Assembly: GCF_013520985.1 (NCBI RefSeq)
Contig: NZ_JACDTY010000011.1
Span: forward strand, 124,001 to 188,000
Reading direction: 5' to 3'
Length of the DNA: 64,000 nt
Source: Mesorhizobium neociceri
Lineage (GTDB): Bacteria; Pseudomonadota; Alphaproteobacteria; Rhizobiales; Rhizobiaceae
The notes beneath the pieces were generated by a model that was not told where the DNA came from, did not search any database, and saw nothing but the letters and a program-made list of their open reading frames with translations. The position numbers and the translations under genes are program-made. Shown one piece after another: positions 1 through 64,000 of this stretch (the first letter of the stretch is position 1; each line of letters opens with the position of its first letter).

Positions 1-160
1 CGCCTACATGACCGGCACGCTCTATCGCTACAAGGGTGGCGGTGTTCCGGAAGTTGTGGCGCAGTTCAAGCCGGGCAGCGCCGACATCGGCACAGACGGC
101 AGGCGGATATTCGTGCCGCTGATGAACGAAGGCGAGATCGCGGTGCTGAGCCTAGATTGA
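1..160 (+). CDS. C-terminal end of a beta-propeller (SMP-30/YncE-like) protein, partial
   Basis: The reading frame is open from base 2 and stops with TGA at 158-160, giving the last 52 residues of a protein whose start lies outside the window. The segment contains 'LYRYKGGG', 'GSADIGTDGRRIFVPL' and ends 'GEIAVLSLD'. This is the usual pattern of the last blade of six- or seven-bladed propellers of the SMP-30/gluconolactonase or YncE type: polar turn, 'D-G-R' and a hydrophobic strand. The substrate cannot be judged from this fragment. The gene converges on the SulP gene, with 18 bases between the stops. Confidence 0.55.
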   Translation, partial: AYMTGTLYRYKGGGVPEVVAQFKPGSADIGTDGRRIFVPLMNEGEIAVLSLD

Positions 161-178
161 CGGCGCACACTTGCCGGC

Positions 179-1924
179 TCAGCCAGCGGGTGCGGCTTTG
201 AGCTGCGCCCGCGCATCCTCGATCGAGGCGGCATAGGTCACCAGCGGGCGCTTGACGCCGTGGTTGATCAGCATGCGCCGCGTCTGCGGCGAGGCGCCGG
301 CGATGATAAAGCGCACCCCGGCGCGCTTCGCCTTGTGGGCCGCGCCCCCGATGACATTGGCCGCGGTGGAATCGAAGAACGGCACCGCCGAGCAATCGAG
401 GATGAAGTTCTTGCGCTGGTCGGCTATGCGGTCCAGCACCGTGCCGACGGTCGAGGCGGCGCCGAAGAAGAAGGCTCCGGAGATGCGATAGACGACGGTA
501 TCGGCGTCACTCGCCTCGCTGGCATCGTAGGCGCCGCCGCTGCTGTCGGCGACATCGTCCTGCACCAGCGGCAGGTCCGCCTCCACGGCGATCGACTTGG
601 CCATGCGGTCGATGAACAGGATCGAGCCCAGCGCGAAGCCGACGACGATGCCTTCGGTGAGGTCACGAAAGACGACGATCAGGAAGGTCGCCATCAGCAC
701 CAGGGCGTCGCCGCGCGAAGCGCGCAGCAGCGTGGCGAAGGCCTGCTTCTCGAACATGTTCCAGCACACCACCGCCAGCACGCCGGCAAGGGCGGCAAGC
801 GGGATGTAGCTGGCCAGTGGCGCGGCCACCAGCATGAAGACCAGCAGGAACAGCGAATGCAGCATGCCCGAAACCGGTCCATGCGCGCCGGCCCGCACAT
901 TGGTGGCGGTGCGGGCGATGGTGCCGGTGGCGCAGATGCCGCCGAACAGGGCAGACGCGATGTTGGCAAAGCCTTGCGCGACCAGCTCGCAATTGGAACG
1001 GTGGCGGCGTCCGGTCATGCCGTCGGCGACCACGGCCGAGAGCAGCGATTCGATAGCGCCGAGCAGGGCAAAGGCCACCGCATCCGGCAGCACCGCAATC
1101 GCCTTGTCGAGGCTGAGCGCCGGCAGCGCCGGAAACGGCAGGCTGCGCGGAATGCCGCCATAGCGGGTGCCGATCGTTTCCGCCGGCAGGGAAAGCAGCG
1201 CCACGACAAGCGAGGCCAGCCCGACGGCGATCAGCATGCCCGGCCAGCCGGGTCGCCAACGCTTCACGCCGACAATGGTGGCGATGGTCAGCACAGCCAC
1301 CAGCGTTGCCGAGATGTTGAGCGTGCCGGCCGCCTGCCCGATCGCCATCAGCTTCGGCAGCAACGGCCCGGGCTCAGGCCCGGCAAGCGTCAGCCCGAAC
1401 AGTTCGACGATCTGGCCGGAGAAGATAATGATGGCGATGCCGGCGGTGAAGCCGACCGTCACCGGGTAGGGGATGAATTTGATGTAGGTGCCGAGCCTGA
1501 GATAGCCGATGGCGAGCAGGAAGATGCCGGCCATCATCGTTGCCAGCAGCAGCCCATCGATGCCTTCGCGCTGCACCGTCGCCGCCACCAGCACGATGAA
1601 GGCGCCGGCCGGGCCGCCGATCTGGAAGCGGCTGCCGCCGAGCGCCGAGATGATGAAGCCGCCGACAATTGCCGTGAACAGGCCGCGCTCCGGCGTCACG
1701 CCCGACGCGATCGCAATCGCCATCGACAGCGGCAACGCCACGATGGCGACGGTCAGTCCGGCCATGAAGTCGGCCTTGAACTGCGGCAGGTGGTAACCCT
1801 CCCGCCAGACCGTCACCAGCTTGGGTGTGAACAGCTCGGAAAATGTCGGCTTTGCCGACTTCTGGGCCGACTTCTGGGCCGGCTGCTGGGTCGGTCGATG
1901 CGCTGCCTGACGGATCTGATCCAT
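179..1924 (-). CDS. SulP/SLC26 family anion permease with C-terminal STAS domain
   Basis: The product is 581 aa, a normal length for SulP carriers, which move sulfate, bicarbonate or dicarboxylates across the inner membrane. After a roughly 40-residue Gln/Lys/Ala-rich cytoplasmic leader comes a long hydrophobic block (about 55-430) with typical SulP segments such as 'FMAGLTVAIVALPLSMAIA' and 'GGSRFQIGGPAGAFIVLVA'. Residues of about 455-570 form a STAS domain ('FILDCSAVPFFDSTAANVI'). The ATG at 1924 is preceded by GGAAGGG. The gene follows an XRE regulator on the same strand after 80 bases, so it may be co-transcribed with it or regulated by it. The anion cannot be assigned from sequence alone. 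Confidence 0.9.
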   Translation of the reverse strand: MDQIRQAAHRPTQQPAQKSAQKSAKPTFSELFTPKLVTVWREGYHLPQFKADFMAGLTVAIVALPLSMAIAIASGVTPERGLFTAIVGGFIISALGGSRFQIGGPAGAFIVLVAATVQREGIDGLLLATMMAGIFLLAIGYLRLGTYIKFIPYPVTVGFTAGIAIIIFSGQIVELFGLTLAGPEPGPLLPKLMAIGQAAGTLNISATLVAVLTIATIVGVKRWRPGWPGMLIAVGLASLVVALLSLPAETIGTRYGGIPRSLPFPALPALSLDKAIAVLPDAVAFALLGAIESLLSAVVADGMTGRRHRSNCELVAQGFANIASALFGGICATGTIARTATNVRAGAHGPVSGMLHSLFLLVFMLVAAPLASYIPLAALAGVLAVVCWNMFEKQAFATLLRASRGDALVLMATFLIVVFRDLTEGIVVGFALGSILFIDRMAKSIAVEADLPLVQDDVADSSGGAYDASEASDADTVVYRISGAFFFGAASTVGTVLDRIADQRKNFILDCSAVPFFDSTAANVIGGAAHKAKRAGVRFIIAGASPQTRRMLINHGVKRPLVTYAASIEDARAQLKAAPAG

Positions 1925-2004
1925 GAACTGCCCTTCCGCTTGCGTGAAGGCGGCGGGATCGTCGGCAGGACTGTCCGCGGTCGCCGTCGCGACTGTATGC
2001 CGGC

Positions 2005-2274
2005 TCAGCCTTGCGGGTTCGGCGGCGCGACCGGTTTGAGGCGTACGCCTCGGCCGCCGCGCTCGCTGGTCTGGTTCTCGCTGATCAGTTCCACCCCGGC
2101 CTCGTCGAGTGCCTGGATGACCTTCATCAGCGTGTCGACCACGCCCCTGACCACGCCACCGCTCGCTTCCATGCGCTGGATGGTCGGAAGCGAAACCCCG
2201 GCGCGCTCGGCGAGCGTCTTCTGATCGATGCCGGCCAGCGCCCTCGCGGCGCGCATCTGCGCGGCAGTGATCAT
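2005..2274 (-). CDS. XRE-family helix-turn-helix regulator
   Basis: An 89-aa single-domain DNA-binding protein. Residues of about 5-35 give a clear HTH_3 fold: 'QMRAARALAGIDQKTLAERA' followed by 'GVSLPTIQRMEASGG'. The C-terminal part ('TLMKVIQALDEAGVELISE') is the usual XRE helix of short rhizobial regulators. I chose ATG at 2274. A longer reading from a TTG at 2337 is possible but would place the predicted -10 region and a palindrome inside the coding sequence. It lies directly upstream of the sulP-like gene on the same strand and is a candidate regulator of that gene and of itself. Confidence 0.85.
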   Translation of the reverse strand: MITAAQMRAARALAGIDQKTLAERAGVSLPTIQRMEASGGVVRGVVDTLMKVIQALDEAGVELISENQTSERGGRGVRLKPVAPPNPQG

Positions 2275-2307
2275 CGGCCCGAACCCCCGTCTGAGTCTGC
2301 GGTTTCT

Positions 2308-2337
2308 ACGTATAATACAATCACTGTGATGTTTCAA
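2308..2337 (-). promoter_or_regulatory. Putative promoter and operator of the XRE regulator
   Basis: Read on the minus strand, TTGAAA (2337-2332) is followed after 17 bases by TATACG, an acceptable sigma-70 spacing. The spacer holds the palindrome ATCAC-T-GTGAT (2320-2330), well placed for autorepression by the XRE protein. This is motif reading only. Confidence 0.35.
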
Positions 2338-2445
2338 CCATCATAAAGCATACATTAAACATGATCCATCGATGGAACCGGATGGCGGGGAACAGGATAA
2401 GCATGCTACGCACCTGCCCTGGTTCTCATTGGCGGAACATATCAG

Positions 2446-2544
2446 TTGAAGATTTTCAAGACCTTGATGACATCGGCAGCCTTGCTGTCGGCGGTTCTTC
2501 TGCTGGCAGGCTGTGGACACGGGCTGATCAACCGGCTGATCTGA
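2446..2544 (+). CDS. Very small putative lipoprotein
   Basis: A 32-codon frame beginning TTG (2446), or ATG at 2467, encodes a short basic start, a hydrophobic stretch 'ALLSAVLLLAGC' and a 9-residue tail after the cysteine. 'LLAGC' is a good lipobox for signal peptidase II, so the mature product would be a tiny lipopeptide resembling entericidin-like lipoproteins. No strong ribosome binding site is visible. It converges on the PAP2 gene. It could be a chance frame; the lipobox is the only strong argument. Confidence 0.4.
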   Translation: MKIFKTLMTSAALLSAVLLLAGCGHGLINRLI

Positions 2545-2560
2545 TTGTCGCTCCGCAGCG

Positions 2561-3277
2561 TCAGTCATCAAGCTCGCTGTCACTGTTCGCCACTACCTTG
2601 CGCCGCTGCAGCAGCCGCGCCGCCAGCCAGCACAGCATCGCCCAGGCAAAGCCGGCGCACCAGCCAGCCAGCACGTCGGATGGCCAGTGGACGCCGAGAT
2701 AGACGCGGCTGACGCCGACCAGCAGCGTTGTCAGCACCGCGAGGCAGAGCACGAAGATCTTGGTCGTGCGCCCCGGCAGGAAGCGCGCCGCCAGCGAGCC
2801 GAGTGTGAGATAGGTCACCGCCGAGACCATGGCATGGCCGCTCGGAAACGACAGCGATGTCTCGGTGACGAGGTGCGAGACGAGATCCGGGCGTGGCCGG
2901 TCGATGCCGGCTTTCAGCAAGGTCGACAGCAACTGCCCGCCGGCGACCGCCGCCAGGACGAACAGCGCCGTCCCCGCCTTGCGAATGAGCAGGAGATAGA
3001 CGATCACCGCCGTTACGATCAGCGTCAGCACTGCCGAGCTGCCGAGGCTGGTGATGTCGCGCATCGCCCCTTCCAGCCAGAGCGGTCCAACCGGGACATC
3101 GGGGTGGCCGGTCTGGCGAAAGGCGAGCAGGATCTCGGTATCGAAAGCATGCGGGGTGGTGTCGCGCGCCACCTCCATCAGCTCCTCGAATCCCCAAAGC
3201 CCGGCGGCGATCACCAGCCCGGCCAGCAACACCGGAAATTCAAACCAGTTGGTGAGCGTGCTCGAGGAGATCTTCAT
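2561..3277 (-). CDS. PAP2 superfamily phosphatase (membrane)
   Basis: A 238-aa integral membrane protein with the three PAP2 catalytic motifs in order: 'KAGIDRPRP' (C1, about 121-129), 'PSGH' (C2, about 146-149) and 'SRVYLGVHWPSD' (C3, about 194-205). About six hydrophobic segments surround them, as in bacterial lipid phosphatases that hydrolyse phosphatidate, PGP or undecaprenyl diphosphate with the active site facing the periplasm. The ATG at 3277 is preceded by AGGA. It starts 8 bases after the stop of the upstream EamA-like gene on the same strand, so the two form an operon. The lipid substrate is unknown. Confidence 0.9.
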   Translation of the reverse strand: MKISSSTLTNWFEFPVLLAGLVIAAGLWGFEELMEVARDTTPHAFDTEILLAFRQTGHPDVPVGPLWLEGAMRDITSLGSSAVLTLIVTAVIVYLLLIRKAGTALFVLAAVAGGQLLSTLLKAGIDRPRPDLVSHLVTETSLSFPSGHAMVSAVTYLTLGSLAARFLPGRTTKIFVLCLAVLTTLLVGVSRVYLGVHWPSDVLAGWCAGFAWAMLCWLAARLLQRRKVVANSDSELDD

Positions 3278-3284
3278 CGGGGTC

Positions 3285-3626
3285 CTACAGTCGCCCTTGC
3301 AGATAGGGCCCGAGCGTGATCAGCGCCACCGCGGCGATGGCCAGCACGATACCAGTCGCCTGCAAGGCATTGACGCGTTCGCCGAAGAACACCAGCGCCA
3401 CGACATTGACCGATACAAGCTGGATCACCGCCGACAGGCTGAACGACACCGACATGCCGAACTCGCGGACCAGCCGCAGCATGATCAGATTGCCCAGCGT
3501 ATAGAGCGCCAGCGTCACCACGATCTTGCCGAGGCTCGGCGCCAGCCCCCATTGCTTGGCCGCGGTTGCCGCAAGCAGGAAGATCACCGTCGAAATGACG
3601 AGCTGCGCCAGTCCCCAGAAACTCAC
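3285..3626 (-). CDS. Four-helix EamA/SMR-like membrane protein
   Basis: A 113-aa protein with four hydrophobic helices and a GTG start (3626) behind GAGG. The segment 'NVVALVFFGERVNALQATGI' matches the end of a half-size EamA repeat (short 'GER' loop between the last two helices). Half-size DMT proteins act as dimers; relatives include ArnE/ArnF-like flippases of modified lipid carriers. Its coupling to a PAP2 phosphatase 8 bases downstream is compatible with a shared role in lipid or polyprenyl metabolism, but that is inference from context. Confidence 0.7.
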   Translation of the reverse strand: MSFWGLAQLVISTVIFLLAATAAKQWGLAPSLGKIVVTLALYTLGNLIMLRLVREFGMSVSFSLSAVIQLVSVNVVALVFFGERVNALQATGIVLAIAAVALITLGPYLQGRL

Positions 3627-3767
3627 TTTTGTGCCTCGCTGTCGTTGTGGCAGCCCTTGTTTCGCAAGCGCGCCGGCGCGTCAAGCAAGGGCGAGATTTT
3701 GCGGAATGTGCTAAGATTCGCTCTTGGGCAAGAAGGAGGCAGAGGTTCTTGCAAGGGGAGGGAATAC

Positions 3768-4037
3768 ATGGTTCGCATTTTTGCACTATCAGTCGCTTTC
3801 GCCACACTTGCACTTCCGGCCCTCGCCGGGGACACAGTCGATACCGCAAAAGTGACCTGCAAAGAGTACCTCGACAGCGATCACAATTTGATGGTGGCGA
3901 TGGAGGCGGCGTTTCACGAGGCAATGAAGAACGACCCTAAGCTCGGCTCGCTCAATCAGGCCGCCTTATCCCTTGTGATGTGGGACAATTGCGCCGGCAA
4001 GACAGACACGAAGGTAATCGACGCCCTTCGGCAGTGA
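3768..4037 (+). CDS. Small periplasmic HdeA/HdeB-like protein
   Basis: An 89-aa protein with a Sec signal peptide (about 1-20, ending 'PALAG'). The mature part has two cysteines, 'VTCKEYLD' and 'MWDNCAGK', spaced as in the HdeA/HdeB family, whose disulfide-bonded helical bundle protects periplasmic proteins at low pH. The ATG at 3768 has a strong AGGGGAGG eight bases upstream, so the much longer in-frame reading from upstream is not the gene. Family assignment rests on the cysteine pattern, size and export signal and is moderate. Confidence 0.65.
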   Translation: MVRIFALSVAFATLALPALAGDTVDTAKVTCKEYLDSDHNLMVAMEAAFHEAMKNDPKLGSLNQAALSLVMWDNCAGKTDTKVIDALRQ

Positions 4038-4171
4038 TCGGTCCAGTGCAGCTTTGCCGAACTGCCGGCCTCATCGGCAAAGAACGTGTGAAGCGCCGCT
4101 AGGCTCACTCAAGCCTCGGGAAAGATTGGACATTTAAACGTGGCGCTCTAGGTCTTCCGGAGGAGGCTGCC

Positions 4172-4396
4172 ATGCCAAAGTCTGTTTATGACCGTGGCCT
4201 GCTCAGGCCTGACGACATCGCCAGGCTGCAACGCGTGTTCGACGAGGCCTGCCGCAGGCGCGACGTGCATCCCGATTCGGCCGAGGCGCGGGAAGTCGCG
4301 CTGAACCTGCTCGCGCTCCACAATGCCGGCATGGTCGAGGAAGATATGCTTATGGAAACCGTCGGTTTCCGCCGGTTGGAGCCGAAATCGGCCTGA
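4172..4396 (+). CDS. Conserved small hypothetical protein
   Basis: A 74-aa soluble, charged and mostly helical protein ('DDIARLQRVFDEACRRRDVH', 'REVALNLLALHNAGMVEEDM') with no export signal or Cys. The start is certain: GGAGGAGG lies 9-10 bases before ATG 4172. I recognise it only as the type of short rhizobial orphan protein common in these genomes; function unknown. It converges on the GNAT gene 12 bases downstream. Confidence 0.7.
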   Translation: MPKSVYDRGLLRPDDIARLQRVFDEACRRRDVHPDSAEAREVALNLLALHNAGMVEEDMLMETVGFRRLEPKSA

Positions 4397-4408
4397 GGCA
4401 AAGGCAGC

Positions 4409-5089
4409 CTAGCCGGCCCGCTGCACGACGGCCACGTTCATCTCTGACCTCAGCTTGAAGCCGATGGATTCGTACAATCCGATCGCGTTGGCATTATTGG
4501 CATAGGCGTGCAGATAGGGCACCTCGCCGCGCGCCATGATCCGGTTGGACACGAACACCGACAGCAGCCTGCCGAGGCCGCCGCCGCGAAAGTCCGGATG
4601 CGAGCAGACGCCGCTGAGTTCGCTGTAGCCGGGCTGCTTCATGCGCTCGCCGGCCATTGCCGCCAGTCTGCCGCCGATCTTCACCCCCCAGAACTCCCCC
4701 AGGCTCAGCGCCTTAAGCGTGAACGGGCCCGGCTTGGTCAGCGACGCCAGAGCGAGCATCTCGGCTGCATCGTCCAGCGTCAGCTGCTGCACGCGCTCGT
4801 CCGACACGGCCGGCAAGGGCGTCTCGGCGACCATCTGCACGCCGAAGGCGGTCGCGGTCGCGGTCAATTCCGGCGGCAGGGCAATGGGATCCGCCTGAAG
4901 CATGAACACGCTTTCACCTGCGGCAACGAGCCTTGCGAGCGCCTGCAGGCTCTCAGCGTCATCTGCGCCGGAAGCCGCGAACGGGACGATCGATGAGGGA
5001 TAGCGCCTGGCGAGCTTGTCACCTTGCGCGAAGGCCTGCTGACGCGTGGCTAGCGCGCTCCAGACGGGACGGTCGAGGACATGGCTCAT
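4409..5089 (-). CDS. GNAT family N-acetyltransferase
   Basis: A 226-aa protein whose C-terminal half carries the GNAT acetyl-CoA fold: beta-strand segment 'YSELSGVCSHPDFRGGGLGR' (the R/Q-x-x-G-x-G/A pyrophosphate loop is 'RGGGLG') and the final 'NANAIGLYESIGFKLRSEM' motif. The N-terminal half is divergent, as in the FR47-like group. The ATG (5087-5089) overlaps the marR stop as ATGA, so translation is coupled to the regulator upstream. The acceptor substrate is unknown; a MarR partner suggests response to a small molecule. Confidence 0.85.
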   Translation of the reverse strand: MSHVLDRPVWSALATRQQAFAQGDKLARRYPSSIVPFAASGADDAESLQALARLVAAGESVFMLQADPIALPPELTATATAFGVQMVAETPLPAVSDERVQQLTLDDAAEMLALASLTKPGPFTLKALSLGEFWGVKIGGRLAAMAGERMKQPGYSELSGVCSHPDFRGGGLGRLLSVFVSNRIMARGEVPYLHAYANNANAIGLYESIGFKLRSEMNVAVVQRAG

Positions 5090-5571
5090 CGCACGGCATC
5101 CTGTTTCACACGACGATCGAGCGGGGCCGCCTCCAGCCCGTCCTCTATTGCCGAGAGTTGTTCGAGAAGCGGCCCTGTTAGGCCTTTGCACAGGTCGGCG
5201 ACGGCATTCTCGATGCGAGGCCATACGTCCCGCTTCGCCTTGTCGACCAGACGCTGACCATTCCCTGTCAGTGAGACCATCCTGCGGCGCTGATCGCCGT
5301 CCGACTGGATAACCTCGACCAGGCCCAGTTCAGCCAGCAGCGCCACGCTGCGCGTCACGCCCGGCTGGGTGATGCCGAGCGACTGCGCCAGCTCGCCGAC
5401 AGGCAGTGGTCCCAGCCTGTCGAGCGCGGCGAGCAGAGGATACTGGCTCGACTGCACCGGCACCTCCAGGCCATCGAGCATGCGCTGCGTATCGGCCTGT
5501 AGTTGCTCGCCGATGCGTTTCAGCCTGCTGCCGAGCGTGAGGTAGCCGAGAGATCGAATGATGTCTTCCAT
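5086..5571 (-). CDS. MarR family transcriptional regulator
   Basis: A 161-aa winged-helix regulator. Residues of about 45-110 form the DNA-binding domain ('LDRLGPLPVGELAQSLGITQ', then 'PGVTRSVALLAELGLVEVI') with the wing 'SDGDQRRRMVSLT', the D-x-R-x-R signature of MarR proteins. N- and C-terminal helices would make the dimer. It is the first gene of a two-gene operon with the GNAT acetyltransferase (ATGA overlap). An AT-rich palindromic stretch just upstream is a likely autoregulatory operator. Confidence 0.9.
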   Translation of the reverse strand: MEDIIRSLGYLTLGSRLKRIGEQLQADTQRMLDGLEVPVQSSQYPLLAALDRLGPLPVGELAQSLGITQPGVTRSVALLAELGLVEVIQSDGDQRRRMVSLTGNGQRLVDKAKRDVWPRIENAVADLCKGLTGPLLEQLSAIEDGLEAAPLDRRVKQDAVR

Positions 5572-5587
5572 GGGTGAGTCCGCTGGT

Positions 5588-5611
5588 TATTCATTACATG
5601 TTATATAATAA
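5588..5611. promoter_or_regulatory. Candidate MarR operator upstream of the marR-GNAT operon
   Basis: An AT-rich island in a GC-rich context begins about 17 bases upstream of the marR start. Its core TTACATGTTA (5594-5603) is an imperfect palindrome (8 of 10 positions) flanked by TTATT and AATAA. Size and place fit a MarR dimer site overlapping the promoter. Not verified. Confidence 0.4.
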
Positions 5612-5663
5612 GGCAAGAAAAGAGAATCAAGGCTGCCATGATCAGGGGGCCGGAGCCTCTTAG

Positions 5664-5850
5664 CTTCGTCATCCCTGGGCGGAGCAGCCGCGTAGCGGCG
5701 TTGCGAAGACCCTGGGATCCATTCCGTGACCTTGACCGTGGAGTGCAGCGGAGCAGAACCTGCACCGCAGCGGCGCTCATGTGTTGCGGCATGGATCCTC
5801 GGGTCTGCGCCGCGTCGCTTCGCTCCTTGCTTCGCCCGTGGATGACGAAG
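5664..5850. repeat. Large imperfect inverted repeat (intergenic palindromic element, family D)
   Basis: Two roughly 60-base arms face each other: 5664-5722 begins CTTCGTCATCC and ends GGATCCAT, and 5791-5850 begins ATGGATCC and ends GGATGACGAAG. Between them lie 68 bases. This type of 'cgtcatcc...gggatccat' element is common between genes in Mesorhizobium and related genera. It fills the gap between marR and the flavoprotein gene and ends 7 bases from that gene's stop. No reading frame is supported inside it. Confidence 0.7.
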
Positions 5851-5857
5851 GGACGGG

Positions 5858-7060
5858 CTACGACCCTCTGACGATCCGCCGGGCAATCGCTTCGGCCTGC
5901 AGGCCGGCGCTGTGGAAATAGCTGGCCAGGCTCGGGCGCATGCCGATGAACCACAGGCCGGGCTGGCCGCTCGGCGTGCCGCCATTGGCTTTCGGCACGC
6001 CCTTGGCGTCGAGCACGCCGAGATCGCCCAGCATGGTTTCCAGCCCGGTGCGATAGCCGGTCGCCGCGATCACCACATCCGGCGAGATCACCGTGCCGTC
6101 AGTCAGCCGCACGGCCTGGCCTTCGAAGGCCGCCACCGGCGCCACCACCGAAATCCGTCCGGCTTTCAGCGCGGCGACGGCGCCGTCGTCGACGGCAATC
6201 GCGATCTGCTCGACGCCGAGCCGGCTGGCGCCGCCCTTCGGCGCCGGCGGCAGGCCGAAGCGGATGAGGTCGCCGAACACAAGCCTTTGCGTCGCGGCGA
6301 TCACGGCGTCGGCAATCCACGTCGGCAGCATCGCCATGAAGCCGCCGAAGCGCGCCACGGCAACCTTGCCGATCCGTTTCGGCATCAGCGATGGACCCTG
6401 CCTGGCCGACAGCCACACGGCTTCTGTGTCGGCGCAGGCAAGGTGGTTGAGCACGTCGAAGCCGGAATTTCCGGCGCCGGCCACCAGCACTTTCTTGCCG
6501 GCATAGTCCTCCGCGGTGCCGAAATCGGCGGCGTGGATCAGCTTGCCGGTGAACGTCGCCTTGCCGGGCCAGTCCGGCGTCCACGGCAAGCGATCACGAC
6601 CTGTTGCAACGATGACGTGACGTGCGCTCAGCACGCCTTGGCCGGTATGGACGAGCCAGTGGCTGCCGCTGCGCTCGATCCGCTCGACGGCGGTGCCGAA
6701 TTCGACCCTTATGCCACGGGTGCGGGCAAAATCCTCGAGATAGCCGACGATGACATCCTTGTTCGGAAAGGCGGCGGTGCGCGGCGGAAAGGCAAGGCCG
6801 GGCAGCGCCGACAGCGCGCGATGCGTGTTGAGGGTCAGCTTCTCGTGCCGCCGCCGCCACGGCTCGGCGATCCGCTGTTCCTTGTCCAGCACGACGGCCG
6901 CCATGCCGCGCCGGCCAAGCGCGTCGGCAGCGGCCAAGCCGGCCGCTCCGGCGCCGATGACGATCACCGTCTTGTCGGGTCCTTTCGGCCCCGGGACGAT
7001 AGGCATCGTTTCGCTTGTCGTTGCCGCCATTCGGTCGAGATTCCCTTTTAGCTGCGCCAT
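5858..7060 (-). CDS. FMO-type flavin-dependent NAD(P)H oxidoreductase
   Basis: With the ATG at 7060 the protein is 400 aa (a shorter start exists at 7030). It shows a FAD Rossmann motif ('GAGAAGLAAADALGRRG', near 35-50), the flavin monooxygenase fingerprint F-x-G-x3-H-x3-F ('FTGKLIHAADF'), a second NAD(P)H-binding GxGxSG ('VAGAGNSGFDVLNHLA') and the late 'ATGYRTGL' motif. This is the plan of flavin-containing/Baeyer-Villiger-like monooxygenases. AGGA lies 9-10 bases before the 7060 start. It is divergent from the DUF2156 gene. Substrate unknown. Confidence 0.85.
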   Translation of the reverse strand: MAQLKGNLDRMAATTSETMPIVPGPKGPDKTVIVIGAGAAGLAAADALGRRGMAAVVLDKEQRIAEPWRRRHEKLTLNTHRALSALPGLAFPPRTAAFPNKDVIVGYLEDFARTRGIRVEFGTAVERIERSGSHWLVHTGQGVLSARHVIVATGRDRLPWTPDWPGKATFTGKLIHAADFGTAEDYAGKKVLVAGAGNSGFDVLNHLACADTEAVWLSARQGPSLMPKRIGKVAVARFGGFMAMLPTWIADAVIAATQRLVFGDLIRFGLPPAPKGGASRLGVEQIAIAVDDGAVAALKAGRISVVAPVAAFEGQAVRLTDGTVISPDVVIAATGYRTGLETMLGDLGVLDAKGVPKANGGTPSGQPGLWFIGMRPSLASYFHSAGLQAEAIARRIVRGS

Positions 7061-7179
7061 GGCGACCCGTCCTATATGGCACAGCGGCCATATGATCGAT
7101 AATGAGGTCGCGTCAATGCGACTGATTCGAGGCCCTGGGGGCAGGCCTCTGTTTATCATCGGCCCGCGGAAGCTCGACC

Positions 7180-8211
7180 ATGCCCTCCTTGCGTATCTTT
7201 CTCGACAGACTGCTGGAGGGCGCCGCAGCCAAGGTGCCGCGCCAGGATTTGACGCATGTCGAGCGGCTGGCGCTGGTCCGCCGGCACGGCGACTTCTCGC
7301 TGGCCTATTCGACCGCCGTGCAGCAAAAGCTCTCGTATTTCGGCGACGCCGACGGCTATATCGCCTTCGGCACCAAGATGAAGCACCATTTCGCGCTCGG
7401 CGACCCGGTGGCCCATCCATCGGACCGACCCGACTACATAAGACGCTTCGTCGAAGCCGCCGACAGCCCATGGTTCGTGCAGATCGGCGAACCGACGGCG
7501 CGCGTGCTGTCCGGGCTTGGCTACAAGGTCAACCGTCTCGGCATCGACACGCGGCTGGAGCTTCCCGCGCACGACTTTTCCGGCAAGCGCAACGAAACCG
7601 TGCGCTATTCCGAACGCTGGCTCCTGAAGAAGGGGTTTTCCTTTGGCGAGGGAGCGGTCTATCTCGACGAGGTCCAGCGCCTGTCGCAGAACTGGCGGGC
7701 CGACCGTATCGTCAAGCGCTGGGAGATGGCCTTCCTCAACCGCCCCTTTGCCGATCATCTCGGCATCGATATGCGCCGTTTCGTGCTCTACAGCCCGGAA
7801 GGCGAACTTGTCGCTCTGCTCGATTTCGATCCGCTGTTCAGGGACGGCAAGGTGATCGGCTACACCACCTCGTTCAAGCGCAAGCACATCGACGCCTCGC
7901 CGCATGCCGAAATCGGGCTGACCAAATTCGCCGTCGACCGTTTTCGCAATGAGGGCCTTTCCGTCGTCACGCTCGGCCTGTCGCCGATGCTTGACGTCGG
8001 GGCCAATGAGTTTGCCGAATCGAGCTTCTGGCGTAGCGCCTTCGAGCGCGCCTATGAATCGCCCTGGGTCAACCGCAGCAAGTTCAACCTCAAGGGCCAG
8101 GCGGCGTTCAAGCGCCGCTTCCATGGCGTCGAGGAGCCGACCTACATCGCCTTCCGAAAGGGGACGCTGGTCGAGATGTTGGGACTGCTGCGCCTGATCA
8201 AGGCGATCTAG
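7180..8211 (+). CDS. DUF2156 protein (MprF catalytic-domain-like, soluble)
   Basis: A 343-aa protein matching the C-terminal synthase domain of MprF/LpiA, which transfers lysine or alanine from aminoacyl-tRNA to phosphatidylglycerol and is built of two GNAT-like folds. Recognisable parts are 'YIAFGTKMKHHFALGDPVAH' near 60-80, 'ERWLLKKGFSFGEG' near 145 and the end 'FNLKGQAAFKRRFHGVEEP'. The N-terminal transmembrane flippase of true MprF is absent. It may therefore be a stand-alone lipid aminoacyltransferase or act on another acceptor. The start at ATG 7180 gives full domain length. Confidence 0.75.
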   Translation: MPSLRIFLDRLLEGAAAKVPRQDLTHVERLALVRRHGDFSLAYSTAVQQKLSYFGDADGYIAFGTKMKHHFALGDPVAHPSDRPDYIRRFVEAADSPWFVQIGEPTARVLSGLGYKVNRLGIDTRLELPAHDFSGKRNETVRYSERWLLKKGFSFGEGAVYLDEVQRLSQNWRADRIVKRWEMAFLNRPFADHLGIDMRRFVLYSPEGELVALLDFDPLFRDGKVIGYTTSFKRKHIDASPHAEIGLTKFAVDRFRNEGLSVVTLGLSPMLDVGANEFAESSFWRSAFERAYESPWVNRSKFNLKGQAAFKRRFHGVEEPTYIAFRKGTLVEMLGLLRLIKAI

Positions 8212-8292
8212 CAAGATCCGTGGCGGCCAACGCGGCCGATCTGCCCTCAGCAAAACTGTAGATTTTGACCGACGCCACCAAGCAGTGCCGAG

Positions 8293-8361
8293 GTGACCGC
8301 GCAGGCGGATGCGGATGTCTCGATTTCCGGCAGCGGCGATGTCGATCTCTACGGCCACCCG
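8293..8361 (+). pseudogene. Possible remnant of a DUF2807-type adhesin-head gene
   Basis: Inside the otherwise empty stretch 8212-8452, a 23-codon piece reads 'ADADVSISGSGDVDLYGHP'. The 'V-x-I-S-G-S-G-D-V' strand-turn is typical of the repetitive DUF2807 beta-helix. No start or complete domain surrounds it and the frame decays right after, so this looks like a decayed C-terminal fragment. It is short enough to be coincidence. Confidence 0.3.
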
Positions 8362-8452
8362 ATCCATGAAGCGTTCGCAGATCAGAGGCAGCGGCAGCAT
8401 CACCAATGTGCCTTAGCCTCTACCGTCCGCGTCGAGCTTTGCCGGCTACCGT

Positions 8453-9232
8453 TCAGTTGCGCAGCCGGTAGCCGGTCCTGAAGATCCAGGCGACGATGGC
8501 GATGCAGATGGCCAGGAACACGACCGTCATGCCGAGGCTGACGCCGACCGATACGTCCGACTTGCCATAAAAACTCCAGCGGAAGCCGCTGATCAGGTAA
8601 ACGACCGGGTTGAACAGCGTCACCGTGCGCCAGGCCTCGGGCAGCATGTTGATCGAATAGAAGCTGCCGCCGAGGAAGGTCAGCGGCGTGATGATCAGCA
8701 GCGGCACCAGCTGCAATTGCTCGAAGCTTTTCGCCCAGATGCCGATGATGAAACCGAACAGGCTGAACGTCACCGCGGTCAGCACCAAGAAGGCGAGCAT
8801 CCAGACCGGGTGCTGGATATGCAGCGGCACGAACAGCGAGGCCGTCGCCAGGATGATCAGGCCGAGAATGATCGACTTGGTCGCGGCGCCGCCGACATAG
8901 GCGATGACGATCTCCAGATAGGACACCGGCGCGGACAGAAGCTCATAGATGGAGCCGACGAATTTCGGGAAATAGATGGCGAAGGAGGCGTTGGAGATCG
9001 ACTGCGTCAACAGCGACAGCATGATCAGGCCGGGCACGATGAAGGCGCCATAGCTGATGCCGTCGATCTCGGTGATGCGCGAGCCGATCGCCGAGCCGAA
9101 GACGACGAAATAGAGCGATGTCGAGATCACCGGCGAGACGATGCTCTGCAGCACGGTGCGGAACGCACGCGCCATCTCGACCCGGTAGATCGCCCATACT
9201 GCACGAAAATTAGGGACTGCACGCCAATTCAT
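8453..9232 (-). CDS. ABC-2 type transporter permease (YadH-like)
   Basis: A 259-aa inner-membrane protein with six hydrophobic segments and the ABC-2 permease pattern: '[13 protein letters not shown]' near the first helices, '[20 protein letters not shown]' in the middle, and the late '[20 protein letters not shown]' helix. Length and segments resemble the permease of the E. coli YadGH exporter. The ATG at 9232 overlaps the stop of the ATPase gene (ATGA), so subunits are translationally coupled. Substrate unknown; NodJ and drug exporters are in the same superfamily, but nothing here points to nodulation. Confidence 0.9.
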
Positions 9233-10173
9233 GGGTCTTGCCTCAACAGATTGACGAAGATCTCCTCGAGCGAGCTGTTTTGCGTGTCCATGTCGCGGAA
9301 CTGGATGCCGGCCGCCTCGAGCTCGCGCAGCAGCGAGGCGACGCCGGGGCGTTCGCTCTGATTGTCATAGGTGTAGGTCAGCTGCCCGCCATCCGGCGAC
9401 AGCTCCAGCGCATAGCGCGAGAAAGCGTCGGGAATGGCGGTGAGCGGCGAGCGCAGCTCCAGCACCAACCGCTTGCGGCCGAGCTTGCGCATCAGCTCGG
9501 CCTTGCCCTCGACCAGGATGATCTCGCCGCGGTTGATGACGCCGACGCGGTCGGCCATCGCCTCGGCCTCTTCGATGTAATGCGTGGTGAGGATGATGGT
9601 GACGCCGTCGTCGCGCAGCCGGCGCACCATCGCCCACATGTCCTGGCGCAGCTCGACATCGACGCCGGCGGTCGGCTCATCGAGGAACAGCACGCGTGGC
9701 TCATGCGACAGCGCCTTGGCGATCATCAGCCGCCGCTTCATGCCGCCCGACAGCGTGATCGCCTTGGCGTCCTTCTTGTCCCACAGCGAGAGGTCGCGCA
9801 GCACCTTCTCGACGAAAGCAGGGTTCGGCGGCTTGCCGAACAGGCCGCGGCTGTAATTGACGGTTGCCCAGACGCTCTCGAATGCATCGATGGTCAGTTC
9901 CTGCGGGACCAGCCCGATCAGGCTGCGCGCGGCGCGGTAATCGCGGTTGATGTCATGGCCATCCACGGTAACGGTGCCGGACGAGCGGTTGACGATGCCG
10001 CAGACGATCGAGATCAGCGTCGTCTTGCCGGCGCCGTTCGGACCCAGCAGCGCGAAGATCTCGCCGCGTTCGATGTCGAGATTGATTTCCTTCAGCGCCT
10101 TAAAACCGGTGGCGTAGGTCTTGGTGACCCCGGAAATCGAAATGATGGAGGGCGAATTATTAGTGGAAGACAT
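9229..10173 (-). CDS. ABC transporter ATP-binding protein (YadG-like)
   Basis: With ATG 10173 the protein is 314 aa. It has a full set of ABC motifs: Walker A '[10 protein letters not shown]', signature 'LSGGMKRR', Walker B '[11 protein letters not shown]' and the switch histidine in 'TTHYIEEAE'. The sequence around the signature ('[20 protein letters not shown]') is very close to that of YadG of E. coli. It is the first gene of an operon with the permease at 8453. A GTG at 10230 would add 19 residues. No clear ribosome binding site precedes either start. Confidence 0.9.
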
Positions 10174-10422
10174 GGGGCGGGAAACGACTGCCTGAAAGGG
10201 ATTTTTATTGCGCTGAATGTCGGTGCGCACGGCCGGAAGTCAATGCCGCTGCTGACAATTGTGGACAAACATTCCCTTTTTGCCGTTTCGGCAGGGTAGC
10301 GAGGGACGCTGACGGTTTGGCCCGGTCTGCTGCGACAACGCGCCCCGCGTGGCGCCACGCCGCTTTGACCGCGCCGCGTCCGCGGCCTATTCTTCGGCCA
10401 ACAACAGCAGCCGGAGCCCGCC

Positions 10423-11784
10423 ATGGACCCGCTCATCCTGTCGCGTATGCAGTTCGGGGCGAACATTTCGTTCCACATCCTGTTTCCGACAATCACGATT
10501 GCGCTTGGCTGGGTGCTGCTGTTCTTCAAGCTCCGCTACAATGCCACCAATGATTCCGCCTGGATGCGCGCCTATTTCACCTGGGTGAAGGTGTTCGCGC
10601 TGTCCTTCGCTATGGGCGTGGTGTCGGGCGTCACCATGAGCTTCCAGTTCGGCACCAACTGGCCGGGCTATATGGAGCATGTCGGCAACATTGCCGGGCC
10701 GCTGCTCGCTTACGAAATCCTCACCGCCTTCTTCCTCGAAGCGGCCTTCCTCGGCATCATGCTGTTCGGCTTCCGCCGCGTCTCCAACCGCGTCCACACG
10801 CTGGCCACCGTGCTGGTCGCCGGCGGCACCACCTTGTCCGCCTTCTGGATCATCGCGCTCAATTCCTGGATGCAGACGCCGGCCGGCTTCGAGATGATCG
10901 ACGGCAAGGCGCATCCCGTCGACTGGTGGGCGATCGTCTTCAACCCGTCCATGCCTTACCGTCTGGTGCACATGCTGATCGCCTCGGGGCTCACCGTCTC
11001 GTTCCTGATCGCCGGGCTGTCGGCGCTGCGCTATCTCACCGGCGACCGTTCGGAATCGATGTGGAAGGCGCTGCGCACCGGCGTCTTCACCGCCGCGATC
11101 CTGATCCCGATCCAGATCCTTGCCGGCGACCAGCATGGGCTGAACACGCTGGAGCACCAACCGCAGAAGATCGCCGCCATGGAGGCCAACTGGAACACCG
11201 GCCCGCACGTGCCGCTGGTGCTGTTCGCGTGGCCCGACGAGGCGGCGAAGGAAAACAAATTCGAGATCACCATTCCCGATGGCGCCAGCCTGGTGCTGCG
11301 GCACTCGACCAGCGGCATCGTGCCGGGGCTCAACGACTATCCCGGCCTCCATCCGCCGGTCCTTCCGTTGTTCTGGGGCTTCCGCATCATGGTCGGCACC
11401 GGCATTTTGATGCTCATCGTCTCATGGTCGGCGACCTTCTTCCTCAAGCGCCGCCACAGCCTGCCGAAGCCTCTGGCCATGCTGATGGTGCCGATGTCGC
11501 TATCCGGCTGGCTGGCGACGCTGGCCGGCTGGTACACCACCGAGATCGGCCGCCAGCCCTGGCTGGTCACCGGCGTGCTGAAGACGGCGGACGCCGTCGG
11601 CCCGGTCGCCGGCAGCCATGTCGCGCTGACGCTGGCGATCTATCTCATCCTCTATGTGCTGTTGCTGATCGCCTATCTCGGCGTGCTGGTGCACCTGGCG
11701 CTGAAGGCGGCCAAGGACGGCGATACGTCGCCGCTACCGGGCGTCATGAAGACGGCGATGTCGCAGCCGGCTGCAGGAGAGTGA
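10423..11784 (+). CDS. cydA: Cytochrome bd ubiquinol oxidase subunit I (CioA type)
   Basis: A 453-aa nine-helix subunit that oxidises quinol and holds the haem groups. It starts 'MDPLILSRMQFGANISFHIL', including the conserved distal His ligand. It also shows 'GDQHGLNTLEHQPQKIAAME' (quinol-side loop) and the signature 'TTEIGRQPW'. The Q-loop is short, as in cyanide-insensitive CioA-type oxidases rather than E. coli CydA. It is followed by cydB after one base. This terminal oxidase supports respiration at low oxygen. The 249 bases upstream hold no gene; no Fnr box was identified by eye. Confidence 0.97.
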   Translation: MDPLILSRMQFGANISFHILFPTITIALGWVLLFFKLRYNATNDSAWMRAYFTWVKVFALSFAMGVVSGVTMSFQFGTNWPGYMEHVGNIAGPLLAYEILTAFFLEAAFLGIMLFGFRRVSNRVHTLATVLVAGGTTLSAFWIIALNSWMQTPAGFEMIDGKAHPVDWWAIVFNPSMPYRLVHMLIASGLTVSFLIAGLSALRYLTGDRSESMWKALRTGVFTAAILIPIQILAGDQHGLNTLEHQPQKIAAMEANWNTGPHVPLVLFAWPDEAAKENKFEITIPDGASLVLRHSTSGIVPGLNDYPGLHPPVLPLFWGFRIMVGTGILMLIVSWSATFFLKRRHSLPKPLAMLMVPMSLSGWLATLAGWYTTEIGRQPWLVTGVLKTADAVGPVAGSHVALTLAIYLILYVLLLIAYLGVLVHLALKAAKDGDTSPLPGVMKTAMSQPAAGE

Positions 11785-11785
11785 C

Positions 11786-12790
11786 ATGAGCTTCGACTGG
11801 CCAACCGCGCTCCCCCTCATCTTCGCCGGCCTGATGGGCCTCGCCATTTTGATCTACGTCATTCTCGACGGCTTCGATCTCGGCATCGGCATCCTGTTTT
11901 CGGTCGCCGAAGATGCCGAGCAGGACACGATGATCGCGGCCATCGGCCCGTTCTGGGACGCCAACGAGACCTGGCTGGTGCTGGCCGTCGGCCTGCTTTT
12001 GGTCGCCTTCCCGATGGCGCATGGCGTCATCCTGACCGCGCTCTATTTGCCGGTCTTCGTGCTGCTCGTCGGCCTCATCCTGCGTGGCGTCGCCTTCGAT
12101 TTCCGCGCCAAGGTGCCGGCCGGCAAGAAGCATCGCTGGAACCGCATCTTCTTCCTCGGCTCCATCATCGCCTCGCTGGCGCAGGGCTATATGCTCGGCG
12201 TCTATGTGCTCGGCCTCGATGTCGGCCTTGGCGGCATCGCCTTCGGCGCGCTGGTCGCGCTCTGTCTGTCGGCCGCCTACGCCGCGATGGGCGCCGCCTG
12301 GGTCATCTACAAGACCGAAGGCGAATTGCAAAAGAAGGCAGTCGCCTGGCTGCGCACAGCGCTGGTGGTGACCGCGCTCGGCATGGCGGCGGTGTCGCTG
12401 GCCACACCCTTCGCCAGCCCGCGCATTTTCGCCAAATGGTTCGTCTGGCCGGAAATGCTCTATCTGTCGCCGCTGCCGATCCTGTCGGCGCTGCTGTTCC
12501 TGTGGCTGTGGCGGCAGACCTTCCATCTGCCCAAGCCCGACGACCGCCATGCGCTGCGGCCGTTCCTGACGCTGGCCGCCATCTTCGCGCTCGGCTTTGC
12601 CGGGCTGGCGTGGTCGTTCTACCCCTTCGTCGTGCCCGACAAGCTGACCATCTGGCAGGCGGCGTCGGCAACCGAAAGCCTCGCCATCATCCTCGCCGGC
12701 ACGGTCGTCGTGCTGCCGGTGATTATTTTCTATTCGTTCTATGCGTACCGGGTGTTTGGTGGGAAGGCGACGGATCTGACGTATGATTGA
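11786..12790 (+). CDS. cydB: Cytochrome bd ubiquinol oxidase subunit II
   Basis: A 334-aa membrane subunit starting one base after cydA. Family landmarks are 'LDGFDLGIGILF' near 30, 'IGPFWDANETWLVL' near 55-68 and 'GVAFDFRAKV' near 100. The length is normal for CydB/CioB. It supports assembly and stability of the haem-bearing subunit I. No third small subunit (CydX-like) was recognised after the stop at 12788-12790; the downstream region goes directly into a palindromic repeat. Confidence 0.96.
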   Translation: MSFDWPTALPLIFAGLMGLAILIYVILDGFDLGIGILFSVAEDAEQDTMIAAIGPFWDANETWLVLAVGLLLVAFPMAHGVILTALYLPVFVLLVGLILRGVAFDFRAKVPAGKKHRWNRIFFLGSIIASLAQGYMLGVYVLGLDVGLGGIAFGALVALCLSAAYAAMGAAWVIYKTEGELQKKAVAWLRTALVVTALGMAAVSLATPFASPRIFAKWFVWPEMLYLSPLPILSALLFLWLWRQTFHLPKPDDRHALRPFLTLAAIFALGFAGLAWSFYPFVVPDKLTIWQAASATESLAIILAGTVVVLPVIIFYSFYAYRVFGGKATDLTYD

Positions 12791-12819
12791 GGGCGCTCGC
12801 TAACGGCGGCTGGCGTAGG

Positions 12820-12975
12820 CACCCCCTCTGGCCTGCCGGCCATCTCCCCCTCAAGGGGGGAGATCAGATGGCACTTCGGCTTTCGCCAATCGCCAACGGC
12901 GGTAATGAGGCAGAACAGTTAAGCTGCTAATCTCCCCCCTTGAGGGGGAGATGCCCGGCAGGGCAGAGGGGGGTG
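12820..12975. repeat. Palindromic intergenic repeat, family A, copy 1
   Basis: Two 45-base inverted arms, each with its own inner hairpin (CTCCCCCTCAAGGGGGGAG type), enclose about 65 bases containing TTCGGCTTTCGCCAATC. The outer ends read CACCCCCTCTG and CAGAGGGGGGTG. Six more complete or half copies occur in the window. Confidence 0.85.
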
Positions 12976-13034
12976 CTGTCCCGCCAGCGTCTCCGGGAGG
13001 GCGTCGCCGCCCTCCGCACCGTCCCAAGCAACCC

Positions 13035-13766
13035 TCAGCTCTTGCTTGCCGTCAGCACCAGCACCGGCTTTTCGCTGTACAGCCCCGGGAACAGCGACTT
13101 CAAATTGGCCACCTTGGGCAGGTCGTTGTAGACGATGTAGGGGTAGGTCGGGTTGAGCGTCAGAAAATCCTGATGATACTCTTCGGCCGGATAGAAGGTT
13201 TTGCCCGTTTCCAGCGTGGTGACGATCGGCTTGTCAAACACCTTGGCCTGGTCGAGCTGGGCGATGTAGCTCTGCGCGATCTTCTGCTGCTCGCCATTCT
13301 CGGCAAAGATCGTCGAGCGGTACTGGGTGCCTGAGTCCGGACCCTGGTAGTTCAGCTGGGTCGGATTGTGGGCGACCGAGAAATAGACCTGCAGCAGCTG
13401 GCCGTAGGTCACCTTGGACGGATCGTAGGTGATCTCGACCGACTCGGCATGGCCGGTGCGACCGCTGCCCACCGTTTCGTAGACGGCGTCATCCTTGGCG
13501 CCGCCGGTGTAGCCGGAGACGGCCTTGGTCACGCCCTTGACGTGCTGGAAGACGCCCTGCACGCCCCAGAAGCAGCCGCCGGCAAAGATCGCCGTCTCGC
13601 TGCCGCCGGCGGCCTTTTCGTCCATTGCCGGCGGCGGGATCACCACCGCGTCCTCGGCCGAGCGCGCCGGGCTCTGCCAGAAGGTAGCCGCCGCCGCGGC
13701 GACCATGAGCGCCGCAAGCGCGCTCCTGGTGAAGATCGGCGTTCTCGTCTTTGCAATGTCGGTCAT
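13035..13766 (-). CDS. msrA: Exported peptide-methionine (S)-S-oxide reductase
   Basis: The chosen ATG (13766, preceded by AAGGGAG) gives 243 aa. Residues 1-37 are a signal peptide ending near 'PARSAED', so the enzyme is probably periplasmic. The catalytic motif 'GGCFWG' lies near 63-68, followed by 'YETVGSGRTGHAESVEITYD' and 'AEEYHQDF', all typical MsrA residues. The active-site Cys is the only cysteine in the protein, so the usual resolving cysteines are missing and reduction must use an external thiol. It reduces oxidised methionine in proteins. It is followed on the same strand by no linked gene. Confidence 0.92.
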   Translation of the reverse strand: MTDIAKTRTPIFTRSALAALMVAAAAATFWQSPARSAEDAVVIPPPAMDEKAAGGSETAIFAGGCFWGVQGVFQHVKGVTKAVSGYTGGAKDDAVYETVGSGRTGHAESVEITYDPSKVTYGQLLQVYFSVAHNPTQLNYQGPDSGTQYRSTIFAENGEQQKIAQSYIAQLDQAKVFDKPIVTTLETGKTFYPAEEYHQDFLTLNPTYPYIVYNDLPKVANLKSLFPGLYSEKPVLVLTASKS

Positions 13767-13890
13767 GTCTGATCTCCCTTGTTGCTGTTCATTATATACG
13801 AAAGAAGCCGCCGCCGGGTTCTCACTTTGCTGTGCGCCGGCGCCGGCTTCCCTCCTCAACCGCCAACCCCCGGCTGGTTGAGGGTTCGGC

Positions 13891-14187
13891 TTATTGCGCA
13901 GGCGCCATCGCGTCCGCCGGCTTCATCGCATCCGTTGCGGGCGCCATTGCATCGGCCGGCTTCATGGCGTCGGCCGCGGGCTTCATCGCATTCGTCGTCA
14001 TCGGGTCGGCGGGCTTCATGGCATCGGTCGCCGGTGCCATGGCATCCGCAGGCTTCATAGCGTCCGCCGGCTTCATCGCCTCGGTGGCCATCGGATCGGC
14101 CGGCTTCATGGCGTCTTCGGCGCGGGCGCCGGCGGCGAAGGCCGTCATCGAAAGCGCAAAGGCGAGCGCGGTCAGGGTCTTGGTCAT
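13891..14187 (-). CDS. Secreted Met/Lys/Pro/Ala repeat protein
   Basis: A 98-aa protein with a Sec signal peptide (1-23, 'AAGARAED'). The mature part is made almost wholly of repeats of 'DAMKPADAM' and variants ('DAMAPAT', 'DPMATEAM'). It resembles the short Met-rich 'MxKDx' pentapeptide-repeat proteins of Proteobacteria, but with Pro-Ala replacing Lys-Asp. No structured domain is visible. Function unknown; periplasmic Met-rich proteins may scavenge oxidants or bind copper, and an exported MsrA lies next to it. The start at 14187 is preceded by AAAGAGG. Confidence 0.7.
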   Translation of the reverse strand: MTKTLTALAFALSMTAFAAGARAEDAMKPADPMATEAMKPADAMKPADAMAPATDAMKPADPMTTNAMKPAADAMKPADAMAPATDAMKPADAMAPAQ

Positions 14188-14264
14188 GGTATTTCCTCTT
14201 TGAAGAGGGCGCGCGGATGCGAGCCCGGTTATGCCGCTCTTTGCGGCGTTGGGTGAAAAAGAAA

Positions 14265-14966
14265 TCAGTTGGCGGCCGCGGCCAGGATCGGCCCGCCGCC
14301 GGGTGACTGCACCAGCACCGCGGTGCTGAGGCCGCCGGAGGCTGCCGGCAATGGCAGCGAGGTGGCGTCGCCGCTCCAGCTGCCGAGCTTGGTCAGCGAG
14401 TGCACGACATTGGCATGCGGCAGCGTGCGCCCGGTGTTCTCGCCGCGCGCCACCGGCACTTCGATGACGCCCTTGTTGTAGCGAACCAGCCAGACATCGG
14501 CCTTGCCGCCCGGTGCGGAACCGGCGCCGATGGTGATCTTGCCGCCATCGAGCGACAGCGACGGCCCCTTGGTATGGCCGCTAGAGGAAATCAGCTGCTC
14601 GATTTCGCCGGGTGCGGCACCCACCGCATCGGCATCGCCATTGACCACGACCTGCGGCGTGAACGGGCCGGAACGGCCGAGCGACGGCTCATAGCGCACC
14701 TGGCGCTGCGTGAATTCCTCGCGGCCGAACGTGTCCTTCCAGCCGAGATAGTCCCAGTAGGTAACGTTGAACGACAGCGCCAGGACGTTGGGCTGGTCCT
14801 TGACCCTGATCAGATTGGCATTGGCCGGCGGGCAGGACGAGCAGCCCTGGCTGGTGAACAATTCGACCACGGTGAGCGGCTGGGCGAATGCGGTGCCGCC
14901 AAGCGTCATCAGCGCCGCGCCTGCGGCTGCCAGCATCGCGCTGCGTTTGAGGTTAAATCCAGTCAT
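14265..14966 (-). CDS. DUF1223 exported thioredoxin-fold protein
   Basis: A 233-aa protein starting at ATG 14966 behind GGAG. A signal peptide (about 1-29, 'GGTAFAQP') is followed by 'VVELFTSQGCSSCPPANANL', a CxxC motif on a thioredoxin-like fold that defines DUF1223. Further family landmarks are 'VTYWDYLGWKD' and 'TPQVVVNG'. The family is common in Alphaproteobacteria and of unknown function; the CxxC suggests redox or metal handling in the periplasm. It lies in the same orientation as msrA and the Met-rich repeat protein, 77 bases upstream of the latter. Confidence 0.85.
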   Translation of the reverse strand: MTGFNLKRSAMLAAAGAALMTLGGTAFAQPLTVVELFTSQGCSSCPPANANLIRVKDQPNVLALSFNVTYWDYLGWKDTFGREEFTQRQVRYEPSLGRSGPFTPQVVVNGDADAVGAAPGEIEQLISSSGHTKGPSLSLDGGKITIGAGSAPGGKADVWLVRYNKGVIEVPVARGENTGRTLPHANVVHSLTKLGSWSGDATSLPLPAASGGLSTAVLVQSPGGGPILAAAAN

Positions 14967-15076
14967 CAGGGGTCTCCGTTGCGGCGGCCGTTGCCGGCCA
15001 TATCCCCACTTCGCCCGGCTAAGCGGCTTCGTTACAGCGCTCACTGGTTTGTGATTGGGGCGCCGGAGCGCCCTTA

Positions 15077-15220
15077 CCTTCTCCCCTTGTGGGAGAAGGT
15101 GGATCGGCGCGCAGCGCCGAGACGGATGAGGGGTGTTCCAGGGAACACCAACGTCTCACTCCGCTGGAACACCCCTCATCCGTCGCCTTCGGCGACACCT
15201 TCTCCCACAAGGGGAGAAGG
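15077..15220. repeat. Palindromic intergenic repeat, family B, copy 1
   Basis: Inverted arms beginning CCTTCTCCCCTTGTGG and ending CCACAAGGGGAGAAGG enclose an inner inverted pair GGATGAGGGGTGTTCCAG / CTGGAACACCCCTCATCC. The arms differ internally: one has GGATCGGCGC...GAGAC, the other GCCTTCGGCGA. It ends 9 bases before the stop of the DUF559 gene. Confidence 0.85.
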
Positions 15221-15228
15221 GAGAATCA

Positions 15229-15600
15229 TCACCGCCACGGCTGCAAGTTTGTGTCCCTTACATAGGCGATGACTGTATCGCAGACGGCATCCAAATCCTT
15301 CAGCACATCATCATTCCAGAAGCGCAACACGCGAAAACCTCTCGCATGCAACTCAGCCGCGCGGATTCGGTCAGTCTCCGAGTCGGCGTGTTGGCTACCG
15401 TCAATCTCGACGATCAGGCCGGCCTCAACACAGACGAAATCGGCAACGTACTTTCCGATAGGAGCCTGGCGCCGAAATTTGATCCGGTCGAGCCTGCGGT
15501 CACGCAGTTCGTGCCACAGCTTGCTTTCGGCCTCGGTCATCTCGCGCCTCAGCGCACGGGCGAAGCTGCGTTTGGCAGGAGGGACGGGTTGGTGCGGCAT
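15229..15600 (-). CDS. DUF559 (endonuclease-like) protein
   Basis: A 123-aa protein of the DUF559 family, whose core resembles the very-short-patch repair/PD-(D/E)XK nuclease fold. Landmarks are '[20 protein letters not shown]', '[16 protein letters not shown]', '[12 protein letters not shown]' (likely metal-binding acidic residues) and '[18 protein letters not shown]'. All conserved positions are present, so it looks intact. It lies between two family B palindromic repeats, 9 and 14 bases from its ends. A second, frameshifted member is at 22751. Biological role not established. Confidence 0.85.
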
Positions 15601-15613
15601 GGCGTCAGACTAG

Positions 15614-15696
15614 CCAACGTCTCGCTCCGCTGGAACACCCCTCATCCGTCTCGGCGCTGCGCGCCGATCCACCTTCTCCCACAAGGGGAGAAGGGA
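15614..15696. repeat. Palindromic intergenic repeat, family B, half copy
   Basis: This corresponds to one arm of family B (from AACGTCTCGCTCCGCTGGAA through CACAAGGGGAGAAGG) without its partner. It lies upstream of the DUF559 start on the other side of that gene from copy 1, and just before lepA. Confidence 0.75.
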
Positions 15697-15746
15697 AGAG
15701 GGCGCCCCGCTTGCCCCTGCTTACAGCCCCTGCTAAAGCGCGCGCC

Positions 15747-17552
<1,806 letters not shown>

Positions 17553-17555
17553 GCG

Positions 17556-17643
17556 GTCCGGCCTTCGGCCGGACGCATCGACCCGGTGGGTCGATGCGAG
17601 CGCAAATCCGGGTGGGAGCTGCCGCAGGCAGCGGGTCCCACCC
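17556..17643. other. Three consecutive stem-loops after lepA
   Basis: Three perfect stems follow the lepA stop: GTCCGGCC/GGCCGGAC (17556-17574, 3-base loop), CGCATCGACCC/GGGTCGATGCG (17574-17598, 3-base loop), and GGGTGGGA/TCCCACCC (17610-17643) enclosing an inner GCTGCC/GGCAGC. None ends in a T-run, so factor-independent termination is doubtful; the first may still help end lepA transcripts. They separate lepA from the low-G+C cassette. Confidence 0.55.
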
Positions 17644-17761
17644 CGGGGGTTACGGCAGTGCGGTGACCTGATCGCGCGCAGCGCGGCCCTGAAGCTACAA
17701 GCCGGAAGATCAGAAGCCGTGCGTCAAGGCTCTATTCCATGCCGCATACCGAGGCTGTTGA

Positions 17762-18415
17762 TCACTCCCCAAGAATGTCAAACAGTGACGATTGATCGTC
17801 ATCGTGGACGACGCGGGCGAGAAAAACCCCCTTAATTTCAACATGTGGGTAAGCCTCGTGCAGAAGTGCTTGCGCCGCCTTGAAAGAAGCGCCTCTCGCG
17901 ATCACATCGTCAAATACAGCTATCGTATCAATAGCTTGCGGTAGATGAGGGGTTTGGAATGTCCAACCTGCCTTCAAGCTTTCAGGGTCTGGGCGATGAT
18001 TAGTATCATGAGCCGCAATGCGCTCTTGGTGTTGTATTATACAATTAATAGTCGTGGCATGAGCGCCAAAACTCCTGTTGATTAGCCTCAAAAGCCTATC
18101 GTCATACGCAGGATGCCCGATAGGCTTGCTACACGGAATTGGACACCAAGCAATTTTCGGCAACCTTTCTTTGAGCACCGCGCTACGAAGCTTTTCTGCC
18201 CAATAATCAGTAGACCGAGCCTTGTGTTTATAGCGGTGGACATTCTCGTCCCGAATCGTCGGACTCATTTTGAAGTTTAAAATGTGGTTATTCGTCTCTG
18301 ACTTATAGCCTCCGTGCGCGGTATATTCTCCGAGGTATAAGACGTAATCATCCGGCACTAGGAAGCCGTGATCGCCTCGTGTTAGGTCATCGATCTTTGT
18401 AAAGCGCGCTGACAT
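17762..18415 (-). CDS. Phosphoribosyltransferase-fold protein, putative toxin of a ShosTA-like pair
   Basis: A 217-aa protein. Residues of about 165-179 carry the PRPP-binding loop of type I phosphoribosyltransferases ('IAVFDDVIARGASFKAA'), preceded by a 'WCPIPCSKPIG' strand-loop near 90-100 like the ComF/PRTase fold. The N-terminal 60 residues are not typical of biosynthetic PRTases. Its ATG lies 29 bases inside the end of the DprA-like gene, so the two are coupled. Codon use and base composition are clearly less GC-rich than in the neighbours. In ShosTA defence pairs (from memory of the literature) a PRTase toxin is kept silent by a DprA-like antitoxin. A competence-type ComF role is less likely. 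Confidence 0.75.
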   Translation of the reverse strand: MSARFTKIDDLTRGDHGFLVPDDYVLYLGEYTAHGGYKSETNNHILNFKMSPTIRDENVHRYKHKARSTDYWAEKLRSAVLKERLPKIAWCPIPCSKPIGHPAYDDRLLRLINRSFGAHATTINCIIQHQERIAAHDTNHRPDPESLKAGWTFQTPHLPQAIDTIAVFDDVIARGASFKAAQALLHEAYPHVEIKGVFLARVVHDDDQSSLFDILGE

Positions 18416-19292
18416 TGGCTAAAATATCTTCAATACCCGAAACTCGGATCGCGCCGAGTTCCTCAAATCTATGGGGCCATGTTATATCGGGCCTACGAAA
18501 ACAGCTTTCAAGAATCAATAACGGTCGACCTTGTGCTAAGGCCGCCCGTGCTTGCGTCAGTGTCCCAGAGGTTTCCCCAGCTTCTACTATAACAGTCGCA
18601 TCAGTTAAGGCACTCATCGTTACGTTTCGTTCAGGGAAAAAGGTGCGGGTCTTATTCAAAGGCATGGCCTTGTACGCCACGACCGGGACTTGAGATATCA
18701 AAAGATGCTCTCGAGATATCTTCTCATGAATAACTCTATTCTCACGCGGATAGGACGTAGAAATCGGAGTGCCAACTACTGCAATTGTCGGGAACTTTAG
18801 TTCTATTGCTGTTTCATGGACGATTGCATCAATCCCTTTCGCCAAGCCGGAGACGGGGATAATTTTTTCAGAAATTAACCCTTCAACTATTCGTCGGGCC
18901 TGCAAAATGCCAGCATCACTGGGTTCGCGAGTTCCTACCACCGCGACGGAAGGTTGCTCCGATAGAGCCCAATAACCTTGATAATAGAGCAGCTCAACAG
19001 GATGTTTCGCCACTCGAATTTTGCTGGGGTATTCACCAGCGCCGTGTATCCTGACGCCATATGGGGCTGAGCTGAATTTCCGGATCTGCTCGTCTGCTAG
19101 CTCGGCATATTTGATTGCAGTGGGATACGGGACAAAATCAGAGGGGACGGCGAAAGGTGCGCCGCCAAACTTGTCTGCGATCGACTTAAATGATGCCGCA
19201 TGATCCAGCCACAGGGCCTCGTAAGCGCCCATTTCCAACCAAGGGGAAATGGGCTCAGAAGACTTAAGATCGAATTGCTTGGCTGCGGTCAT
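18387..19292 (-). CDS. DprA/SMF-like Rossmann protein, putative antitoxin of a ShosTA-like pair
   Basis: A 301-aa protein with the DprA core: 'VVGTREPSDAG' (118-128), 'VSGLAKGIDAIVHETA' (147-162), 'TIAVVGTPISTSYPRENR' (169-186), 'FFPERNVTMSALTDATVIVE' (218-237) and 'AGETSGTLTQARAALAQGRP' (238-257). The first 100 residues do not look like the SAM domain of DprA, and the C-terminal winged helix is missing. It is therefore not a plain housekeeping DprA. It is the first gene of a two-gene unit with the PRTase downstream (29-base overlap). The region is AT-richer than its surroundings, which suggests horizontal transfer. The 185 bases upstream hold the likely promoter. Confidence 0.85.
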   Translation of the reverse strand: MTAAKQFDLKSSEPISPWLEMGAYEALWLDHAASFKSIADKFGGAPFAVPSDFVPYPTAIKYAELADEQIRKFSSAPYGVRIHGAGEYPSKIRVAKHPVELLYYQGYWALSEQPSVAVVGTREPSDAGILQARRIVEGLISEKIIPVSGLAKGIDAIVHETAIELKFPTIAVVGTPISTSYPRENRVIHEKISREHLLISQVPVVAYKAMPLNKTRTFFPERNVTMSALTDATVIVEAGETSGTLTQARAALAQGRPLLILESCFRRPDITWPHRFEELGAIRVSGIEDILANVSALYKDR

Positions 19293-19477
19293 TTTATCTA
19301 TTTAGGGCTGCATCGCCGATTGTTCGACCGGAATCCGGTCAAGGCTTATCATTGGAACAAAACGAGAACATGCACAAGAGAATTTATATCCTAGTATTTG
19401 CAATTAGTTACGTTGCATCTTGACGCGGATCACCATTGGACAACGCTCTGCTCGGAAGTACCCTGGGGAAACATCAC

Positions 19478-19990
19478 ATGCGCACCGCTCTAGACACCGC
19501 CGCCTCTCTCGGCCTCGCCATCGGCGGCGCCTTCGGCCTGGCCGGCACTTTCGTCACCAGCGCGCCGCTGCGCGAAACGCTGTGGGCGATCGACGGCGTG
19601 GCGCTCGTGGTGGCCACCGCGCTGCTGACGATGAAATACCAGCGGCTGGGCAATGACTGCATAGCTGCGGGCTTCCTCACCTTCCTCGCCGGCGAGAGCC
19701 TGCTGCTTGCCGGCAATGCGGCGGGGCTGGAGGCCAGCGTGCCCTCCTATGTCGGCGGCATCTCGCTGTGGGCGGCAGCGCTTGTCCTGATCGGTGCGGC
19801 GAACACCTTTGCGCTGTGGATGCGGCTCACCGGCCTCGTCGCCGCCATCCTGTTTGTCGTGACCGTGGCCATGGTGCTGTGGGGTGCGCCGTTGCTGCCG
19901 ACCTCGGCGCCGCTGCCCGCCGCCGGCTATCCGTTCCTGGTGCTGACTTTTGCCGGCTGGATCTGGACACTTGTCTGGCCCAGGCAGTAA
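19478..19990 (+). CDS. Small multi-pass membrane protein, unknown function
   Basis: A 170-aa protein starting at ATG 19478 (GGGGA upstream) with about six hydrophobic stretches, including 'ASLGLAIGGAFGLAGTFV', 'GFLTFLAGESLLLAGNAAGL' and a final 'YPFLVLTFAGWIWTLVW'. There are few charged residues and no catalytic motif. I do not recognise a named family; it resembles orphan alphaproteobacterial membrane proteins. Codon use is normal for the host, so the low-G+C cassette ends before it. The next membrane protein gene begins 40 bases later on the same strand. Confidence 0.75.
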   Translation: MRTALDTAASLGLAIGGAFGLAGTFVTSAPLRETLWAIDGVALVVATALLTMKYQRLGNDCIAAGFLTFLAGESLLLAGNAAGLEASVPSYVGGISLWAAALVLIGAANTFALWMRLTGLVAAILFVVTVAMVLWGAPLLPTSAPLPAAGYPFLVLTFAGWIWTLVWPRQ

Positions 19991-20030
19991 GCAGGGGGCA
20001 TGCAGAAATGACGGGGCGGGGGATCTCGAT

Positions 20031-20780
20031 TTGCGCAAATATCTCTTGCCGTTCCTCAGCTTCTGCCTCGACTACGCCTGGGTGAACGCGGCGGTCGTTC
20101 TGGCCGACCGGTTGTTTCCCGATGTTGGCGAGGCCGTTCTCGGCCAGCCGATGTCATGGTCGGCGCGGCAGCTCGTTTCGGTGATCCTGGTCGCTCTTGT
20201 AAGGGTGGCGCACGCCTCGGTGGGCGAATGGCTGCTTTCCTACCCGCTCAACGAGCAGCCGGAAGGCCAGCGTCAATGGGCCAATGTGCTGCTCGGCACG
20301 CTCGGTGTGCTCTCCGGCATCTGGTATGCTCTGCACCTGACCGAAGGCGATGACGGCATGCCGTTCCTGTTCATGGTCGAGCAGACGCCGCTGAAGATTG
20401 CGGCGGTCGCGCTCTACAGCGCCGTCTGCAGCTGGTGTGGCGCCATGCTGCTGCGGTTCACGCCAAGGGCGAAGTTTTACAACGCCCTGCTGTTCATCTC
20501 GTTCATCCCATTGACGTTGATAAACCAGATGTTCTCCCATGACGCGCTGATCGCCTCGATGGTGGCGCGCGCCGCCAGGGACGGCCGCACCTTCCCGCTG
20601 GAAAAGGCGGAGGCGTATGCCCGCCTGGGGGTCTACTACGCCGTCGTGCTGATCGCGGTGATGCTGGCGATCCTGTATTTCTGCCGCGAGCGGCCGACGG
20701 TTACTGACGAAGGCGCCGGGATCGTAGGCGCTCCCCCTTCTCCCCTTGTGGGAGAAGGTGTCGCCGAAGGCGACGGATGA
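20031..20780 (+). CDS. Membrane protein of unknown function with repeat-derived C-terminus
   Basis: The frame from TTG 20031 (GGGG about 9 bases upstream) gives 249 aa with hydrophobic helices near 'YLLPFLSFCLDYAWVNAAVV', 'VSVILVALVRVAHASVGEWL', 'ALLFISFIPLTLINQM' and 'YYAVVLIAVMLAILYFC'. No known motif was recognised. The last 13 codons ('SPLVGEGVAEGDG') and the stop codon are supplied by a family B palindromic repeat starting at 20736, so the native C-terminus was probably altered by its insertion. The start codon is uncertain because no in-frame ATG is available nearby. Confidence 0.65.
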   Translation: MRKYLLPFLSFCLDYAWVNAAVVLADRLFPDVGEAVLGQPMSWSARQLVSVILVALVRVAHASVGEWLLSYPLNEQPEGQRQWANVLLGTLGVLSGIWYALHLTEGDDGMPFLFMVEQTPLKIAAVALYSAVCSWCGAMLLRFTPRAKFYNALLFISFIPLTLINQMFSHDALIASMVARAARDGRTFPLEKAEAYARLGVYYAVVLIAVMLAILYFCRERPTVTDEGAGIVGAPPSPLVGEGVAEGDG

Positions 20781-20879
20781 GGGGTGTTCCAGGGAACGTC
20801 AGCGCCTCACTCCGCTGGAACACCCCTCAACCGTCTCGGCGCTGCGCGCCGATCCACCTTCTCCCACAAGGGGAGAAGG
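20736..20879. repeat. Palindromic intergenic repeat, family B, copy 3 (overlaps coding end)
   Basis: A complete family B element (CCTTCTCCCCTTGTGG ... CCACAAGGGGAGAAGG). Its left arm is read as the last codons of the upstream membrane protein gene, and its right end lies 73 bases before the next start. Confidence 0.85.
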
Positions 20880-20952
20880 AAGAAGCGCTCGCATGTGGCG
20901 CTTCTCCCCCGACCGTGCGAGCGTGGCGTCTCCGATTCGGGACCCCACCGCC

Positions 20953-21300
20953 ATGCTCCGCCTCACCCTTGCCGCCCTTCTCATCGCCACCCCGGCGCAT
21001 GCCGCCGACATGGCGTTCTTTGTCAAGAACCTGCGCAGCCAGGCTGTTGCGGTGGAGCTGTTCAGCCGTGACCGCAAGATGTCGTGGCCGGGCGACGACC
21101 AGGTGTTTCTGATCGAACCGAACTCGCAGAAATCGGTGCCGATCTCGTGTTCCCAGGGCGAAAACATCTGCTACGGCGCCTGGGTGAACGGCAACGACGC
21201 GATTTCCGCCGGCGTCGGGCCGGACAACGATCAGCCGTGTGACACCTGCTGTTTCATCTGCGTGGAGAAGACGACGGAGACGATCGATCTGGTTGAGTGA
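20953..21300 (+). CDS. Secreted six-cysteine protein, paralogue 1
   Basis: A 115-aa protein with a signal peptide (1-18, 'TPAHAAD'). The mature part contains 'VELFSRDRKMSWPGDDQVF', 'ISCSQGENICYGAWVNG' and the C-terminal 'CDTCCFIC'. The second protein at 22292 shares the same layout and cysteine spacing (C-x6-C-YGAW and C-x2-C-C-x2-C, end 'ETIDLV'), so the two are paralogues. No known family was recognised; disulfide bonding or metal binding outside the cytoplasm is likely. ATG 20953 was chosen because the longer frame reads through a palindromic repeat. Confidence 0.75.
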   Translation: MLRLTLAALLIATPAHAADMAFFVKNLRSQAVAVELFSRDRKMSWPGDDQVFLIEPNSQKSVPISCSQGENICYGAWVNGNDAISAGVGPDNDQPCDTCCFICVEKTTETIDLVE

Positions 21301-21371
21301 GACGCTCGGCGAGCTTGACGCCCTTGCCGCCATCGCCCTAGCCTCTTGTCACCCACCACGAGGAAAGTTCC

Positions 21372-22001
21372 ATGGCAGGCACGGTCGAAGGCGAGAAGAT
21401 CGACGTTACTTTCAACGGCAAGCGCTGCATCCATTCGCGCAATTGCGTGCTCGGCAACCCGCATGTCTTCGTGCCCAATGCGCCCGGCGAGTGGATCCAC
21501 CCCGAGGCGGCAAGCGTCGAGCAAGTCGTGACACTGGCCGAAAACTGTCCGTCCGGCGCCATCGGCTATTTGAGGAAGGATGGCGGGCCGCAGGAGAAGC
21601 CGCCGGTGGTCAACACCGTGCGGCTGCGCGAGAACGGGCCGTTGACTGTGCATGCCGAGATCGTGCTCGGCGGCGAGACCTTCTTTCGCGCCACGCTCTG
21701 CCGCTGCGGCGCCTCGCAGAACAAGCCATTTTGCGACAACAGCCACATCAAGGCCGGCTTCACAGCCACCGGCGAGCCGCCGCTGAAGGACGCGCCGGCA
21801 ACGCTGGAGGCGCGAAATGGCCCGCTGACCATAACGCCCACCACCAACGGGCCATTCAAGGTCGAGGGCAATGCCGAAATCGTCACCGGCACCGGCCACA
21901 CGATCGACCGCACCACCCGCGCCTTTCTGTGCCGCTGCGGCCATTCGGCCAACAAGCCGTTTTGCGACGGCAGCCACAAGAGAGTGGGGTTTGTGGGGTA
22001 G
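21372..22001 (+). CDS. Iron-sulfur protein with divergent 4Fe-4S and two CDGSH domains
   Basis: A 209-aa protein in three parts. Residues of about 8-70 form a mono-cluster Fer4_19-type domain ('CIHSRNCVLG' and 'ENCPSGAI'). Then come two CDGSH (iron-binding zinc-finger-like) domains, 'CRCGASQNKPFCDNSH' near 112-127 and 'CRCGHSANKPFCDGSH' near 184-199, each with the C-x-C-x2-S-x3-P-x-C-D-x-S-H pattern that holds a 2Fe-2S cluster with one His ligand. The protein is cytoplasmic and probably acts in electron transfer or cluster handling. The start at 21372 has AGGAAAG upstream. It lies between two paralogous secreted Cys-rich proteins. Confidence 0.92.
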   Translation: MAGTVEGEKIDVTFNGKRCIHSRNCVLGNPHVFVPNAPGEWIHPEAASVEQVVTLAENCPSGAIGYLRKDGGPQEKPPVVNTVRLRENGPLTVHAEIVLGGETFFRATLCRCGASQNKPFCDNSHIKAGFTATGEPPLKDAPATLEARNGPLTITPTTNGPFKVEGNAEIVTGTGHTIDRTTRAFLCRCGHSANKPFCDGSHKRVGFVG

Positions 22002-22015
22002 GCGCCGAAACCGCT

Positions 22016-22168
22016 AATCTCCCCCCTCGAGGGGGAGATGTCGCCGAAGGCGACAGAGGGGGTCGCCTCGCGTGAAGCGCTAACCTCCATCTGCCGCAGG
22101 AAGGTCGAGCCCAGTCGGACCAACCCCCTCTGGCCTGCCGGCCATCTCCCCCTCAAGGGGGGGAGATT
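22016..22168. repeat. Palindromic intergenic repeat, family A, copy 2
   Basis: A complete element with arms AATCTCCCCCCTCGAGGG... and ...CCCCCTCAAGGGGGGGAGATT. One arm carries GTCGCCGAAGGCGAC instead of the usual GTCCGGCAGGAC, so it is a mosaic of family A and the GCCTTCGGCGA module of family B. Confidence 0.8.
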
Positions 22169-22291
22169 AGCGCTCGCTCGCCTCCGCCAATCCCCCCAAA
22201 ATCAGTCAGGCGTCACCCTTCAATGTCACCCCGCATCATGCCATGCTCGCCCTCTCGGCCGAGGGGGCCGATTCTCAATCCGGGGAACGTC

Positions 22292-22663
22292 ATGTCTTTC
22301 ACCATCACCCGCCGCATCGTCGTCGCGCTCTCGCTTGCCGCGCTGTTTGCGCCGTCGGCCTATGCCGCCGACATCACCTTCGCCATCAAGAACGGCCATC
22401 CCAACGCCATGCGCGTCGAGCTCTACAGCCAGGACCGCGACTATGTCTGGCCGGGCGACGGCAAGGACTTTTACCTCGACGATGGCGAGACCAAGCAGAT
22501 CCCGGTCTCGTGCAACGAAGGCGAGTCCATCTGCTACGGCGCCTGGGTCGACGGCGACGAGGAAACCTACTGGGGCGTCGGCCCCAACAACAAGGAAAAA
22601 TGCGAAGACTGCTGCTACACCTGCGAAGGCGGCGAGACGGAAGAGATTGATTTGGTGCCGTAG
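22292..22663 (+). CDS. Secreted six-cysteine protein, paralogue 2
   Basis: A 123-aa protein starting at ATG 22292 with a signal peptide ('LFAPSAYAAD', cleavage near 25). It aligns with the product at 20953 over its whole mature length: 'VELYSQDRDYVWPGDGKDF', 'VSCNEGESICYGAWVDG', 'CEDCCYTC' and the end 'EEIDLVP'. The mature part is very acidic. The family is unknown. Conservation of all six cysteines and of YGAW between the copies argues that both are functional and folded by disulfides or a metal. Confidence 0.8.
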   Translation: MSFTITRRIVVALSLAALFAPSAYAADITFAIKNGHPNAMRVELYSQDRDYVWPGDGKDFYLDDGETKQIPVSCNEGESICYGAWVDGDEETYWGVGPNNKEKCEDCCYTCEGGETEEIDLVP

Positions 22664-22677
22664 GTAGTACAGCCAAC

Positions 22678-22721
22678 CTCCCCCCAAGTGGGGGAGATGT
22701 CCGGCAGGACAGAGGGGGGCG
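22678..22721. repeat. Palindromic intergenic repeat, family A, half copy (left of DUF559)
   Basis: A single arm: CTCCCCCCAAGTGGGGGAG hairpin followed by ATGTCCGGCAGGACAGAGGGG. Its G-rich outer end points towards the frameshifted DUF559 gene, which begins 29 bases later. Confidence 0.75.
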
Positions 22722-22750
22722 CCGTAGAGTACCAACCTAGACAACCACCC

Positions 22751-23117
22751 ATGCCGCACGCACCATTGCCGCCTCGACATCGCGCAAACGCCAGATCAAT
22801 GCGCAAAGTCCTGACGTCAGCCGAGCTCAACCTCTGGAACGAACTTCGGGCGCACCGGCTGGATGGGGCTTGGCTTCCGCCGACAATTTCCCATCGCCGG
22901 CTACATTGTCGACTTCGCTTGTCCCGAGAAGAAGCTGGTCATCGAAGTCGATGGCTCCCAGCATGCGGGTGTGGCTGCCGGTGATGAAACGCGGACAGCG
23001 CGACTCGAACAAGATGGCTGGACAATGCTGCGGTTCTGGAATGACGACGTCATCCGCGACATCGACAATGTCTGCCAGCATATTGTGATTGCGGCGGGGC
23101 TTGGAGGCGCATCCTGA
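22751..23117 (+). pseudogene. DUF559 (endonuclease-like) gene with a single-base frameshift
   Basis: The first frame gives 'TSAELNLWNELRAHRLDG' from ATG 22751. The second frame continues 'FRRQFPIAGYIVDFACPE', 'LVIEVDGSQHAGV' and '[18 protein letters not shown]' to TGA at 23115-23117. Aligned with the intact DUF559 protein at 15229, the break falls in GGGG (22865-22868), where three G would restore the frame. The rest of the domain is intact, including the presumed catalytic E-x-D-G-S-Q-H. Recent inactivation, programmed slippage or a sequencing error are all possible. Confidence 0.8.
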
Positions 23118-23163
23118 GCGAATGACGGTGCCCAGGCTTTAGGCAGGGGAGGTCTGCGGGACA

Positions 23164-23210
23164 GCGCCCCCCTCTGTCCTGCCGGACATCTCCCCCACGA
23201 GGGGGGAGAT
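23164..23210. repeat. Palindromic intergenic repeat, family A, half copy (right of DUF559)
   Basis: The mirror image of the half copy at 22678: CCCCCCTCTGTCCTGCCGGAC then a CTCCCCCACGAGGGGGGAG hairpin, continued by the typical inner module GGCTTTCGCCAATC. The two half copies face each other across the DUF559 gene. Confidence 0.75.
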
Positions 23211-23235
23211 CGGGTTTCGCCTTGGCTTTCGCCAA

Positions 23236-23556
23236 TCACCCTAACAGCGCCCTTTGCCGCTTCGACCCACCCGCCTTGCGCCAGGAATTGAACCTATGCG
23301 TGGCGGCGGCGAAGGAGATCTTCATCTGCTGGGCGACGGAATAGCGCGACTTGCCTTCGTCGAACATGCGGTAGCAGCACTCGACGCCCTCTTCGGTCAG
23401 CTTGCCGTCAGGGGCCTTGTTGTGCGGATTGGCGGGGTCGAATTTTTCGACCTGCTGTTCGACCAGGCCTTTCAGCCGCTGCAGGTCGGCCTCGATGCTG
23501 GCGATGAGATCGAGGACGGGTTTCGGATCGAAGTGCTCGTGCGGCTTTGCCGTCAT
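23236..23556 (-). CDS. Small hypothetical protein with HTH-like C-terminus
   Basis: A 106-aa soluble protein from ATG 23556. The first half is helical and charged ('VLDLIASIEADLQRLKGLVE'). The C-terminal part, 'YSVAQQMKISFAAATHRFNS' followed by 'WRKAGGSKR', has the helix-turn-helix rhythm of a small DNA-binding domain. 'LTEEGVECCYRMFDEGKSRY' precedes it. I do not recognise a named family. It is divergent from mbfA with 167 bases between the starts; whether it shares the Irr-controlled region is unknown. Confidence 0.65.
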   Translation of the reverse strand: MTAKPHEHFDPKPVLDLIASIEADLQRLKGLVEQQVEKFDPANPHNKAPDGKLTEEGVECCYRMFDEGKSRYSVAQQMKISFAAATHRFNSWRKAGGSKRQRALLG

Positions 23557-23688
23557 CTCTGGGATACCTTTCGCTTTGCGTGTGTCCCAACCTATATAGG
23601 TGAACATTCGCTGATAATGAAGGGCGCGCCGCGCTCCGGCCCTTCAACACTTCTTGACCGGCAATTGACCGGCGACGTCACAGCGCCT

Positions 23689-23709
23689 AGTTTAGAACTA
23701 TTCTAAACT
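23689..23709. promoter_or_regulatory. Irr box (iron control element) upstream of mbfA
   Basis: A perfect inverted repeat with 9-base arms around CTA; its core is TTTAGAA-N3-TTCTAAA, the known ICE motif for the Fur-family regulator Irr in rhizobia. It ends 14 bases before the mbfA start codon, so bound Irr would block initiation. This agrees with published repression of mbfA by Irr when iron is low. Confidence 0.85.
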
Positions 23710-23723
23710 AGGGTGAATTTATC

Positions 23724-24707
23724 ATGCTTTCCCGCGTCTTCGGTTTCGGCCGCCGTCCCTTCGAATCGCTGTCGGAACAGGAGATCCTGGCGCTGGCAAT
23801 TTCGTCCGAGGAGGATGACGGGCGCATCTACCGCGCCTATGCCGACGGGCTGGCGGACACCTTTCCGCAATCGGCGAAAGTGTTCGAGGCGATGGCGGAG
23901 GAGGAAGACGGCCATCGCGATTCCCTGATCGAGCTCTACCGCAAGCGTTTCGGCGAGCGCATTCCGCTGATACGGCGCGAGCATGTGAGGGGCTATTACG
24001 AGCGCAAGCCCGACTGGCTGGTGCGGCCGCTGGGCATCGAGCATGTGCGCAGCCAGGCCGAAGAAATGGAGCAACAGGCCTATCGCTTCTACGTCGAAGC
24101 GGCCAAGCGCACCAGCGACGCCTCGACCAGAAAACTGCTCAACGATCTCGCAGCGGCGGAGCAAAGCCATGAGAATTCGGCGCATCGGCTGGAGCAGAAA
24201 CTTGTGCCGGGCGAGGTGAAGGACGAAGAGGAAAGCGCCGAGCAGCGCCAGTTCATCCTGACCTATGTGCAGCCGGGGCTGGCCGGGCTGATGGACGGCT
24301 CGGTGTCGACGCTGGCGCCGATCTTTGCCGCGGCGTTCGCCACGCATGACACCTGGCAGACGCTGCTGGTCGGCCTTGCCGCCTCGATCGGCGCCGGCAT
24401 TTCGATGGGCTTTACCGAAGTCGCTTCCGACGACGGCAAACTGTCGGGCCGCGGCTCACCGCTCAAGCGGGGGCTCACCGTCGGCGTCATGACGACGCTG
24501 GGTGGGCTGGGCCACGCACTGCCCTATCTCATCCCGCATTTCTGGACGGCGACGGCGGTTGCCGCCGTGGTGGTGTTCTTCGAATTGTGGACAATCGCCT
24601 TCGTCCAGAACCGCTACATGCAAACCCCCTTCCTGCGCGCGGCGTTTCAGGTGGTGCTGGGCGGCGCGCTGGTGTTTGCGGCAGGGGTGCTGATCGGGAA
24701 TGCGTGA
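23724..24707 (+). CDS. mbfA: Membrane-bound ferritin-like iron exporter MbfA
   Basis: A 327-aa fusion. Residues of about 15-165 form a ferritin-like diiron four-helix bundle with E-E-x2-H type ligands ('EEEDGHRDSLIELYRKRFGE' and 'AAAEQSHENSAHRLEQ'). Residues of about 185-327 form a VIT1/CCC1-type transporter with 'LAGLMDGSVSTLAPIFAAAF' and 'SIGAGISMGFTEVASDDGKL'. In Agrobacterium and Bradyrhizobium MbfA exports iron and protects against iron and peroxide stress. The start ATG 23724 has AGGGTGA upstream, and an Irr box directly precedes it. Confidence 0.96.
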   Translation: MLSRVFGFGRRPFESLSEQEILALAISSEEDDGRIYRAYADGLADTFPQSAKVFEAMAEEEDGHRDSLIELYRKRFGERIPLIRREHVRGYYERKPDWLVRPLGIEHVRSQAEEMEQQAYRFYVEAAKRTSDASTRKLLNDLAAAEQSHENSAHRLEQKLVPGEVKDEEESAEQRQFILTYVQPGLAGLMDGSVSTLAPIFAAAFATHDTWQTLLVGLAASIGAGISMGFTEVASDDGKLSGRGSPLKRGLTVGVMTTLGGLGHALPYLIPHFWTATAVAAVVVFFELWTIAFVQNRYMQTPFLRAAFQVVLGGALVFAAGVLIGNA

Positions 24708-24715
24708 GGTTCTTC

Positions 24716-24862
24716 CCTTCTCCCCCTGTGGGAGAAGGTGGATCGGCGCGATAGCGCCGAGACGGATGAGGGGTGTTCCAGCGGAGTGAGACGTTGGTGT
24801 CTTCTGGAACACCCCTCATCCGTCGCCTTCGGCGACACCTTCCCCCACAAGGGGGGAAGGGG
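24716..24862. repeat. Palindromic intergenic repeat, family B, copy 4
   Basis: A complete element between mbfA and the ABM gene. The central part is inverted relative to copy 1 (GTTCCAGCGGAGTGAGACGT is here in the left arm), showing that modules are exchanged between copies. It lies between converging genes, where its long stem could also end transcription on both sides. Confidence 0.8.
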
Positions 24863-24867
24863 GAGCC

Positions 24868-25212
24868 TCATCCATTCACCGCCCTGCTATCCGCCGGCGC
24901 TCCATCCCGCTCCGTCAGCCCATAGTCCCGCACCACATGCGCAATCCTTAACCGGTAGCCGGCAAAGATTCCGCCGCGGCCGGCCTTTTGCGCTTGCCGG
25001 TGCTCCTCGGTGTTGCGCCAGGCCTTGACCGCTTCCTCGTCGCGCCAGAAGGACAGCGACAGGACGCGGTTGGGGTCGACTAGGCTCTGAAACCGCTCGA
25101 TCGAGATGAAACCGTCTATGCCGTCGAGCAGCGGCCGCAGCTCCGCAGCGATGCCCAGATACGCATCGCGCTTTCCCGGCGCCGGCTCGACCTCGAAGAT
25201 GACAGCGATCAT
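24868..25212 (-). CDS. Antibiotic biosynthesis monooxygenase (ABM) domain protein
   Basis: A 114-aa protein consisting of one ABM/dimeric alpha-beta barrel domain: 'VIFEVEPAPGKRDAYLGIAA' at the start, 'DGFISIERFQSLVDPNRVLS' in the middle and 'SFWRDEEAVKAWRNTEEHRQ' with the conserved W-H helix. Members act as cofactor-free monooxygenases or as haem or small-aromatic binding proteins. Its ATG overlaps the stop of the NIPSNAP gene (ATGA), so the two dimeric-barrel proteins are made together. Confidence 0.85.
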   Translation of the reverse strand: MIAVIFEVEPAPGKRDAYLGIAAELRPLLDGIDGFISIERFQSLVDPNRVLSLSFWRDEEAVKAWRNTEEHRQAQKAGRGGIFAGYRLRIAHVVRDYGLTERDGAPADSRAVNG

Positions 25213-25565
25213 GCTTCCTCCTTGACCGCGGTCTGGAACAGCTGTAGCGGTCCATGCGGCCCCGACACCAGCTTCAGGAAGATGCGGTCTTCTTTCAAGA
25301 TGAACTTTTCCCGGCGGGCGAATTCGTAGTTCGCCTTGCCGGCGGAATCGGCGGCGAGCCGGGCGCGGTAGGCTTCGTAGGCGGCCAGGCTGTCGATGTT
25401 GTAGGCGGCGTAAGCGGTGGTGGCCGAGCCCTCATGCGGTGCGTAGTAGCCGATCAGATCGGCGCCGCAGCGCGGGATGGCCTGACCCCAGGCCTTGGCA
25501 TATTGCTCGAACGCCGCCTTGCCGAACGGGTCGATCTCATAGCGGATGAAGCAGGTGATGGTCAT
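25209..25565 (-). CDS. NIPSNAP family protein
   Basis: A 118-aa dimeric alpha-beta barrel protein of the NIPSNAP family ('TCFIRYEIDPFGKAAFEQYA', 'LIGYYAPHEGSATTAYAAYN' and 'SLAAYEAYRARLAADS'). AGGAGATCACC precedes ATG 25565, an excellent ribosome site. It is coupled to the ABM gene by an ATGA overlap. Both belong to the same structural superfamily, suggesting joint action on a reactive small molecule. Its promoter side faces the DUF1127 gene and then the divergent ArsR-like regulator, a plausible controller. Confidence 0.8.
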   Translation of the reverse strand: MTITCFIRYEIDPFGKAAFEQYAKAWGQAIPRCGADLIGYYAPHEGSATTAYAAYNIDSLAAYEAYRARLAADSAGKANYEFARREKFILKEDRIFLKLVSGPHGPLQLFQTAVKEEA

Positions 25566-25651
25566 GGTGATCTCCTTGGGTTTCTGCATCAATGGTTCGA
25601 GCGGCGTCGAAACGTTGTGCCGCCGGGTCTGCTAGGCAAAGGCGCCGGCGG

Positions 25652-25855
25652 TCAGGCCTGCCAGAACGATTTTGCGCATTCGCGGCGCACATCCTCACGG
25701 CTCAGGCCAATGTCGCGCAGCAGATGATCGTCGACCTCGGCGAGGTCGAGCCGCTGCAGATGGCGGTCATACCAGCGGGCGAGCAGCCGCCGATGCAGCC
25801 AGGTGACGAACGGGAACGGCTGGCGGCCGGCGAGTGGGGCGGAAGCGGTTGGCAT
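25652..25855 (-). CDS. DUF1127 small basic protein
   Basis: A 67-aa protein starting at ATG 25855 (AAGGAG upstream). The C-terminal half is the DUF1127 signature: 'RLDLAEVDDHLLRDIGLSRE' followed by 'DVRREC'. Related small Arg-rich rhizobial proteins influence RNA metabolism, phosphate and polysaccharide regulation. It is the gene nearest the divergent ArsR-like regulator and may be the first gene of the unit that continues with NIPSNAP and ABM, 87 bases downstream. Confidence 0.85.
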   Translation of the reverse strand: MPTASAPLAGRQPFPFVTWLHRRLLARWYDRHLQRLDLAEVDDHLLRDIGLSREDVRRECAKSFWQA

Positions 25856-25882
25856 CGGCGTTCTCCTTGATCTCGCCTGACA

Positions 25883-25893
25883 ATAATGATTAT
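25883..25893. promoter_or_regulatory. Candidate operator ATAATGATTAT
   Basis: A perfect palindrome (ATAAT-G-ATTAT) in the 69-base gap between divergent starts at 25855 and 25925. It is AT-rich against a GC-rich background and of the size bound by ArsR-type dimers. It could serve both promoters. Confidence 0.4.
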
Positions 25894-25924
25894 CTGACAA
25901 GAATGCTTCGATGGAGACCTAACT

Positions 25925-26599
25925 ATGCGTGAAGGACCCGACATTGCCCGCATCGCCAGCCTGGTCGGCGATCCGGCGCGGGCAAACATGCTCAATGCGC
26001 TGATGGGCGGCACAGCTTTGACGGCGAGCGAACTGGCGCTGGAGGCCGGCGTGTCGCTGCCGACGGCGTCGTCGCATCTGTCGAAATTGATGGAGGGCGG
26101 GCTGCTGACCTTGGCCAGCCAGGGCCGGCATCGCTATTACGGCCTCGCCGGGCCGCAGGTGGCGGGGATGATCGAGGCGATCACCGGCGTGGCCGAAGCG
26201 GTCGGCCCCAAGCGGGTGCGGCCGGGTCCGCGCGACGGCGCCATGCGCGTGGCCCGCGTCTGCTACGACCACCTCGCCGGCGAGCAGGCGGTGGCGATGC
26301 TGGACCGGCTCGTCGCGCGCGACATCCTTTTGCGCAACGAGAACGAGATCAGGCTGGGGCCGTCGGCGACCTCGCATTTTTCGGCCATCGGCATCGATGT
26401 CGACGCCAAGCCGCGCCGCCCGGTCTGCCGCGCCTGCCTCGACTGGAGCGTACGCCGCTCGCACCTTGCGGGAACGCTGGGCGCGGCGATCCTGGACAAG
26501 ATCCTGGCGGAGAAATGGGCAAGGCGCGAGAAGGATAGTCGCGCGGTGGTGTTTTCACCGCCGGGGAAACAGGCGTTTGAGCGGGTGTTTTTGATGTAG
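25925..26599 (+). CDS. ArsR-family winged-helix regulator with extended C-terminal domain
   Basis: A 224-aa regulator. The N-terminal 90 residues are an ArsR-type wing-helix ('DPARANMLNALMGGTALTAS', 'LALEAGVSLPTASSHLSKLM' and wing 'SQGRHRYYGLAG'). The C-terminal half is longer than in metal-sensing ArsR proteins and contains the pair 'RPVCRACLDW', a possible redox or thiol-reactive sensor. GGAG precedes ATG 25925. It is divergent from the DUF1127/NIPSNAP/ABM genes, which are its probable targets. Confidence 0.85.
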   Translation: MREGPDIARIASLVGDPARANMLNALMGGTALTASELALEAGVSLPTASSHLSKLMEGGLLTLASQGRHRYYGLAGPQVAGMIEAITGVAEAVGPKRVRPGPRDGAMRVARVCYDHLAGEQAVAMLDRLVARDILLRNENEIRLGPSATSHFSAIGIDVDAKPRRPVCRACLDWSVRRSHLAGTLGAAILDKILAEKWARREKDSRAVVFSPPGKQAFERVFLM

Positions 26600-26637
26600 T
26601 TGCCGGGGGGACGATCTCGCTGCGTCGGCGGGACAGC

Positions 26638-26794
26638 ACCCCCCCTCTGCCCTGCCGGGCATCTCCCCCTCAAGGGGGGAGATTAGCAGCTTCGTGGTAT
26701 CGGCCGTCTCGCAGCGTCAGTGATTAGCGAAAGCCGAGGTGACATCCAATCTCCCCCCTTGAGGGGGAGATGTCCGGCAGGACAGAGGGGGGTG
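26638..26794. repeat. Palindromic intergenic repeat, family A, copy 5
   Basis: A complete element between the ArsR-like regulator and ligD, with arms CACCCCCCCTCTGCCCTGCC... and ...GGCAGGACAGAGGGGGGTG. The inner module GATTAGCGAAAGCCGA is the reverse complement of that in copy 1, so the interior is inverted relative to that copy. Confidence 0.85.
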
Positions 26795-26830
26795 TGAAGG
26801 ATCGCTACGTTCGTGAACGTCCGGGCTGGC

Positions 26831-29344
26831 TTACCCCCGCTTCAGCACCTTCGCCTGCTTGAAGAAATCCACCCACGGATCGGCCTTCTCCAATTGCTTC
26901 AACGTCGTCTTGCCACCGATCGGGAAGGAATTCGGCGCCAATCCCGTCTCGATCTCCGCCCACGTCACCGGGATCGACACCGTCGCCCCCTTCTTGGCGC
27001 GGGAAGAATAGGGCGCGACCGTCGTCGAGCCCCTGCCGTTGCGCAGATAGTCGACGAAGATTTTGCCGGTGCGCGCCTTCTTGGACAGCGTTGCCGTATA
27101 GCGGTCGGGCGCGGCCTGCTCCAGCGCCTTGGCGAAATCATGGGTGAACGTCTTGACCGCCTCCCAATCCGCCGAGGGTTTCAGCGGCACCAGCACGTGG
27201 TAGCCCTTGCCGCCCGACGGCTTGACGAAGTTCGGTAGCGACAATTCATCGAGCTTGCCTCTGATGTCGAGCGCCGCCCCGCGCACTGCCTTGACGTCGA
27301 CGCCCTCGTCGGGATCGAGATCGAAGATGATCTGGTCCGGCTTTTCCAGTTCGTCGGTCTTGCAGCCCCAGATGTGAACCTCGACCACGCCATACTGGAC
27401 CAGAGCGGCGATGCCGTCGAAATCCCGGATGAACAGGATTTCCTCGCCATCGGTCGGATCCTTCATGCGGGCGATCTTGTCGCTCATGCCGGCCGAGGCG
27501 TGTTTCTGGAAAAAGCGCGGTCCGCCAATGCCGTCCGGCGCCCTGACCAGGCTGAGCGGCCGGTTGACGACAAACGGCTCCATGCGCGGCCAGACCAGCG
27601 CGTAGTGCTCGAGCAAGGCCTGCTTCGATATCTTTTCGTCGGGCCACAGCAGCTTTTCGGGATGGGAGAGTTTCACGCTGGTGGTCATTGCCCCGGCTTT
27701 GGTCCCGGCAGCCTTGCCGGCGCTGCTTGCCGCCGGCTTTGCCTTGCTGTCGGCCTTCGATGGCTTTTCCTGCACGACTTCCTCCGCCGGCTTGTCCTCG
27801 CGCAGTCCCTGGAACGACGCATGGCGTATTATACGATCCGACGTCCAGCTGCGGAACTCCACTTCGCCGACAAGTTCGGGCTTGACCCAGACCAGGCCCT
27901 TGCCCTTCGGCACGGCGGCCGCGAAGGGCGAGGATTTGGCCTTCAGCGCATCGAGCTTTTTCTTCAGATCGGTGGCCCCCTTGACCGAAAAACCGGTGCC
28001 GACACGGCCGGCATAGTGGAGCTTGCCGCCTTCATGGTAGCCGACCAGCAGCGAACGCAACCCGCGCCCGGTCTTTTCCGATGGCAGATAGCCGCCGATG
28101 ACAAACTCCTGGCACGCCGTGCATTTCGACTTCACCCAGCTCGGACCACGGCCGCCGCGATAGGGTGCATCGGCGCGCTTGGAGACGATGCCTTCCAATC
28201 CCATACGACAGGCATGCTGCAGCATGATCTTGCCGGGCTCGGCGAAATGATCGCTGAAGCGGACGGCGGCATTTTCGGCCGTCTCGCCAAGAAGCTCCTG
28301 CAGAGCCTGCTTGCGCTCGACCAGCGGTTCGCGGCGCAGATCCTTGCCGTCGAGCCGCATCAGGTCGAAGACGTAGTAGGTGAAGCGGTTGGTGCGATTG
28401 GCGGACAGATCCTGCTGCAGCAACGCGAAGGAAGAAACGCCGCTGTCGGCCAGCACGACGATCTCGCCATCGATGATGGCGTCGCTGCATTTCAGCTGGG
28501 CGAGTTCCGCAACGATCTCAGGGCCGAATTTCTCTGTCCAGTCGAGGCCGGTGCGGGTCAGCAGCCGCACCTCGGTGCCGGCGATTTGCGCCTGCATGCG
28601 GTAGCCGTCGAACTTGACTTCGTGCAGCCAATCCTTTCCCGGCGGCGCCTCGCGTTCCAGCGTCGCCAGCTGCGGCTCGATGAAATCGAGACGCTTGCCG
28701 CGCGCCGCTTTCGCTTTGCCAGCGGTGGCCGGCTTGTTGGAGTGCCAGACTTTCGGCTTCTTGCCGTCGGCGGTCTTGCCTTCCGCGACCTGCTCGATGG
28801 TCAGGCCCGATTTCACCGATTTCGGCGCGTCCTTCAGAATGTCCTCGCCGGGACGGGCGGCGGCATCGCCGGATTTGATCAGCAGCCAGTTGTCGCGCTT
28901 TTCTCCCGCGCGCGGTTTCAGCCGCACCAGATGCCACAGGCCGTTTAGTTTCTTGCCTTTGAGCTCGAAGGAGATGTGGCCTTTCTTCATCGCCTTGGCG
29001 GGGTCGATCTCGGGCGTCCACGTGCCTTCGTCCCAGACGATGACGGTGCCGCCGCCATACTCGCCCTTGGGGATGGTGCCTTCGAAGGGTGCATAGTCGA
29101 TCGGGTGGTCCTCGACATGCACGGCCAGCCGCTTTTCGTGCGGATCGAGGCTTGGGCCGCGCGTCACCGCCCAGCTCCACAAGACGCCGTCATGCTCAAG
29201 GCGGAAGTCGTAGTGCAGCCTGGTCGCGTCGTGCTTCTGGACGACGAAGATGCCACCGGCGTGCTTGCCGCGCGTGACCTTGCCGGCAGGCTCGGCGGTT
29301 TTCTTGAAATCGCGCTTGGAGTGATATTGTTCGAGGCTGGCCAT
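26831..29344 (-). CDS. ligD: Multifunctional DNA ligase D (NHEJ)
   Basis: An 837-aa three-domain enzyme. Residues 1-170 are the 3'-phosphoesterase module ('HDATRLHYDFRLEHDG', 'HVEDHPIDY'). Residues of about 225-530 are the ATP-dependent ligase with the nucleotidyl lysine in 'HEVKFDGYR' (about 244). Residues of about 570-837 are the LigD-type primase/polymerase ('NRPLSLVRAPDG', 'FDLDPDEGVDVKAVR', 'PSGGKGYHVLVPL'). A Lys/Ala-rich linker joins ligase and polymerase. It seals double-strand breaks with Ku. It starts 12 bases after the ku stop on the same strand. Confidence 0.98.
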   Translation of the reverse strand: MASLEQYHSKRDFKKTAEPAGKVTRGKHAGGIFVVQKHDATRLHYDFRLEHDGVLWSWAVTRGPSLDPHEKRLAVHVEDHPIDYAPFEGTIPKGEYGGGTVIVWDEGTWTPEIDPAKAMKKGHISFELKGKKLNGLWHLVRLKPRAGEKRDNWLLIKSGDAAARPGEDILKDAPKSVKSGLTIEQVAEGKTADGKKPKVWHSNKPATAGKAKAARGKRLDFIEPQLATLEREAPPGKDWLHEVKFDGYRMQAQIAGTEVRLLTRTGLDWTEKFGPEIVAELAQLKCSDAIIDGEIVVLADSGVSSFALLQQDLSANRTNRFTYYVFDLMRLDGKDLRREPLVERKQALQELLGETAENAAVRFSDHFAEPGKIMLQHACRMGLEGIVSKRADAPYRGGRGPSWVKSKCTACQEFVIGGYLPSEKTGRGLRSLLVGYHEGGKLHYAGRVGTGFSVKGATDLKKKLDALKAKSSPFAAAVPKGKGLVWVKPELVGEVEFRSWTSDRIIRHASFQGLREDKPAEEVVQEKPSKADSKAKPAASSAGKAAGTKAGAMTTSVKLSHPEKLLWPDEKISKQALLEHYALVWPRMEPFVVNRPLSLVRAPDGIGGPRFFQKHASAGMSDKIARMKDPTDGEEILFIRDFDGIAALVQYGVVEVHIWGCKTDELEKPDQIIFDLDPDEGVDVKAVRGAALDIRGKLDELSLPNFVKPSGGKGYHVLVPLKPSADWEAVKTFTHDFAKALEQAAPDRYTATLSKKARTGKIFVDYLRNGRGSTTVAPYSSRAKKGATVSIPVTWAEIETGLAPNSFPIGGKTTLKQLEKADPWVDFFKQAKVLKRG

Positions 29345-29356
29345 GGACGCCGTCCC

Positions 29357-30223
29357 TCACGCCGATTTGCGCTTGGGCGCGGCAGCTTTCGCCTTGGCGC
29401 GTTTGGCCGCCGGCCTGGCCTTGCTGGCCGCGCCTTTCGCCGCGCCGCCATCCGACAGGCTCTTCTTCAGCGCGTCGAACAGATTGACCACGTTGGACGG
29501 CTTGGGTGCGGCCTGTGGCTTCGGCGCCTTCTTGCCGGCCTTCTTGGCGCGGATCAGTTCGAGCAGCGCGTCCTCATACTTGTCCTCGAATTTCGACGGA
29601 TCGAACTTGGCCTTCTTCTTGTCGATGATGAGTTCGGCCAGATCGGTCATTTCCTGGTCGGTCTTCACCGCCTTGATCTCACCGAAGACGGTCTCCGGCT
29701 GGCGCACCGTGTTGTCATAGCGCAAAGTTGTCAGCACCATGCCCTTGCCGAGCGGCTCGATGACCACCGGACGTTCTCTGGCGTAGAGCACGATCCGCGC
29801 CAGCCCGGCCATCTTCTTGCCAGCCATGGCGTCGCGGATGACGGCAAAGGCTTCCTCCGACACCTTGTCGGCCGGCGCGACATAATAGGGCGTGTCGAGA
29901 TAGATCTGCTGGATCGAGGCTTTGTCGACGAAGCCGTCCAGCGCCATGGTGTGCGACGACTCGATCTGCACCGCGGCGATCTCGTCTTCCTCGATATGGA
30001 CGAAATCGCCGTCGTCCAGTTCATAGCCTTTGATCTCGTTGCCTTCGTCGAGCGGCTTGCCGGTTTCGGCATCGACATAGATGCGCTTGACCGTGTTGCC
30101 GGTCTTGCGGTTCAGCACCCGGAACGAGACCTTTTCGGTGTGGGTGACGACGTTCGTCAATTCCACGGCGCAGGTGACCAGCGACAGTTTCAGATAGCCC
30201 TTCCAAGCGGGGCGAGGTGCCAT
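29357..30223 (-). CDS. ku: Ku protein, DNA double-strand break end-binding
   Basis: A 288-aa bacterial Ku: 'RPAWKGYLKLSLVTCAVELT' at the start, the central beta-barrel 'SSHTMALDGFVDKASIQQIY', and the conserved 'LLELIRAKKAGKKAP' just before a Lys/Ala-rich tail. It forms a homodimeric ring on DNA ends and recruits LigD, whose gene is 12 bases downstream. The long basic tail (about 225-288) is typical of rhizobial Ku and binds DNA. The upstream gap of 353 bases holds its promoter. Confidence 0.97.
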   Translation of the reverse strand: MAPRPAWKGYLKLSLVTCAVELTNVVTHTEKVSFRVLNRKTGNTVKRIYVDAETGKPLDEGNEIKGYELDDGDFVHIEEDEIAAVQIESSHTMALDGFVDKASIQQIYLDTPYYVAPADKVSEEAFAVIRDAMAGKKMAGLARIVLYARERPVVIEPLGKGMVLTTLRYDNTVRQPETVFGEIKAVKTDQEMTDLAELIIDKKKAKFDPSKFEDKYEDALLELIRAKKAGKKAPKPQAAPKPSNVVNLFDALKKSLSDGGAAKGAASKARPAAKRAKAKAAAPKRKSA

Positions 30224-30576
30224 GGCAAAACTCCTGCGCGATGCGATTCAAGCGAGAACGGGCCAAGCCCGTTCCGGTTCCGGGCGCTGCTAAGGGCTTT
30301 TCAGCCGTGCGCACGGAAATTTCGCAGGGCTCGCCGAAATTGAAACAGAACCGCGCCCAAGCGACATCCAGACGAAACATATGTGATGCAAAAGTCACAA
30401 TGCCGGAAATGGCGACGAGCCACACCGAAAGACCCCGACAAAGCCGCATTCCGGCCATGAAGCATGGGGTTTTCGACCAAAGATTAACATCGTGTTCACC
30501 GACTATTCACGCCTCGACGCTATGATCCCCGCAATCGGACGGGACATCCGAAAATCGGGACAGGGACTTAAGTAAA
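30224..30576. other. Intergenic region upstream of ku and of a 46-aa ORF
   Basis: This 353-base stretch holds no gene I can support. It must contain the ku promoter. On the plus strand TTAA-N7-TTCA (30484-30498) is a weak match to the alphaproteobacterial CtrA site, about 80 bases before the small ORF at 30577. No repeat of the abundant families is present. Confidence 0.5.
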
Positions 30577-30717
30577 ATGAAATTCTGGGGCCACATCGCC
30601 GGCTACGCCGCCGCCATCCGCGAGTTCATCGCGCCGACCTATCGGCCGGAGCGCTACTACATGCGCGGCCCAGGCCCGGCCTGCGCCCGTCGTGGCAGTT
30701 CGCTCGGCGCGCATTGA
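30577..30717 (+). CDS. Small hypothetical protein (46 aa)
   Basis: A 46-codon frame begins 'MKFWGHIAGYAAAIREFIAP' and ends in an Arg/Gly-rich tail. It follows AGGGA 10-12 bases upstream of the ATG and an AT-rich promoter-like stretch. The start and codon use look natural, but there is no homologue I recognise. A chance ORF remains possible. Confidence 0.4.
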   Translation: MKFWGHIAGYAAAIREFIAPTYRPERYYMRGPGPACARRGSSLGAH

Positions 30718-30896
30718 TCATGACGTTCGAAAGCCGTCACGACAGCCGGATCTGCAGACCGGGCGCCGACCACCGCGCAACCACCTATCGCGCCGAGCGC
30801 CCCGCGCTGGCCGCGAGAAGCCGTGCGACAACGCCGCGGCTTTGATCCCGCTGCCGGCAGGCTTAGTGTCGCCTGACATGAGCCGCCGGATGTCCC

Positions 30897-31322
30897 GTGA
30901 CTTCTTCTCCTGAACCCTTCGATGCCAGCCAACCGTTGATCGTTTTCGATGGCGTCTGCGTGCTGTGCTCGGGCTTCGTGCGCACGGTGGTCAGGCTCGA
31001 CCGCAAAAACGGCTTCCGCTTCGCCACCGCGCAGTTGCCTTTCGGCGAGGCGCTGTTCCACAAATACGAACTGCGCACCGACAGTTACGAGATCAATCTG
31101 GTCCTCATCGGTGCCGCGCCCTTCATGCGGCTGGACAGTTTCATTGCCGTGATGGCCGAGCTCGGCTGGCCATGGCGGGCGGCGAAAGCCCTGCTGCTCA
31201 TACCGCGCCCTTTGCGCGACTGGCTCTACGAACGCATCGCCAAAAACCGCTACGCCATCTTTGGCAGCAAGGACAGTTGCGAGATCCCGTCCGCAGCGAT
31301 GCGTGCGCGGATGATTGGCTAA
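30897..31322 (+). CDS. DCC-family (DUF393) thiol oxidoreductase-like protein
   Basis: A 141-aa protein with a GTG start. It carries the family signature D-x3-C-x2-C in 'VFDGVCVLCSGFV' (about 17-29) followed by 'RTVVRLDRKNGFRFA' and, towards the end, 'PRPLRDWLYERIAKNRY' and the 'C-E-I-P' ending. The family has a thioredoxin-like fold and is predicted to act in disulfide exchange. It is followed after 60 bases by the DUF4166 protein gene; the two are frequent neighbours in rhizobia as far as I recall. Confidence 0.88.
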   Translation: MTSSPEPFDASQPLIVFDGVCVLCSGFVRTVVRLDRKNGFRFATAQLPFGEALFHKYELRTDSYEINLVLIGAAPFMRLDSFIAVMAELGWPWRAAKALLLIPRPLRDWLYERIAKNRYAIFGSKDSCEIPSAAMRARMIG

Positions 31323-31382
31323 GCCCATGCCCAAAGGTGACCTCGGTTTTGGGAAAACGACAGGCATGGAGGCGATAGCACG

Positions 31383-33098
31383 ATGAGGCTTCTGGTCGTC
31401 GGCGGCTATGGCATTTTCGGCGGCCGCGTCGTGCACTTGCTGGGAAGCGAGCCGCGCCTGACGCTGATCGTCGCCGGACGCTCGCTGGCCAGGGCCGAAG
31501 CCTGGTGCAAAACCCGCACCGGCGCGGCGGCGAAGCTGGTGCCGGCGCGCTTCGATCGCGATGGCGACCTCGCGGCACAGCTCTGCGCACTCAAGCCCGA
31601 TTGCGTCGTCGATGCCAGCGGTCCGTTCCAGGCCTATGGCGCGGACCGCTACCGGCTGATCGAGGCCTGCATCGCGCAAGGCATCAATTATCTCGACCTC
31701 GCCGATGGGTCGGACTTCGTCGCCGGCGTCTCCGCGTATGACGACGCGGCGCGCAAGGCAGGCCTGTTCGTGCTGTCGGGCGTGTCGAGTTTCCCGGTGC
31801 TGACCGCGGCGGTCGTGCGTCGTCTCTCCGCCGACATGGCGCGGGTCGATACGATCCGCGGCGGTATCGCGCCGTCGCCCTATGCCGGCGTCGGCGAAAA
31901 CGTCATCCGCGCCATTGCCGGCTACGCCGGGCAGCCGGTCGAACTGAAGCGCGACGGCGACAAGGCGCAAGGCCATCCGCTCACCGAGCAGATGCGCTAC
32001 ACCATCGCGACGCCGGGCAAGCTGCCGCTGAAGAGCACGCTTTTTTCTCTGGTCGACGTGCCGGATTTGCGCGCGCTGGAAGAACTGTGGCCGCAGGCCA
32101 AAACCATTTGGATGGGTGCCGGGCCGGTCCCCGAAATCCTGCACCGCGCCCTGATCGGCCTTGCCTGGCTGGTGCGGATCGGACCGGTGCGGTCGCTGTT
32201 ACCGCTGGCGCCGTTGATGCACTGGGCGTCGAACCGGCTGCGCTGGGGCGAACATCGCGGCGGCATGTTCGTCGCGGTGGAAGGAACCGGCAAGGCTGGC
32301 GAACCGGTCAAACGCTCCTGGCACCTGCTGGCCGAAGGCGATGACGGGCCGCTGATTCCGGCCATGGCGGTCGAGGCGCTGGTGCGCAGGACGCTGGCCG
32401 GACAGGCGCCGGTGCCGGGCGCGCGAGCGGCGGTGCGTGACCTCGATCTCGACGACTATCAGGCACTGCTTGCCAGCAAGACGATCCATTCCGGCTTCAG
32501 GGACGACACCGCCGACGTCGAAAAGCCGCTTTATCCTGGAGTGGTCGGCGACGCCTGGCATGATCTGCCCGAAGAAATCCGCGCCATGCATGAGCGCGTG
32601 GGAACAGCCGAAGGACGCGGCAGCGTTGAGCGCGGCGCGGGAATTCTTAGCCGGCTATCTGGCTGGCTGGTTGGATTTCCTCCCGCCAGTGCCGACGTAC
32701 CGGTCCATGTCCGCTTCGATGCTGGCAAGGATGGTGAGACCTGGACGCGAACGTTCGGCGCACAGGCTTTCGCCAGCGACCAGTTCACCGGCCGAGGCCG
32801 GTCGCAGCGGCTGTTGTGCGAGCGCTTCGGTCCGCTGAGCTTCGCCATGGCCCTGGTTGCCGAAGACAACCGGTTGTCGCTGGTGCTACGCCGCTGGAGC
32901 TTTCTCGGCGTGCCGCTGCCAATGTGGCTCTGCCCGCGCTCGACCTCCTATGAGAGCGTCGAGGACGGCCGCTTCCGCTTCCATGTAGAGATTTCGCATC
33001 CGCTCACCGGCATGATCGTGCGCTATCGCGGCTGGCTGGAACCAGCCGACTCGCAAGGCTCCAGACAACCCCAGGAGTCTGTCGCGCTGGGCAATTAA
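31383..33098 (+). CDS. Saccharopine dehydrogenase-like NAD(P)-binding protein with DUF4166 domain
   Basis: A 571-aa two-domain protein. The N-terminal part has a Rossmann motif 'VVGGYGIFGGRVVHLLGSEP' and the saccharopine dehydrogenase-like 'VVDASGPFQAYGADRYRLIE'. From about residue 395 a DUF4166 domain follows ('HERVGTAEGRGSVERGAG', 'GETWTRTFGAQAFASDQF', late 'EISHPLTGMIVRYRGWLEP'). ATG 31383 has GGAGG upstream. The combination suggests an oxidoreductase of lipid-like or other small molecules, but the reaction is unknown. The upstream DCC gene is probably in the same operon. Confidence 0.85.
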   Translation: MRLLVVGGYGIFGGRVVHLLGSEPRLTLIVAGRSLARAEAWCKTRTGAAAKLVPARFDRDGDLAAQLCALKPDCVVDASGPFQAYGADRYRLIEACIAQGINYLDLADGSDFVAGVSAYDDAARKAGLFVLSGVSSFPVLTAAVVRRLSADMARVDTIRGGIAPSPYAGVGENVIRAIAGYAGQPVELKRDGDKAQGHPLTEQMRYTIATPGKLPLKSTLFSLVDVPDLRALEELWPQAKTIWMGAGPVPEILHRALIGLAWLVRIGPVRSLLPLAPLMHWASNRLRWGEHRGGMFVAVEGTGKAGEPVKRSWHLLAEGDDGPLIPAMAVEALVRRTLAGQAPVPGARAAVRDLDLDDYQALLASKTIHSGFRDDTADVEKPLYPGVVGDAWHDLPEEIRAMHERVGTAEGRGSVERGAGILSRLSGWLVGFPPASADVPVHVRFDAGKDGETWTRTFGAQAFASDQFTGRGRSQRLLCERFGPLSFAMALVAEDNRLSLVLRRWSFLGVPLPMWLCPRSTSYESVEDGRFRFHVEISHPLTGMIVRYRGWLEPADSQGSRQPQESVALGN

Positions 33099-33237
33099 CG
33101 CCATCGGCAAGCCAGCGTCCTTGCGCAATACGCCGCCAGGGACGAAGATTTTTCCAGCGCCTGTCGAAATCGGGTGAGGCCGCGCGACATACGTTCGGCC
33201 CGCAACGATGCGGCCCTGAAAAACACGGGAGATAACC

Positions 33238-33612
33238 ATGCAGTACCTGCTTCTCATTTATGGAAACGAAGCCGCAATGGCCGCCGCACCGAAGGAGGCG
33301 GCAATCCAGATGAGCGCCGCCTATGGCGCCTACACCGAAGCGATGAAGAAGGCCGGCGTGTTCTTGGCCGGGGAGCGGTTGAAGCCGACGAAGATAGCGA
33401 CCACTGTGCGGGTGGCCGGCGGCAAGACCAATGTGATTGATGGCCCCTATGCCGACACCAAGGAGCAGCTCGGTGGCTACTATTTGATCGAGGCGCCCGA
33501 CATGGACGCGGCGATCTCGTGGGCGGCGCGCTGTCCGGGTGCCGGCACCGGCACGATGGAAGTGCGGCCGATCTGGCCGATGGCAGAATACATGCCAGCA
33601 TACACTGCGTGA
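33238..33612 (+). CDS. YciI/DGPF domain protein, partner of ECF42 sigma factor
   Basis: A 124-aa dimeric alpha-beta barrel protein: 'MQYLLLIYGNEAAMAA' at the start, 'VIDGPYADTKEQLGGYYLIE' with the D-G-P-Y variant of the DGPF motif, and 'GTGTMEVRPIWPM' at the end. GGGAG precedes ATG 33238. DGPF proteins are typically encoded beside ECF42-type sigma factors and are their targets or partners. Here the stop overlaps the sigma gene's GTG (GTGA), so they are coupled. Confidence 0.9.
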   Translation: MQYLLLIYGNEAAMAAAPKEAAIQMSAAYGAYTEAMKKAGVFLAGERLKPTKIATTVRVAGGKTNVIDGPYADTKEQLGGYYLIEAPDMDAAISWAARCPGAGTGTMEVRPIWPMAEYMPAYTA

Positions 33613-34856
33613 CAGCCGGTAGACCAGACACTGCACGGGCGGCGGCGGAAGCTGCTGCCCGGCAGAGCTACGGCAAGCTGGTTGCCTATCTCGCCGCGCG
33701 CACGCGCGACGTGGCTGGCGCCGAAGACGCGCTGGCCGATGCCTTTGCTGCAGCCCTTGAACGCTGGCCGCGGACCGGCGTGCCGGAAAAGCCGGAAGCC
33801 TGGTTGCTGGCGGTGGCGCGGCGGCGCAGCATCGACGCGGTCAGACGCCGGCTCACCAGCGAGGCGGGCCGCGACCACCTCAAGCTGATCGCCGAGGAGA
33901 TGGAGGCGCGCATGACCGACGAAGACCTGCCTGACGAGCGGCTGCGGCTGATGTTTGCCTGCGCCCATCCGGCGATCGAGGCCGGCGTGCGGGCACCGCT
34001 AATCCTGCAGACCGTTCTGGGCTTCGATGCGGCAACGATCGCTTCGGCCTTCCTGGTGTCGCCGGCGACGATGAGCCAGCGCCTGGTGCGCGCCAAATCC
34101 CGCATCCGCGAGACCAGCATCCCGTTCCGTGTGCCGGAGCGGGCCGAGCTCGGCGAGCGGCTGGACACGGTGCTGGAGGCGATCTATGCCGCCTTTGCCG
34201 AAGGCTGGTCCGACCCGGCCGGCACCGAAACGCGAGGGCGTAACCTGGCCACCGAAGGCATCTGGCTCGGCCGGCTGGTCGCCTCGCTGATGCCGGACGA
34301 ACCGGAGGCGCTGGGGCTGCTGGCGCTGATGCTGTTTGCCGAAGCGCGGCGTGCGGCCCGGCGCAATGCCGCCGGGGACTATGTGCCACTGGCCGAGCAG
34401 GATCTTGCGCTGTGGGACGATGCCTTGATCGACGAAGCGGAGGCTTTGCTCAGATGTGCCGCCGGCAAAGGCGTCATCGGCCGCTACCAGCTTGAGGCGG
34501 CCGTGCAATCCGCCCACACGACACGGCGGCTGACCGGCCGGACCGACTGGATGGCAATCCGGGAGCTTTACGATGCATTGTCGGTGATTGCCGGTTCGCC
34601 CGTGGTGGCGATCAACCGCGCGGTGGCGATTGCCGAGGCCGAAGGTGCTGCGGCGGGATTGGCGGCGCTTTACGTGCTGGGTGACGACAAGCGGCTTGAC
34701 GACTACCAGCCCTATTGGGCGGCCCGCGCCGGTCTGCTGGCCAGGCTCGGCAACATACCGCAGGCCAGCGAGGCCTATGACCGGGCGATCGGCCTCGAGC
34801 GCGACCCGGCTGTACGCCGCTTCCTGCAAGGAAAGCGCGCGGCGCTCCGAAATTGA
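33609..34856 (+). CDS. ECF42-type sigma factor with C-terminal TPR-like extension
   Basis: A 415-aa protein from GTG 33609. Residues 1-85 form sigma region 2 ('RDVAGAEDALADAFAAALER', 'PEAWLLAVARRRSIDAVRRR'). Region 4 is near 130-165 ('ASAFLVSPATMSQRLVRAKS'). A long alpha-helical C-terminal part (DUF6596/TPR-like, 'SPVVAINRAVAIAEAEG', 'AARAGLLARLGNIPQASEAY') is the hallmark of ECF42 sigma factors, which are controlled by this extension rather than an anti-sigma factor. The partner DGPF gene lies directly upstream. The signal is unknown. Confidence 0.9.
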   Translation: MTAGRPDTARAAAEAAARQSYGKLVAYLAARTRDVAGAEDALADAFAAALERWPRTGVPEKPEAWLLAVARRRSIDAVRRRLTSEAGRDHLKLIAEEMEARMTDEDLPDERLRLMFACAHPAIEAGVRAPLILQTVLGFDAATIASAFLVSPATMSQRLVRAKSRIRETSIPFRVPERAELGERLDTVLEAIYAAFAEGWSDPAGTETRGRNLATEGIWLGRLVASLMPDEPEALGLLALMLFAEARRAARRNAAGDYVPLAEQDLALWDDALIDEAEALLRCAAGKGVIGRYQLEAAVQSAHTTRRLTGRTDWMAIRELYDALSVIAGSPVVAINRAVAIAEAEGAAAGLAALYVLGDDKRLDDYQPYWAARAGLLARLGNIPQASEAYDRAIGLERDPAVRRFLQGKRAALRN

Positions 34857-35054
34857 GCGGCGGGAGATAGAGCCTCGAAGCCGGCAATTCGCTCAGGCCG
34901 AGTACGGCCTCCGCAACGAAGCCGCCGCCCGGACACGTATAAACGCCATTCTGCCGGGTCTGGTATTGCAACTGGTGCCAGTCTGCGCAAACCTCAGCCT
35001 CAACAGACCGGTCATCCGGCGGATGCCTGATTACCTGAACCTGGGAGGGGCGAA

Positions 35055-36005
35055 GTGTTCGGCGGGCCCATTACCGTTCTGATGGTCAATGAGTATCCTG
35101 ACTACATTGATGCACGAGTATGGGCTGCTGAGTTGAAAACCCGTGTGCCGCAGCTGGAGTTCAGGCTTTGGCCAGACGCCGGGAACAAAAGGGACATAGA
35201 TATTGTGCTGATCGACAAGGGCGCCAGTCCTGGCTTTTTTGACGCCATGACGGGGCTAAGCGCCGTCGTCTATTTGGGGGCCGGTGTCGAAGGTATTGAT
35301 CTTCAGAGCTTTCCCAAGGGTGTTCCGCTTATCAGGCTCGCAACGCGTGAGCAGGCTTCGGAAGTGGTGCAGTACATCGTCCTTCGCGTTCTCTGCCAGC
35401 AACGGCATGTTGCGGACTACATGAGTCTGCAAGCCCGCAAGTCCTGGACTCCTCTCGCGCCGCGGAAGATTTCCGAGACAAAGATTGTTGTGCTGGGTGC
35501 GGGCCGGATCGGTGGCTGGGCCGCAAAGCTGTTTGCGGACCTGGGTTACGACACGGCAGTCTGGTCTCGGCATCGAAAGACGCTTCCTGGTATACATAGC
35601 TACATTGGCCGTGCCCAGCTTGCGGACGCACTCACAAGTCGGGACTACGTTATCTGTTCACTTCCCCTGACTGGTGACACTCGTGGGATACTGAACGCCA
35701 GTGCCTTTGGAGAAATGAAGCGAGGTGCCTACCTTGTGAATGTCGGCAGGGGCGCGCATGTCAACGAAGCCGACCTGATCCGCGCTCTCGACGAAGGCCA
35801 GCTTTCTGGTGCTTGTCTTGACGTGTTTGAGCGTGAACCGCTGGAAGCTTCATCGCCGTTGTGGACTCATCCCAAGGTGACCATCACACCTCATGTCGCG
35901 AGCTTCTGGATGGATTCTGGAATCGACCAGGCCGCCGATCTCTGCGGTCAAGTCGCAAGAGGAGAGCCTCTGTCCAACAAGATCGACCTCGAACGGGGTT
36001 ATTAA
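35055..36005 (+). CDS. D-2-hydroxyacid dehydrogenase, GhrA-like
   Basis: A 316-aa NAD(P)-dependent dehydrogenase with GTG start behind GGGAGGGG. The nucleotide-binding motif is 'VLGAGRIGGWAAKLFADLGY' (about 141-160), and the catalytic triad is visible as Arg in 'VNVGRGAHVNEADL', Glu in 'VFEREPLE' and His in 'TITPHVASF'. It most resembles the glyoxylate/hydroxypyruvate reductase A subgroup. The DNA is slightly less GC-rich than in neighbouring genes, which may hint at later acquisition. It stands alone; 198 bases upstream and 205 downstream contain no gene. Confidence 0.88.
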   Translation: MFGGPITVLMVNEYPDYIDARVWAAELKTRVPQLEFRLWPDAGNKRDIDIVLIDKGASPGFFDAMTGLSAVVYLGAGVEGIDLQSFPKGVPLIRLATREQASEVVQYIVLRVLCQQRHVADYMSLQARKSWTPLAPRKISETKIVVLGAGRIGGWAAKLFADLGYDTAVWSRHRKTLPGIHSYIGRAQLADALTSRDYVICSLPLTGDTRGILNASAFGEMKRGAYLVNVGRGAHVNEADLIRALDEGQLSGACLDVFEREPLEASSPLWTHPKVTITPHVASFWMDSGIDQAADLCGQVARGEPLSNKIDLERGY

Positions 36006-36210
36006 ATCGAACTAGGCTCCGATCTTCATGAAGCGCGGACATCAGCGCGTGCTTCCCCGCCTAATGCATCAGGTCCGAATCTCTCGAGCCTCTGGCCGCC
36101 GAAGGTCAACGTCCCTCCACCTTCGGCAGCTTTCACGCACCGGAAGCAGCGGCCTCGCTCAAGCAGGGTCGCCGCCGCCACGGACGCTTTTTCAGCAAGT
36201 TCAGCCGGAA

Positions 36211-37191
36211 CTAGGCGCCAAGCCCGTCGAACAAAATCGTCGACAGATAGCGCTCGGCGAAGGACGGGATGATCACCACCAGGTTCTTGCCCTTGTTCTC
36301 CGGCCGCGAGCCGACGACGATGGCCGCCTGCAGGGCGGCGCCCGACGAGATGCCGACCGGCACGCCTTCGAGGCGGGCGACGAGGCGGGCATTGGCGACC
36401 GAATCCTCGTTGGAGACCTTGACGATCTCGTCATATATCGAGGTGTCGAGGATCTTTGGCGCGAAGCCGGCACCGATGCCCTGGATCTTGTGCGGGCCGG
36501 GCTGGCCGCCCGACAGCACCGGCGAGGCCTCCGGCTCGACGGCGACGACATGCACCGAAGGCTTGCGCTGCTTCAGCACCTGGCCGACGCCGGTGATGGT
36601 GCCGCCGGTGCCGATGCCGGCGACGAAGATGTCGACGCCGCCATCGGTGTCGTTCCAGATCTCCTCGGCGGTGGTGCGGCGGTGGATCTCCGGATTGGCC
36701 GGGTTTTCGAATTGCTGCGGAATGACGGCGTCAGGCAAGGTGGCGGCCAGTTCGTCGGCCTTGGCGATGGCTCCTTTCATGCCTTTCGGACCTTCGGTCA
36801 GCACCAGTTCGGCGCCGAGCAGCGCCAGCATCTTGCGGCGCTCCACCGACATGGTTTCGGGCATGGTCAGGATCAGCTTGTAGCCCTTGGCAGCGGCGGC
36901 GAAGGCGAGCGCGATGCCGGTGTTGCCGGAGGTCGGCTCGATCAGCGTCGTCTTGCCGGGCTTGATGCGGCCCGACGCTTCCAGCGCCTCGATCATCGAA
37001 ACGCCGATGCGGTCCTTGACCGAAGCGATCGGGTTGAAGAATTCGAGCTTGGCCATAAGGTTGGCAACGACCCCCTTCTCCTTGGCGAATTTGTCGAGCC
37101 GCACCAGCGGCGTGTCGCCGATCGTCTCGGTGATCGAATTGTAGACGCGGCCGCGGCCGGGCACGCGCGGCGAAGAGACGGGCTTGTTCAT
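36211..37191 (-). CDS. cysK: Cysteine synthase A (O-acetylserine sulfhydrylase)
   Basis: A 326-aa PLP enzyme that makes cysteine from O-acetylserine and sulfide. The PLP lysine sits in '[11 protein letters not shown]' (about 53-63), the substrate loop is 'PTSGNTGIA', and the phosphate-binding loop '[12 protein letters not shown]' lies near 190. '[20 protein letters not shown]' is close to the C-terminus. ATG 37191 has GGGAG upstream; the longer frame is not needed. It is monocistronic; the next minus-strand gene (LysE) starts upstream with a 174-base gap after its stop. Confidence 0.96.
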
Positions 37192-37365
37192 TGGTTTCGC
37201 TCCCAAGTCAGGCAATTGGCATCGGCGGACAGAATAGGGCTTTCGATCGCGCAAGATAGGCTGCCGGCCGAAAATATCGAGTGGGGCGCTTGCTGAAAAC
37301 GCCTGCCCTCCGGAAACGCATTTCCCGGATGGCCCGATTGGCGGAATGGATTGGCTGAAACCGAT

Positions 37366-37983
37366 CTATTGGCGGGCCGCAATGGCTGCCGCTGCACCCA
37401 CCATGAAGCCGGCGGCGGTGCGGTTCAGTGCCTTCAGCGCGCGTGGCGATTTCAGGAACCAGCGCGCCTTGGCGGCCAGCGCCAGATAGGGCACCAGCAC
37501 GACGAAGAGCACGATGACGGTGAGCGCGACCAGGATGCCGTAGTCGGCGAGCGTGATGGTCTTCAGGTCGACGATGGTCGGCGTGATGGCGAGGTAGAAG
37601 ATCATCGTCTTCGGATTGCCCAGCGTGACCGTGAGGCCGGCAAGGAAGCTCGATGCCAGACCACCCTTGCCTTTCCTGGCCTCGACAGTCTCGGGCGTGA
37701 TCCCTGCGGTCCAGAAACGCCAGCCGAGGAAGGCGAGATAGGCGACGCCCAGCCATTTGATGGCGAGAAAGACCATGCCGAAGGTCTGCGCGACAAAGGC
37801 AAGACCGAGCACTATGGCAGTGAGATAAATGAGGTCGCCGAGCATCAGGCCGAACGACATGGCCAGCGATGAGCGGAAGCCGGAGCCGAGTGCCCGCGCC
37901 ACAAGCGCGGTGACGCCGGGGCCGGGAATGGCGGCGGCGATGCCCAACGCAGCGCTATAGGCGAGAAAGCCGGTGAGGGTCAT
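37366..37983 (-). CDS. LysE family amino acid exporter
   Basis: A 205-aa inner-membrane protein with six hydrophobic helices. It begins 'MTLTGFLAYSAALGIAAAIP' and continues with the family signature 'GPGVTALVARALGSGFR' near 21-37, then 'GDLIYLTAIVLGLAFVAQTF' and 'GWRFWTAGI'; 'LGNPKTMIFYLAITPTIVD' marks the fourth helix region. Such exporters remove amino acids, homoserine lactones or related compounds. The substrate cannot be predicted. Position upstream of cysK on the same strand might link it to cysteine or O-acetylserine export, but the 174-base gap makes a shared operon uncertain. Confidence 0.9.
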   Translation of the reverse strand: MTLTGFLAYSAALGIAAAIPGPGVTALVARALGSGFRSSLAMSFGLMLGDLIYLTAIVLGLAFVAQTFGMVFLAIKWLGVAYLAFLGWRFWTAGITPETVEARKGKGGLASSFLAGLTVTLGNPKTMIFYLAITPTIVDLKTITLADYGILVALTVIVLFVVLVPYLALAAKARWFLKSPRALKALNRTAAGFMVGAAAAIAARQ

Positions 37984-38204
37984 GACGGTTGCACCCCGTG
38001 AACGGCCCCTGATGCCATGAAAGCCCCCAAGGGTAAAACGGATTCGATTGCGCCAGCAGGATCGGGCGGTCGTCAGGGCGCGGTCAAAAACGAGAGATGG
38101 TTCACTTACGCAGCGGCGAAGAGCGGCTATCCCCCGTCCGCCCACCGCACGTTGCAATCCCTCTTAGCTGCGCTCTTGCGCGGTTACACCGGCAGGAGCC
38201 AGCC

Positions 38205-39155
38205 ATGCTAGCGAAACGACTTCACATCCAGCTCATGCAATGGATGCCCAACAACTATTCCGAAGCGTGCGGTCACGTCCACGAGCTGGAATGGTATCTG
38301 TGGTTCGAAGGGCGGCAGGCTTTCAGCCTGTTCGACAAAGGACCGAGCGATGTCGTTCCGCTTCCCGGAAACTTCAACGACGACGCCCATCCCGGCGTCA
38401 GCGCCTTTCGTCCGATGATCTATCCGCTGGTCGTCAACAACCGCTTCAAGGTGCGGCTGGTGGCGATCGAGCGCGATGGGCCGCAATGGCTCGACCCCGA
38501 CGACACTGCCAAGGGCGAATTCTACATCGACCTCGACACCAAATATCCGCCGGTTTCCGACTGGCGCATCATTGCTTCCGATCCGCGCAACACCACGCTC
38601 AGCGTAGAAGCGTCGTTCCAGCTGCAATGGCTGGACTATGTCGACACCAATGAGATCCCCGATACCGGCGTGCCGCGCATCATCGACAAGTCCAACTATC
38701 CATATCCGTGGGGAGCTAATGTGATGGTGTTCGAGCACTGGCTCGGGCTTGGCCGCAAGGCAGCGCTCAAGCTTGTCGACCAGAACCGCGCATCGCGCCG
38801 CGAATACTGGATGATCAATGGCAATGCGGCCCGGCGCATGGTGCAGGACGTCTATCGCTTCAACGTCAACCAGCTGGGCGTCGCCAATGACACGATCAGC
38901 AGTCTCTACGTGCCGAAGCTCACTGCCGGCCACGTCACGGTGACGCTTTACGAACACGATTTCGGTGACAGCCGCTTCGCGCAAGGCGCCAGGAAGGGCT
39001 TCGGCTCGGTCGGCCTCTTCAATCTCAGGGATGCCGGTTTCGATGACCGCGTTTCATCGGCGGAGGTGGTTCACACCTATCCCAAGGTGATACATCGGGA
39101 CGTGCCTAGAGCCGAATTGCGCTATTCGCCGGCTCAGGACGGCCCGTCGACATGA
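38205..39155 (+). CDS. Unknown protein with C-terminal beta/gamma-crystallin-like domain
   Basis: A 316-aa protein from ATG 38205 (AGGAG upstream), with no signal peptide. Residues 1-240 are unfamiliar, rich in Trp and Tyr ('HELEWYLWFEGRQAF', 'NYPYPWGANVMVFEHW'). Residues of about 245-300 match a beta/gamma-crystallin module: 'VTVTLYEHDFGDSRFAQGAR', 'GSVGLFNLRDAGF' then 'DDRVSSAEVV', where DDRVSS fits the calcium-binding (N/D)(N/D)xx(S/T)S motif. The gene ends 22 bases inside the convergent sugar dehydrogenase gene. Function unknown. Confidence 0.65.
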   Translation: MLAKRLHIQLMQWMPNNYSEACGHVHELEWYLWFEGRQAFSLFDKGPSDVVPLPGNFNDDAHPGVSAFRPMIYPLVVNNRFKVRLVAIERDGPQWLDPDDTAKGEFYIDLDTKYPPVSDWRIIASDPRNTTLSVEASFQLQWLDYVDTNEIPDTGVPRIIDKSNYPYPWGANVMVFEHWLGLGRKAALKLVDQNRASRREYWMINGNAARRMVQDVYRFNVNQLGVANDTISSLYVPKLTAGHVTVTLYEHDFGDSRFAQGARKGFGSVGLFNLRDAGFDDRVSSAEVVHTYPKVIHRDVPRAELRYSPAQDGPST

Positions 39156-40477
39156 GTGATGCGCCAGATCGTGCCGTTGGCGTCCTCGGTGACGATGAGC
39201 GCACCGTCCTTGGCCACCGCGACGCCGACCGGTCGGCCCCAGACGGCGTCGTCGGAGAGGACGAAGCCGGTGATGAAATCCTGATATTCACCGGTCGGCT
39301 TGCCATCGCTGAATTTCAGCCGCACCACCTTGTAGCCGGTACGCACACCGCGGTTCCATGAGCCGTGCAGGGCGACGAAGGCGTCGCCCTTATACTCTGC
39401 CGGAAAGTTGCCGCCGTCGTAGAAGGCGATGTTGAGCGGCGCCGAATGCGCCTGCATCAGCACGTCGGGCACGGTGACCGAGCCGGCGAGGTCAGGCCGC
39501 GCGCCCTTGTGGCGCGGATCCTCATTGGCGCCGATATAGTACCAGGGCCAGCCATAGAAGGCCCCGTCCTTGACCGTGGTGGCATATTCGAACGGCACAT
39601 TGTCACCCAGCCCGTCACGCTCGTTGACGACGCACCACAGGGCGCCGGTTGCCGGCTGCACGGTCATGCCCGAACAATTGCGCAGACCGGTGGCGAGGAT
39701 GCGGCCATTCTTGCCGTCCGGCTCGAAGGCGAGCACATCGGCGCGACCGTCCTCCTCGCCCCATGCGGTACCCAGCGGCATGGATTTGGCCCAGGCGTCA
39801 AGGCCGCCATCCGGTTCCTTCTCTATGCCCTCGGCGACATTCGATCCGGAGCCGACCGAAAGATACAGCGTCTTGCCGTCGGGCGAGAAGGCGATGTCGC
39901 GGGTCCAGTGGCCACCAGAGGGGATGTTGGAGACGATCGTCTCCGCCTCGCCTGAGGCTTTCAGGTCGCCGTCGCGATAGGCGAAGCGGACCACGCTGTC
40001 GTTGTTGGCGACATAGATCCATTGCGGCTTGTCGCCCGGCGGGTAGAACGCGATCCCATAGGGCTGGTTGAGATCGCCGGCGAAAATGCCGTCCTCGGCG
40101 GGCTTGGCGCTGTCCTTGGCCAGTCGATAGACGCGGATCTGGTTGGCATCGCTGTCGGCGACGAACAGATCGCCGTTCGGCGCCACGCGCACGACGCGCG
40201 GATTGGCGATGCCGGACGCGATCAATTCGGCCGTGAAGCCTGGCGGTAGAACGGGCTTGGCGCTTTCGGGCCGATCGCCGAGGCCGGCGCCGTTGGATGC
40301 GGATTCGGTGAGATAGGGCTTTTGCAGATCATCCGGCTTGATCAGCCGGCGCACGCCCGGTCTGTCGGCGTTCCAATCGCCGAAGGCGGCTTTGCCGGTC
40401 AGTAACGGCTGGTCCTGCGCAAAGGCACTGGTGGCCAGAAGCAGGGCAAGGCCCGCCAAGCCGGCAATCCGGATCAT
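39134..40477 (-). CDS. Exported PQQ-type sugar (sorbosone/glucose) dehydrogenase-like protein
   Basis: A 447-aa protein with a signal peptide (1-20, 'LLATSAFAQD'). The rest is a beta-propeller of the soluble glucose/sorbosone dehydrogenase family: 'ANPRVVRVAPNGDLFVADSD', 'QPYGIAFYPPG', 'GHWTRDIAFSPDGKTLYLSV', 'ATGLRNCSGMTVQPATGALW', 'VALHGSWNR' and 'GVAVAKDGALIVTED'. It would oxidise a sugar in the periplasm with PQQ. CGAGGAG precedes ATG 40477. The gene overlaps the end of the crystallin-like gene, tail to tail. Confidence 0.88.
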   Translation of the reverse strand: MIRIAGLAGLALLLATSAFAQDQPLLTGKAAFGDWNADRPGVRRLIKPDDLQKPYLTESASNGAGLGDRPESAKPVLPPGFTAELIASGIANPRVVRVAPNGDLFVADSDANQIRVYRLAKDSAKPAEDGIFAGDLNQPYGIAFYPPGDKPQWIYVANNDSVVRFAYRDGDLKASGEAETIVSNIPSGGHWTRDIAFSPDGKTLYLSVGSGSNVAEGIEKEPDGGLDAWAKSMPLGTAWGEEDGRADVLAFEPDGKNGRILATGLRNCSGMTVQPATGALWCVVNERDGLGDNVPFEYATTVKDGAFYGWPWYYIGANEDPRHKGARPDLAGSVTVPDVLMQAHSAPLNIAFYDGGNFPAEYKGDAFVALHGSWNRGVRTGYKVVRLKFSDGKPTGEYQDFITGFVLSDDAVWGRPVGVAVAKDGALIVTEDANGTIWRITHVDGPS

Positions 40478-40583
40478 GTTGTTCTCCTCGAATTCACGCC
40501 GGTCGGCGCGTCATGCACAGAGGAGATATTGTGCGTGTGCCGCAAAAGAGAAGCGTACGGGCACAGATTCAAGGTAGAACCGC

Positions 40584-40784
40584 TTAACTTTCCTCTTCGA
40601 CGTCCAAATCGTCATCGAGACGCTTTTCCAGCTTCACGAGATCGTCCGGCAGCGGCAGGCCCATGGCGCGCATTTCGCGGAGTTTTTCGCGCAGCTGCTC
40701 CTGGATTTCGTGCTCGTCCTCGGGCTGGTTGACCATTTCCTCGAGCAGCATACTGATCTGGGCCTTGAACGATTCAAGCGCCAT
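40584..40784 (-). CDS. Small acidic hypothetical protein
   Basis: A 66-aa helical, very acidic protein ('MALESFKAQISMLLEEMVNQ', 'HEIQEQLREKLREMRAMGLP', end 'DDDLDVEEES'). AAGGAGG before ATG 40784 marks it as a true gene. It lies 36 bases downstream of hrcA on the same strand and is probably co-transcribed. I recall similar short proteins beside hrcA in other Rhizobiales; the function is unknown. Confidence 0.75.
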   Translation of the reverse strand: MALESFKAQISMLLEEMVNQPEDEHEIQEQLREKLREMRAMGLPLPDDLVKLEKRLDDDLDVEEES

Positions 40785-40820
40785 TCTGCGCCCTCCTTTG
40801 CGGTGATCCCGGCTTTGGAA

Positions 40821-41906
40821 TTATCTCAGCATCCGGGTGATCAATTGGGCAGTGTAGTCGACCATCGGCACGATGCGGGCATAATTCAGCCTGGTCGGGC
40901 CGATGACGCCGAGCGCGCCGACGACGCGGGCGTCCTTGTCGCGGTAGGGCGCCACCACCAGCGACGAGCCGGAAAGCGAAAACAGCTTGTTTTCCGAGCC
41001 GATGAAGATGCGCACGCCGGGGCCGTCCTCGGCGAGATCGAGCAGCTGGATCAGCCCGTCCTGCGTCTCCAGATCCTCGAACAGGTGCCGCAGCAGTTCG
41101 ATATCGGCCTGGGCGGTGACGTTTTCGAGCAGGTTGGCGCGGCCGCGCACGATAAGGCGCGCCGGCAGGCCGCTGTCGGCGCCGGCCCACACCGCCAGAC
41201 CTTTCTCGACCAGATCCTGCGACAGCGTGTCGAGGGCGGCCCTGGTCTCGTCCTTGATGCGGGCGATCTCGATGCGCGCCTCGGCCAGCGTGCGGCCGCG
41301 GATATGGGCGTTGAGGAAGTTGGAGGCTTCGTGCAGCTGCGAGACGGTGATGCCGGCCGGCAGGTCGACGACGCGGTTCTCTACATCGCCGTTCTGCGAC
41401 ACCATCACGGCCAGCGCCTTGGTCGGCTCGAGCTGGATGAACTCGATGTGCTTCAGCGCCACCTCGTTCTTGGTGGCGAGCACCAGGCCGGCGCCGCGCG
41501 ACATGCCTGACAACATCTGGCTGGCCTCGGTCAGCATGTGTTCCAGCGTCGCGCCCGAGCCGGAGGCGCGCACCTGCGCCTCGATGACGCGGCGCTCCTC
41601 GTCGGAGAGATCGCCGAGCTCCATGAAGGCATCGACGAAGAAGCGCAGGCCGGTCTGCGTCGGCAGGCGCCCGGCGGAGATATGCGGGGCATAGATCAGG
41701 CCGAGATGCTCGAGGTCGCTCATCACATTGCGGATGGTGGCCGGCGACAGCGACGACGGCAGGATGCGCGACAGGCTGCGCGACCCCACAGGCTCGCCGT
41801 CCTTCAGATAGGAATCGACGATGCGCCGAAAAATGTCGCGCGAGCGCATGTCGAGCGACTGCAGCGCGGGCGCCAGCATACTGGGTTCGGTGACTGCCTT
41901 GGTCAT
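40821..41906 (-). CDS. hrcA: Heat-inducible transcription repressor HrcA
   Basis: A 361-aa repressor of heat-shock (groESL-type) operons through the CIRCE element. It has the N-terminal winged helix ('[20 protein letters not shown]', '[20 protein letters not shown]'), the central '[20 protein letters not shown]' and the end '[20 protein letters not shown]'. ATG 41906 gives the normal length; upstream codons in the same frame are not part of the protein. It is divergent from rph, a common arrangement in Alphaproteobacteria. No CIRCE was found between the two. Confidence 0.97.
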
Positions 41907-42125
41907 TCGAGCCAAAAACCTCCGCCACAAGGATATAGACTTCCATCGCCCCCGCGCAACCCGGCGTCGCTCTTGCGATCGCCAGGTGCCGCTCTTGCGG
42001 TCACTGGTGCCGTGTTTGCGGTCACTGTGCCGCGCATGCACTCCGGGCCATTTTCCTTTGCGCCATGGCCTGCATGCGTCTACAAGCCGCCGACGCAACC
42101 GCAAAAAGAACAGAAAGAGGCCTCG

Positions 42126-42842
42126 ATGCGCCCTTCCAAACGCCAAGCCGACGAAATGCGCGCCATCTCCTTCGAGCGCGGCGTGTCGAAGCACGCCGAA
42201 GGCTCATGCCTGGTGAAATTCGGCGACACGCATGTCCTTTGCACGGCGAGCCTGGAGGAAAAGGTGCCGGGCTGGATGCGCAATTCCGGCAAGGGCTGGG
42301 TGACGGCCGAATACGGCATGCTGCCGCGCTCGACCGGCGAACGCATGCGCCGCGAAGCCTCGGCCGGCAAGCAAGGTGGCCGCACGCTGGAAATCCAGCG
42401 CCTGATCGGCCGCAGCTTGCGCGCCGTTGTCGACCTGCAGGCGCTGGGCGAACAGCAGATCACCGTCGACTGCGACGTCATCCAGGCCGATGGCGGCACC
42501 CGCACGGCCTCGATCACCGGCGGCTGGGTGGCGCTCTACGACTGCCTGCGCTGGATGGAAGCACGGCAGATGGCCAGCGTTGCCAAGGTGCTGAAGGATC
42601 ATGTCGCGGCGATTTCCTGCGGCATCCATGACGGCCAGCCGGTCATCGACCTCGACTATATCGAGGATTCGTCCGCCGGCACCGACGCCAATTTCGTCAT
42701 GACCGGCAAGGGCGGCATCGTCGAAATCCAGGGCACCGCCGAGGGCGAGCCGTTTTCGGAAGGGCAGTTCGCGGAGCTGATGGGCCTGGCCAAGAAGGGC
42801 ATCCAGAGGCTGGTGAGTTTGCAGCAGATGGCTGTGGCCTGA
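42126..42842 (+). CDS. rph: Ribonuclease PH
   Basis: A 238-aa phosphorolytic exoribonuclease that trims tRNA 3' ends, exactly the standard length. It starts '[20 protein letters not shown]' and contains '[20 protein letters not shown]', '[20 protein letters not shown]' and '[19 protein letters not shown]' with the phosphate and metal ligands. AAAGAGG precedes ATG 42126. It is divergent from hrcA. A family A palindromic repeat follows 32 bases after the stop. Confidence 0.98.
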
Positions 42843-42873
42843 TTGAATTTACTGCGATGACGTCGGCGCGATA

Positions 42874-43031
42874 CACCCCCCTCTGCCCTGCCGGGCATCT
42901 CCCCCTCAAGGGGGGAGATTGGATGTCATCTCGGCCTTCGCCAATCTCCAACGTTGCAGAATGGGCGGCCGCGACGAAGCTGCTAATCTCCCCCCTTGAG
43001 GGGGAGATGTCCGGCAGGACAGAGGGGGGGG
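42874..43031. repeat. Palindromic intergenic repeat, family A, copy 6
   Basis: A complete element between rph and the VOC gene. Its right end AGAGGGGGGGG lies 4-5 bases before the GTG start of the next gene and seems to act as the Shine-Dalgarno sequence. Confidence 0.85.
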
Positions 43032-43035
43032 CCTC

Positions 43036-43446
43036 GTGACGCCCTCTGCTATCCTTGAGTCGGCCCTCTACGTCACAGACCTCGCGGCCGCCGAAGCCTT
43101 CTACCGGGACGCCCTCGGCCTCGACCTCCTCGGCAAGGTCGACGGCCGCCATCTCTTCTTCCGCTGCGGACCCGGCGTGCTGCTGATCTTCAACGCCGAG
43201 GCGACCAAGGTGCCGCCGTCGCCGGATGCGCGGCTGAAGGTGCCGCCGCACGGCACGGTCGGCGAGGGCCATCTCTGCTTTGCCGCGAGTGCGGATGACC
43301 TCCCGCGCTGGAAGGCACAGCTTGAGGCGAAGAACATCGCTGTCGAAAGCGAATTCGAATGGCCGCAGGGCGGACGCTCGATCTACATACGCGACCCCTC
43401 GGGCAATTCGATCGAATTCGCCGAGCCACGGATCTGGGGCCTTTGA
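43036..43446 (+). CDS. VOC (glyoxalase/bleomycin resistance) family protein
   Basis: A 136-aa vicinal oxygen chelate fold protein starting at GTG 43036. It has two beta-alpha-beta units: '[20 protein letters not shown]' with '[14 protein letters not shown]', and '[20 protein letters not shown]' with the end '[20 protein letters not shown]', where D-P-x-G-N-x-I-E-F carries the metal-binding Glu. The substrate is unknown. The stop overlaps the rdgB start (TGATG), so both are translated together. Confidence 0.88.
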
Positions 43447-44093
43447 TGCATTCTCTCGATGGAAAGAAGATCGTCGTCGCCAGCCACAATGCGGGCAAGC
43501 TACGCGAATTCGCCGATTTGATGGGTCCGTTCGGCTTCGAGGCGAAGTCGGCCAAGGAATACGGCCTGCAGGAGCCGGACGAGACCGGCACCACTTTCGA
43601 GGAAAACGCCTACATCAAGGCCTTTGCCGCGGCCCAAGCGACCGGCCTGCCGGCGCTGTCGGACGATTCCGGCCTGTGTGTCGATGCGCTCGACGGCGCG
43701 CCCGGCGTCTATACCGCCAACTGGGCCGAAACCCCGGAAGGCGCTCGCGATTTCGGCATGGCCATGCAGCGCACCGAAGTGGCCTTGCAGGAAGTCGGCG
43801 CCGCCCAACCTCAGCAGCGCAAGGGTCGCTTCGTCGCCGTCATTTGCCTGGCCTTCCCCGATGGCGAGGCCGAATATTATCGCGGCGAGGCCGAGGGAAC
43901 GCTGGTGTGGCCGCCGCGCGGCGAGCTCGGCTTCGGCTACGACCCGGTGTTCCTGCCAGACGGTTTCGACAAGACTTTTGGCGAGATGAGCGCCGAGGAA
44001 AAGCATGGCTGGAAGCCCGGCCAGGCAATCGCGCTGTCGCACCGCGCCCGCGCTTTCCAGAAATTCGCCCGCGCCAGACTTGGTTCGGCCTGA
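43446..44093 (+). CDS. rdgB: dITP/XTP pyrophosphatase (RdgB/HAM1)
   Basis: A 215-aa enzyme that removes non-canonical purine nucleotides. It has '[16 protein letters not shown]' (about 10-25), '[20 protein letters not shown]', '[20 protein letters not shown]' and '[20 protein letters not shown]', and ends with the '[10 protein letters not shown]' motif. ATG 43446 overlaps the VOC stop by one base. It is followed after one base by hemW, so VOC-rdgB-hemW is an operon. Confidence 0.97.
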
Positions 44094-44094
44094 G

Positions 44095-45252
44095 ATGTTG
44101 GCCGACCGCACCCCTGGCTTCGGCGTCTACATCCATTGGCCGTTCTGCGTGGCCAAATGCCCGTATTGCGACTTCAACAGCCATGTCCGCCACCAGCCGG
44201 TCGACCAAGAACGCTTTGCCCGCGCCTTCGAGACCGAGCTGAAGACGATGCGCGAGCGCACCGGGCCACGCGAGGTGACCAGCATCTTTCTCGGCGGCGG
44301 CACACCGTCGCTGATGCAGCCGCAGACGGTGGCGGCGGTGCTGGACGCCGTGGCGAAGAACTGGACGGTGCCCGATGGCATCGAGGTGACGCTCGAAGCC
44401 AACCCGTCCTCGGTCGAGGCCGAGCGTTTTCGCGGTTATCGCGCCGCCGGTGTCAACCGGGTGTCGCTCGGCGTGCAGGCGCTGAACGACAAGGATTTGC
44501 GCTTTCTCGGCCGGCTGCACAATGTCGACGAGGCGCTGCATGCGATCGGGCTCGCCCGCGAAATCTTTCCGCGCCTCTCCTTCGACCTGATCTACGCCCG
44601 TCCCGGCCAGACGCTGGACGCATGGCAGGCGGAGCTTGAACAGGCGATCGGTCACGCCGCCGACCATCTGTCGCTCTACCAGCTGACCATCGAGGAAGGC
44701 ACGCCGTTCTATCAGCTGCACGCGGCGCACAAATTCACCATTCCCGACAATGACCAGGCGGCCGATCTCTATGCGCTGACGCAGGAGGTCACCGCAGCGC
44801 ATGGTCTGCCGGCCTACGAGATCTCCAACCATGCCAGGCCGGGCGCCGAGAGCCGGCATAATCTGACCTATTGGCGCTATGGCGAATATGTCGGCGTCGG
44901 GCCGGGCGCGCATGGCCGCTTCATCGAGAACGGCCATCGCACGGTCACCATCGCCGAGCGAATGCCGGAGACCTGGGCCAATCTGGTCGAGGCCAAGGGC
45001 CATGGCGTCACCGGCGGCGAGGTTTTGACGCGCTCGGAAGAGGCCGACGAGTTCCTGCTGATGGGGCTGCGGCTGGCCGAAGGCATCGACCTTTCCCGCT
45101 ACGAGGCGTTTTCCGGGCGCGGCCTGTCGAGCGCGCGACTGACCGTGCTGCAAGACGAGGGGCTGGTGGCGCCGATCGGTAATGCCAGGCTGCGCGCCAC
45201 GCCGGCCGGCATGATCGTGCTCGACGCCGTGGTCGCGGATTTGGCGAGATAG
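44095..45252 (+). CDS. hemW: Radical SAM haem chaperone HemW
   Basis: A 385-aa radical SAM protein of the HemN-like group. The cluster motif C-x3-C-x2-C is 'FCVAKCPYCDFN' near residue 18-30. 'FLGGGTPSLMQPQTV' and 'EVTLEANPSSVEAERFRGYR' are typical for HemW, which binds haem and delivers it to respiratory enzymes instead of decarboxylating coproporphyrinogen. It begins one base after the rdgB stop. A family C palindrome follows the stop and could serve as a terminator. Confidence 0.95.
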   Translation: MLADRTPGFGVYIHWPFCVAKCPYCDFNSHVRHQPVDQERFARAFETELKTMRERTGPREVTSIFLGGGTPSLMQPQTVAAVLDAVAKNWTVPDGIEVTLEANPSSVEAERFRGYRAAGVNRVSLGVQALNDKDLRFLGRLHNVDEALHAIGLAREIFPRLSFDLIYARPGQTLDAWQAELEQAIGHAADHLSLYQLTIEEGTPFYQLHAAHKFTIPDNDQAADLYALTQEVTAAHGLPAYEISNHARPGAESRHNLTYWRYGEYVGVGPGAHGRFIENGHRTVTIAERMPETWANLVEAKGHGVTGGEVLTRSEEADEFLLMGLRLAEGIDLSRYEAFSGRGLSSARLTVLQDEGLVAPIGNARLRATPAGMIVLDAVVADLAR

Positions 45253-45255
45253 CTA

Positions 45256-45302
45256 AGCATGATCCCGAAAAGTGGAAGCCGGTTTTCGGATAAGATCATG
45301 CT
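45256..45302. repeat. Short rhizobial palindrome, family C, copy 1
   Basis: A 47-base imperfect palindrome, AGCATGATCCCGAAAAGTGG ... GATCATGCT. This 'GCATGATC...GATCATGC' element is widespread between genes in Rhizobiales. It lies between hemW and the phosphatase gene. A second copy in the opposite orientation is at 57283. Confidence 0.75.
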
Positions 45303-45314
45303 CGAGCAAAAGTC

Positions 45315-45638
45315 TTGAAGAATGTGCTGTTCGTCTGCAGCCAGAACCGCTTGCGCAGCCCGACCGCCGAGCAGGTGTTTTCCAAACGCAGGGATATCGA
45401 GGTGGCCTCGGCCGGCACCAACCACGATGCCGACACGCCGTTGACGCATGAGCTGGTGACGTGGGCCGATATCATATTCGTCATGGAAAAGGCGCACCGC
45501 GCCAAGCTGCAGAAGAAATTCAAGGCAAGCCTGAAGAAGGCGCGGGTGATCTGCCTCGACATCCCGGATGATTACGAATTCATGGATCCGGTGCTGGTGC
45601 GAGTGCTGGAAGTGAACGTGTCGCGATATCTGGGCTGA
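45315..45638 (+). CDS. Low-molecular-weight protein tyrosine phosphatase-like protein
   Basis: A 107-aa protein from TTG 45315. The N-terminus has the phosphatase P-loop C-x5-R-S as 'VCSQNRLRSPTAEQVF', then 'VASAGTNHDADTPLTHELV', 'WADIIFVMEKAHRAKLQKKF' and the late 'CLDIPDDYEFMDPVL' with candidate general-acid aspartates. It is shorter than typical LMW-PTPs (about 150 aa) but matches a short subfamily in Proteobacteria. The start codon is weak and the family C palindrome occupies the upstream gap, so expression signals are unclear. Confidence 0.85.
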   Translation: MKNVLFVCSQNRLRSPTAEQVFSKRRDIEVASAGTNHDADTPLTHELVTWADIIFVMEKAHRAKLQKKFKASLKKARVICLDIPDDYEFMDPVLVRVLEVNVSRYLG

Positions 45639-45701
45639 GAGGCGCCGCGAATGGGTGCCCCGCCTTCGAGGATTGTTCTCGCCAATTGCGAAAGGTCAGG
45701 C

Positions 45702-45812
45702 GTCGTGCTTGTGGCGGTGTTTGGCGCGATCTTTCTCGGCGAGCGGCTGACCGGCGTGAACCGGCTTGGCATCGGCCTTGTCGCGGCGGACGCTGTGCTG
45801 GTCGTTCATCGG
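45702..45812 (+). pseudogene. Remnant of an EamA/DMT transporter gene
   Basis: About 36 codons read 'VVLVAVFGAIFLGERLTGVN' and then 'RLGIGLVAADAVLVVHR', the last two helices of an EamA domain with the typical G-E-R-L-T loop. No other part of such a gene is present before or after, so this is a truncated leftover. Confidence 0.5.
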
Positions 45813-45891
45813 ATGTGGCGGAGCGCCCTCGCGAGCGCTTTTGGTTTCAAGACGGGTGATGAAGATATCGAAGCGGTTGGGCATCGTCCGG

Positions 45892-46094
45892 TCAGTGCTC
45901 CGTCGTGCTTTCGGTGTCGATCTCGATTTCGGTGCGGGCCTCGGCGAGCACACGGCGCAGAAGCCGCTTTCCAGCTTCCCTGCGGATAGCCTCGTCCCGG
46001 GCTTCAGCGGATTGGCTTTGTCGCGCGGCGCGGCAAAGCGCTTGTGGCCGGCATAATAGGGCTCGAAAACGTCCTGCAGTTTCAGGCTTTCCAT
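45892..46094 (-). pseudogene. Small hypothetical gene with a single-base frameshift
   Basis: A strong GAGGAGGAGGAC lies just before ATG 46094, and the frame reads 'MESLKLQDVFEPYYAGHKRF' then 'AAPRDKANPLK'. A second frame then continues 'ARDEAIRREAGKRLLRRVLA' and 'EARTEIEIDTESTTEH' to TGA 45892-45894. Adding one base near 46003-46005 (GGGCTTC to GGGCCTTC) would join them into one 67-aa basic helical protein. Either a recent pseudogene or a sequence error. The rest of 45813-46284 holds nothing else I can support. Confidence 0.5.
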
Positions 46095-46284
46095 CCTGTC
46101 CTCCTCCTCAAGAGACTCAGGCATTCAATCCGCTGGCCACGGTTTCGTTCCCTACTATGGCAAAGACATGGCGGCCGGATTACATCCGCGTGAGATTTGG
46201 GGACGTGAGGTTCGGGCCCGGACGCCAGGCGTTTTGCAACCACGCCTGCGCCGTGCCAAACAGGGCTGAACGGAGATGTGAGCG

Positions 46285-47193
46285 GTGACCGGCGAAAAAC
46301 GCAGCTATGTGATCGGCCAGACCGAGATGCCTGCGCGGCCGCTCGAGCCGGCGCTGTATCTGGTGGCGACGCCGATCGGCAATCTCTCCGACATCACGCT
46401 GCGCGCGCTGGAAACGTTGGCCGCCGCCGACATCGTCGCCTGCGAGGACACCCGCGTCTCGCGCGTGCTGCTCGACCGCTACGGCATCCGCCGCCGCACC
46501 ACCGCCTATCACGAACACAATGCCGGCGAGGCCGGGCCGAAGCTGATCGCAGCGCTCGAAGCCGGGCAGAGTGTGGCGCTGATTTCGGACGCCGGCACGC
46601 CGCTGATCTCCGATCCCGGCTACCGGCTGGTCGGTGAGGCGCAGGAGCGCGGCCTGCGCGTGGTGCCGATCCCCGGACCGTCGGCGCCGCTGGCGGCGCT
46701 GACGGCGTCCGGCCTGCCGTCCGACGCCTTCCTGTTCGCCGGATTTTTGCCGGTGAAATCAGGGCAGCGGCTGACCAAGCTGGAGACGTTCAGGGCGGTT
46801 CCCGCAACGCTGATCTTCTTCGAATCGCCGCGCCGGCTGGCCGAGACGCTGGTCGCCATGGTCGAGAAGCTGGGCGGTGAGCGGAAAGCCGCCGTCGGCC
46901 GCGAGTTGACCAAGACCTTTGAGGAAATGCGCACCGGAACGTTGCAGGGGCTGGCCGATCACTATGCGGCGGCCGACACGCCGAAGGGCGAGATCGTCAT
47001 CTGCGTCGGGCCGGCCCAGGCCAGAGCGGACGAACCCGCCGACATCGACCGACTGCTTTTGTCGCTGGCCGCCGAAATGCCGGCGTCGAAGGCGGCGGCG
47101 GAAGCGGCGAAAATGACTGGCGGGCAGAAACAAGCCCTCTACCGACGGTTGCTTGAACTCAGGGATGCCGTTGGAGAAGGCGAAGGTGGCTGA
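46285..47193 (+). CDS. rsmI: 16S rRNA (cytidine-1402-2'-O)-methyltransferase
   Basis: A 302-aa SAM-dependent methyltransferase of the tetrapyrrole methylase fold that modifies C1402 in the ribosomal P site. It starts at GTG 46285 and has '[20 protein letters not shown]' (about 25-44), '[18 protein letters not shown]', '[19 protein letters not shown]' and '[18 protein letters not shown]'. Length and motifs are those of RsmI. The downstream yraN overlaps its end, as in many bacteria. Confidence 0.96.
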
Positions 47194-47563
47194 GCGCCCA
47201 AGCGCCAGCCGCCAAAAGGCCTATCGGCGCGGCCATCGCGGCGAATGGCTGGCGGCAGCGGCGCTGATGCTGAAGGGCTATCGGATACTCGCGCGCCGCC
47301 ATCGCACACGCTTCGGCGAGATCGACCTCATCGCCAGGCGCGGGGATCTGGTGCTGTTCGTCGAGGTCAAGGCGCGGCGCACGCTGATGGAGGCCATGGA
47401 GGCGATCGGTCATGAATCGGAGCGGCGCATCGAGGGCGCGGCCGACCTCTGGCTGTCGCGGCAGCCGGATTACGGAAAACTGTCGATGCGTTTCGACATG
47501 GTGGCGGTGCTGCCCTGGCGCTGGCCGGTGCATGTCGAGAATGCATTTTATGGGAGAAATTAG
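47165..47563 (+). CDS. yraN: YraN/UPF0102 family nuclease-fold protein
   Basis: A 132-aa protein (ATG 47165; GTG 47186 would give 125 aa and has a better ribosome site). The centre '[20 protein letters not shown]' with 'KARR' holds the E..D..(D/E)xK catalytic set of the Holliday-junction-resolvase-like fold. It begins with '[20 protein letters not shown]'. The biochemical role is not settled. It overlaps the 3' end of rsmI, the usual genome context of this family. Confidence 0.9.
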
Positions 47564-47603
47564 CGGGATCGCTGAGCGATCCCGGCGAGACGACAGCGGG
47601 ACA

Positions 47604-47762
47604 GCGCCCCCCTCTGGCCTGCCGGCCATCTCCCCCACTTGGGGGGAGATCAGCTGTCGCCTCGGCTTTCGTCAATCACCGACGTTGCAGGAAAAGCGCC
47701 GCCAGCCGGGCCGCTAATCTCCCCCCTCGTGGGGGAGATGTCCGGCAGGACAGAGGGGGGCG
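47604..47762. repeat. Palindromic intergenic repeat, family A, copy 7
   Basis: A complete element between the converging yraN and uppP genes: GCGCCCCCCTCTGGCCTGCC ... GGCAGGACAGAGGGGGGCGC, with the inner TCGGCTTTCGTCAATC module. Placed between two stops, its stems could terminate both transcripts. Confidence 0.85.
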
Positions 47763-47792
47763 CGAAGGAACTCGACGAACCGAGTAGGGGGC

Positions 47793-48599
47793 TCACCCCC
47801 AAACCATCAACGCCACCAGCCCGACGCCACCCACCACCAGGCGCCACCAGCCGAACAGCGAGTAGCCGTTGCGCGAGACGTAATCGAGCAGGAGGCGGAC
47901 GACGAACAGCGCGGTGACGAAGGCGGCGACGAAGCCGATGGCGATGATCGGCAGGTCGGCGGTGGTCAGCACGTTGCGGTTCTTGAACAGGTCGAAGGCG
48001 AAGGCGCCGACCATGGTCGGGATGGCGAGGAAGAAGGAGAATTCCGCCGCCGCGCGCTTGTCGACGCCCAGAAGCAGCGCACCGACGATGGTCGAACCGG
48101 AGCGCGACGTGCCGGGGATCAACGACAGGCACTGGAACAGGCCGATCTGCAGATAGAGCCGGGTCGGGAAGCGCTCGACGTCGCGGTAGACCGGCTGCAG
48201 CTTCATGCGGTCGACGACCAGCAGCACGACGCCGCCGATGATCAGCATGATGCAGATCAGCCTTGGCGATTCGAACAGCACCGTCTTGATGAAATCATGC
48301 GCCAGCGCGCCGATGACGGCCGCCGGCAGGAAGGCGATCAGGATGCCGAGGACGAAATGCCGCGTCAGCCGGTCGTGCGGCAGATCGAGCAGCATCTGCC
48401 ACAAGCGGCGGAAATAGACGCTGAGGATCGCCAGGATGGCGCCGAGCTGGATCAGGATCTCGAAGGCCTTGCCGGTGGAATGGAAGCCAAGAAAATGGCC
48501 GGCGAGCAGGATATGGCCGGTGGAGGACACCGGGATGAACTCTGTCAGCCCCTCGAGCAGGCCGAGCAGCAGGGCTTCGACAATGGTGTGGCTATCCAT
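47793..48599 (-). CDS. uppP: Undecaprenyl-diphosphate phosphatase (BacA type)
   Basis: A 268-aa integral membrane enzyme that recycles the undecaprenyl carrier for peptidoglycan and surface polysaccharides and gives bacitracin resistance. It has both BacA motifs: '[20 protein letters not shown]' (about 14-33) and '[20 protein letters not shown]' (about 167-186). About eight hydrophobic helices are present. ATG 48599 gives the standard N-terminus. It is divergent from the fzlA-like gene with a 168-base gap. Confidence 0.96.
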
Positions 48600-48767
48600 G
48601 GCAACCTCGGCATTCAAGTGACGGAAGGAAGCGGCTTGCAAATGGCTTGCTTGTCACGGCGTGGAAGTCCCCCTATAGGTCGCAACACCGTGACGGCCGC
48701 ATGACGGGCCGCCAAGACTTACCGGTGCGCCCTGCGATTCGCCAGTGCGCTGAATTATCGCGGAACC

Positions 48768-49460
48768 ATGCTGACGCTTTTCCATCACCCGATGTTCGCC
48801 ACTTGCCGCTTCGTTCGCCTCGCCTTCGGCGAGTATGGCGAGGAGCTGGCGCTGATCGAGGAAAAGCCGTGGACGCGGCGCAAGGAGTTTCTGGCGCTGA
48901 ACCCGGCCGGCACCTTGCCGATCCTGCTCGCCGAGGGCGACGTGCCGATCGTCGGCGCCATGGTCATTGCCGAATATCTCGACGAGACGCGCGGTGTCTT
49001 GAAGCGCGACAAGAGGCTGTTTGCCGAAGACCCGATGCAGCGCGCCGAAATCCGCCGGCTGACCGACTGGTATCTCAACAAGGCCGAAGGCGAAGTGACC
49101 AGGCATCTGGTGCGCGAGCGCGTGCTGAAGCCGGTGATGCCGGAAACGGCGGGCGGCGGTTCGCCCGATTCGGCGGCGATCCGCGCGGCGCGCGCCAACA
49201 TCCGCCAGCATATGAAATACACCAATTGGCTGGCCGGCACCCGCCACTGGCTGGCCGGCAGCAAGGTGACCTATGCCGACCTCGCGGCGGCGGCGGCGCT
49301 GTCGGTGCTGGATTATCTCGGCGAGATCGACTGGCGCGAGCATGCCGCCGCGCGCGAGTGGTACACGCGGGTGAAGTCCAGGCCCTCGTTTAGGCCGCTG
49401 CTCTCCGACCGGGTGCGCGGCCTGTCGCCGGTATCGCATTATGCGGACCTCGACTTCTAA
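48768..49460 (+). CDS. fzlA: GST-fold protein resembling the FtsZ-binding protein FzlA
   Basis: A 230-aa glutathione S-transferase-like protein. The thioredoxin-like N-terminus is '[20 protein letters not shown]', followed by '[18 protein letters not shown]'. The helical domain includes '[20 protein letters not shown]', and the conserved tail is '[13 protein letters not shown]'. Size and tail match FzlA of Caulobacter, which lacks transferase activity, binds FtsZ filaments and is needed for cell division. The function is assigned by similarity from memory. The end overlaps queG by 20 bases. Confidence 0.75.
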
Positions 49461-50595
49461 AAGCCAAACCTTGCGCGCGCTGGTCGACGCCGAGGCGCGG
49501 CGCGCCGGCTTCGATGCTGTCGCCGTCACCACACCCGATGCCATCCCGCTGGCGCCGGCCAGATTGGCCGAATTCGTCGCCGACGGGTTTCACGGCTCGA
49601 TGGCCTGGATTGCCGAAACGCTCGAACGCCGCAGCGAACCCTCGACGCTGTGGCCGGACGTGCACTCGATCATCGTGCTGGCGATGAATTACGGACCGGA
49701 CCACGATCCGCGTGCGCTGCAGGCAAGGCGCGATCGCGGCGCGATCTCGGTCTATGCGCAAAACCGCGACTATCACGAGGTGATGAAAGGCCGGCTGAAG
49801 GAGATCGCCGGCAAGATCGTGGCGCGGGCCGGCGGCGACGTGAAGGTTTTTGTCGATACGGCGCCGGTGATGGAAAAGCCGCTGGCTGAGGCCGCCGGGC
49901 TCGGCTGGCAAGGCAAGCACACCAATCTGGTCAGCCGCGAGCACGGCTCCTGGCTGTTTCTCGGCACCATCTTCACCACGGCGGAACTGACGCCGGACAA
50001 AGCGGACGAGGACCATTGCGGCTCCTGCCGCGCCTGTCTCGATGCCTGCCCGACCGATGCCTTTCCGGCGCCCTACCGGCTTGATGCCAGGCGCTGCATC
50101 TCCTATCTCACCATCGAGAGCAAGGGGCCGATCCCGCGCGAATTCCGCGAAAAGATCGGCAACCGCATCTATGGCTGCGACGATTGCCTCGCCGCCTGCC
50201 CGTGGAACAAGTTCGCACGCGCCGCCTCGGAGGCGAAGCTTGCAGCCCGCGCGGATTTGCGCGAGCCGCCGTTGGCCGAGCTGTTGCAACTGGACGACGC
50301 GGCGTTCCGGTCTTTCTTCTCGGGCTCGCCGATCAAGCGCATCGGCCGCGACCGTTTTGTCCGCAACGTGCTGACCGCCGCCGGCAATTCCGGTGATTTC
50401 TCGCTGGCTGGCCCGGTTCGCGCCTTGCTGAGCGATCCGTCGCCGCTGGTGCGCGGCGCGGCGGTGTGGGCGCTGGCGCGGCTGGTGCCGGAAGCTGAAT
50501 TCAGCGAACGGGCCGCGATTTGCTTGAAAACCGAAATCGACGCGACGGTGCGCGACGAATGGCTGTCCGCATTGCCTATCGAGGCACATGCATGA
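49441..50595 (+). CDS. queG: Epoxyqueuosine reductase
   Basis: A 384-aa cobalamin- and Fe-S-dependent enzyme for the last step of queuosine synthesis in tRNA. It has the N-terminal DUF1730 region ('[20 protein letters not shown]', '[20 protein letters not shown]', '[10 protein letters not shown]'), two 4Fe-4S motifs ('[16 protein letters not shown]' and '[13 protein letters not shown]') and a C-terminal HEAT-like end. It overlaps fzlA upstream by 20 bases and the next gene by ATGA, so the three form an operon. Confidence 0.96.
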
Positions 50596-51494
50596 ACGAA
50601 AAGCAGATTTTCATCTTCGGCGCCGGCTATTCGGGCAAAGCGTTTGCCCGAGCGAACACAGATGCCGTGCCGATTTTCGGCACCACGCGCTCGGCCGAGA
50701 AATTCGAAGCGCTGCGCCAGGCAGGCATCGCGCCGCTGCTGTTCGACGGCGCGCTGACGGGCGAAATCGGCGATGCGCTGGAGAAAACCACCCACCTCGT
50801 TATCTCGGTGGCCCCGGAGGAAGCCGGTGACCCCGTGCGGAATGCGGCGCGCCAGGCGATTGCGGCGATGCCGGCGCTTGAATGGATCGGCTATCTCTCG
50901 ACCGTTGGTGTCTACGGCAATTATGATGGTGCCTGGGTCGACGAGACGGCCGCATGCCGGCCCGTGTCGAAGCGCTCGGCCATGCGGGTGGCGGCCGAAC
51001 AGGACTGGCTGGAGCTTGGCCGCGAGATCGGCAAGCCGGTGGCGATCCTGCGGCTTTCCGGGATTTACGGGCCAGGCCGCAACGCGCTGGTCAATCTGGA
51101 AAACGGCACCGCAAGGCGGCTGGTCAAGCCCGACCAGGTGTTCAACCGCATCCATTGCGACGATATCGCCGGCGCGCTCTGGCATCTCATTGGCGGCAAT
51201 ACAGGCGGCATTTTCAACGTTACCGATGACGAACCGGCGCCACCGCAGGATGTCGTCACTTATGCCGCTTCGCTGATGGGCGTTGAGCCCCCGCCCGAAA
51301 TTCCTTTCGAGACCGCCCAACTTTCGCCCATGGCGCGGTCCTTCTATGGCGAGAACAAGCGCGTCGCCAACAAAGCGATCAAGGCGGCCGGATATCGTTT
51401 CCGCTTTCCGGATTACCGCAGGGCATTCGACCGGATGTGGGCCGACGGCAGCTGGCGTGACGGCGAGCCGCGCAGCCCGATGAAGGGTGGATAA
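50592..51494 (+). CDS. NAD-dependent epimerase/SDR-like protein (YeeZ-like)
   Basis: A 300-aa atypical short-chain dehydrogenase. The Rossmann motif is '[15 protein letters not shown]' (about 6-20). '[20 protein letters not shown]' contains the active-site-like Ser and Tyr region, and '[20 protein letters not shown]' and '[17 protein letters not shown]' are typical of nucleotide-sugar epimerases. It is coupled to queG by an ATGA overlap. The substrate is unknown. Confidence 0.88.
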
Positions 51495-51561
51495 TCGAAA
51501 CGCGGCGCCAAGCGTGGTATGATTCGGTGGGACCAGCGGCCTGCTGCAGAGAGGGGGGCTC

Positions 51562-52659
51562 ATGACGATTTCAATGCGATCCTTGCCCGGCAGACGACCG
51601 TTCCTGACGGCGGCGCTGGCGATCGTGGCGCTGGCCGGACTGGCCGCGGGCGCAATCACGGCCGAGCCGCGGGCAAAAGACCTGTTCGGCGCCAAGAAGC
51701 TGCCGGCGGTGGCGGCGGCGCAGTCCTTCGGCTTCTATTCCAAGGGCTGCTTCACCGGCGGCGTCGCGCTGCCCATGGATGGCATGAACTGGGAGGTGAT
51801 GCGTCCGTCGCGCAACCGGCGCTGGGGCCATCCGACGATGATCGCGCTGATCGAGAAACTGTCGCGCGATGCGGCGGCCGACGGCTGGCCGGGGCTTTTG
51901 ATCGGCGATATCTCGCAGCCACGCGGCGGGCCGATGCTGACCGGCCATGCCTCGCACCAGATCGGCCTCGATGCCGACATCTGGCTGACGCCGATGCCCG
52001 ACCGCAAGCTTACGACCCAGGAGCGCGAAAACGTCAGCGCCACGCTGATGGTCGACGACAAGACGCATCTGGTGAAGGACCGGCTGTGGAAGCCTATGCA
52101 CACGCAACTGTTGAAGCGGGCGGCGAGCTACCCGGAAGTCGAGCGCATCCTGGTCAATCCCGGCATAAAGAAGAAACTGTGCGACACCGTCACCGGCGAC
52201 CGGACCTGGCTGCGCAAGATCCGGCCGTTCTGGGGCCATGACTATCATTTCCATATCCGCATCGGCTGCCAGCCGGGCTCGCCGAACTGCAAGGGACAGG
52301 AAGCGACGCCTGACGATGACGGCTGCGGCAAGCCGCTGGCCTGGTGGTTCACCGAGGAGCCGTGGCGGCCCAACAAGAACCCGGACGCGCCCAAGGCGCG
52401 CGACCTGATGACGATGGCGAACCTGCCGAAACAATGCCGGTTCGTGCTCGACCAGCCCGACGCCGACTCGGCAGAAGCCGTCACCTATCGCGGCGGCGGC
52501 GTGCCGATCGCTGCCAGGGCGCCGGAACCCGACGCGCCTTTGCCGCCCGTCACCGGCAACGCGGCCGGACTGCCAAACGCAGTCAACGCCTTCACCGCCA
52601 CGCCGGAGATCGGCATTCCCCTGCCGAGGCGACGACCGCCGGCAAACGTCGGACAGTAA
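51562..52659 (+). CDS. mepA: Penicillin-insensitive murein endopeptidase
   Basis: A 365-aa periplasmic zinc peptidase of the LAS group that cuts D-Ala-meso-DAP cross-links in peptidoglycan. A signal peptide covers about 1-36. Zinc ligands lie in 'GHASHQIGLDADIW' and in 'WGHDYHFHIRIGC'. Family cysteines ('SKGCFTGGVALP', 'IGCQPGSPNC', 'DDGCGKPLAWWF') are present. It has a longer Pro-rich C-terminus than E. coli MepA. GAGAGGGGGG precedes ATG 51562. Confidence 0.95.
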   Translation: MTISMRSLPGRRPFLTAALAIVALAGLAAGAITAEPRAKDLFGAKKLPAVAAAQSFGFYSKGCFTGGVALPMDGMNWEVMRPSRNRRWGHPTMIALIEKLSRDAAADGWPGLLIGDISQPRGGPMLTGHASHQIGLDADIWLTPMPDRKLTTQERENVSATLMVDDKTHLVKDRLWKPMHTQLLKRAASYPEVERILVNPGIKKKLCDTVTGDRTWLRKIRPFWGHDYHFHIRIGCQPGSPNCKGQEATPDDDGCGKPLAWWFTEEPWRPNKNPDAPKARDLMTMANLPKQCRFVLDQPDADSAEAVTYRGGGVPIAARAPEPDAPLPPVTGNAAGLPNAVNAFTATPEIGIPLPRRRPPANVGQ

Positions 52660-52749
52660 AGGCGAACTGACGCTTCCCCTTTCCCGGGTCATGCGCTAGT
52701 CAATCGATTGAAACGGGCGCAACGTCGCCACAAAGGGGACGACCAAGGC

Positions 52750-53769
52750 ATGTCAGGCGACGACGACGCAGCGTTGCGGTTTCCAGTGTTGATCGGCGAC
52801 ATCGGCGGCACCAACGCGCGCTTTTCGATCGTGCTCGACGCGAATTCGGACGGCGGCGAGCCGCATATCGTGCAGACGGCCAATTTCAACACCATCGACG
52901 AGGCGATCCAGGCGGCGGTGCTCGACCGGTCGTCCATCCGGCCGAATTCGGCGGTGCTGGCGATCGCCGGGCCGGTCGATGGCGACGAGATTCCGCTCAC
53001 CAATTGTCCCTGGGTGGTGAAGCCGAAGCAGATGTTTTCCAACCTGGGCCTGAGCGATATCGTCGTGCTCAACGATTTCGAGGCGCAGGCGCTGGCCGTT
53101 GTTGCGCTCGGCGAAGAGCATATGGAAAAGATCGGCGGCGGCACGCCGGAGGAGAATGCCGGCCGCGTCGTGCTTGGCCCCGGCACCGGACTCGGCGTTG
53201 CCGGGCTGGTCCATGCCCTCAACCATTGGATACCGGTGCCAGGCGAAGGCGGCCATATGGACATCGGCCCGCGAACGCCGCGCGATTTCGAGGTTTTCCC
53301 ACATATCGAAAAGCTCGAAGGCCGCATTTCGGGCGAACAGATCCTGTGCGGGCGCGGCCTGGTCAATGTCTACCGTGCCGTGGCCAAGGCCGACGGCAAG
53401 CCGGCGCCGTTCACCACGCCGGCCGAAATCACCGGGGCGGCGTTGGCCAAGACCGATACGGTCGCCGAGGAAGCGCTGGCGCTGTTCGTCACCTGTCTTG
53501 GCCGCACCGCCGGGGACCTGGCGCTGGTGTTCATGAGCCGCGGCGGCGTGTTTTTGACCGGCGGCATTGCGCAAAAGATCGTGCCGGCGCTGAAGGAGGG
53601 CAATTTCCGCGCTGCCTTCGAGGACAAGGCGCCGCACAGCGCGCTGATGGCCTCGATGCCGGTCTATGTCATCACCCACCCGCTAGCGGCCCTTTCCGGC
53701 CTTGCCGCCTATGCCCGCAACCCCTCGCTGTTCGGCGTCCAGACCGAGGGGCGGCGCTGGCGGGCGTGA
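52750..53769 (+). CDS. glk: Glucokinase
   Basis: A 339-aa ROK-unrelated (Glk family) ATP-dependent glucose kinase. It has '[19 protein letters not shown]' (phosphate 1 motif, about 13-31), '[20 protein letters not shown]', '[12 protein letters not shown]' with the catalytic Asp, '[12 protein letters not shown]' and '[17 protein letters not shown]'. ATG 52750 was preferred over TTG 52708, which adds 14 polar residues. It feeds glucose into the Entner-Doudoroff and pentose routes. It stands alone. Confidence 0.95.
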
Positions 53770-53925
53770 TCGGCACCCGCAAAAGTGGCGACCAACTCCA
53801 AATCGTGAACTGAGCCGCGACGAAGTTTCGCCGCCTTGGCCATAGGCAAGCCACGGCCGGAGCGCTAAGAGGGGGGCCGAATTCCAGCCCGCTTACGATG
53901 CGGAAACCGACGAAGCGCAGCCGAT

Positions 53926-55785
53926 TTGACACTCCAAAGTCCAAACAAAGCGAAGGCCACACCGAGCGAAGTCACGGCGGTCCTTCGTCGCATCCTCGCT
54001 GAAAATGGCGATGAGTATCGCTGGACCTATGTCGTTGCCATCATCTGCCTGCTGCTGGTTTCGGGCACGACGGCCTTCACGGCCTGGATCATGGCGCCGA
54101 TCGTCGACGAGATATTCTACGAGCGGCGTGGCGATGCGATCGTTTGGATCTGCGCCGGCTTCATGGCAGCCTACGTGGTGCGCGGCTTTGCGGGTTACGG
54201 CCAGGCGGTGGCGCTGGCCAGGATAGGCAACAATCTGGTGGCGCGCTACCAGAAGCGCATCTTCGATCATCTGATGAAGCTTGGCGTCGATTTCTTCAAT
54301 GACACGCGCTCGGGCCGGCTGGCCGCACAGGTCAACGAGAATGTCGGCGGCATTCGTGACCTGTTGTCCCTGACATTGACGTCGATCTCCCGCGACGCGG
54401 TAACCCTGATCGCCCTTCTCGGCGTCATGATATACCAGGATCCGGTGCTGTCGCTGAGCTCGCTGCTGATCGGGCCGCCGCTGATCTGGGCCGTCGTGTA
54501 CCTCACCCGTCGCGTGCGTCGGATCACGCGCGAATCCGTGCTGATCAATTCTCGGCTGACCGGAGCCATCCAGGAAGCCACGCAAGGTATCGCCATCGTC
54601 AAGGCCTTCACCATGGAGGATGCGCTCGCCGCTCACATCGGCGCCATGGCCGACACGGCCGAGCAGCGCAACAACAAGATTGCCCGCGTCTCGGAGCGGC
54701 TGTCGCCGATTTCCGACATGCTCGCCGGCCTCGCCGTCACCGCCGTCATCGCCTATTCCGGTTACCGGGCGATCGTTCTCGGGCAGCCGCCCGGCTCGGT
54801 GCTGTCATTCATCACCGCGCTGATCCTTGCCTACGATCCAGCCAGGAAGCTGGCGCGAACGCAGATTGGCATGGAGCGCGCGCTGGTCAATGCGCGCATG
54901 ATCTACGAGCTGCTCGACCGCGAACCGAAGCAAAGCGACGCGCCGGGCGCCGCCGAGGCGCATTTCACCACCGGCGCGGTACGCTTCGACAACGTGTCCT
55001 TCCGCTATGTCGAGGAAGTGCCGGTGCTGCAGGATCTGAGCTTTACCGCCGCCGCCGGCAAGATGACCGCAATCGTCGGCGCCTCGGGCGCCGGCAAGAC
55101 GACGTTGGTGGCGCTGCTGCAGCGTTTCTACGACGTGGAGTCCGGCACGATCGATATCGACGGCCAGGACATTTCCAAGGTCACCAAACACTCGCTGCGA
55201 AGCTCGATCGCCTATGTCTCGCAGTCACCCTATCTGTTCGAAGGCACCATCCGCGACAACATCCGCTATGGCCGGCTTTCGGCCACCGACGCCGAGATCG
55301 AACAGGCGGCACACCAAGCCGCGGCCGACGACTTCATTCGCCAGCAGCCGCAGGGCTATGACACGCCGGTCGGCGAAAGCGGCGCGACGTTGTCGGGCGG
55401 CCAGCGCCAGCGCGTCTCGATCGCTCGCGCCATCGTGCGTAATGCGCCGATCCTGTTGCTCGACGAAGCAACCTCGGCGCTCGACAACGAAGCCGAGGCC
55501 CGGGTCCAGGAAGCGCTCACCCAAATCATGGCCGGCCGCACCACCATCGTCATCGCGCACCGTCTGTCGACCGTGGTCAATGCCGACCACATCATCGTCA
55601 TGGAGCAGGGCCGGCTGGTCGAGGAAGGCACGCATGCGTCGCTGATGGCCGATCCGCACAGTGTCTATGCCCGCTTCCACCGGGTGCAGGGCAAGAAGGG
55701 GCTGGGGCTTGTCGACGACGCCAAGCCAATCCAAACTCCGCTGCCGCGTTCGCGTGGAAAGAAGGTGGTTGGGAGGACCGTATGA
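53926..55785 (+). CDS. ABC exporter, fused membrane and ATPase domains (MsbA/lipid A type)
   Basis: A 619-aa half-transporter. Residues of about 30-335 form the six-helix ABC membrane domain, including '[20 protein letters not shown]' and '[20 protein letters not shown]'. Residues of about 355-590 are the ATPase with Walker A '[10 protein letters not shown]', signature '[15 protein letters not shown]', Walker B '[12 protein letters not shown]' and 'IAHRLSTV'. It resembles MsbA-like lipid flippases. The start is uncertain: TTG 53926 is the only early start in frame. Its stop overlaps dapB (ATGA). Confidence 0.92.
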
Positions 55786-56603
55786 GCGAAACCGGCGATA
55801 TGGGCCTGGTGGTGGTGGGGGCGGCCGGCCGCATGGGCCAGACGCTGATCCGCGCCATCCATTCGATCCCCGGCGCGCGCGTAGTCGGCGCGGTCGAGCG
55901 GACCGGATCGCCCTATCTCGGCAAGGATGCGGGCGAACTTGCCGGCATCGGCATCATCAATGTGACGATCGGCGACGACCCGCTGCCGGTGTTCGCCAAG
56001 GCCGACGGCGTGCTCGATTTCACCGTGCCGGCGGCGACTGTGGAATTCGCCGGCTATGCCGCGCAGGCGCGCATTGCCCATATCATCGGCACCACCGGTT
56101 GTTCGGCGGAAGACAACGCCAGGATCGAGGCCGCGGCGCGCCATGCGACGATCGTCAAATCCGGCAATATGAGCCTCGGCGTCAATTTGCTGGCGGTGCT
56201 GGTGGAACAGGCGGCGCGGGCGCTCGACGCCGACGATTTCGACATCGAGATCCTCGAAATGCACCACAAGCACAAGGTCGACGCGCCGTCGGGCACCGCA
56301 CTTCTGCTCGGCGAAGCGGCGGCGGCGGGACGCGGCATTTCGCTTGCCGGCAACGATGTGCGGTCACGCGACGGCCATACGGGCGTGCGCAAGCCCGGTA
56401 CGATCGGCTTTGCCTCGCTACGCGGCGGCTCGGTGGTCGGCGACCACAGCGTCATCCTGGCCGGAACCGGCGAGCGCATCACGCTTTCCCATCATGCCGA
56501 GGACCGCGCGATCTTCGCCCGCGGTGCGGTCAAGGCGGCACTCTGGGCGCGCGCGAAGAAGCCTGGACTGTATTCGATGCGGGACGTGCTGGGCTTAGCC
56601 TGA
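55782..56603 (+). CDS. dapB: 4-Hydroxy-tetrahydrodipicolinate reductase
   Basis: A 273-aa enzyme of lysine and diaminopimelate synthesis. It has the NAD(P)H motif '[20 protein letters not shown]' (about 9-28), '[20 protein letters not shown]', '[19 protein letters not shown]' and the catalytic '[20 protein letters not shown]'. It is translated with the ABC exporter (ATGA) and followed after 27 bases by gpmA. Confidence 0.97.
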
Positions 56604-56630
56604 GATATCCATAATTTTGAAGGAGCAAAC

Positions 56631-57251
56631 ATGTCGGGAACACTCGTGCTCGTGCGCCACGGCCAGAGCGAATGGAACCTGAAGAACCTGTTCACCGGCT
56701 GGCGCGATGTCGACCTGACCGAACTGGGCCACAACGAGGCCAAGGAAGCCGGCCAGAAGCTCAAGGCGCGCGGGCTGAAATTCGACATCGCCTTCACCTC
56801 GGCGCTGATCCGGGCGCAAAAGACCTGCCAGCACATTCTCGACGCCGTCGGCCAGAGCGACCTGAAGACGATCCGCGACCAGGCGTTGAACGAGCGCGAC
56901 TATGGCGACCTCTCCGGCCTCAACAAGGATGACGCGCGCAAGAAGTGGGGCGAGGACCAGGTGCACATCTGGCGCCGCTCCTACGACGTGCCGCCGCCCG
57001 GCGGCGAAAGCCTGAAGGACACCGGCGCCCGCGTCTGGCCCTACTATCTCCACGACATGCAGTCGCATGTCCTGAGGGGCGGCACCGTGCTCGTCGCCGC
57101 GCACGGCAATTCGCTGCGCGCTCTGATCATGGCGCTGGACGGCAAGAGCGGCGAGGAGATCGTCAAGCTCGAACTCGGCACCGGCGTGCCGGTGATCTAC
57201 AAGCTCAACGCCGATTCCACCGTGGCGTCGAAGGACGTGCTGGAAAACTGA
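56631..57251 (+). CDS. gpmA: 2,3-Bisphosphoglycerate-dependent phosphoglycerate mutase
   Basis: A 206-aa glycolytic enzyme. The phosphohistidine motif is '[20 protein letters not shown]' (about 6-25), then '[20 protein letters not shown]', '[20 protein letters not shown]' and the second histidine in '[19 protein letters not shown]'. The length is that of the short rhizobial form. AAGGAG lies 7 bases before ATG 56631. It probably belongs to the ABC-dapB-gpmA transcription unit. Confidence 0.97.
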
Positions 57252-57282
57252 GCCGGCGCCCCAAAGCGGGCGTTTCTTGATT

Positions 57283-57331
57283 GAGCATGATCTTTTCCGA
57301 AAACCGGTTCCCACTTTTCGGGATCATGCTC
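57283..57331. repeat. Short rhizobial palindrome, family C, copy 2
   Basis: A 49-base palindrome GAGCATGATC ... GGATCATGCTC, opposite in orientation to the copy at 45256 and nearly identical in the core (AACCGGTTCCCACTTTTCGG). It lies between gpmA and the tRNA-Leu gene. Confidence 0.8.
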
Positions 57332-57381
57332 TAAAAGCGCGTTGACACCCGTCGCTTGCCCGCTTACATGAGCCCGCACCA

Positions 57382-57466
57382 GCCCAGATGGCGGAATTGG
57401 TAGACGCGCACGGTTCAGGTCCGTGTTCCGCAAGGAGTGGAGGTTCGAGTCCTCTTCTGGGCACCA
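57382..57466 (+). tRNA. tRNA-Leu (anticodon CAG)
   Basis: An 85-base class II tRNA with encoded CCA. The acceptor stem pairs GCCCAGA with TCTGGGC, with A as discriminator. The D-loop contains AATTGGTAGAC, and the anticodon arm is CACGG-TTCAGGT-CCGTG, giving CAG. A long variable arm (TTCCGCAAGGAG) and the T arm GAGGTTCGAGTCCTC follow. It reads CUG. Its last 15 bases are repeated at 58890. Confidence 0.97.
57452..57466 (+). repeat. Left attachment-like site (3' end of tRNA-Leu)
   Basis: CTCTTCTGGGCACCA, the final 15 bases of the tRNA gene, identical to 58890-58904. This is the classic position of an att site used by tRNA-targeting integrases. Confidence 0.75.
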
Positions 57467-57568
57467 CCCTTCGCTCTTCGAGCTTCGGGTGGCAGGCCAC
57501 CCGAAGTCGTTAGACGAAGGAGTGTCCTCCGAAGCCTTGGCGAAGGAGGACTGGTGATGGTTTCTCAG

Positions 57569-57597
57569 AAAAAAGCCCGGTTCGTCCGGGCTTTTTT
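57569..57597. terminator. Bidirectional intrinsic terminator
   Basis: AAAAAAGCCCGG-TTCGT-CCGGGCTTTTTT: a perfect GC stem flanked by A- and T-runs, so it works on both strands. It ends the tRNA-Leu transcript on the plus strand and the CDF transporter gene (stop at 57599-57601) on the minus strand. Confidence 0.9.
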
Positions 57598-57598
57598 G

Positions 57599-58342
57599 TT
57601 ATTCCGCGGCAGCAAGCTGTCGGCCCAGGCTGTACTCAACCCAGGCCTGCCGCAGGATCTGGACGGATGAGGTCAGGAATATTCCAGCCATCAGCGCGGC
57701 GACGACCAGATCCGGCCAGGCGGTGGATGTGCCCCAAACCCCTATTGCGGCAGCCATCACCACGACATTGCCAATGGCGTCGTTGCGCGAGCAAAGCCAG
57801 ACCGAGCGGACATTTGCATCCCCGTCCTTATAGGGGCGCAGCAGCAGCACGGAGCCGAGGTTTGCCGCCAGCGCCATGAAGCCGATGACCCCCATGACCT
57901 CCGCGCTTGGGACATCGTGGATCAAGGTCTGGTAGACCGTCGAGCCGAACACAAACAGCGCCATGACGAACAGCGACAGCCCCTTGAACAGGGCCGCGGT
58001 CGCGCGTGTTTGCAGGGTTGCACCGATCACGGCGAGGCTCAGGCCGTAGGTGACGGTGTCGGCCAGGAAGTCCAGGGCATCGGCCTTGAGGGCCTGCGAT
58101 CCGGCGAGCTGTCCAGCGACCATCTCGGTAAGGAACATCGCCCCGTTGATCGCAATGACAGCCCAAAGCACGCGTTTGTAACGAACGTCCATGCCATCGA
58201 AGACGGCCACACCACCAGAGCAGCACGAGGCATTCGGCGCGCCATGACTTGCCGTCTCCGCCTTGTCGATCCTGGCCGGCAGCACCAGAGGCGGCGGGCC
58301 TGCACAGGCCGTTGTTTCGTGAGCGCAGCAATCTTTCGCCAT
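57599..58342 (-). CDS. Cation diffusion facilitator-like heavy metal transporter
   Basis: A 247-aa inner-membrane protein. The first 45 residues are rich in Cys and His ('AKDCCAHETTACAG', 'NASCCSGG'), a likely metal-loading tail. Then come six helices with CDF features: 'GSQALKADALDFLADTVTYG' in helix 2 and 'CSRNDAIGNVVVMAAAIGVW' in helix 5, with Asp residues for the metal site. The C-terminal cytoplasmic domain of typical CDF proteins is missing. GGAG precedes ATG 58342. It is divergent from a MerR regulator and would export a divalent metal. Confidence 0.85.
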   Translation of the reverse strand: MAKDCCAHETTACAGPPPLVLPARIDKAETASHGAPNASCCSGGVAVFDGMDVRYKRVLWAVIAINGAMFLTEMVAGQLAGSQALKADALDFLADTVTYGLSLAVIGATLQTRATAALFKGLSLFVMALFVFGSTVYQTLIHDVPSAEVMGVIGFMALAANLGSVLLLRPYKDGDANVRSVWLCSRNDAIGNVVVMAAAIGVWGTSTAWPDLVVAALMAGIFLTSSVQILRQAWVEYSLGRQLAAAE

Positions 58343-58374
58343 TGAAAATCTCCATGTTTGCGGCCACCCTAGGT

Positions 58375-58391
58375 CCTCTAGCCACTAGAGG
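58375..58391. promoter_or_regulatory. MerR-type operator between the CDF and MerR genes
   Basis: CCTCTAG-CCA-CTAGAGG, a perfect 7-3-7 palindrome in the 64-base divergent intergenic region. MerR proteins bind such dyads inside overlong promoter spacers and activate the divergent gene when metal is present. Confidence 0.75.
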
Positions 58392-58406
58392 TTCAAGAGG
58401 TTTTTC

Positions 58407-58832
58407 ATGGATTTCTCAATCGGCGAACTTTCGCGGCGAACGGCGGTGAAAGTCGCCACCATCCGCTACTATGAGCAGATCGGCCTGCTGCCGGCGCCAC
58501 CGCGTACCGAAGGACAGCAAAGACGCTACGCCAAGGGCGCCGTTTCGAGACTGGCTTTCATCAGGCACTCCCGCGAGCTGGGCTTCGAGGTCGACGCCAT
58601 CCGGGCGCTGCTGTCGCTTCAAGACAACCCGGACCAATCCTGTGCGACAGCTGATGCGATCGCCAAGGCCCGGCTGGCAGAAGTCGAGAGCAGGATCGCG
58701 AGCCTGAACGCCCTGCGACTGGAACTGACACGCATGGTCGATGAGTGCGCTTGCGGGCGAGTGGCGGAATGCCGGGTCATCGAGACTTTGGCGGACAGGA
58801 GCCATGGGCATGGCCGTTTGGCTCAGGGATGA
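58407..58832 (+). CDS. MerR family metal-responsive regulator (CadR/ZntR-like)
   Basis: A 141-aa regulator. It has the N-terminal MerR helix-turn-helix ('FSIGELSRRTAVKVATIRYY', 'EQIGLLPAPPRTEGQQRRY') and a long dimerisation helix ('ATADAIAKARLAEVESRIAS'). The C-terminus has a metal-binding loop 'DECACGRVAECRVIETL', with the C-x-C...C spacing of ZntR/CadR/PbrR sensors. It is divergent from the CDF transporter gene, its evident target, with the 7-3-7 operator between. Confidence 0.92.
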   Translation: MDFSIGELSRRTAVKVATIRYYEQIGLLPAPPRTEGQQRRYAKGAVSRLAFIRHSRELGFEVDAIRALLSLQDNPDQSCATADAIAKARLAEVESRIASLNALRLELTRMVDECACGRVAECRVIETLADRSHGHGRLAQG

Positions 58833-58889
58833 GCGGTCCAACACGCTTGGCTCGGCTTCGCGGCCTGCCGTATGCTAGTCGCAGCATGG

Positions 58890-58904
58890 CTCTTCTGGGC
58901 ACCA
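58890..58904 (+). repeat. Right attachment-like site (15-bp copy of the tRNA-Leu end)
   Basis: CTCTTCTGGGCACCA, an exact repeat of the last 15 bases of tRNA-Leu at 57452-57466, 1438 bases away. Together the two bracket the CDF/MerR pair. The rest of the tRNA is not repeated. Confidence 0.75.
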
Positions 58905-58946
58905 AATTCCCGTCTCGAGCCGCTTAGCGTGGTTGAGACGCCTGAC

Positions 58947-58974
58947 AAAAAAGCCCGGTTCGTCCGGGCTTTTT
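58947..58974. terminator. Intrinsic terminator, near copy of the one at 57569
   Basis: AAAAAAGCCCGG-TTCGT-CCGGGCTTTTT, the same stem and loop as at 57569, lying 42 bases after the duplicated tRNA end. It would stop transcripts from merR before the ars genes. Confidence 0.9.
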
Positions 58975-59135
58975 CGTTGCTTTGGTGATCCAGCTTGCAG
59001 GCGCATCTCTTGCCGTCGCAGATGTAGTCTGTGCTCGCCAAGCGCTGTCCAGCCAGCCATCGATCCGGTTTCCTGAATGTCATCTAGATGTCATACGCCT
59101 TGGCTATACGGCGATACATCTGGATTTATGGATAC

Positions 59136-59468
59136 GTGGACAAACAGACCGCCCTTCTCGCGCTTGCGGCGCTCGGCCAAGATACAAGGCTGGAGGTTTT
59201 CCGGCTGCTGGTTCGGGCCGGCGCTGAAGGCGTGCCCGCCGGCGAAGTCGCATCGCGCTTAAGCATCGTCCAGAACACCATGTCGGCGCATCTGAAAATA
59301 CTCGGCCATGCCGGGCTGGTCCGCGCCGAGCGCGAGGGGCGCACCATTCGCTATGTCGCCGACATGACCGGATTTCGCGACTTGCTCGCTTACCTCATGG
59401 AGGATTGCTGCAACGGTGCGCCGGAGCTTTGCCAGCCGGTAATCCAGGCGGTGACTTGCAAGTGTTAA
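59136..59468 (+). CDS. arsR: ArsR family arsenic-responsive repressor, first copy
   Basis: A 110-aa winged-helix regulator, probably starting at GTG 59136; a frame from ATG 59088 adds 16 odd residues. It has 'LAALGQDTRLEVFRLLVRAG', 'EVASRLSIVQNTMSAHLKIL' and wing 'REGRTIRYVADM'. Near the C-terminus are the cysteines 'EDCCNGAPELCQP' and the final 'VTCKC', probable arsenite ligands. A palindrome CATCTAGATG (59081-59090) lies upstream. It is followed by arsC and aqpS in one orientation. Confidence 0.9.
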   Translation: MDKQTALLALAALGQDTRLEVFRLLVRAGAEGVPAGEVASRLSIVQNTMSAHLKILGHAGLVRAEREGRTIRYVADMTGFRDLLAYLMEDCCNGAPELCQPVIQAVTCKC

Positions 59469-59494
59469 GCCGGTAAATGCCAGGGGAGGAAGCA

Positions 59495-60004
59495 ATGGGC
59501 GATCAGACTTACAACGTATTGTTTCTGTGCACCGGTAATTCGGCGCGGTCGATCCTCGCGGAGGCGATCCTGAACCGTGTCGGCGCCGGCAGGTTCAAGG
59601 CCTTTTCTGCCGGTTCCCATCCCAAGGGTGCGGTCCATCCCTATACGTTGCAGCTTCTAAAGACCGTCAACCACGATATCTCCTTTGCCCGTTCGAAGGA
59701 CTGGGCGGAATTTGCGGTGCCGGGCGCACCTGAGATGAATTTCGTTTTCACTGTCTGCGACAACGCAGCCAATGAATCCTGTCCCGTATGGCCCGGTCAG
59801 CCGATCACGGCGCATTGGGGGGTGCCCGATCCCGCAGCCGTCGAGGGCACGGATGCTGAAAAGCACCTGGCATTCGCCGATGCCTACCGCATGCTCAATA
59901 ACAGGATTTCAATCTTCGTAAGCCTGCCGATGAATACACTCGACAAGCTTGCCTTGCAGAAGCGCCTGGATGAGATCGGTCGCAATCACCCCAATGCAGG
60001 CTGA
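59495..60004 (+). CDS. arsC: Arsenate reductase, LMW-phosphatase type
   Basis: A 169-aa enzyme that reduces arsenate to arsenite using thioredoxin or a related thiol. The P-loop is 'LFLCTGNSARSILAEAIL' (C-x5-R-S, Cys near 13). 'FSAGSHPKGAVHPYTLQLLK' and 'FVFTVCDNAANESCPVWPGQ' carry the second and third cysteine region. GGGGAGG precedes ATG 59495. It follows arsR by 26 bases and precedes aqpS by 5. Confidence 0.93.
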   Translation: MGDQTYNVLFLCTGNSARSILAEAILNRVGAGRFKAFSAGSHPKGAVHPYTLQLLKTVNHDISFARSKDWAEFAVPGAPEMNFVFTVCDNAANESCPVWPGQPITAHWGVPDPAAVEGTDAEKHLAFADAYRMLNNRISIFVSLPMNTLDKLALQKRLDEIGRNHPNAG

Positions 60005-60009
60005 ACAGC

Positions 60010-60699
60010 ATGGCCACTGATTTGTCACGACGCCTTGTCGCCGAAGCGCTCGGCACCGCCATGCTGGTTACCGCCGTTATCGGTTCGGGCATCATGGCCG
60101 ATCGCTTGACCGACGACGTGGCGCTTTCGCTCCTCGGCAATACGATCCCGACCGGCGCTATGCTGGTGGTGCTGATCACCATTCTTGGGCCGATTTCCGG
60201 GGCGCATTTCAATCCAGCGGTGACGCTGGTGTTCGCGCTTCGACGTGAGATCGAAGCCAGCACAGGGTTGGCTTACGTCTTCGCCCAAATTCTGGGTGGC
60301 CTTGCCGGAACGTTCCTGGCGCATGCGATGTTCGAACTGCCGATCCTGCAGGTCTCCGAAACCGTACGAACCGGAAGCGGCCAATGGATCGCAGAGTTGG
60401 TGGCCGCCTTCGGCCTGGTGTTCACCATCCTTGCTGGCTTGCGCTTTCGCAGTGACGCAATTCCCTGGCTGGTCGGGCTCTACATCACCGGCGCTTACTG
60501 GTTCACAGCCTCGACTTCGTTTGCCAATCCGGCCGTCGCCATTGCGCGCGCGTTTTCCAACACGTTCGCCGGGATCCGGCCGCTCGATGTCCCGGCCTTC
60601 ATCGTCGCCGAACTGCTGGGCGCGCTGCTCGCCATGGCACTGGCCGGCTGGCTACTTTCCGAATCGAAACCCGTGCCAGAGATGAAAGCTGCCGAATGA
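60010..60699 (+). CDS. aqpS: Aquaglyceroporin AqpS-like arsenite channel
   Basis: A 229-aa MIP-family channel with six helices and the two pore motifs 'SGAHFNPAVTL' and 'TSFANPAVAIARAF'. In Sinorhizobium meliloti AqpS in the ars operon lets arsenite, formed by ArsC, flow out of the cell in place of an active pump. The same order arsR-arsC-aqpS and absence of arsB or acr3 in view support that role here. The stop overlaps the next gene (ATGA). Confidence 0.93.
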   Translation: MATDLSRRLVAEALGTAMLVTAVIGSGIMADRLTDDVALSLLGNTIPTGAMLVVLITILGPISGAHFNPAVTLVFALRREIEASTGLAYVFAQILGGLAGTFLAHAMFELPILQVSETVRTGSGQWIAELVAAFGLVFTILAGLRFRSDAIPWLVGLYITGAYWFTASTSFANPAVAIARAFSNTFAGIRPLDVPAFIVAELLGALLAMALAGWLLSESKPVPEMKAAE

Positions 60700-61118
60700 C
60701 CATCACCATCTATCACAACCCCGATTGCGGTACCTCGCGCAACACGCTGGCCATCATCCGCCAATCCGGCGAGGAGCCGGAGGTGATCGAGTATCTGAAG
60801 ACGCCTCCGTCGCGCGAAAAGCTGATCGAACTGATCGCGGCAATGGGGATGAGGCCGCGCGACTTGTTGCGCGAAAAGGGCACGCCATATGCCGAACTTA
60901 ATCTCGGCGATCCCAAATGGAGCGACGACGAGATCCTCGATTTCATGCTGGCGCATCCGATCCTGATCAACCGACCAATAGTGGTGACGCCACTCGGCGT
61001 GCTTTTGGCGCGGCCGTCGGAAGCGGTGCTGGACATCTTGCCCAATCCCGATATCGGCCCCTTCACCAAGGAAGACGGTGAAGTCGTCGTCGATGCTGAC
61101 GGCAAGCGCGTTGCGTGA
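60696..61118 (+). CDS. arsC: Arsenate reductase, glutaredoxin-dependent type
   Basis: A 140-aa ArsC of the thioredoxin-fold (E. coli R773) class, unrelated to the phosphatase-type ArsC two genes upstream. The catalytic Cys is in 'IYHNPDCGTSRNTLAIIRQS' (near 11). The substrate-binding arginines follow in 'GMRPRDLLREKGTPY' and in 'HPILINRPIVVTPLG'. Its ATG overlaps the aqpS stop (ATGA), so it is translated with the channel. Confidence 0.95.
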   Translation: MTITIYHNPDCGTSRNTLAIIRQSGEEPEVIEYLKTPPSREKLIELIAAMGMRPRDLLREKGTPYAELNLGDPKWSDDEILDFMLAHPILINRPIVVTPLGVLLARPSEAVLDILPNPDIGPFTKEDGEVVVDADGKRVA

Positions 61119-61284
61119 TCAGAACTGCCGGTTGAAAGCGCGGAGGAGGTCGCCAAGCAGTCAAATCAGCGGTCGATTTGAGACGAGTGGCTGGCGCAAA
61201 CGGGACGGCGACTGCACCAGAGCAGGCAGACAATCAGCATCCTGAAATGCGACAGTATCAACATGCCAGCGGCGGGATCGACGA

Positions 61285-62184
61285 ATGAGACCACGCGACG
61301 CTCTCATTGCGACCATGCCTCCGGTCTTGTGGGCAATCGCCTATACGATGGCGAAGCCGGCTATGGACCGCTTTCCGCCACTGTTTCTCATGAGCATTGT
61401 CTATGCCGTCACGGCATTGGCATTGTATCGGCCGTGGCAGCCGCGGCAAACACCGCTATGGGCTGTGATCGCCGCAGCGACACTCGGCGCCAGCTTGCAA
61501 AGCGCGCTTATTTTCAGCGGGATCTCCCGCGTCCCTGCCACCATGGCGATTCTCACTGTTCAATCCCAAGTGCCGTTTGCGGTTCTCGCTGCTTGGCTCG
61601 TCGGCCAGGAACAGACAAGTGGTCGCCGTTTGGCCGGTGTCATAATTGCCTTGGCAGGCGTGGCGCTGGTCGTCGGGCTGCCTAACTCCGTCGGAGAATC
61701 CAGTGGCCTCCTGCTGATCGTGCTCGGCACGCTCTGCTGGGGTGTCGCCCAAGCAATCATCCGTACCAAGTCCCAGGATTCGGGCGCGCGCCTGATGGGC
61801 ATGATGGCGGCAATTGCCGCCCCGCAACTGCTGATCATGTCGCTTGTTCTGGAGAGCGGGCAGCAGGCGGCTATGCTCCAGGCCACGCTATCTCAATGGG
61901 GTGCGGTGGCGGTCTTGGCGCTGGGAGGTTTCGTCGCCGCATATTCGATCTGGTATGGCCTGCTTCGCCGGCACCGCGTTGATCAAATTGCCCCGTTCAT
62001 CCTCTTGATGCCGATTTTCGGCATGCTGACGGCACATGTGCTCCTTGGCGAAGCGCTCACGCCGCTCGTCGTAGTTGGAGGCATGATCATCCTGATTGGT
62101 CTCATACTCGTCGTTTGGGGACCGACTGTGGAAGAGGCCGTGGCCACCAAGCCGTTGCCGCTTGATGTTGGCGGTGTCGGGTAA
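61285..62184 (+). CDS. EamA family (DMT) transporter
   Basis: A 299-aa ten-helix membrane protein with two EamA repeats: the first ends near 'VQSQVPFAVLAAWLVGQEQT' and the second near 'FGMLTAHVLLGEALTPLVVV'. The second part ends with 'IILIGLILVVWGP'. Such transporters export metabolites or amino acids. The 166-base gap upstream has no gene and no clear promoter. Its place between two ars regulators suggests arsenic or thiol-metabolite export, but this is inference. Confidence 0.85.
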   Translation: MRPRDALIATMPPVLWAIAYTMAKPAMDRFPPLFLMSIVYAVTALALYRPWQPRQTPLWAVIAAATLGASLQSALIFSGISRVPATMAILTVQSQVPFAVLAAWLVGQEQTSGRRLAGVIIALAGVALVVGLPNSVGESSGLLLIVLGTLCWGVAQAIIRTKSQDSGARLMGMMAAIAAPQLLIMSLVLESGQQAAMLQATLSQWGAVAVLALGGFVAAYSIWYGLLRRHRVDQIAPFILLMPIFGMLTAHVLLGEALTPLVVVGGMIILIGLILVVWGPTVEEAVATKPLPLDVGGVG

Positions 62185-62200
62185 TTCGACATTATTCGAA
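62185..62200. promoter_or_regulatory. Candidate ArsR operator upstream of the second arsR
   Basis: TTCGA-CATTAT-TCGAA, an inverted repeat in an AT-rich stretch, 42 bases before the arsR start at 62243 and immediately after the EamA stop. Spacing suits an ArsR dimer. Not verified. Confidence 0.4.
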
Positions 62201-62242
62201 ATAGAATTGACACCACGAAGCCTTGGGTCTAATGGTATTTCC

Positions 62243-62563
62243 ATGAAACTCGAACAAGCAGCAAAGCAGCTCGAAGCTCTCGGTAATCCGACGAGGCTGA
62301 ACCTCTATCGCACGCTGGTTCGGGCCGGCGCTGCGGGGAGGCCGGTTGGCTATCTGCAGGAAAGTCTCGGCATCGCCGCCTCGACGCTGTCGCATCATCT
62401 ACACCGGCTGATCCTGACCGGCCTGGTGACTCAGGAACGACAGGCGACGACGCTGATCTGCCGCGCCAACTATCCTATCATGCAGGATTTGATCGGTTTC
62501 CTCGCCGACGAATGCTGTGCCGATGCAACCTGCAATTCCGCCACCGGAGAAGCGGCGGCGTAA
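62243..62563 (+). CDS. ArsR family regulator, second copy
   Basis: A 106-aa winged-helix protein from ATG 62243. It has 'QLEALGNPTRLNLYRTLVRA', 'LQESLGIAASTLSHHLHRLI' and 'QERQATTLICRANYPIM'. The C-terminal 'DECCADATCNS' provides a Cys pair plus one for arsenite. It differs clearly from the first ArsR in this cluster and probably controls the flavoprotein gene that begins 51 bases downstream. Confidence 0.9.
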   Translation: MKLEQAAKQLEALGNPTRLNLYRTLVRAGAAGRPVGYLQESLGIAASTLSHHLHRLILTGLVTQERQATTLICRANYPIMQDLIGFLADECCADATCNSATGEAAA

Positions 62564-62613
62564 TTTTTTTGATTGATATTTCGGTAATCCCGGAAGGATG
62601 GAAGGTATAGAAA

Positions 62614-64000
62614 ATGACCCCTCAAAGCGATCTACCCATCGCCGTCATCGGCGCCGGTCCGGTTGGGTTGGCGGCAGCCGTCCATCTGCTGGAGCAGGGC
62701 CTGCCAGTGAAGCTCTATGAGTCCGGCAGCGGCGTTGCGTCCAACCTGCGGGATTGGGGCCATGTCAGGGTGTTCACGCCCTGGCGCTACTGCATCGACC
62801 AGGCAGGGAGAAAATTGCTCGAAGCCCATGACTGGCGCATGCCGGCGCCAGAGGCATTCCCCACCGCCGGCGAGCTTGTCGAGCACTACCTGGAACCACT
62901 TGCCAGGCTGCCGGAACTGGCGCCGGCAATCGAAACCGGCGCCCGCGTCGTTGGCATCTCGCGCTGGGGCGCCGACAAGGTGCTGAGCAAGGCACGCGGG
63001 ACGCGGCCCTTCATGCTGGTGGTCGAAACGGCCAATGGCACAAGGCGAGACAGCGCCCGCGCCGTGATCGATGCATCCGGCACCTGGCAGATGCCAAATC
63101 CGCTCGGCGCTGGCGGAATCGCGGCCGAGGGCGAGGGCGAGGCAGAGAATGCCGGCCGTATCGCCTATGGAATCCCCGATATTCTCGGCCGTGACCGCGC
63201 TCTTTATTCCGGCCGCACGACGCTGGTTGCCGGTTCGGGGCACTCGGCTGCCAATGCCTTGCTCGACCTCGCCAGACTGGCAGATGCCGAGCTCGGCACG
63301 GCGTTCATCTGGGTGACGCGGGGCACCGACCTCGTGCGCATCTATGGCGGCGGCGATGCCGATGCTTTGCCGGCGCGCGGCGAGCTTGGCGCCGATGTTC
63401 GCGAACTGGCGGAAAGCGGCCGCGTCTCACTGGTGACAGGATTTGCGACCGTCGCCATCCGCGCGCATGAAAATCGCCTGATCGTCGAAGGCGAGACCGC
63501 AGACGGCTTGCGCCAGGTCGGCCCTGTCGACCGCATCATCGCCGCAACCGGGCAGCGGCCCGACCTCTCGCTGACCAGGGAGCTTCGCCTCGATCTCGAT
63601 CCGTGGCTTGAAGGCGTCAAGGCGCTGGGGCCGCTCATCGATCCCAACGAGCATTCCTGCGGTGATGTGCCGCCGCATGGCCACCGCGAGCTCAGCCATC
63701 CCGAGCCCGATTTCTATACGGTCGGCATCAAGAGCTATGGCAGGGCGCCGACCTTCCTGCTGCTGACGGGCTATGAGCAGGTCCGCTCCGTCGCCGCCGC
63801 TCTTGCCGGCGACATGGTTTCCGCCGATGCAGTGCAACTCGTGCTGCCGGAAACCGGCGTCTGTACGGTGCCGTCTTCTGCACTTGGCGCTGCGTCCAAA
63901 GGCTGTTGCGGCGGTCCGGCCGCAAAGGAGGCGGATGGCTGCTGCGTCGCCGATGTCGAAGCAAAAGCCGTCGGTAGGGGTGGGTGCGGTTGCGGCGTTG
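62614..64000 (+). CDS. FAD/NAD(P)-binding oxidoreductase of the arsenic cluster, partial at window end
   Basis: At least 462 codons remain open at the window end. It begins with a FAD Rossmann motif 'IAVIGAGPVGLAAAVHLLEQ' (about 9-28), then 'VIDASGTWQMPNPLGAGG', a second nucleotide-binding 'LVAGSGHSAANALLDLARLA', and 'IIAATGQRPDLSLTRELRLD'. From about residue 416 there is a cysteine-rich tail ('KGCCGGPAAKEADGCC', 'GRGGCGCG') like metalloid-binding tails of ArsD-type proteins. It resembles flavoproteins such as ArsO in other ars clusters. The reaction is not established. Confidence 0.8.
   Translation, partial: MTPQSDLPIAVIGAGPVGLAAAVHLLEQGLPVKLYESGSGVASNLRDWGHVRVFTPWRYCIDQAGRKLLEAHDWRMPAPEAFPTAGELVEHYLEPLARLPELAPAIETGARVVGISRWGADKVLSKARGTRPFMLVVETANGTRRDSARAVIDASGTWQMPNPLGAGGIAAEGEGEAENAGRIAYGIPDILGRDRALYSGRTTLVAGSGHSAANALLDLARLADAELGTAFIWVTRGTDLVRIYGGGDADALPARGELGADVRELAESGRVSLVTGFATVAIRAHENRLIVEGETADGLRQVGPVDRIIAATGQRPDLSLTRELRLDLDPWLEGVKALGPLIDPNEHSCGDVPPHGHRELSHPEPDFYTVGIKSYGRAPTFLLLTGYEQVRSVAAALAGDMVSADAVQLVLPETGVCTVPSSALGAASKGCCGGPAAKEADGCCVADVEAKAVGRGGCGCGV

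Follow-up and report, generated by a model that had tools for sequence, protein, structure and literature searches.

What does a DprA-like gene that overlaps a phosphoribosyltransferase (PRTase) gene do on the chromosome of a Mesorhizobium strain, and why is the pair found at this place? In the window, the whole 64,000-nucleotide stretch of DNA that we analysed, the two genes lie on the minus strand. The first encodes a 301-aa protein with a DprA core (18387..19292) and the second a 217-aa PRTase (17762..18415), so that in the reading direction the DprA-like gene precedes the PRTase gene. In the ORF list of the window both frames are intact with ATG starts. The genes are adjacent and co-oriented as in ShosTA systems, and they overlap by the 29 bases that the first-pass annotation had described.

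Both proteins were named by PADLOC profiles. The 301-aa protein matched ShosA (PDLC03961) with 288.4 bits (E 1.5e-86) over residues 19-293 of 301, and the 217-aa protein matched ShosT (PDLC03962) with 111.3 bits (E 1.6e-32) over residues 4-206 of 217. The profile check thus bears out the earlier suggestion of a ShosTA-type cassette, and by its sequence the pair is of the known ShosTA anti-phage type. The DprA core claimed for the putative antitoxin was recovered as PF02481 (residues 80-281; 18450..19055, minus strand; Pfam E 4.1e-50), the only Pfam match in the protein at E up to 1. The window ShosA also matched the PDB ShosA 9vzo (E 3e-22). Sequence comparison identified a GAYEALW motif in its N-terminal segment (residues 22-28; 19209..19229, minus strand); the general form GAYE[AST][LI]W is conserved, within the 79 residues that precede the DprA core, in 9/9 ShosA proteins paired with a short ShosT. 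For the putative toxin Pfam returned nothing at E up to 1. Its PRPP loop, DDVIARGAS (residues 169-177; 17885..17911, minus strand), is present in the sequence as had been noted, and an alignment of three homologues shows no change at the loop residues D169, D170 and G175.

We compared the pair with the described forms of such systems. In the solved ShosTA structures (ShosA 9vzo, and 8zva, deposited as DprA; ShosT 8zvb, 8zvc and 8zvd) the ShosT chains run to 393-424 residues. At 217 aa the window toxin is shorter: it aligns to about residues 164-404 of those chains, and the N-terminal part of solved ShosT, before about residue 164, has no match in it. The match to solved ShosA begins at about residue 69 of the window ShosA, and the N-termini are thus unaligned. 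Since the length of the solved chains is no part of the PADLOC ShosT profile (237 positions), we filed the pair as the short form. The short-toxin form represented by PDLC03961 and PDLC03962 resembles the window pair in that both profiles match nearly end to end and ShosA is followed by ShosT in adjacent or overlapping genes. From other short-form copies the window pair differs only in degree. The proposal of a divergent and possibly new subtype was therefore rejected: the form is already covered by the PADLOC profiles, and its layout is common to plasmid and phage relatives. We class it as one more example of a known system, of a form with existing PADLOC profiles.

PsyrTA / RqlHI likewise joins a DprA-like antitoxin to a toxic PRTase domain (PMC4670107). 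In those systems a RecQ-like helicase carries the PRTase as its C-terminal domain, whereas the window pair has no helicase, and its toxin of only 217 aa is no RecQ-helicase-PRTase fusion. In PADLOC the window toxin gave no PsyrT profile match at E up to 1, and the window ShosA scored 61.8 bits with the PsyrA profile vs 288.4 bits with the ShosA profile.

A second DprA-like/PRTase pair was observed in the same genome (G000:C8, L218:8957-11251), where a gene for a 351-aa DprA-like protein is followed by one for a 411-aa HAD-PRTase fusion. The 351-aa protein matched the ShosA profile with 246.7 bits, and GAYE[AST][LI]W is absent from its first 60 residues. The N-terminal part of the 411-aa protein matches HAD phosphatases and its C-terminal part weakly matches PsyrT (29.6 bits) and ShosT (25.3 bits). 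Its size is near that of solved ShosT; no ShosT chain was present among the best 60 of its 68 PDB matches, so the likeness to solved ShosT is one of layout only. Full-length relatives of this pair were found in 3/144 genus genomes, own included, and it is possibly ShosTA with a longer toxin layout.

The base composition of the window pair is foreign to its surroundings. Its G+C is 0.493 vs 0.635 for the whole window, and a value as low or lower occurs in 4 of 1250 sliding windows (1531 bases, step 50), which begin at 17751-17951 and so all overlap the pair. Third-position G+C is 0.49 for ShosT and 0.47 for ShosA vs 0.81-0.88 in five neighbouring genes. The drop inside the pair had been seen in the line at 18301-18360, where we again counted 29 G+C of 60. 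Occurrence is patchy as well: of 146 genomes of the genus, 4 have ShosT, the own genome among them. Both observations fit the horizontal gain put forward earlier, and the pair was probably gained in this way.

Relatives were found on several kinds of replicon. A profile search of the wider family gave matches in 10 of 297 genomes, counting the own genome, three of the ten matches being weak and partial. A genome scan returned two loci, in Candidatus Phyllobacterium onerii and Thioalkalivibrio sp. ALJ24, and the ShosA and ShosT profiles match both pairs. The window ShosA is 74% identical to the Phyllobacterium copy and 53% to the Thioalkalivibrio copy; for ShosT the values are 44% and 33%. In Candidatus Phyllobacterium onerii ShosTA also adjoins lepA, about 0.5 kb away, and gene order and overlap are the same as in the window pair. 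The Thioalkalivibrio copy is surrounded by genes that, from their sequences, read like phage genes. Among annotated plasmids 13 records match ShosT, nine of them over at least 80% of its length, and ShosA is adjacent in 9/9. Five phage records match ShosT (two of Burkholderia phage Mana, one of Pseudomonas phage Riah and two further Pseudomonas phage records), and ShosA lies beside ShosT in Mana and Riah. When nine ShosTA pairs were compared, three of them from one genus and hence non-independent, 34 of 36 comparisons showed stronger conservation of ShosA than of ShosT (mean 55% vs 39%), the toxin diverging faster.

Of the three other genus copies, two (in G004 and G133) have a broken ShosT frame. 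At G004:C4:33104-33718 ShosT has two in-frame stops, and at G133:C2:2273116-2273710 it is in two pieces; the adjoining matched ShosA stretch is stop-free in both. A broken toxin beside a stop-free ShosA stretch is what one would predict were the toxin the component that carries the cost. The same broken frames would also suit a decaying, non-working remnant. For the window pair we regard this as very unlikely, given that both frames are open, that the residues of the loop and of the DprA core are preserved, and that the Phyllobacterium copy keeps order and overlap.

DprA and ComF homologues also occur in housekeeping, and the pair might accordingly serve DNA uptake or nucleotide salvage. The DprA core is common to housekeeping DprA, and in a fold comparison the window ShosT model was equally close to ComF 7p0h and to ShosT, so that by fold alone it may be a relative of ComF. 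Against this, both proteins have PADLOC matches, and ShosT was not found in 142 of the 146 genus genomes. The window ShosA scored 139.3 bits with the NCBIfam dprA equivalog TIGR00732, below the cut-off of 191.15. The genome holds two further DprA homologues, one of which, a dprA-like gene at G000:C33, matches PF02481 more strongly than the window ShosA and is likely the housekeeping dprA. Because of the two further homologues and the sub-threshold score a housekeeping role is unlikely, and we consider it extremely so.

The place of the pair was then considered. To its left lies a conserved gene that we take from its sequence, as the first-pass annotation did, to be lepA (15747..17552, plus strand; start set at an ATG inside the listed ORF), whose 3' end was found in 140/144 genus genomes. 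To its right lies r184 (19478..19990, plus strand), a conserved gene for a hydrophobic protein that is present in the ORF list and has matches downstream of lepA elsewhere. Between them is a slot (17553..19477) that here holds the ShosTA pair. In a separate observation on the window, several probably spurious ORFs at 15133-15750, 20746-21333 and 24456-24812 encode similar peptides (LRWNTPHPS...LLPQGEKG type), which suggests copies of a dispersed DNA repeat in this part of the window.

For a survey of the slot we took the DNA that follows lepA in 139 other genomes of the genus, 140 loci in all (two from G063). A match to r184, in some cases partial, lay downstream of lepA in 102 of the 140; of the 38 loci without r184 in the fetched stretch, 11 had less than 7 kb downstream. 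One locus (L102) with an r184 fragment and negative spacing was left out of the count. Across the 101 scored loci both length and cargo varied. The interval was 111-4896 bp (median 2400 bp) and at least 600 bp (0.6-4.9 kb) in 92 of the 101, with spacing taken to the first r184 match, some of these partial; when at least 60% of r184 was required, 83 of 92 loci had an interval above 600 bp. In the control, the r184-r276 spacing, one of eight exceeded 600 bp; both genes were present at eight loci, a number too small to carry weight. Mean G+C of the interval was 0.517 vs 0.654 downstream (loci over 800 bp). Where the interval is short, the end of lepA and the region of the r184 start are both retained. 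Of 40 loci of other genera, 14 had a block of low G+C no more than 3 kb from lepA, vs 81/128 loci of the own genus. The slot thus has the conserved flanks and variable content of a core defence hotspot.

For the cargo, ORF calling followed a longest-ORF rule. Of the 170 cargo ORFs of at least 110 aa, 98 lacked a homologue at any other locus sampled. PADLOC scans of one representative per cargo cluster of at least 110 aa (130/130 clusters, in three groups of 32, 45 and 53) returned 293, 239 and 16 families, respectively, vs 4 in 50 flank representatives; these figures count families rather than matching proteins, and many are redundant profiles of one system. The defence share of the cargo is therefore taken from a random 10-locus sample of the longest cargo ORFs. 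In that sample 4/10 had a PADLOC match (PDC-S28, HamB, DpdB-like and LmuB) vs 0/10 flank ORFs, a comparison that is small and alone non-significant, and in which some flank ORFs may be non-genes. With this small sample and the family counts, the cargo is richer in defence genes than the flanks, as in a hotspot. The other six sampled cargo proteins are candidate undescribed systems or non-defence cargo. Pfam matches in two of the three cargo groups, with 25 of 33 families listed for the second, included SIR2, GmrSD, AAA_15, reverse transcriptase, NACHT, HamA and DNA methylases, and also periplasmic binding proteins and a DDE transposase. The earlier statement that the pair stands outside phage or satellite hotspots is not supported, as the slot is variable with many defence families and relatives of the pair are carried by phages and plasmids.

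The slot also bears on whether the pair is a selfish addiction module, a toxin-antitoxin that secures its own retention and has no anti-phage role. Patchy distribution, presence on plasmids and phages, and the broken toxin frames beside stop-free ShosA stretches in G004 and G133 would all agree with addiction. The window pair, however, is the sole occupant of a chromosomal slot that elsewhere in the genus holds many defence families, and a DprA-PRTase pair protects E. coli against T7 and lambda (PMC9122126). In this context a defence role is more probable than plain addiction, and we judge the latter unlikely. We consider it likely that the pair is a short-toxin ShosTA defence system and that it forms the cargo of a chromosomal defence hotspot bounded by lepA and the r184 gene.

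According to published work on ShosTA, ShosT would use PRPP and disturb the nucleotide pool, leading to DNA damage and a stop of growth. ShosA would act as a DprA-like DNA binder that either restrains ShosT or aids damage repair. A phage that upsets DNA replication or a host process might then tip the balance, and the infected cell would abort. Nothing in the window ShosT corresponds to the N-terminal part of solved ShosT. Toxicity should therefore need no more than the PRTase domain, and a pyrophosphatase activity, if located in that missing part, would be dispensable.

How cargo enters the slot was considered from the integrases and from the lepA end. The genome has 16 matches to the tyrosine integrase family PF00589, none of them on the window's 210-kb contig (C2), and the cargo thus does not have the tyrosine integrase of a site-specific integrative element. 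Site-specific integration at the lepA 3' end was considered because second, partial copies of that end occur downstream of lepA (loci L079, L094, L101, L132, L162, L176, L243, L251 and L282). In other genomes of the genus 6 of the 140 loci had a copy of at least 130 nt, not counting seven more whose matches were 17-32 nt long; in other genera 3/40 loci had copies of 68-128 nt. In the window no second copy was found beyond short matches of up to 31 bases. Four of the copies begin at points 128-135 nt before the end of lepA, a pattern that would be in keeping with a preferred integration site. Breakpoints differ, except for one shared by two loci (L079 and L101), where the copy comes after a gene whose product is 47-49% identical to a flank-gene product; seven of the nine copies tested have no flank-gene piece, one of the seven showing a short chance-level match. 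We lean towards imported lepA-flanked fragments rather than a preferred integration site. Exchange of cargo would proceed through recombination in the common flanks and would not require the cargo to bring its own integrase.

The slot resembles cDHS1, the core defence hotspot of Pseudomonas aeruginosa (1-224 kb, median 26 kb; PMC10250203). cDHS1 likewise has fixed core-gene flanks, variable defence cargo and no single obvious class of mobile element. The lepA/r184 slot differs in being smaller (median 2.4 kb), in its flanks and in its rhizobial host group. Among the matches listed there was no published description of a lepA defence hotspot, older work being possible, and the text of a paper on Sinorhizobium integration hot spots has no lepA. 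The slot may therefore be undescribed so far.

We put at an even chance a broader reading in which the slot is a compact, integrase-less site of defence exchange across this rhizobial genus and some neighbouring genera, with single small systems swapped by flank recombination. On this reading, much of the cargo that found no match would represent defence systems not yet described, and the short ShosT would be a minimal PRTase toxin, active even though it lacks the additional portion seen in solved ShosT. With this pair ShosTA gains a chromosomal representative in a rhizobial group, and the question of the PRTase alone as toxin is testable here because the same genome also has the DprA-like/HAD-PRTase pair. 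The slot outweighs the pair in importance: about a hundred related genomes each have a small, bounded cassette beside lepA. These cassettes are a ready candidate list of phage-defence systems, in a slot that resembles cDHS1 at a new place.
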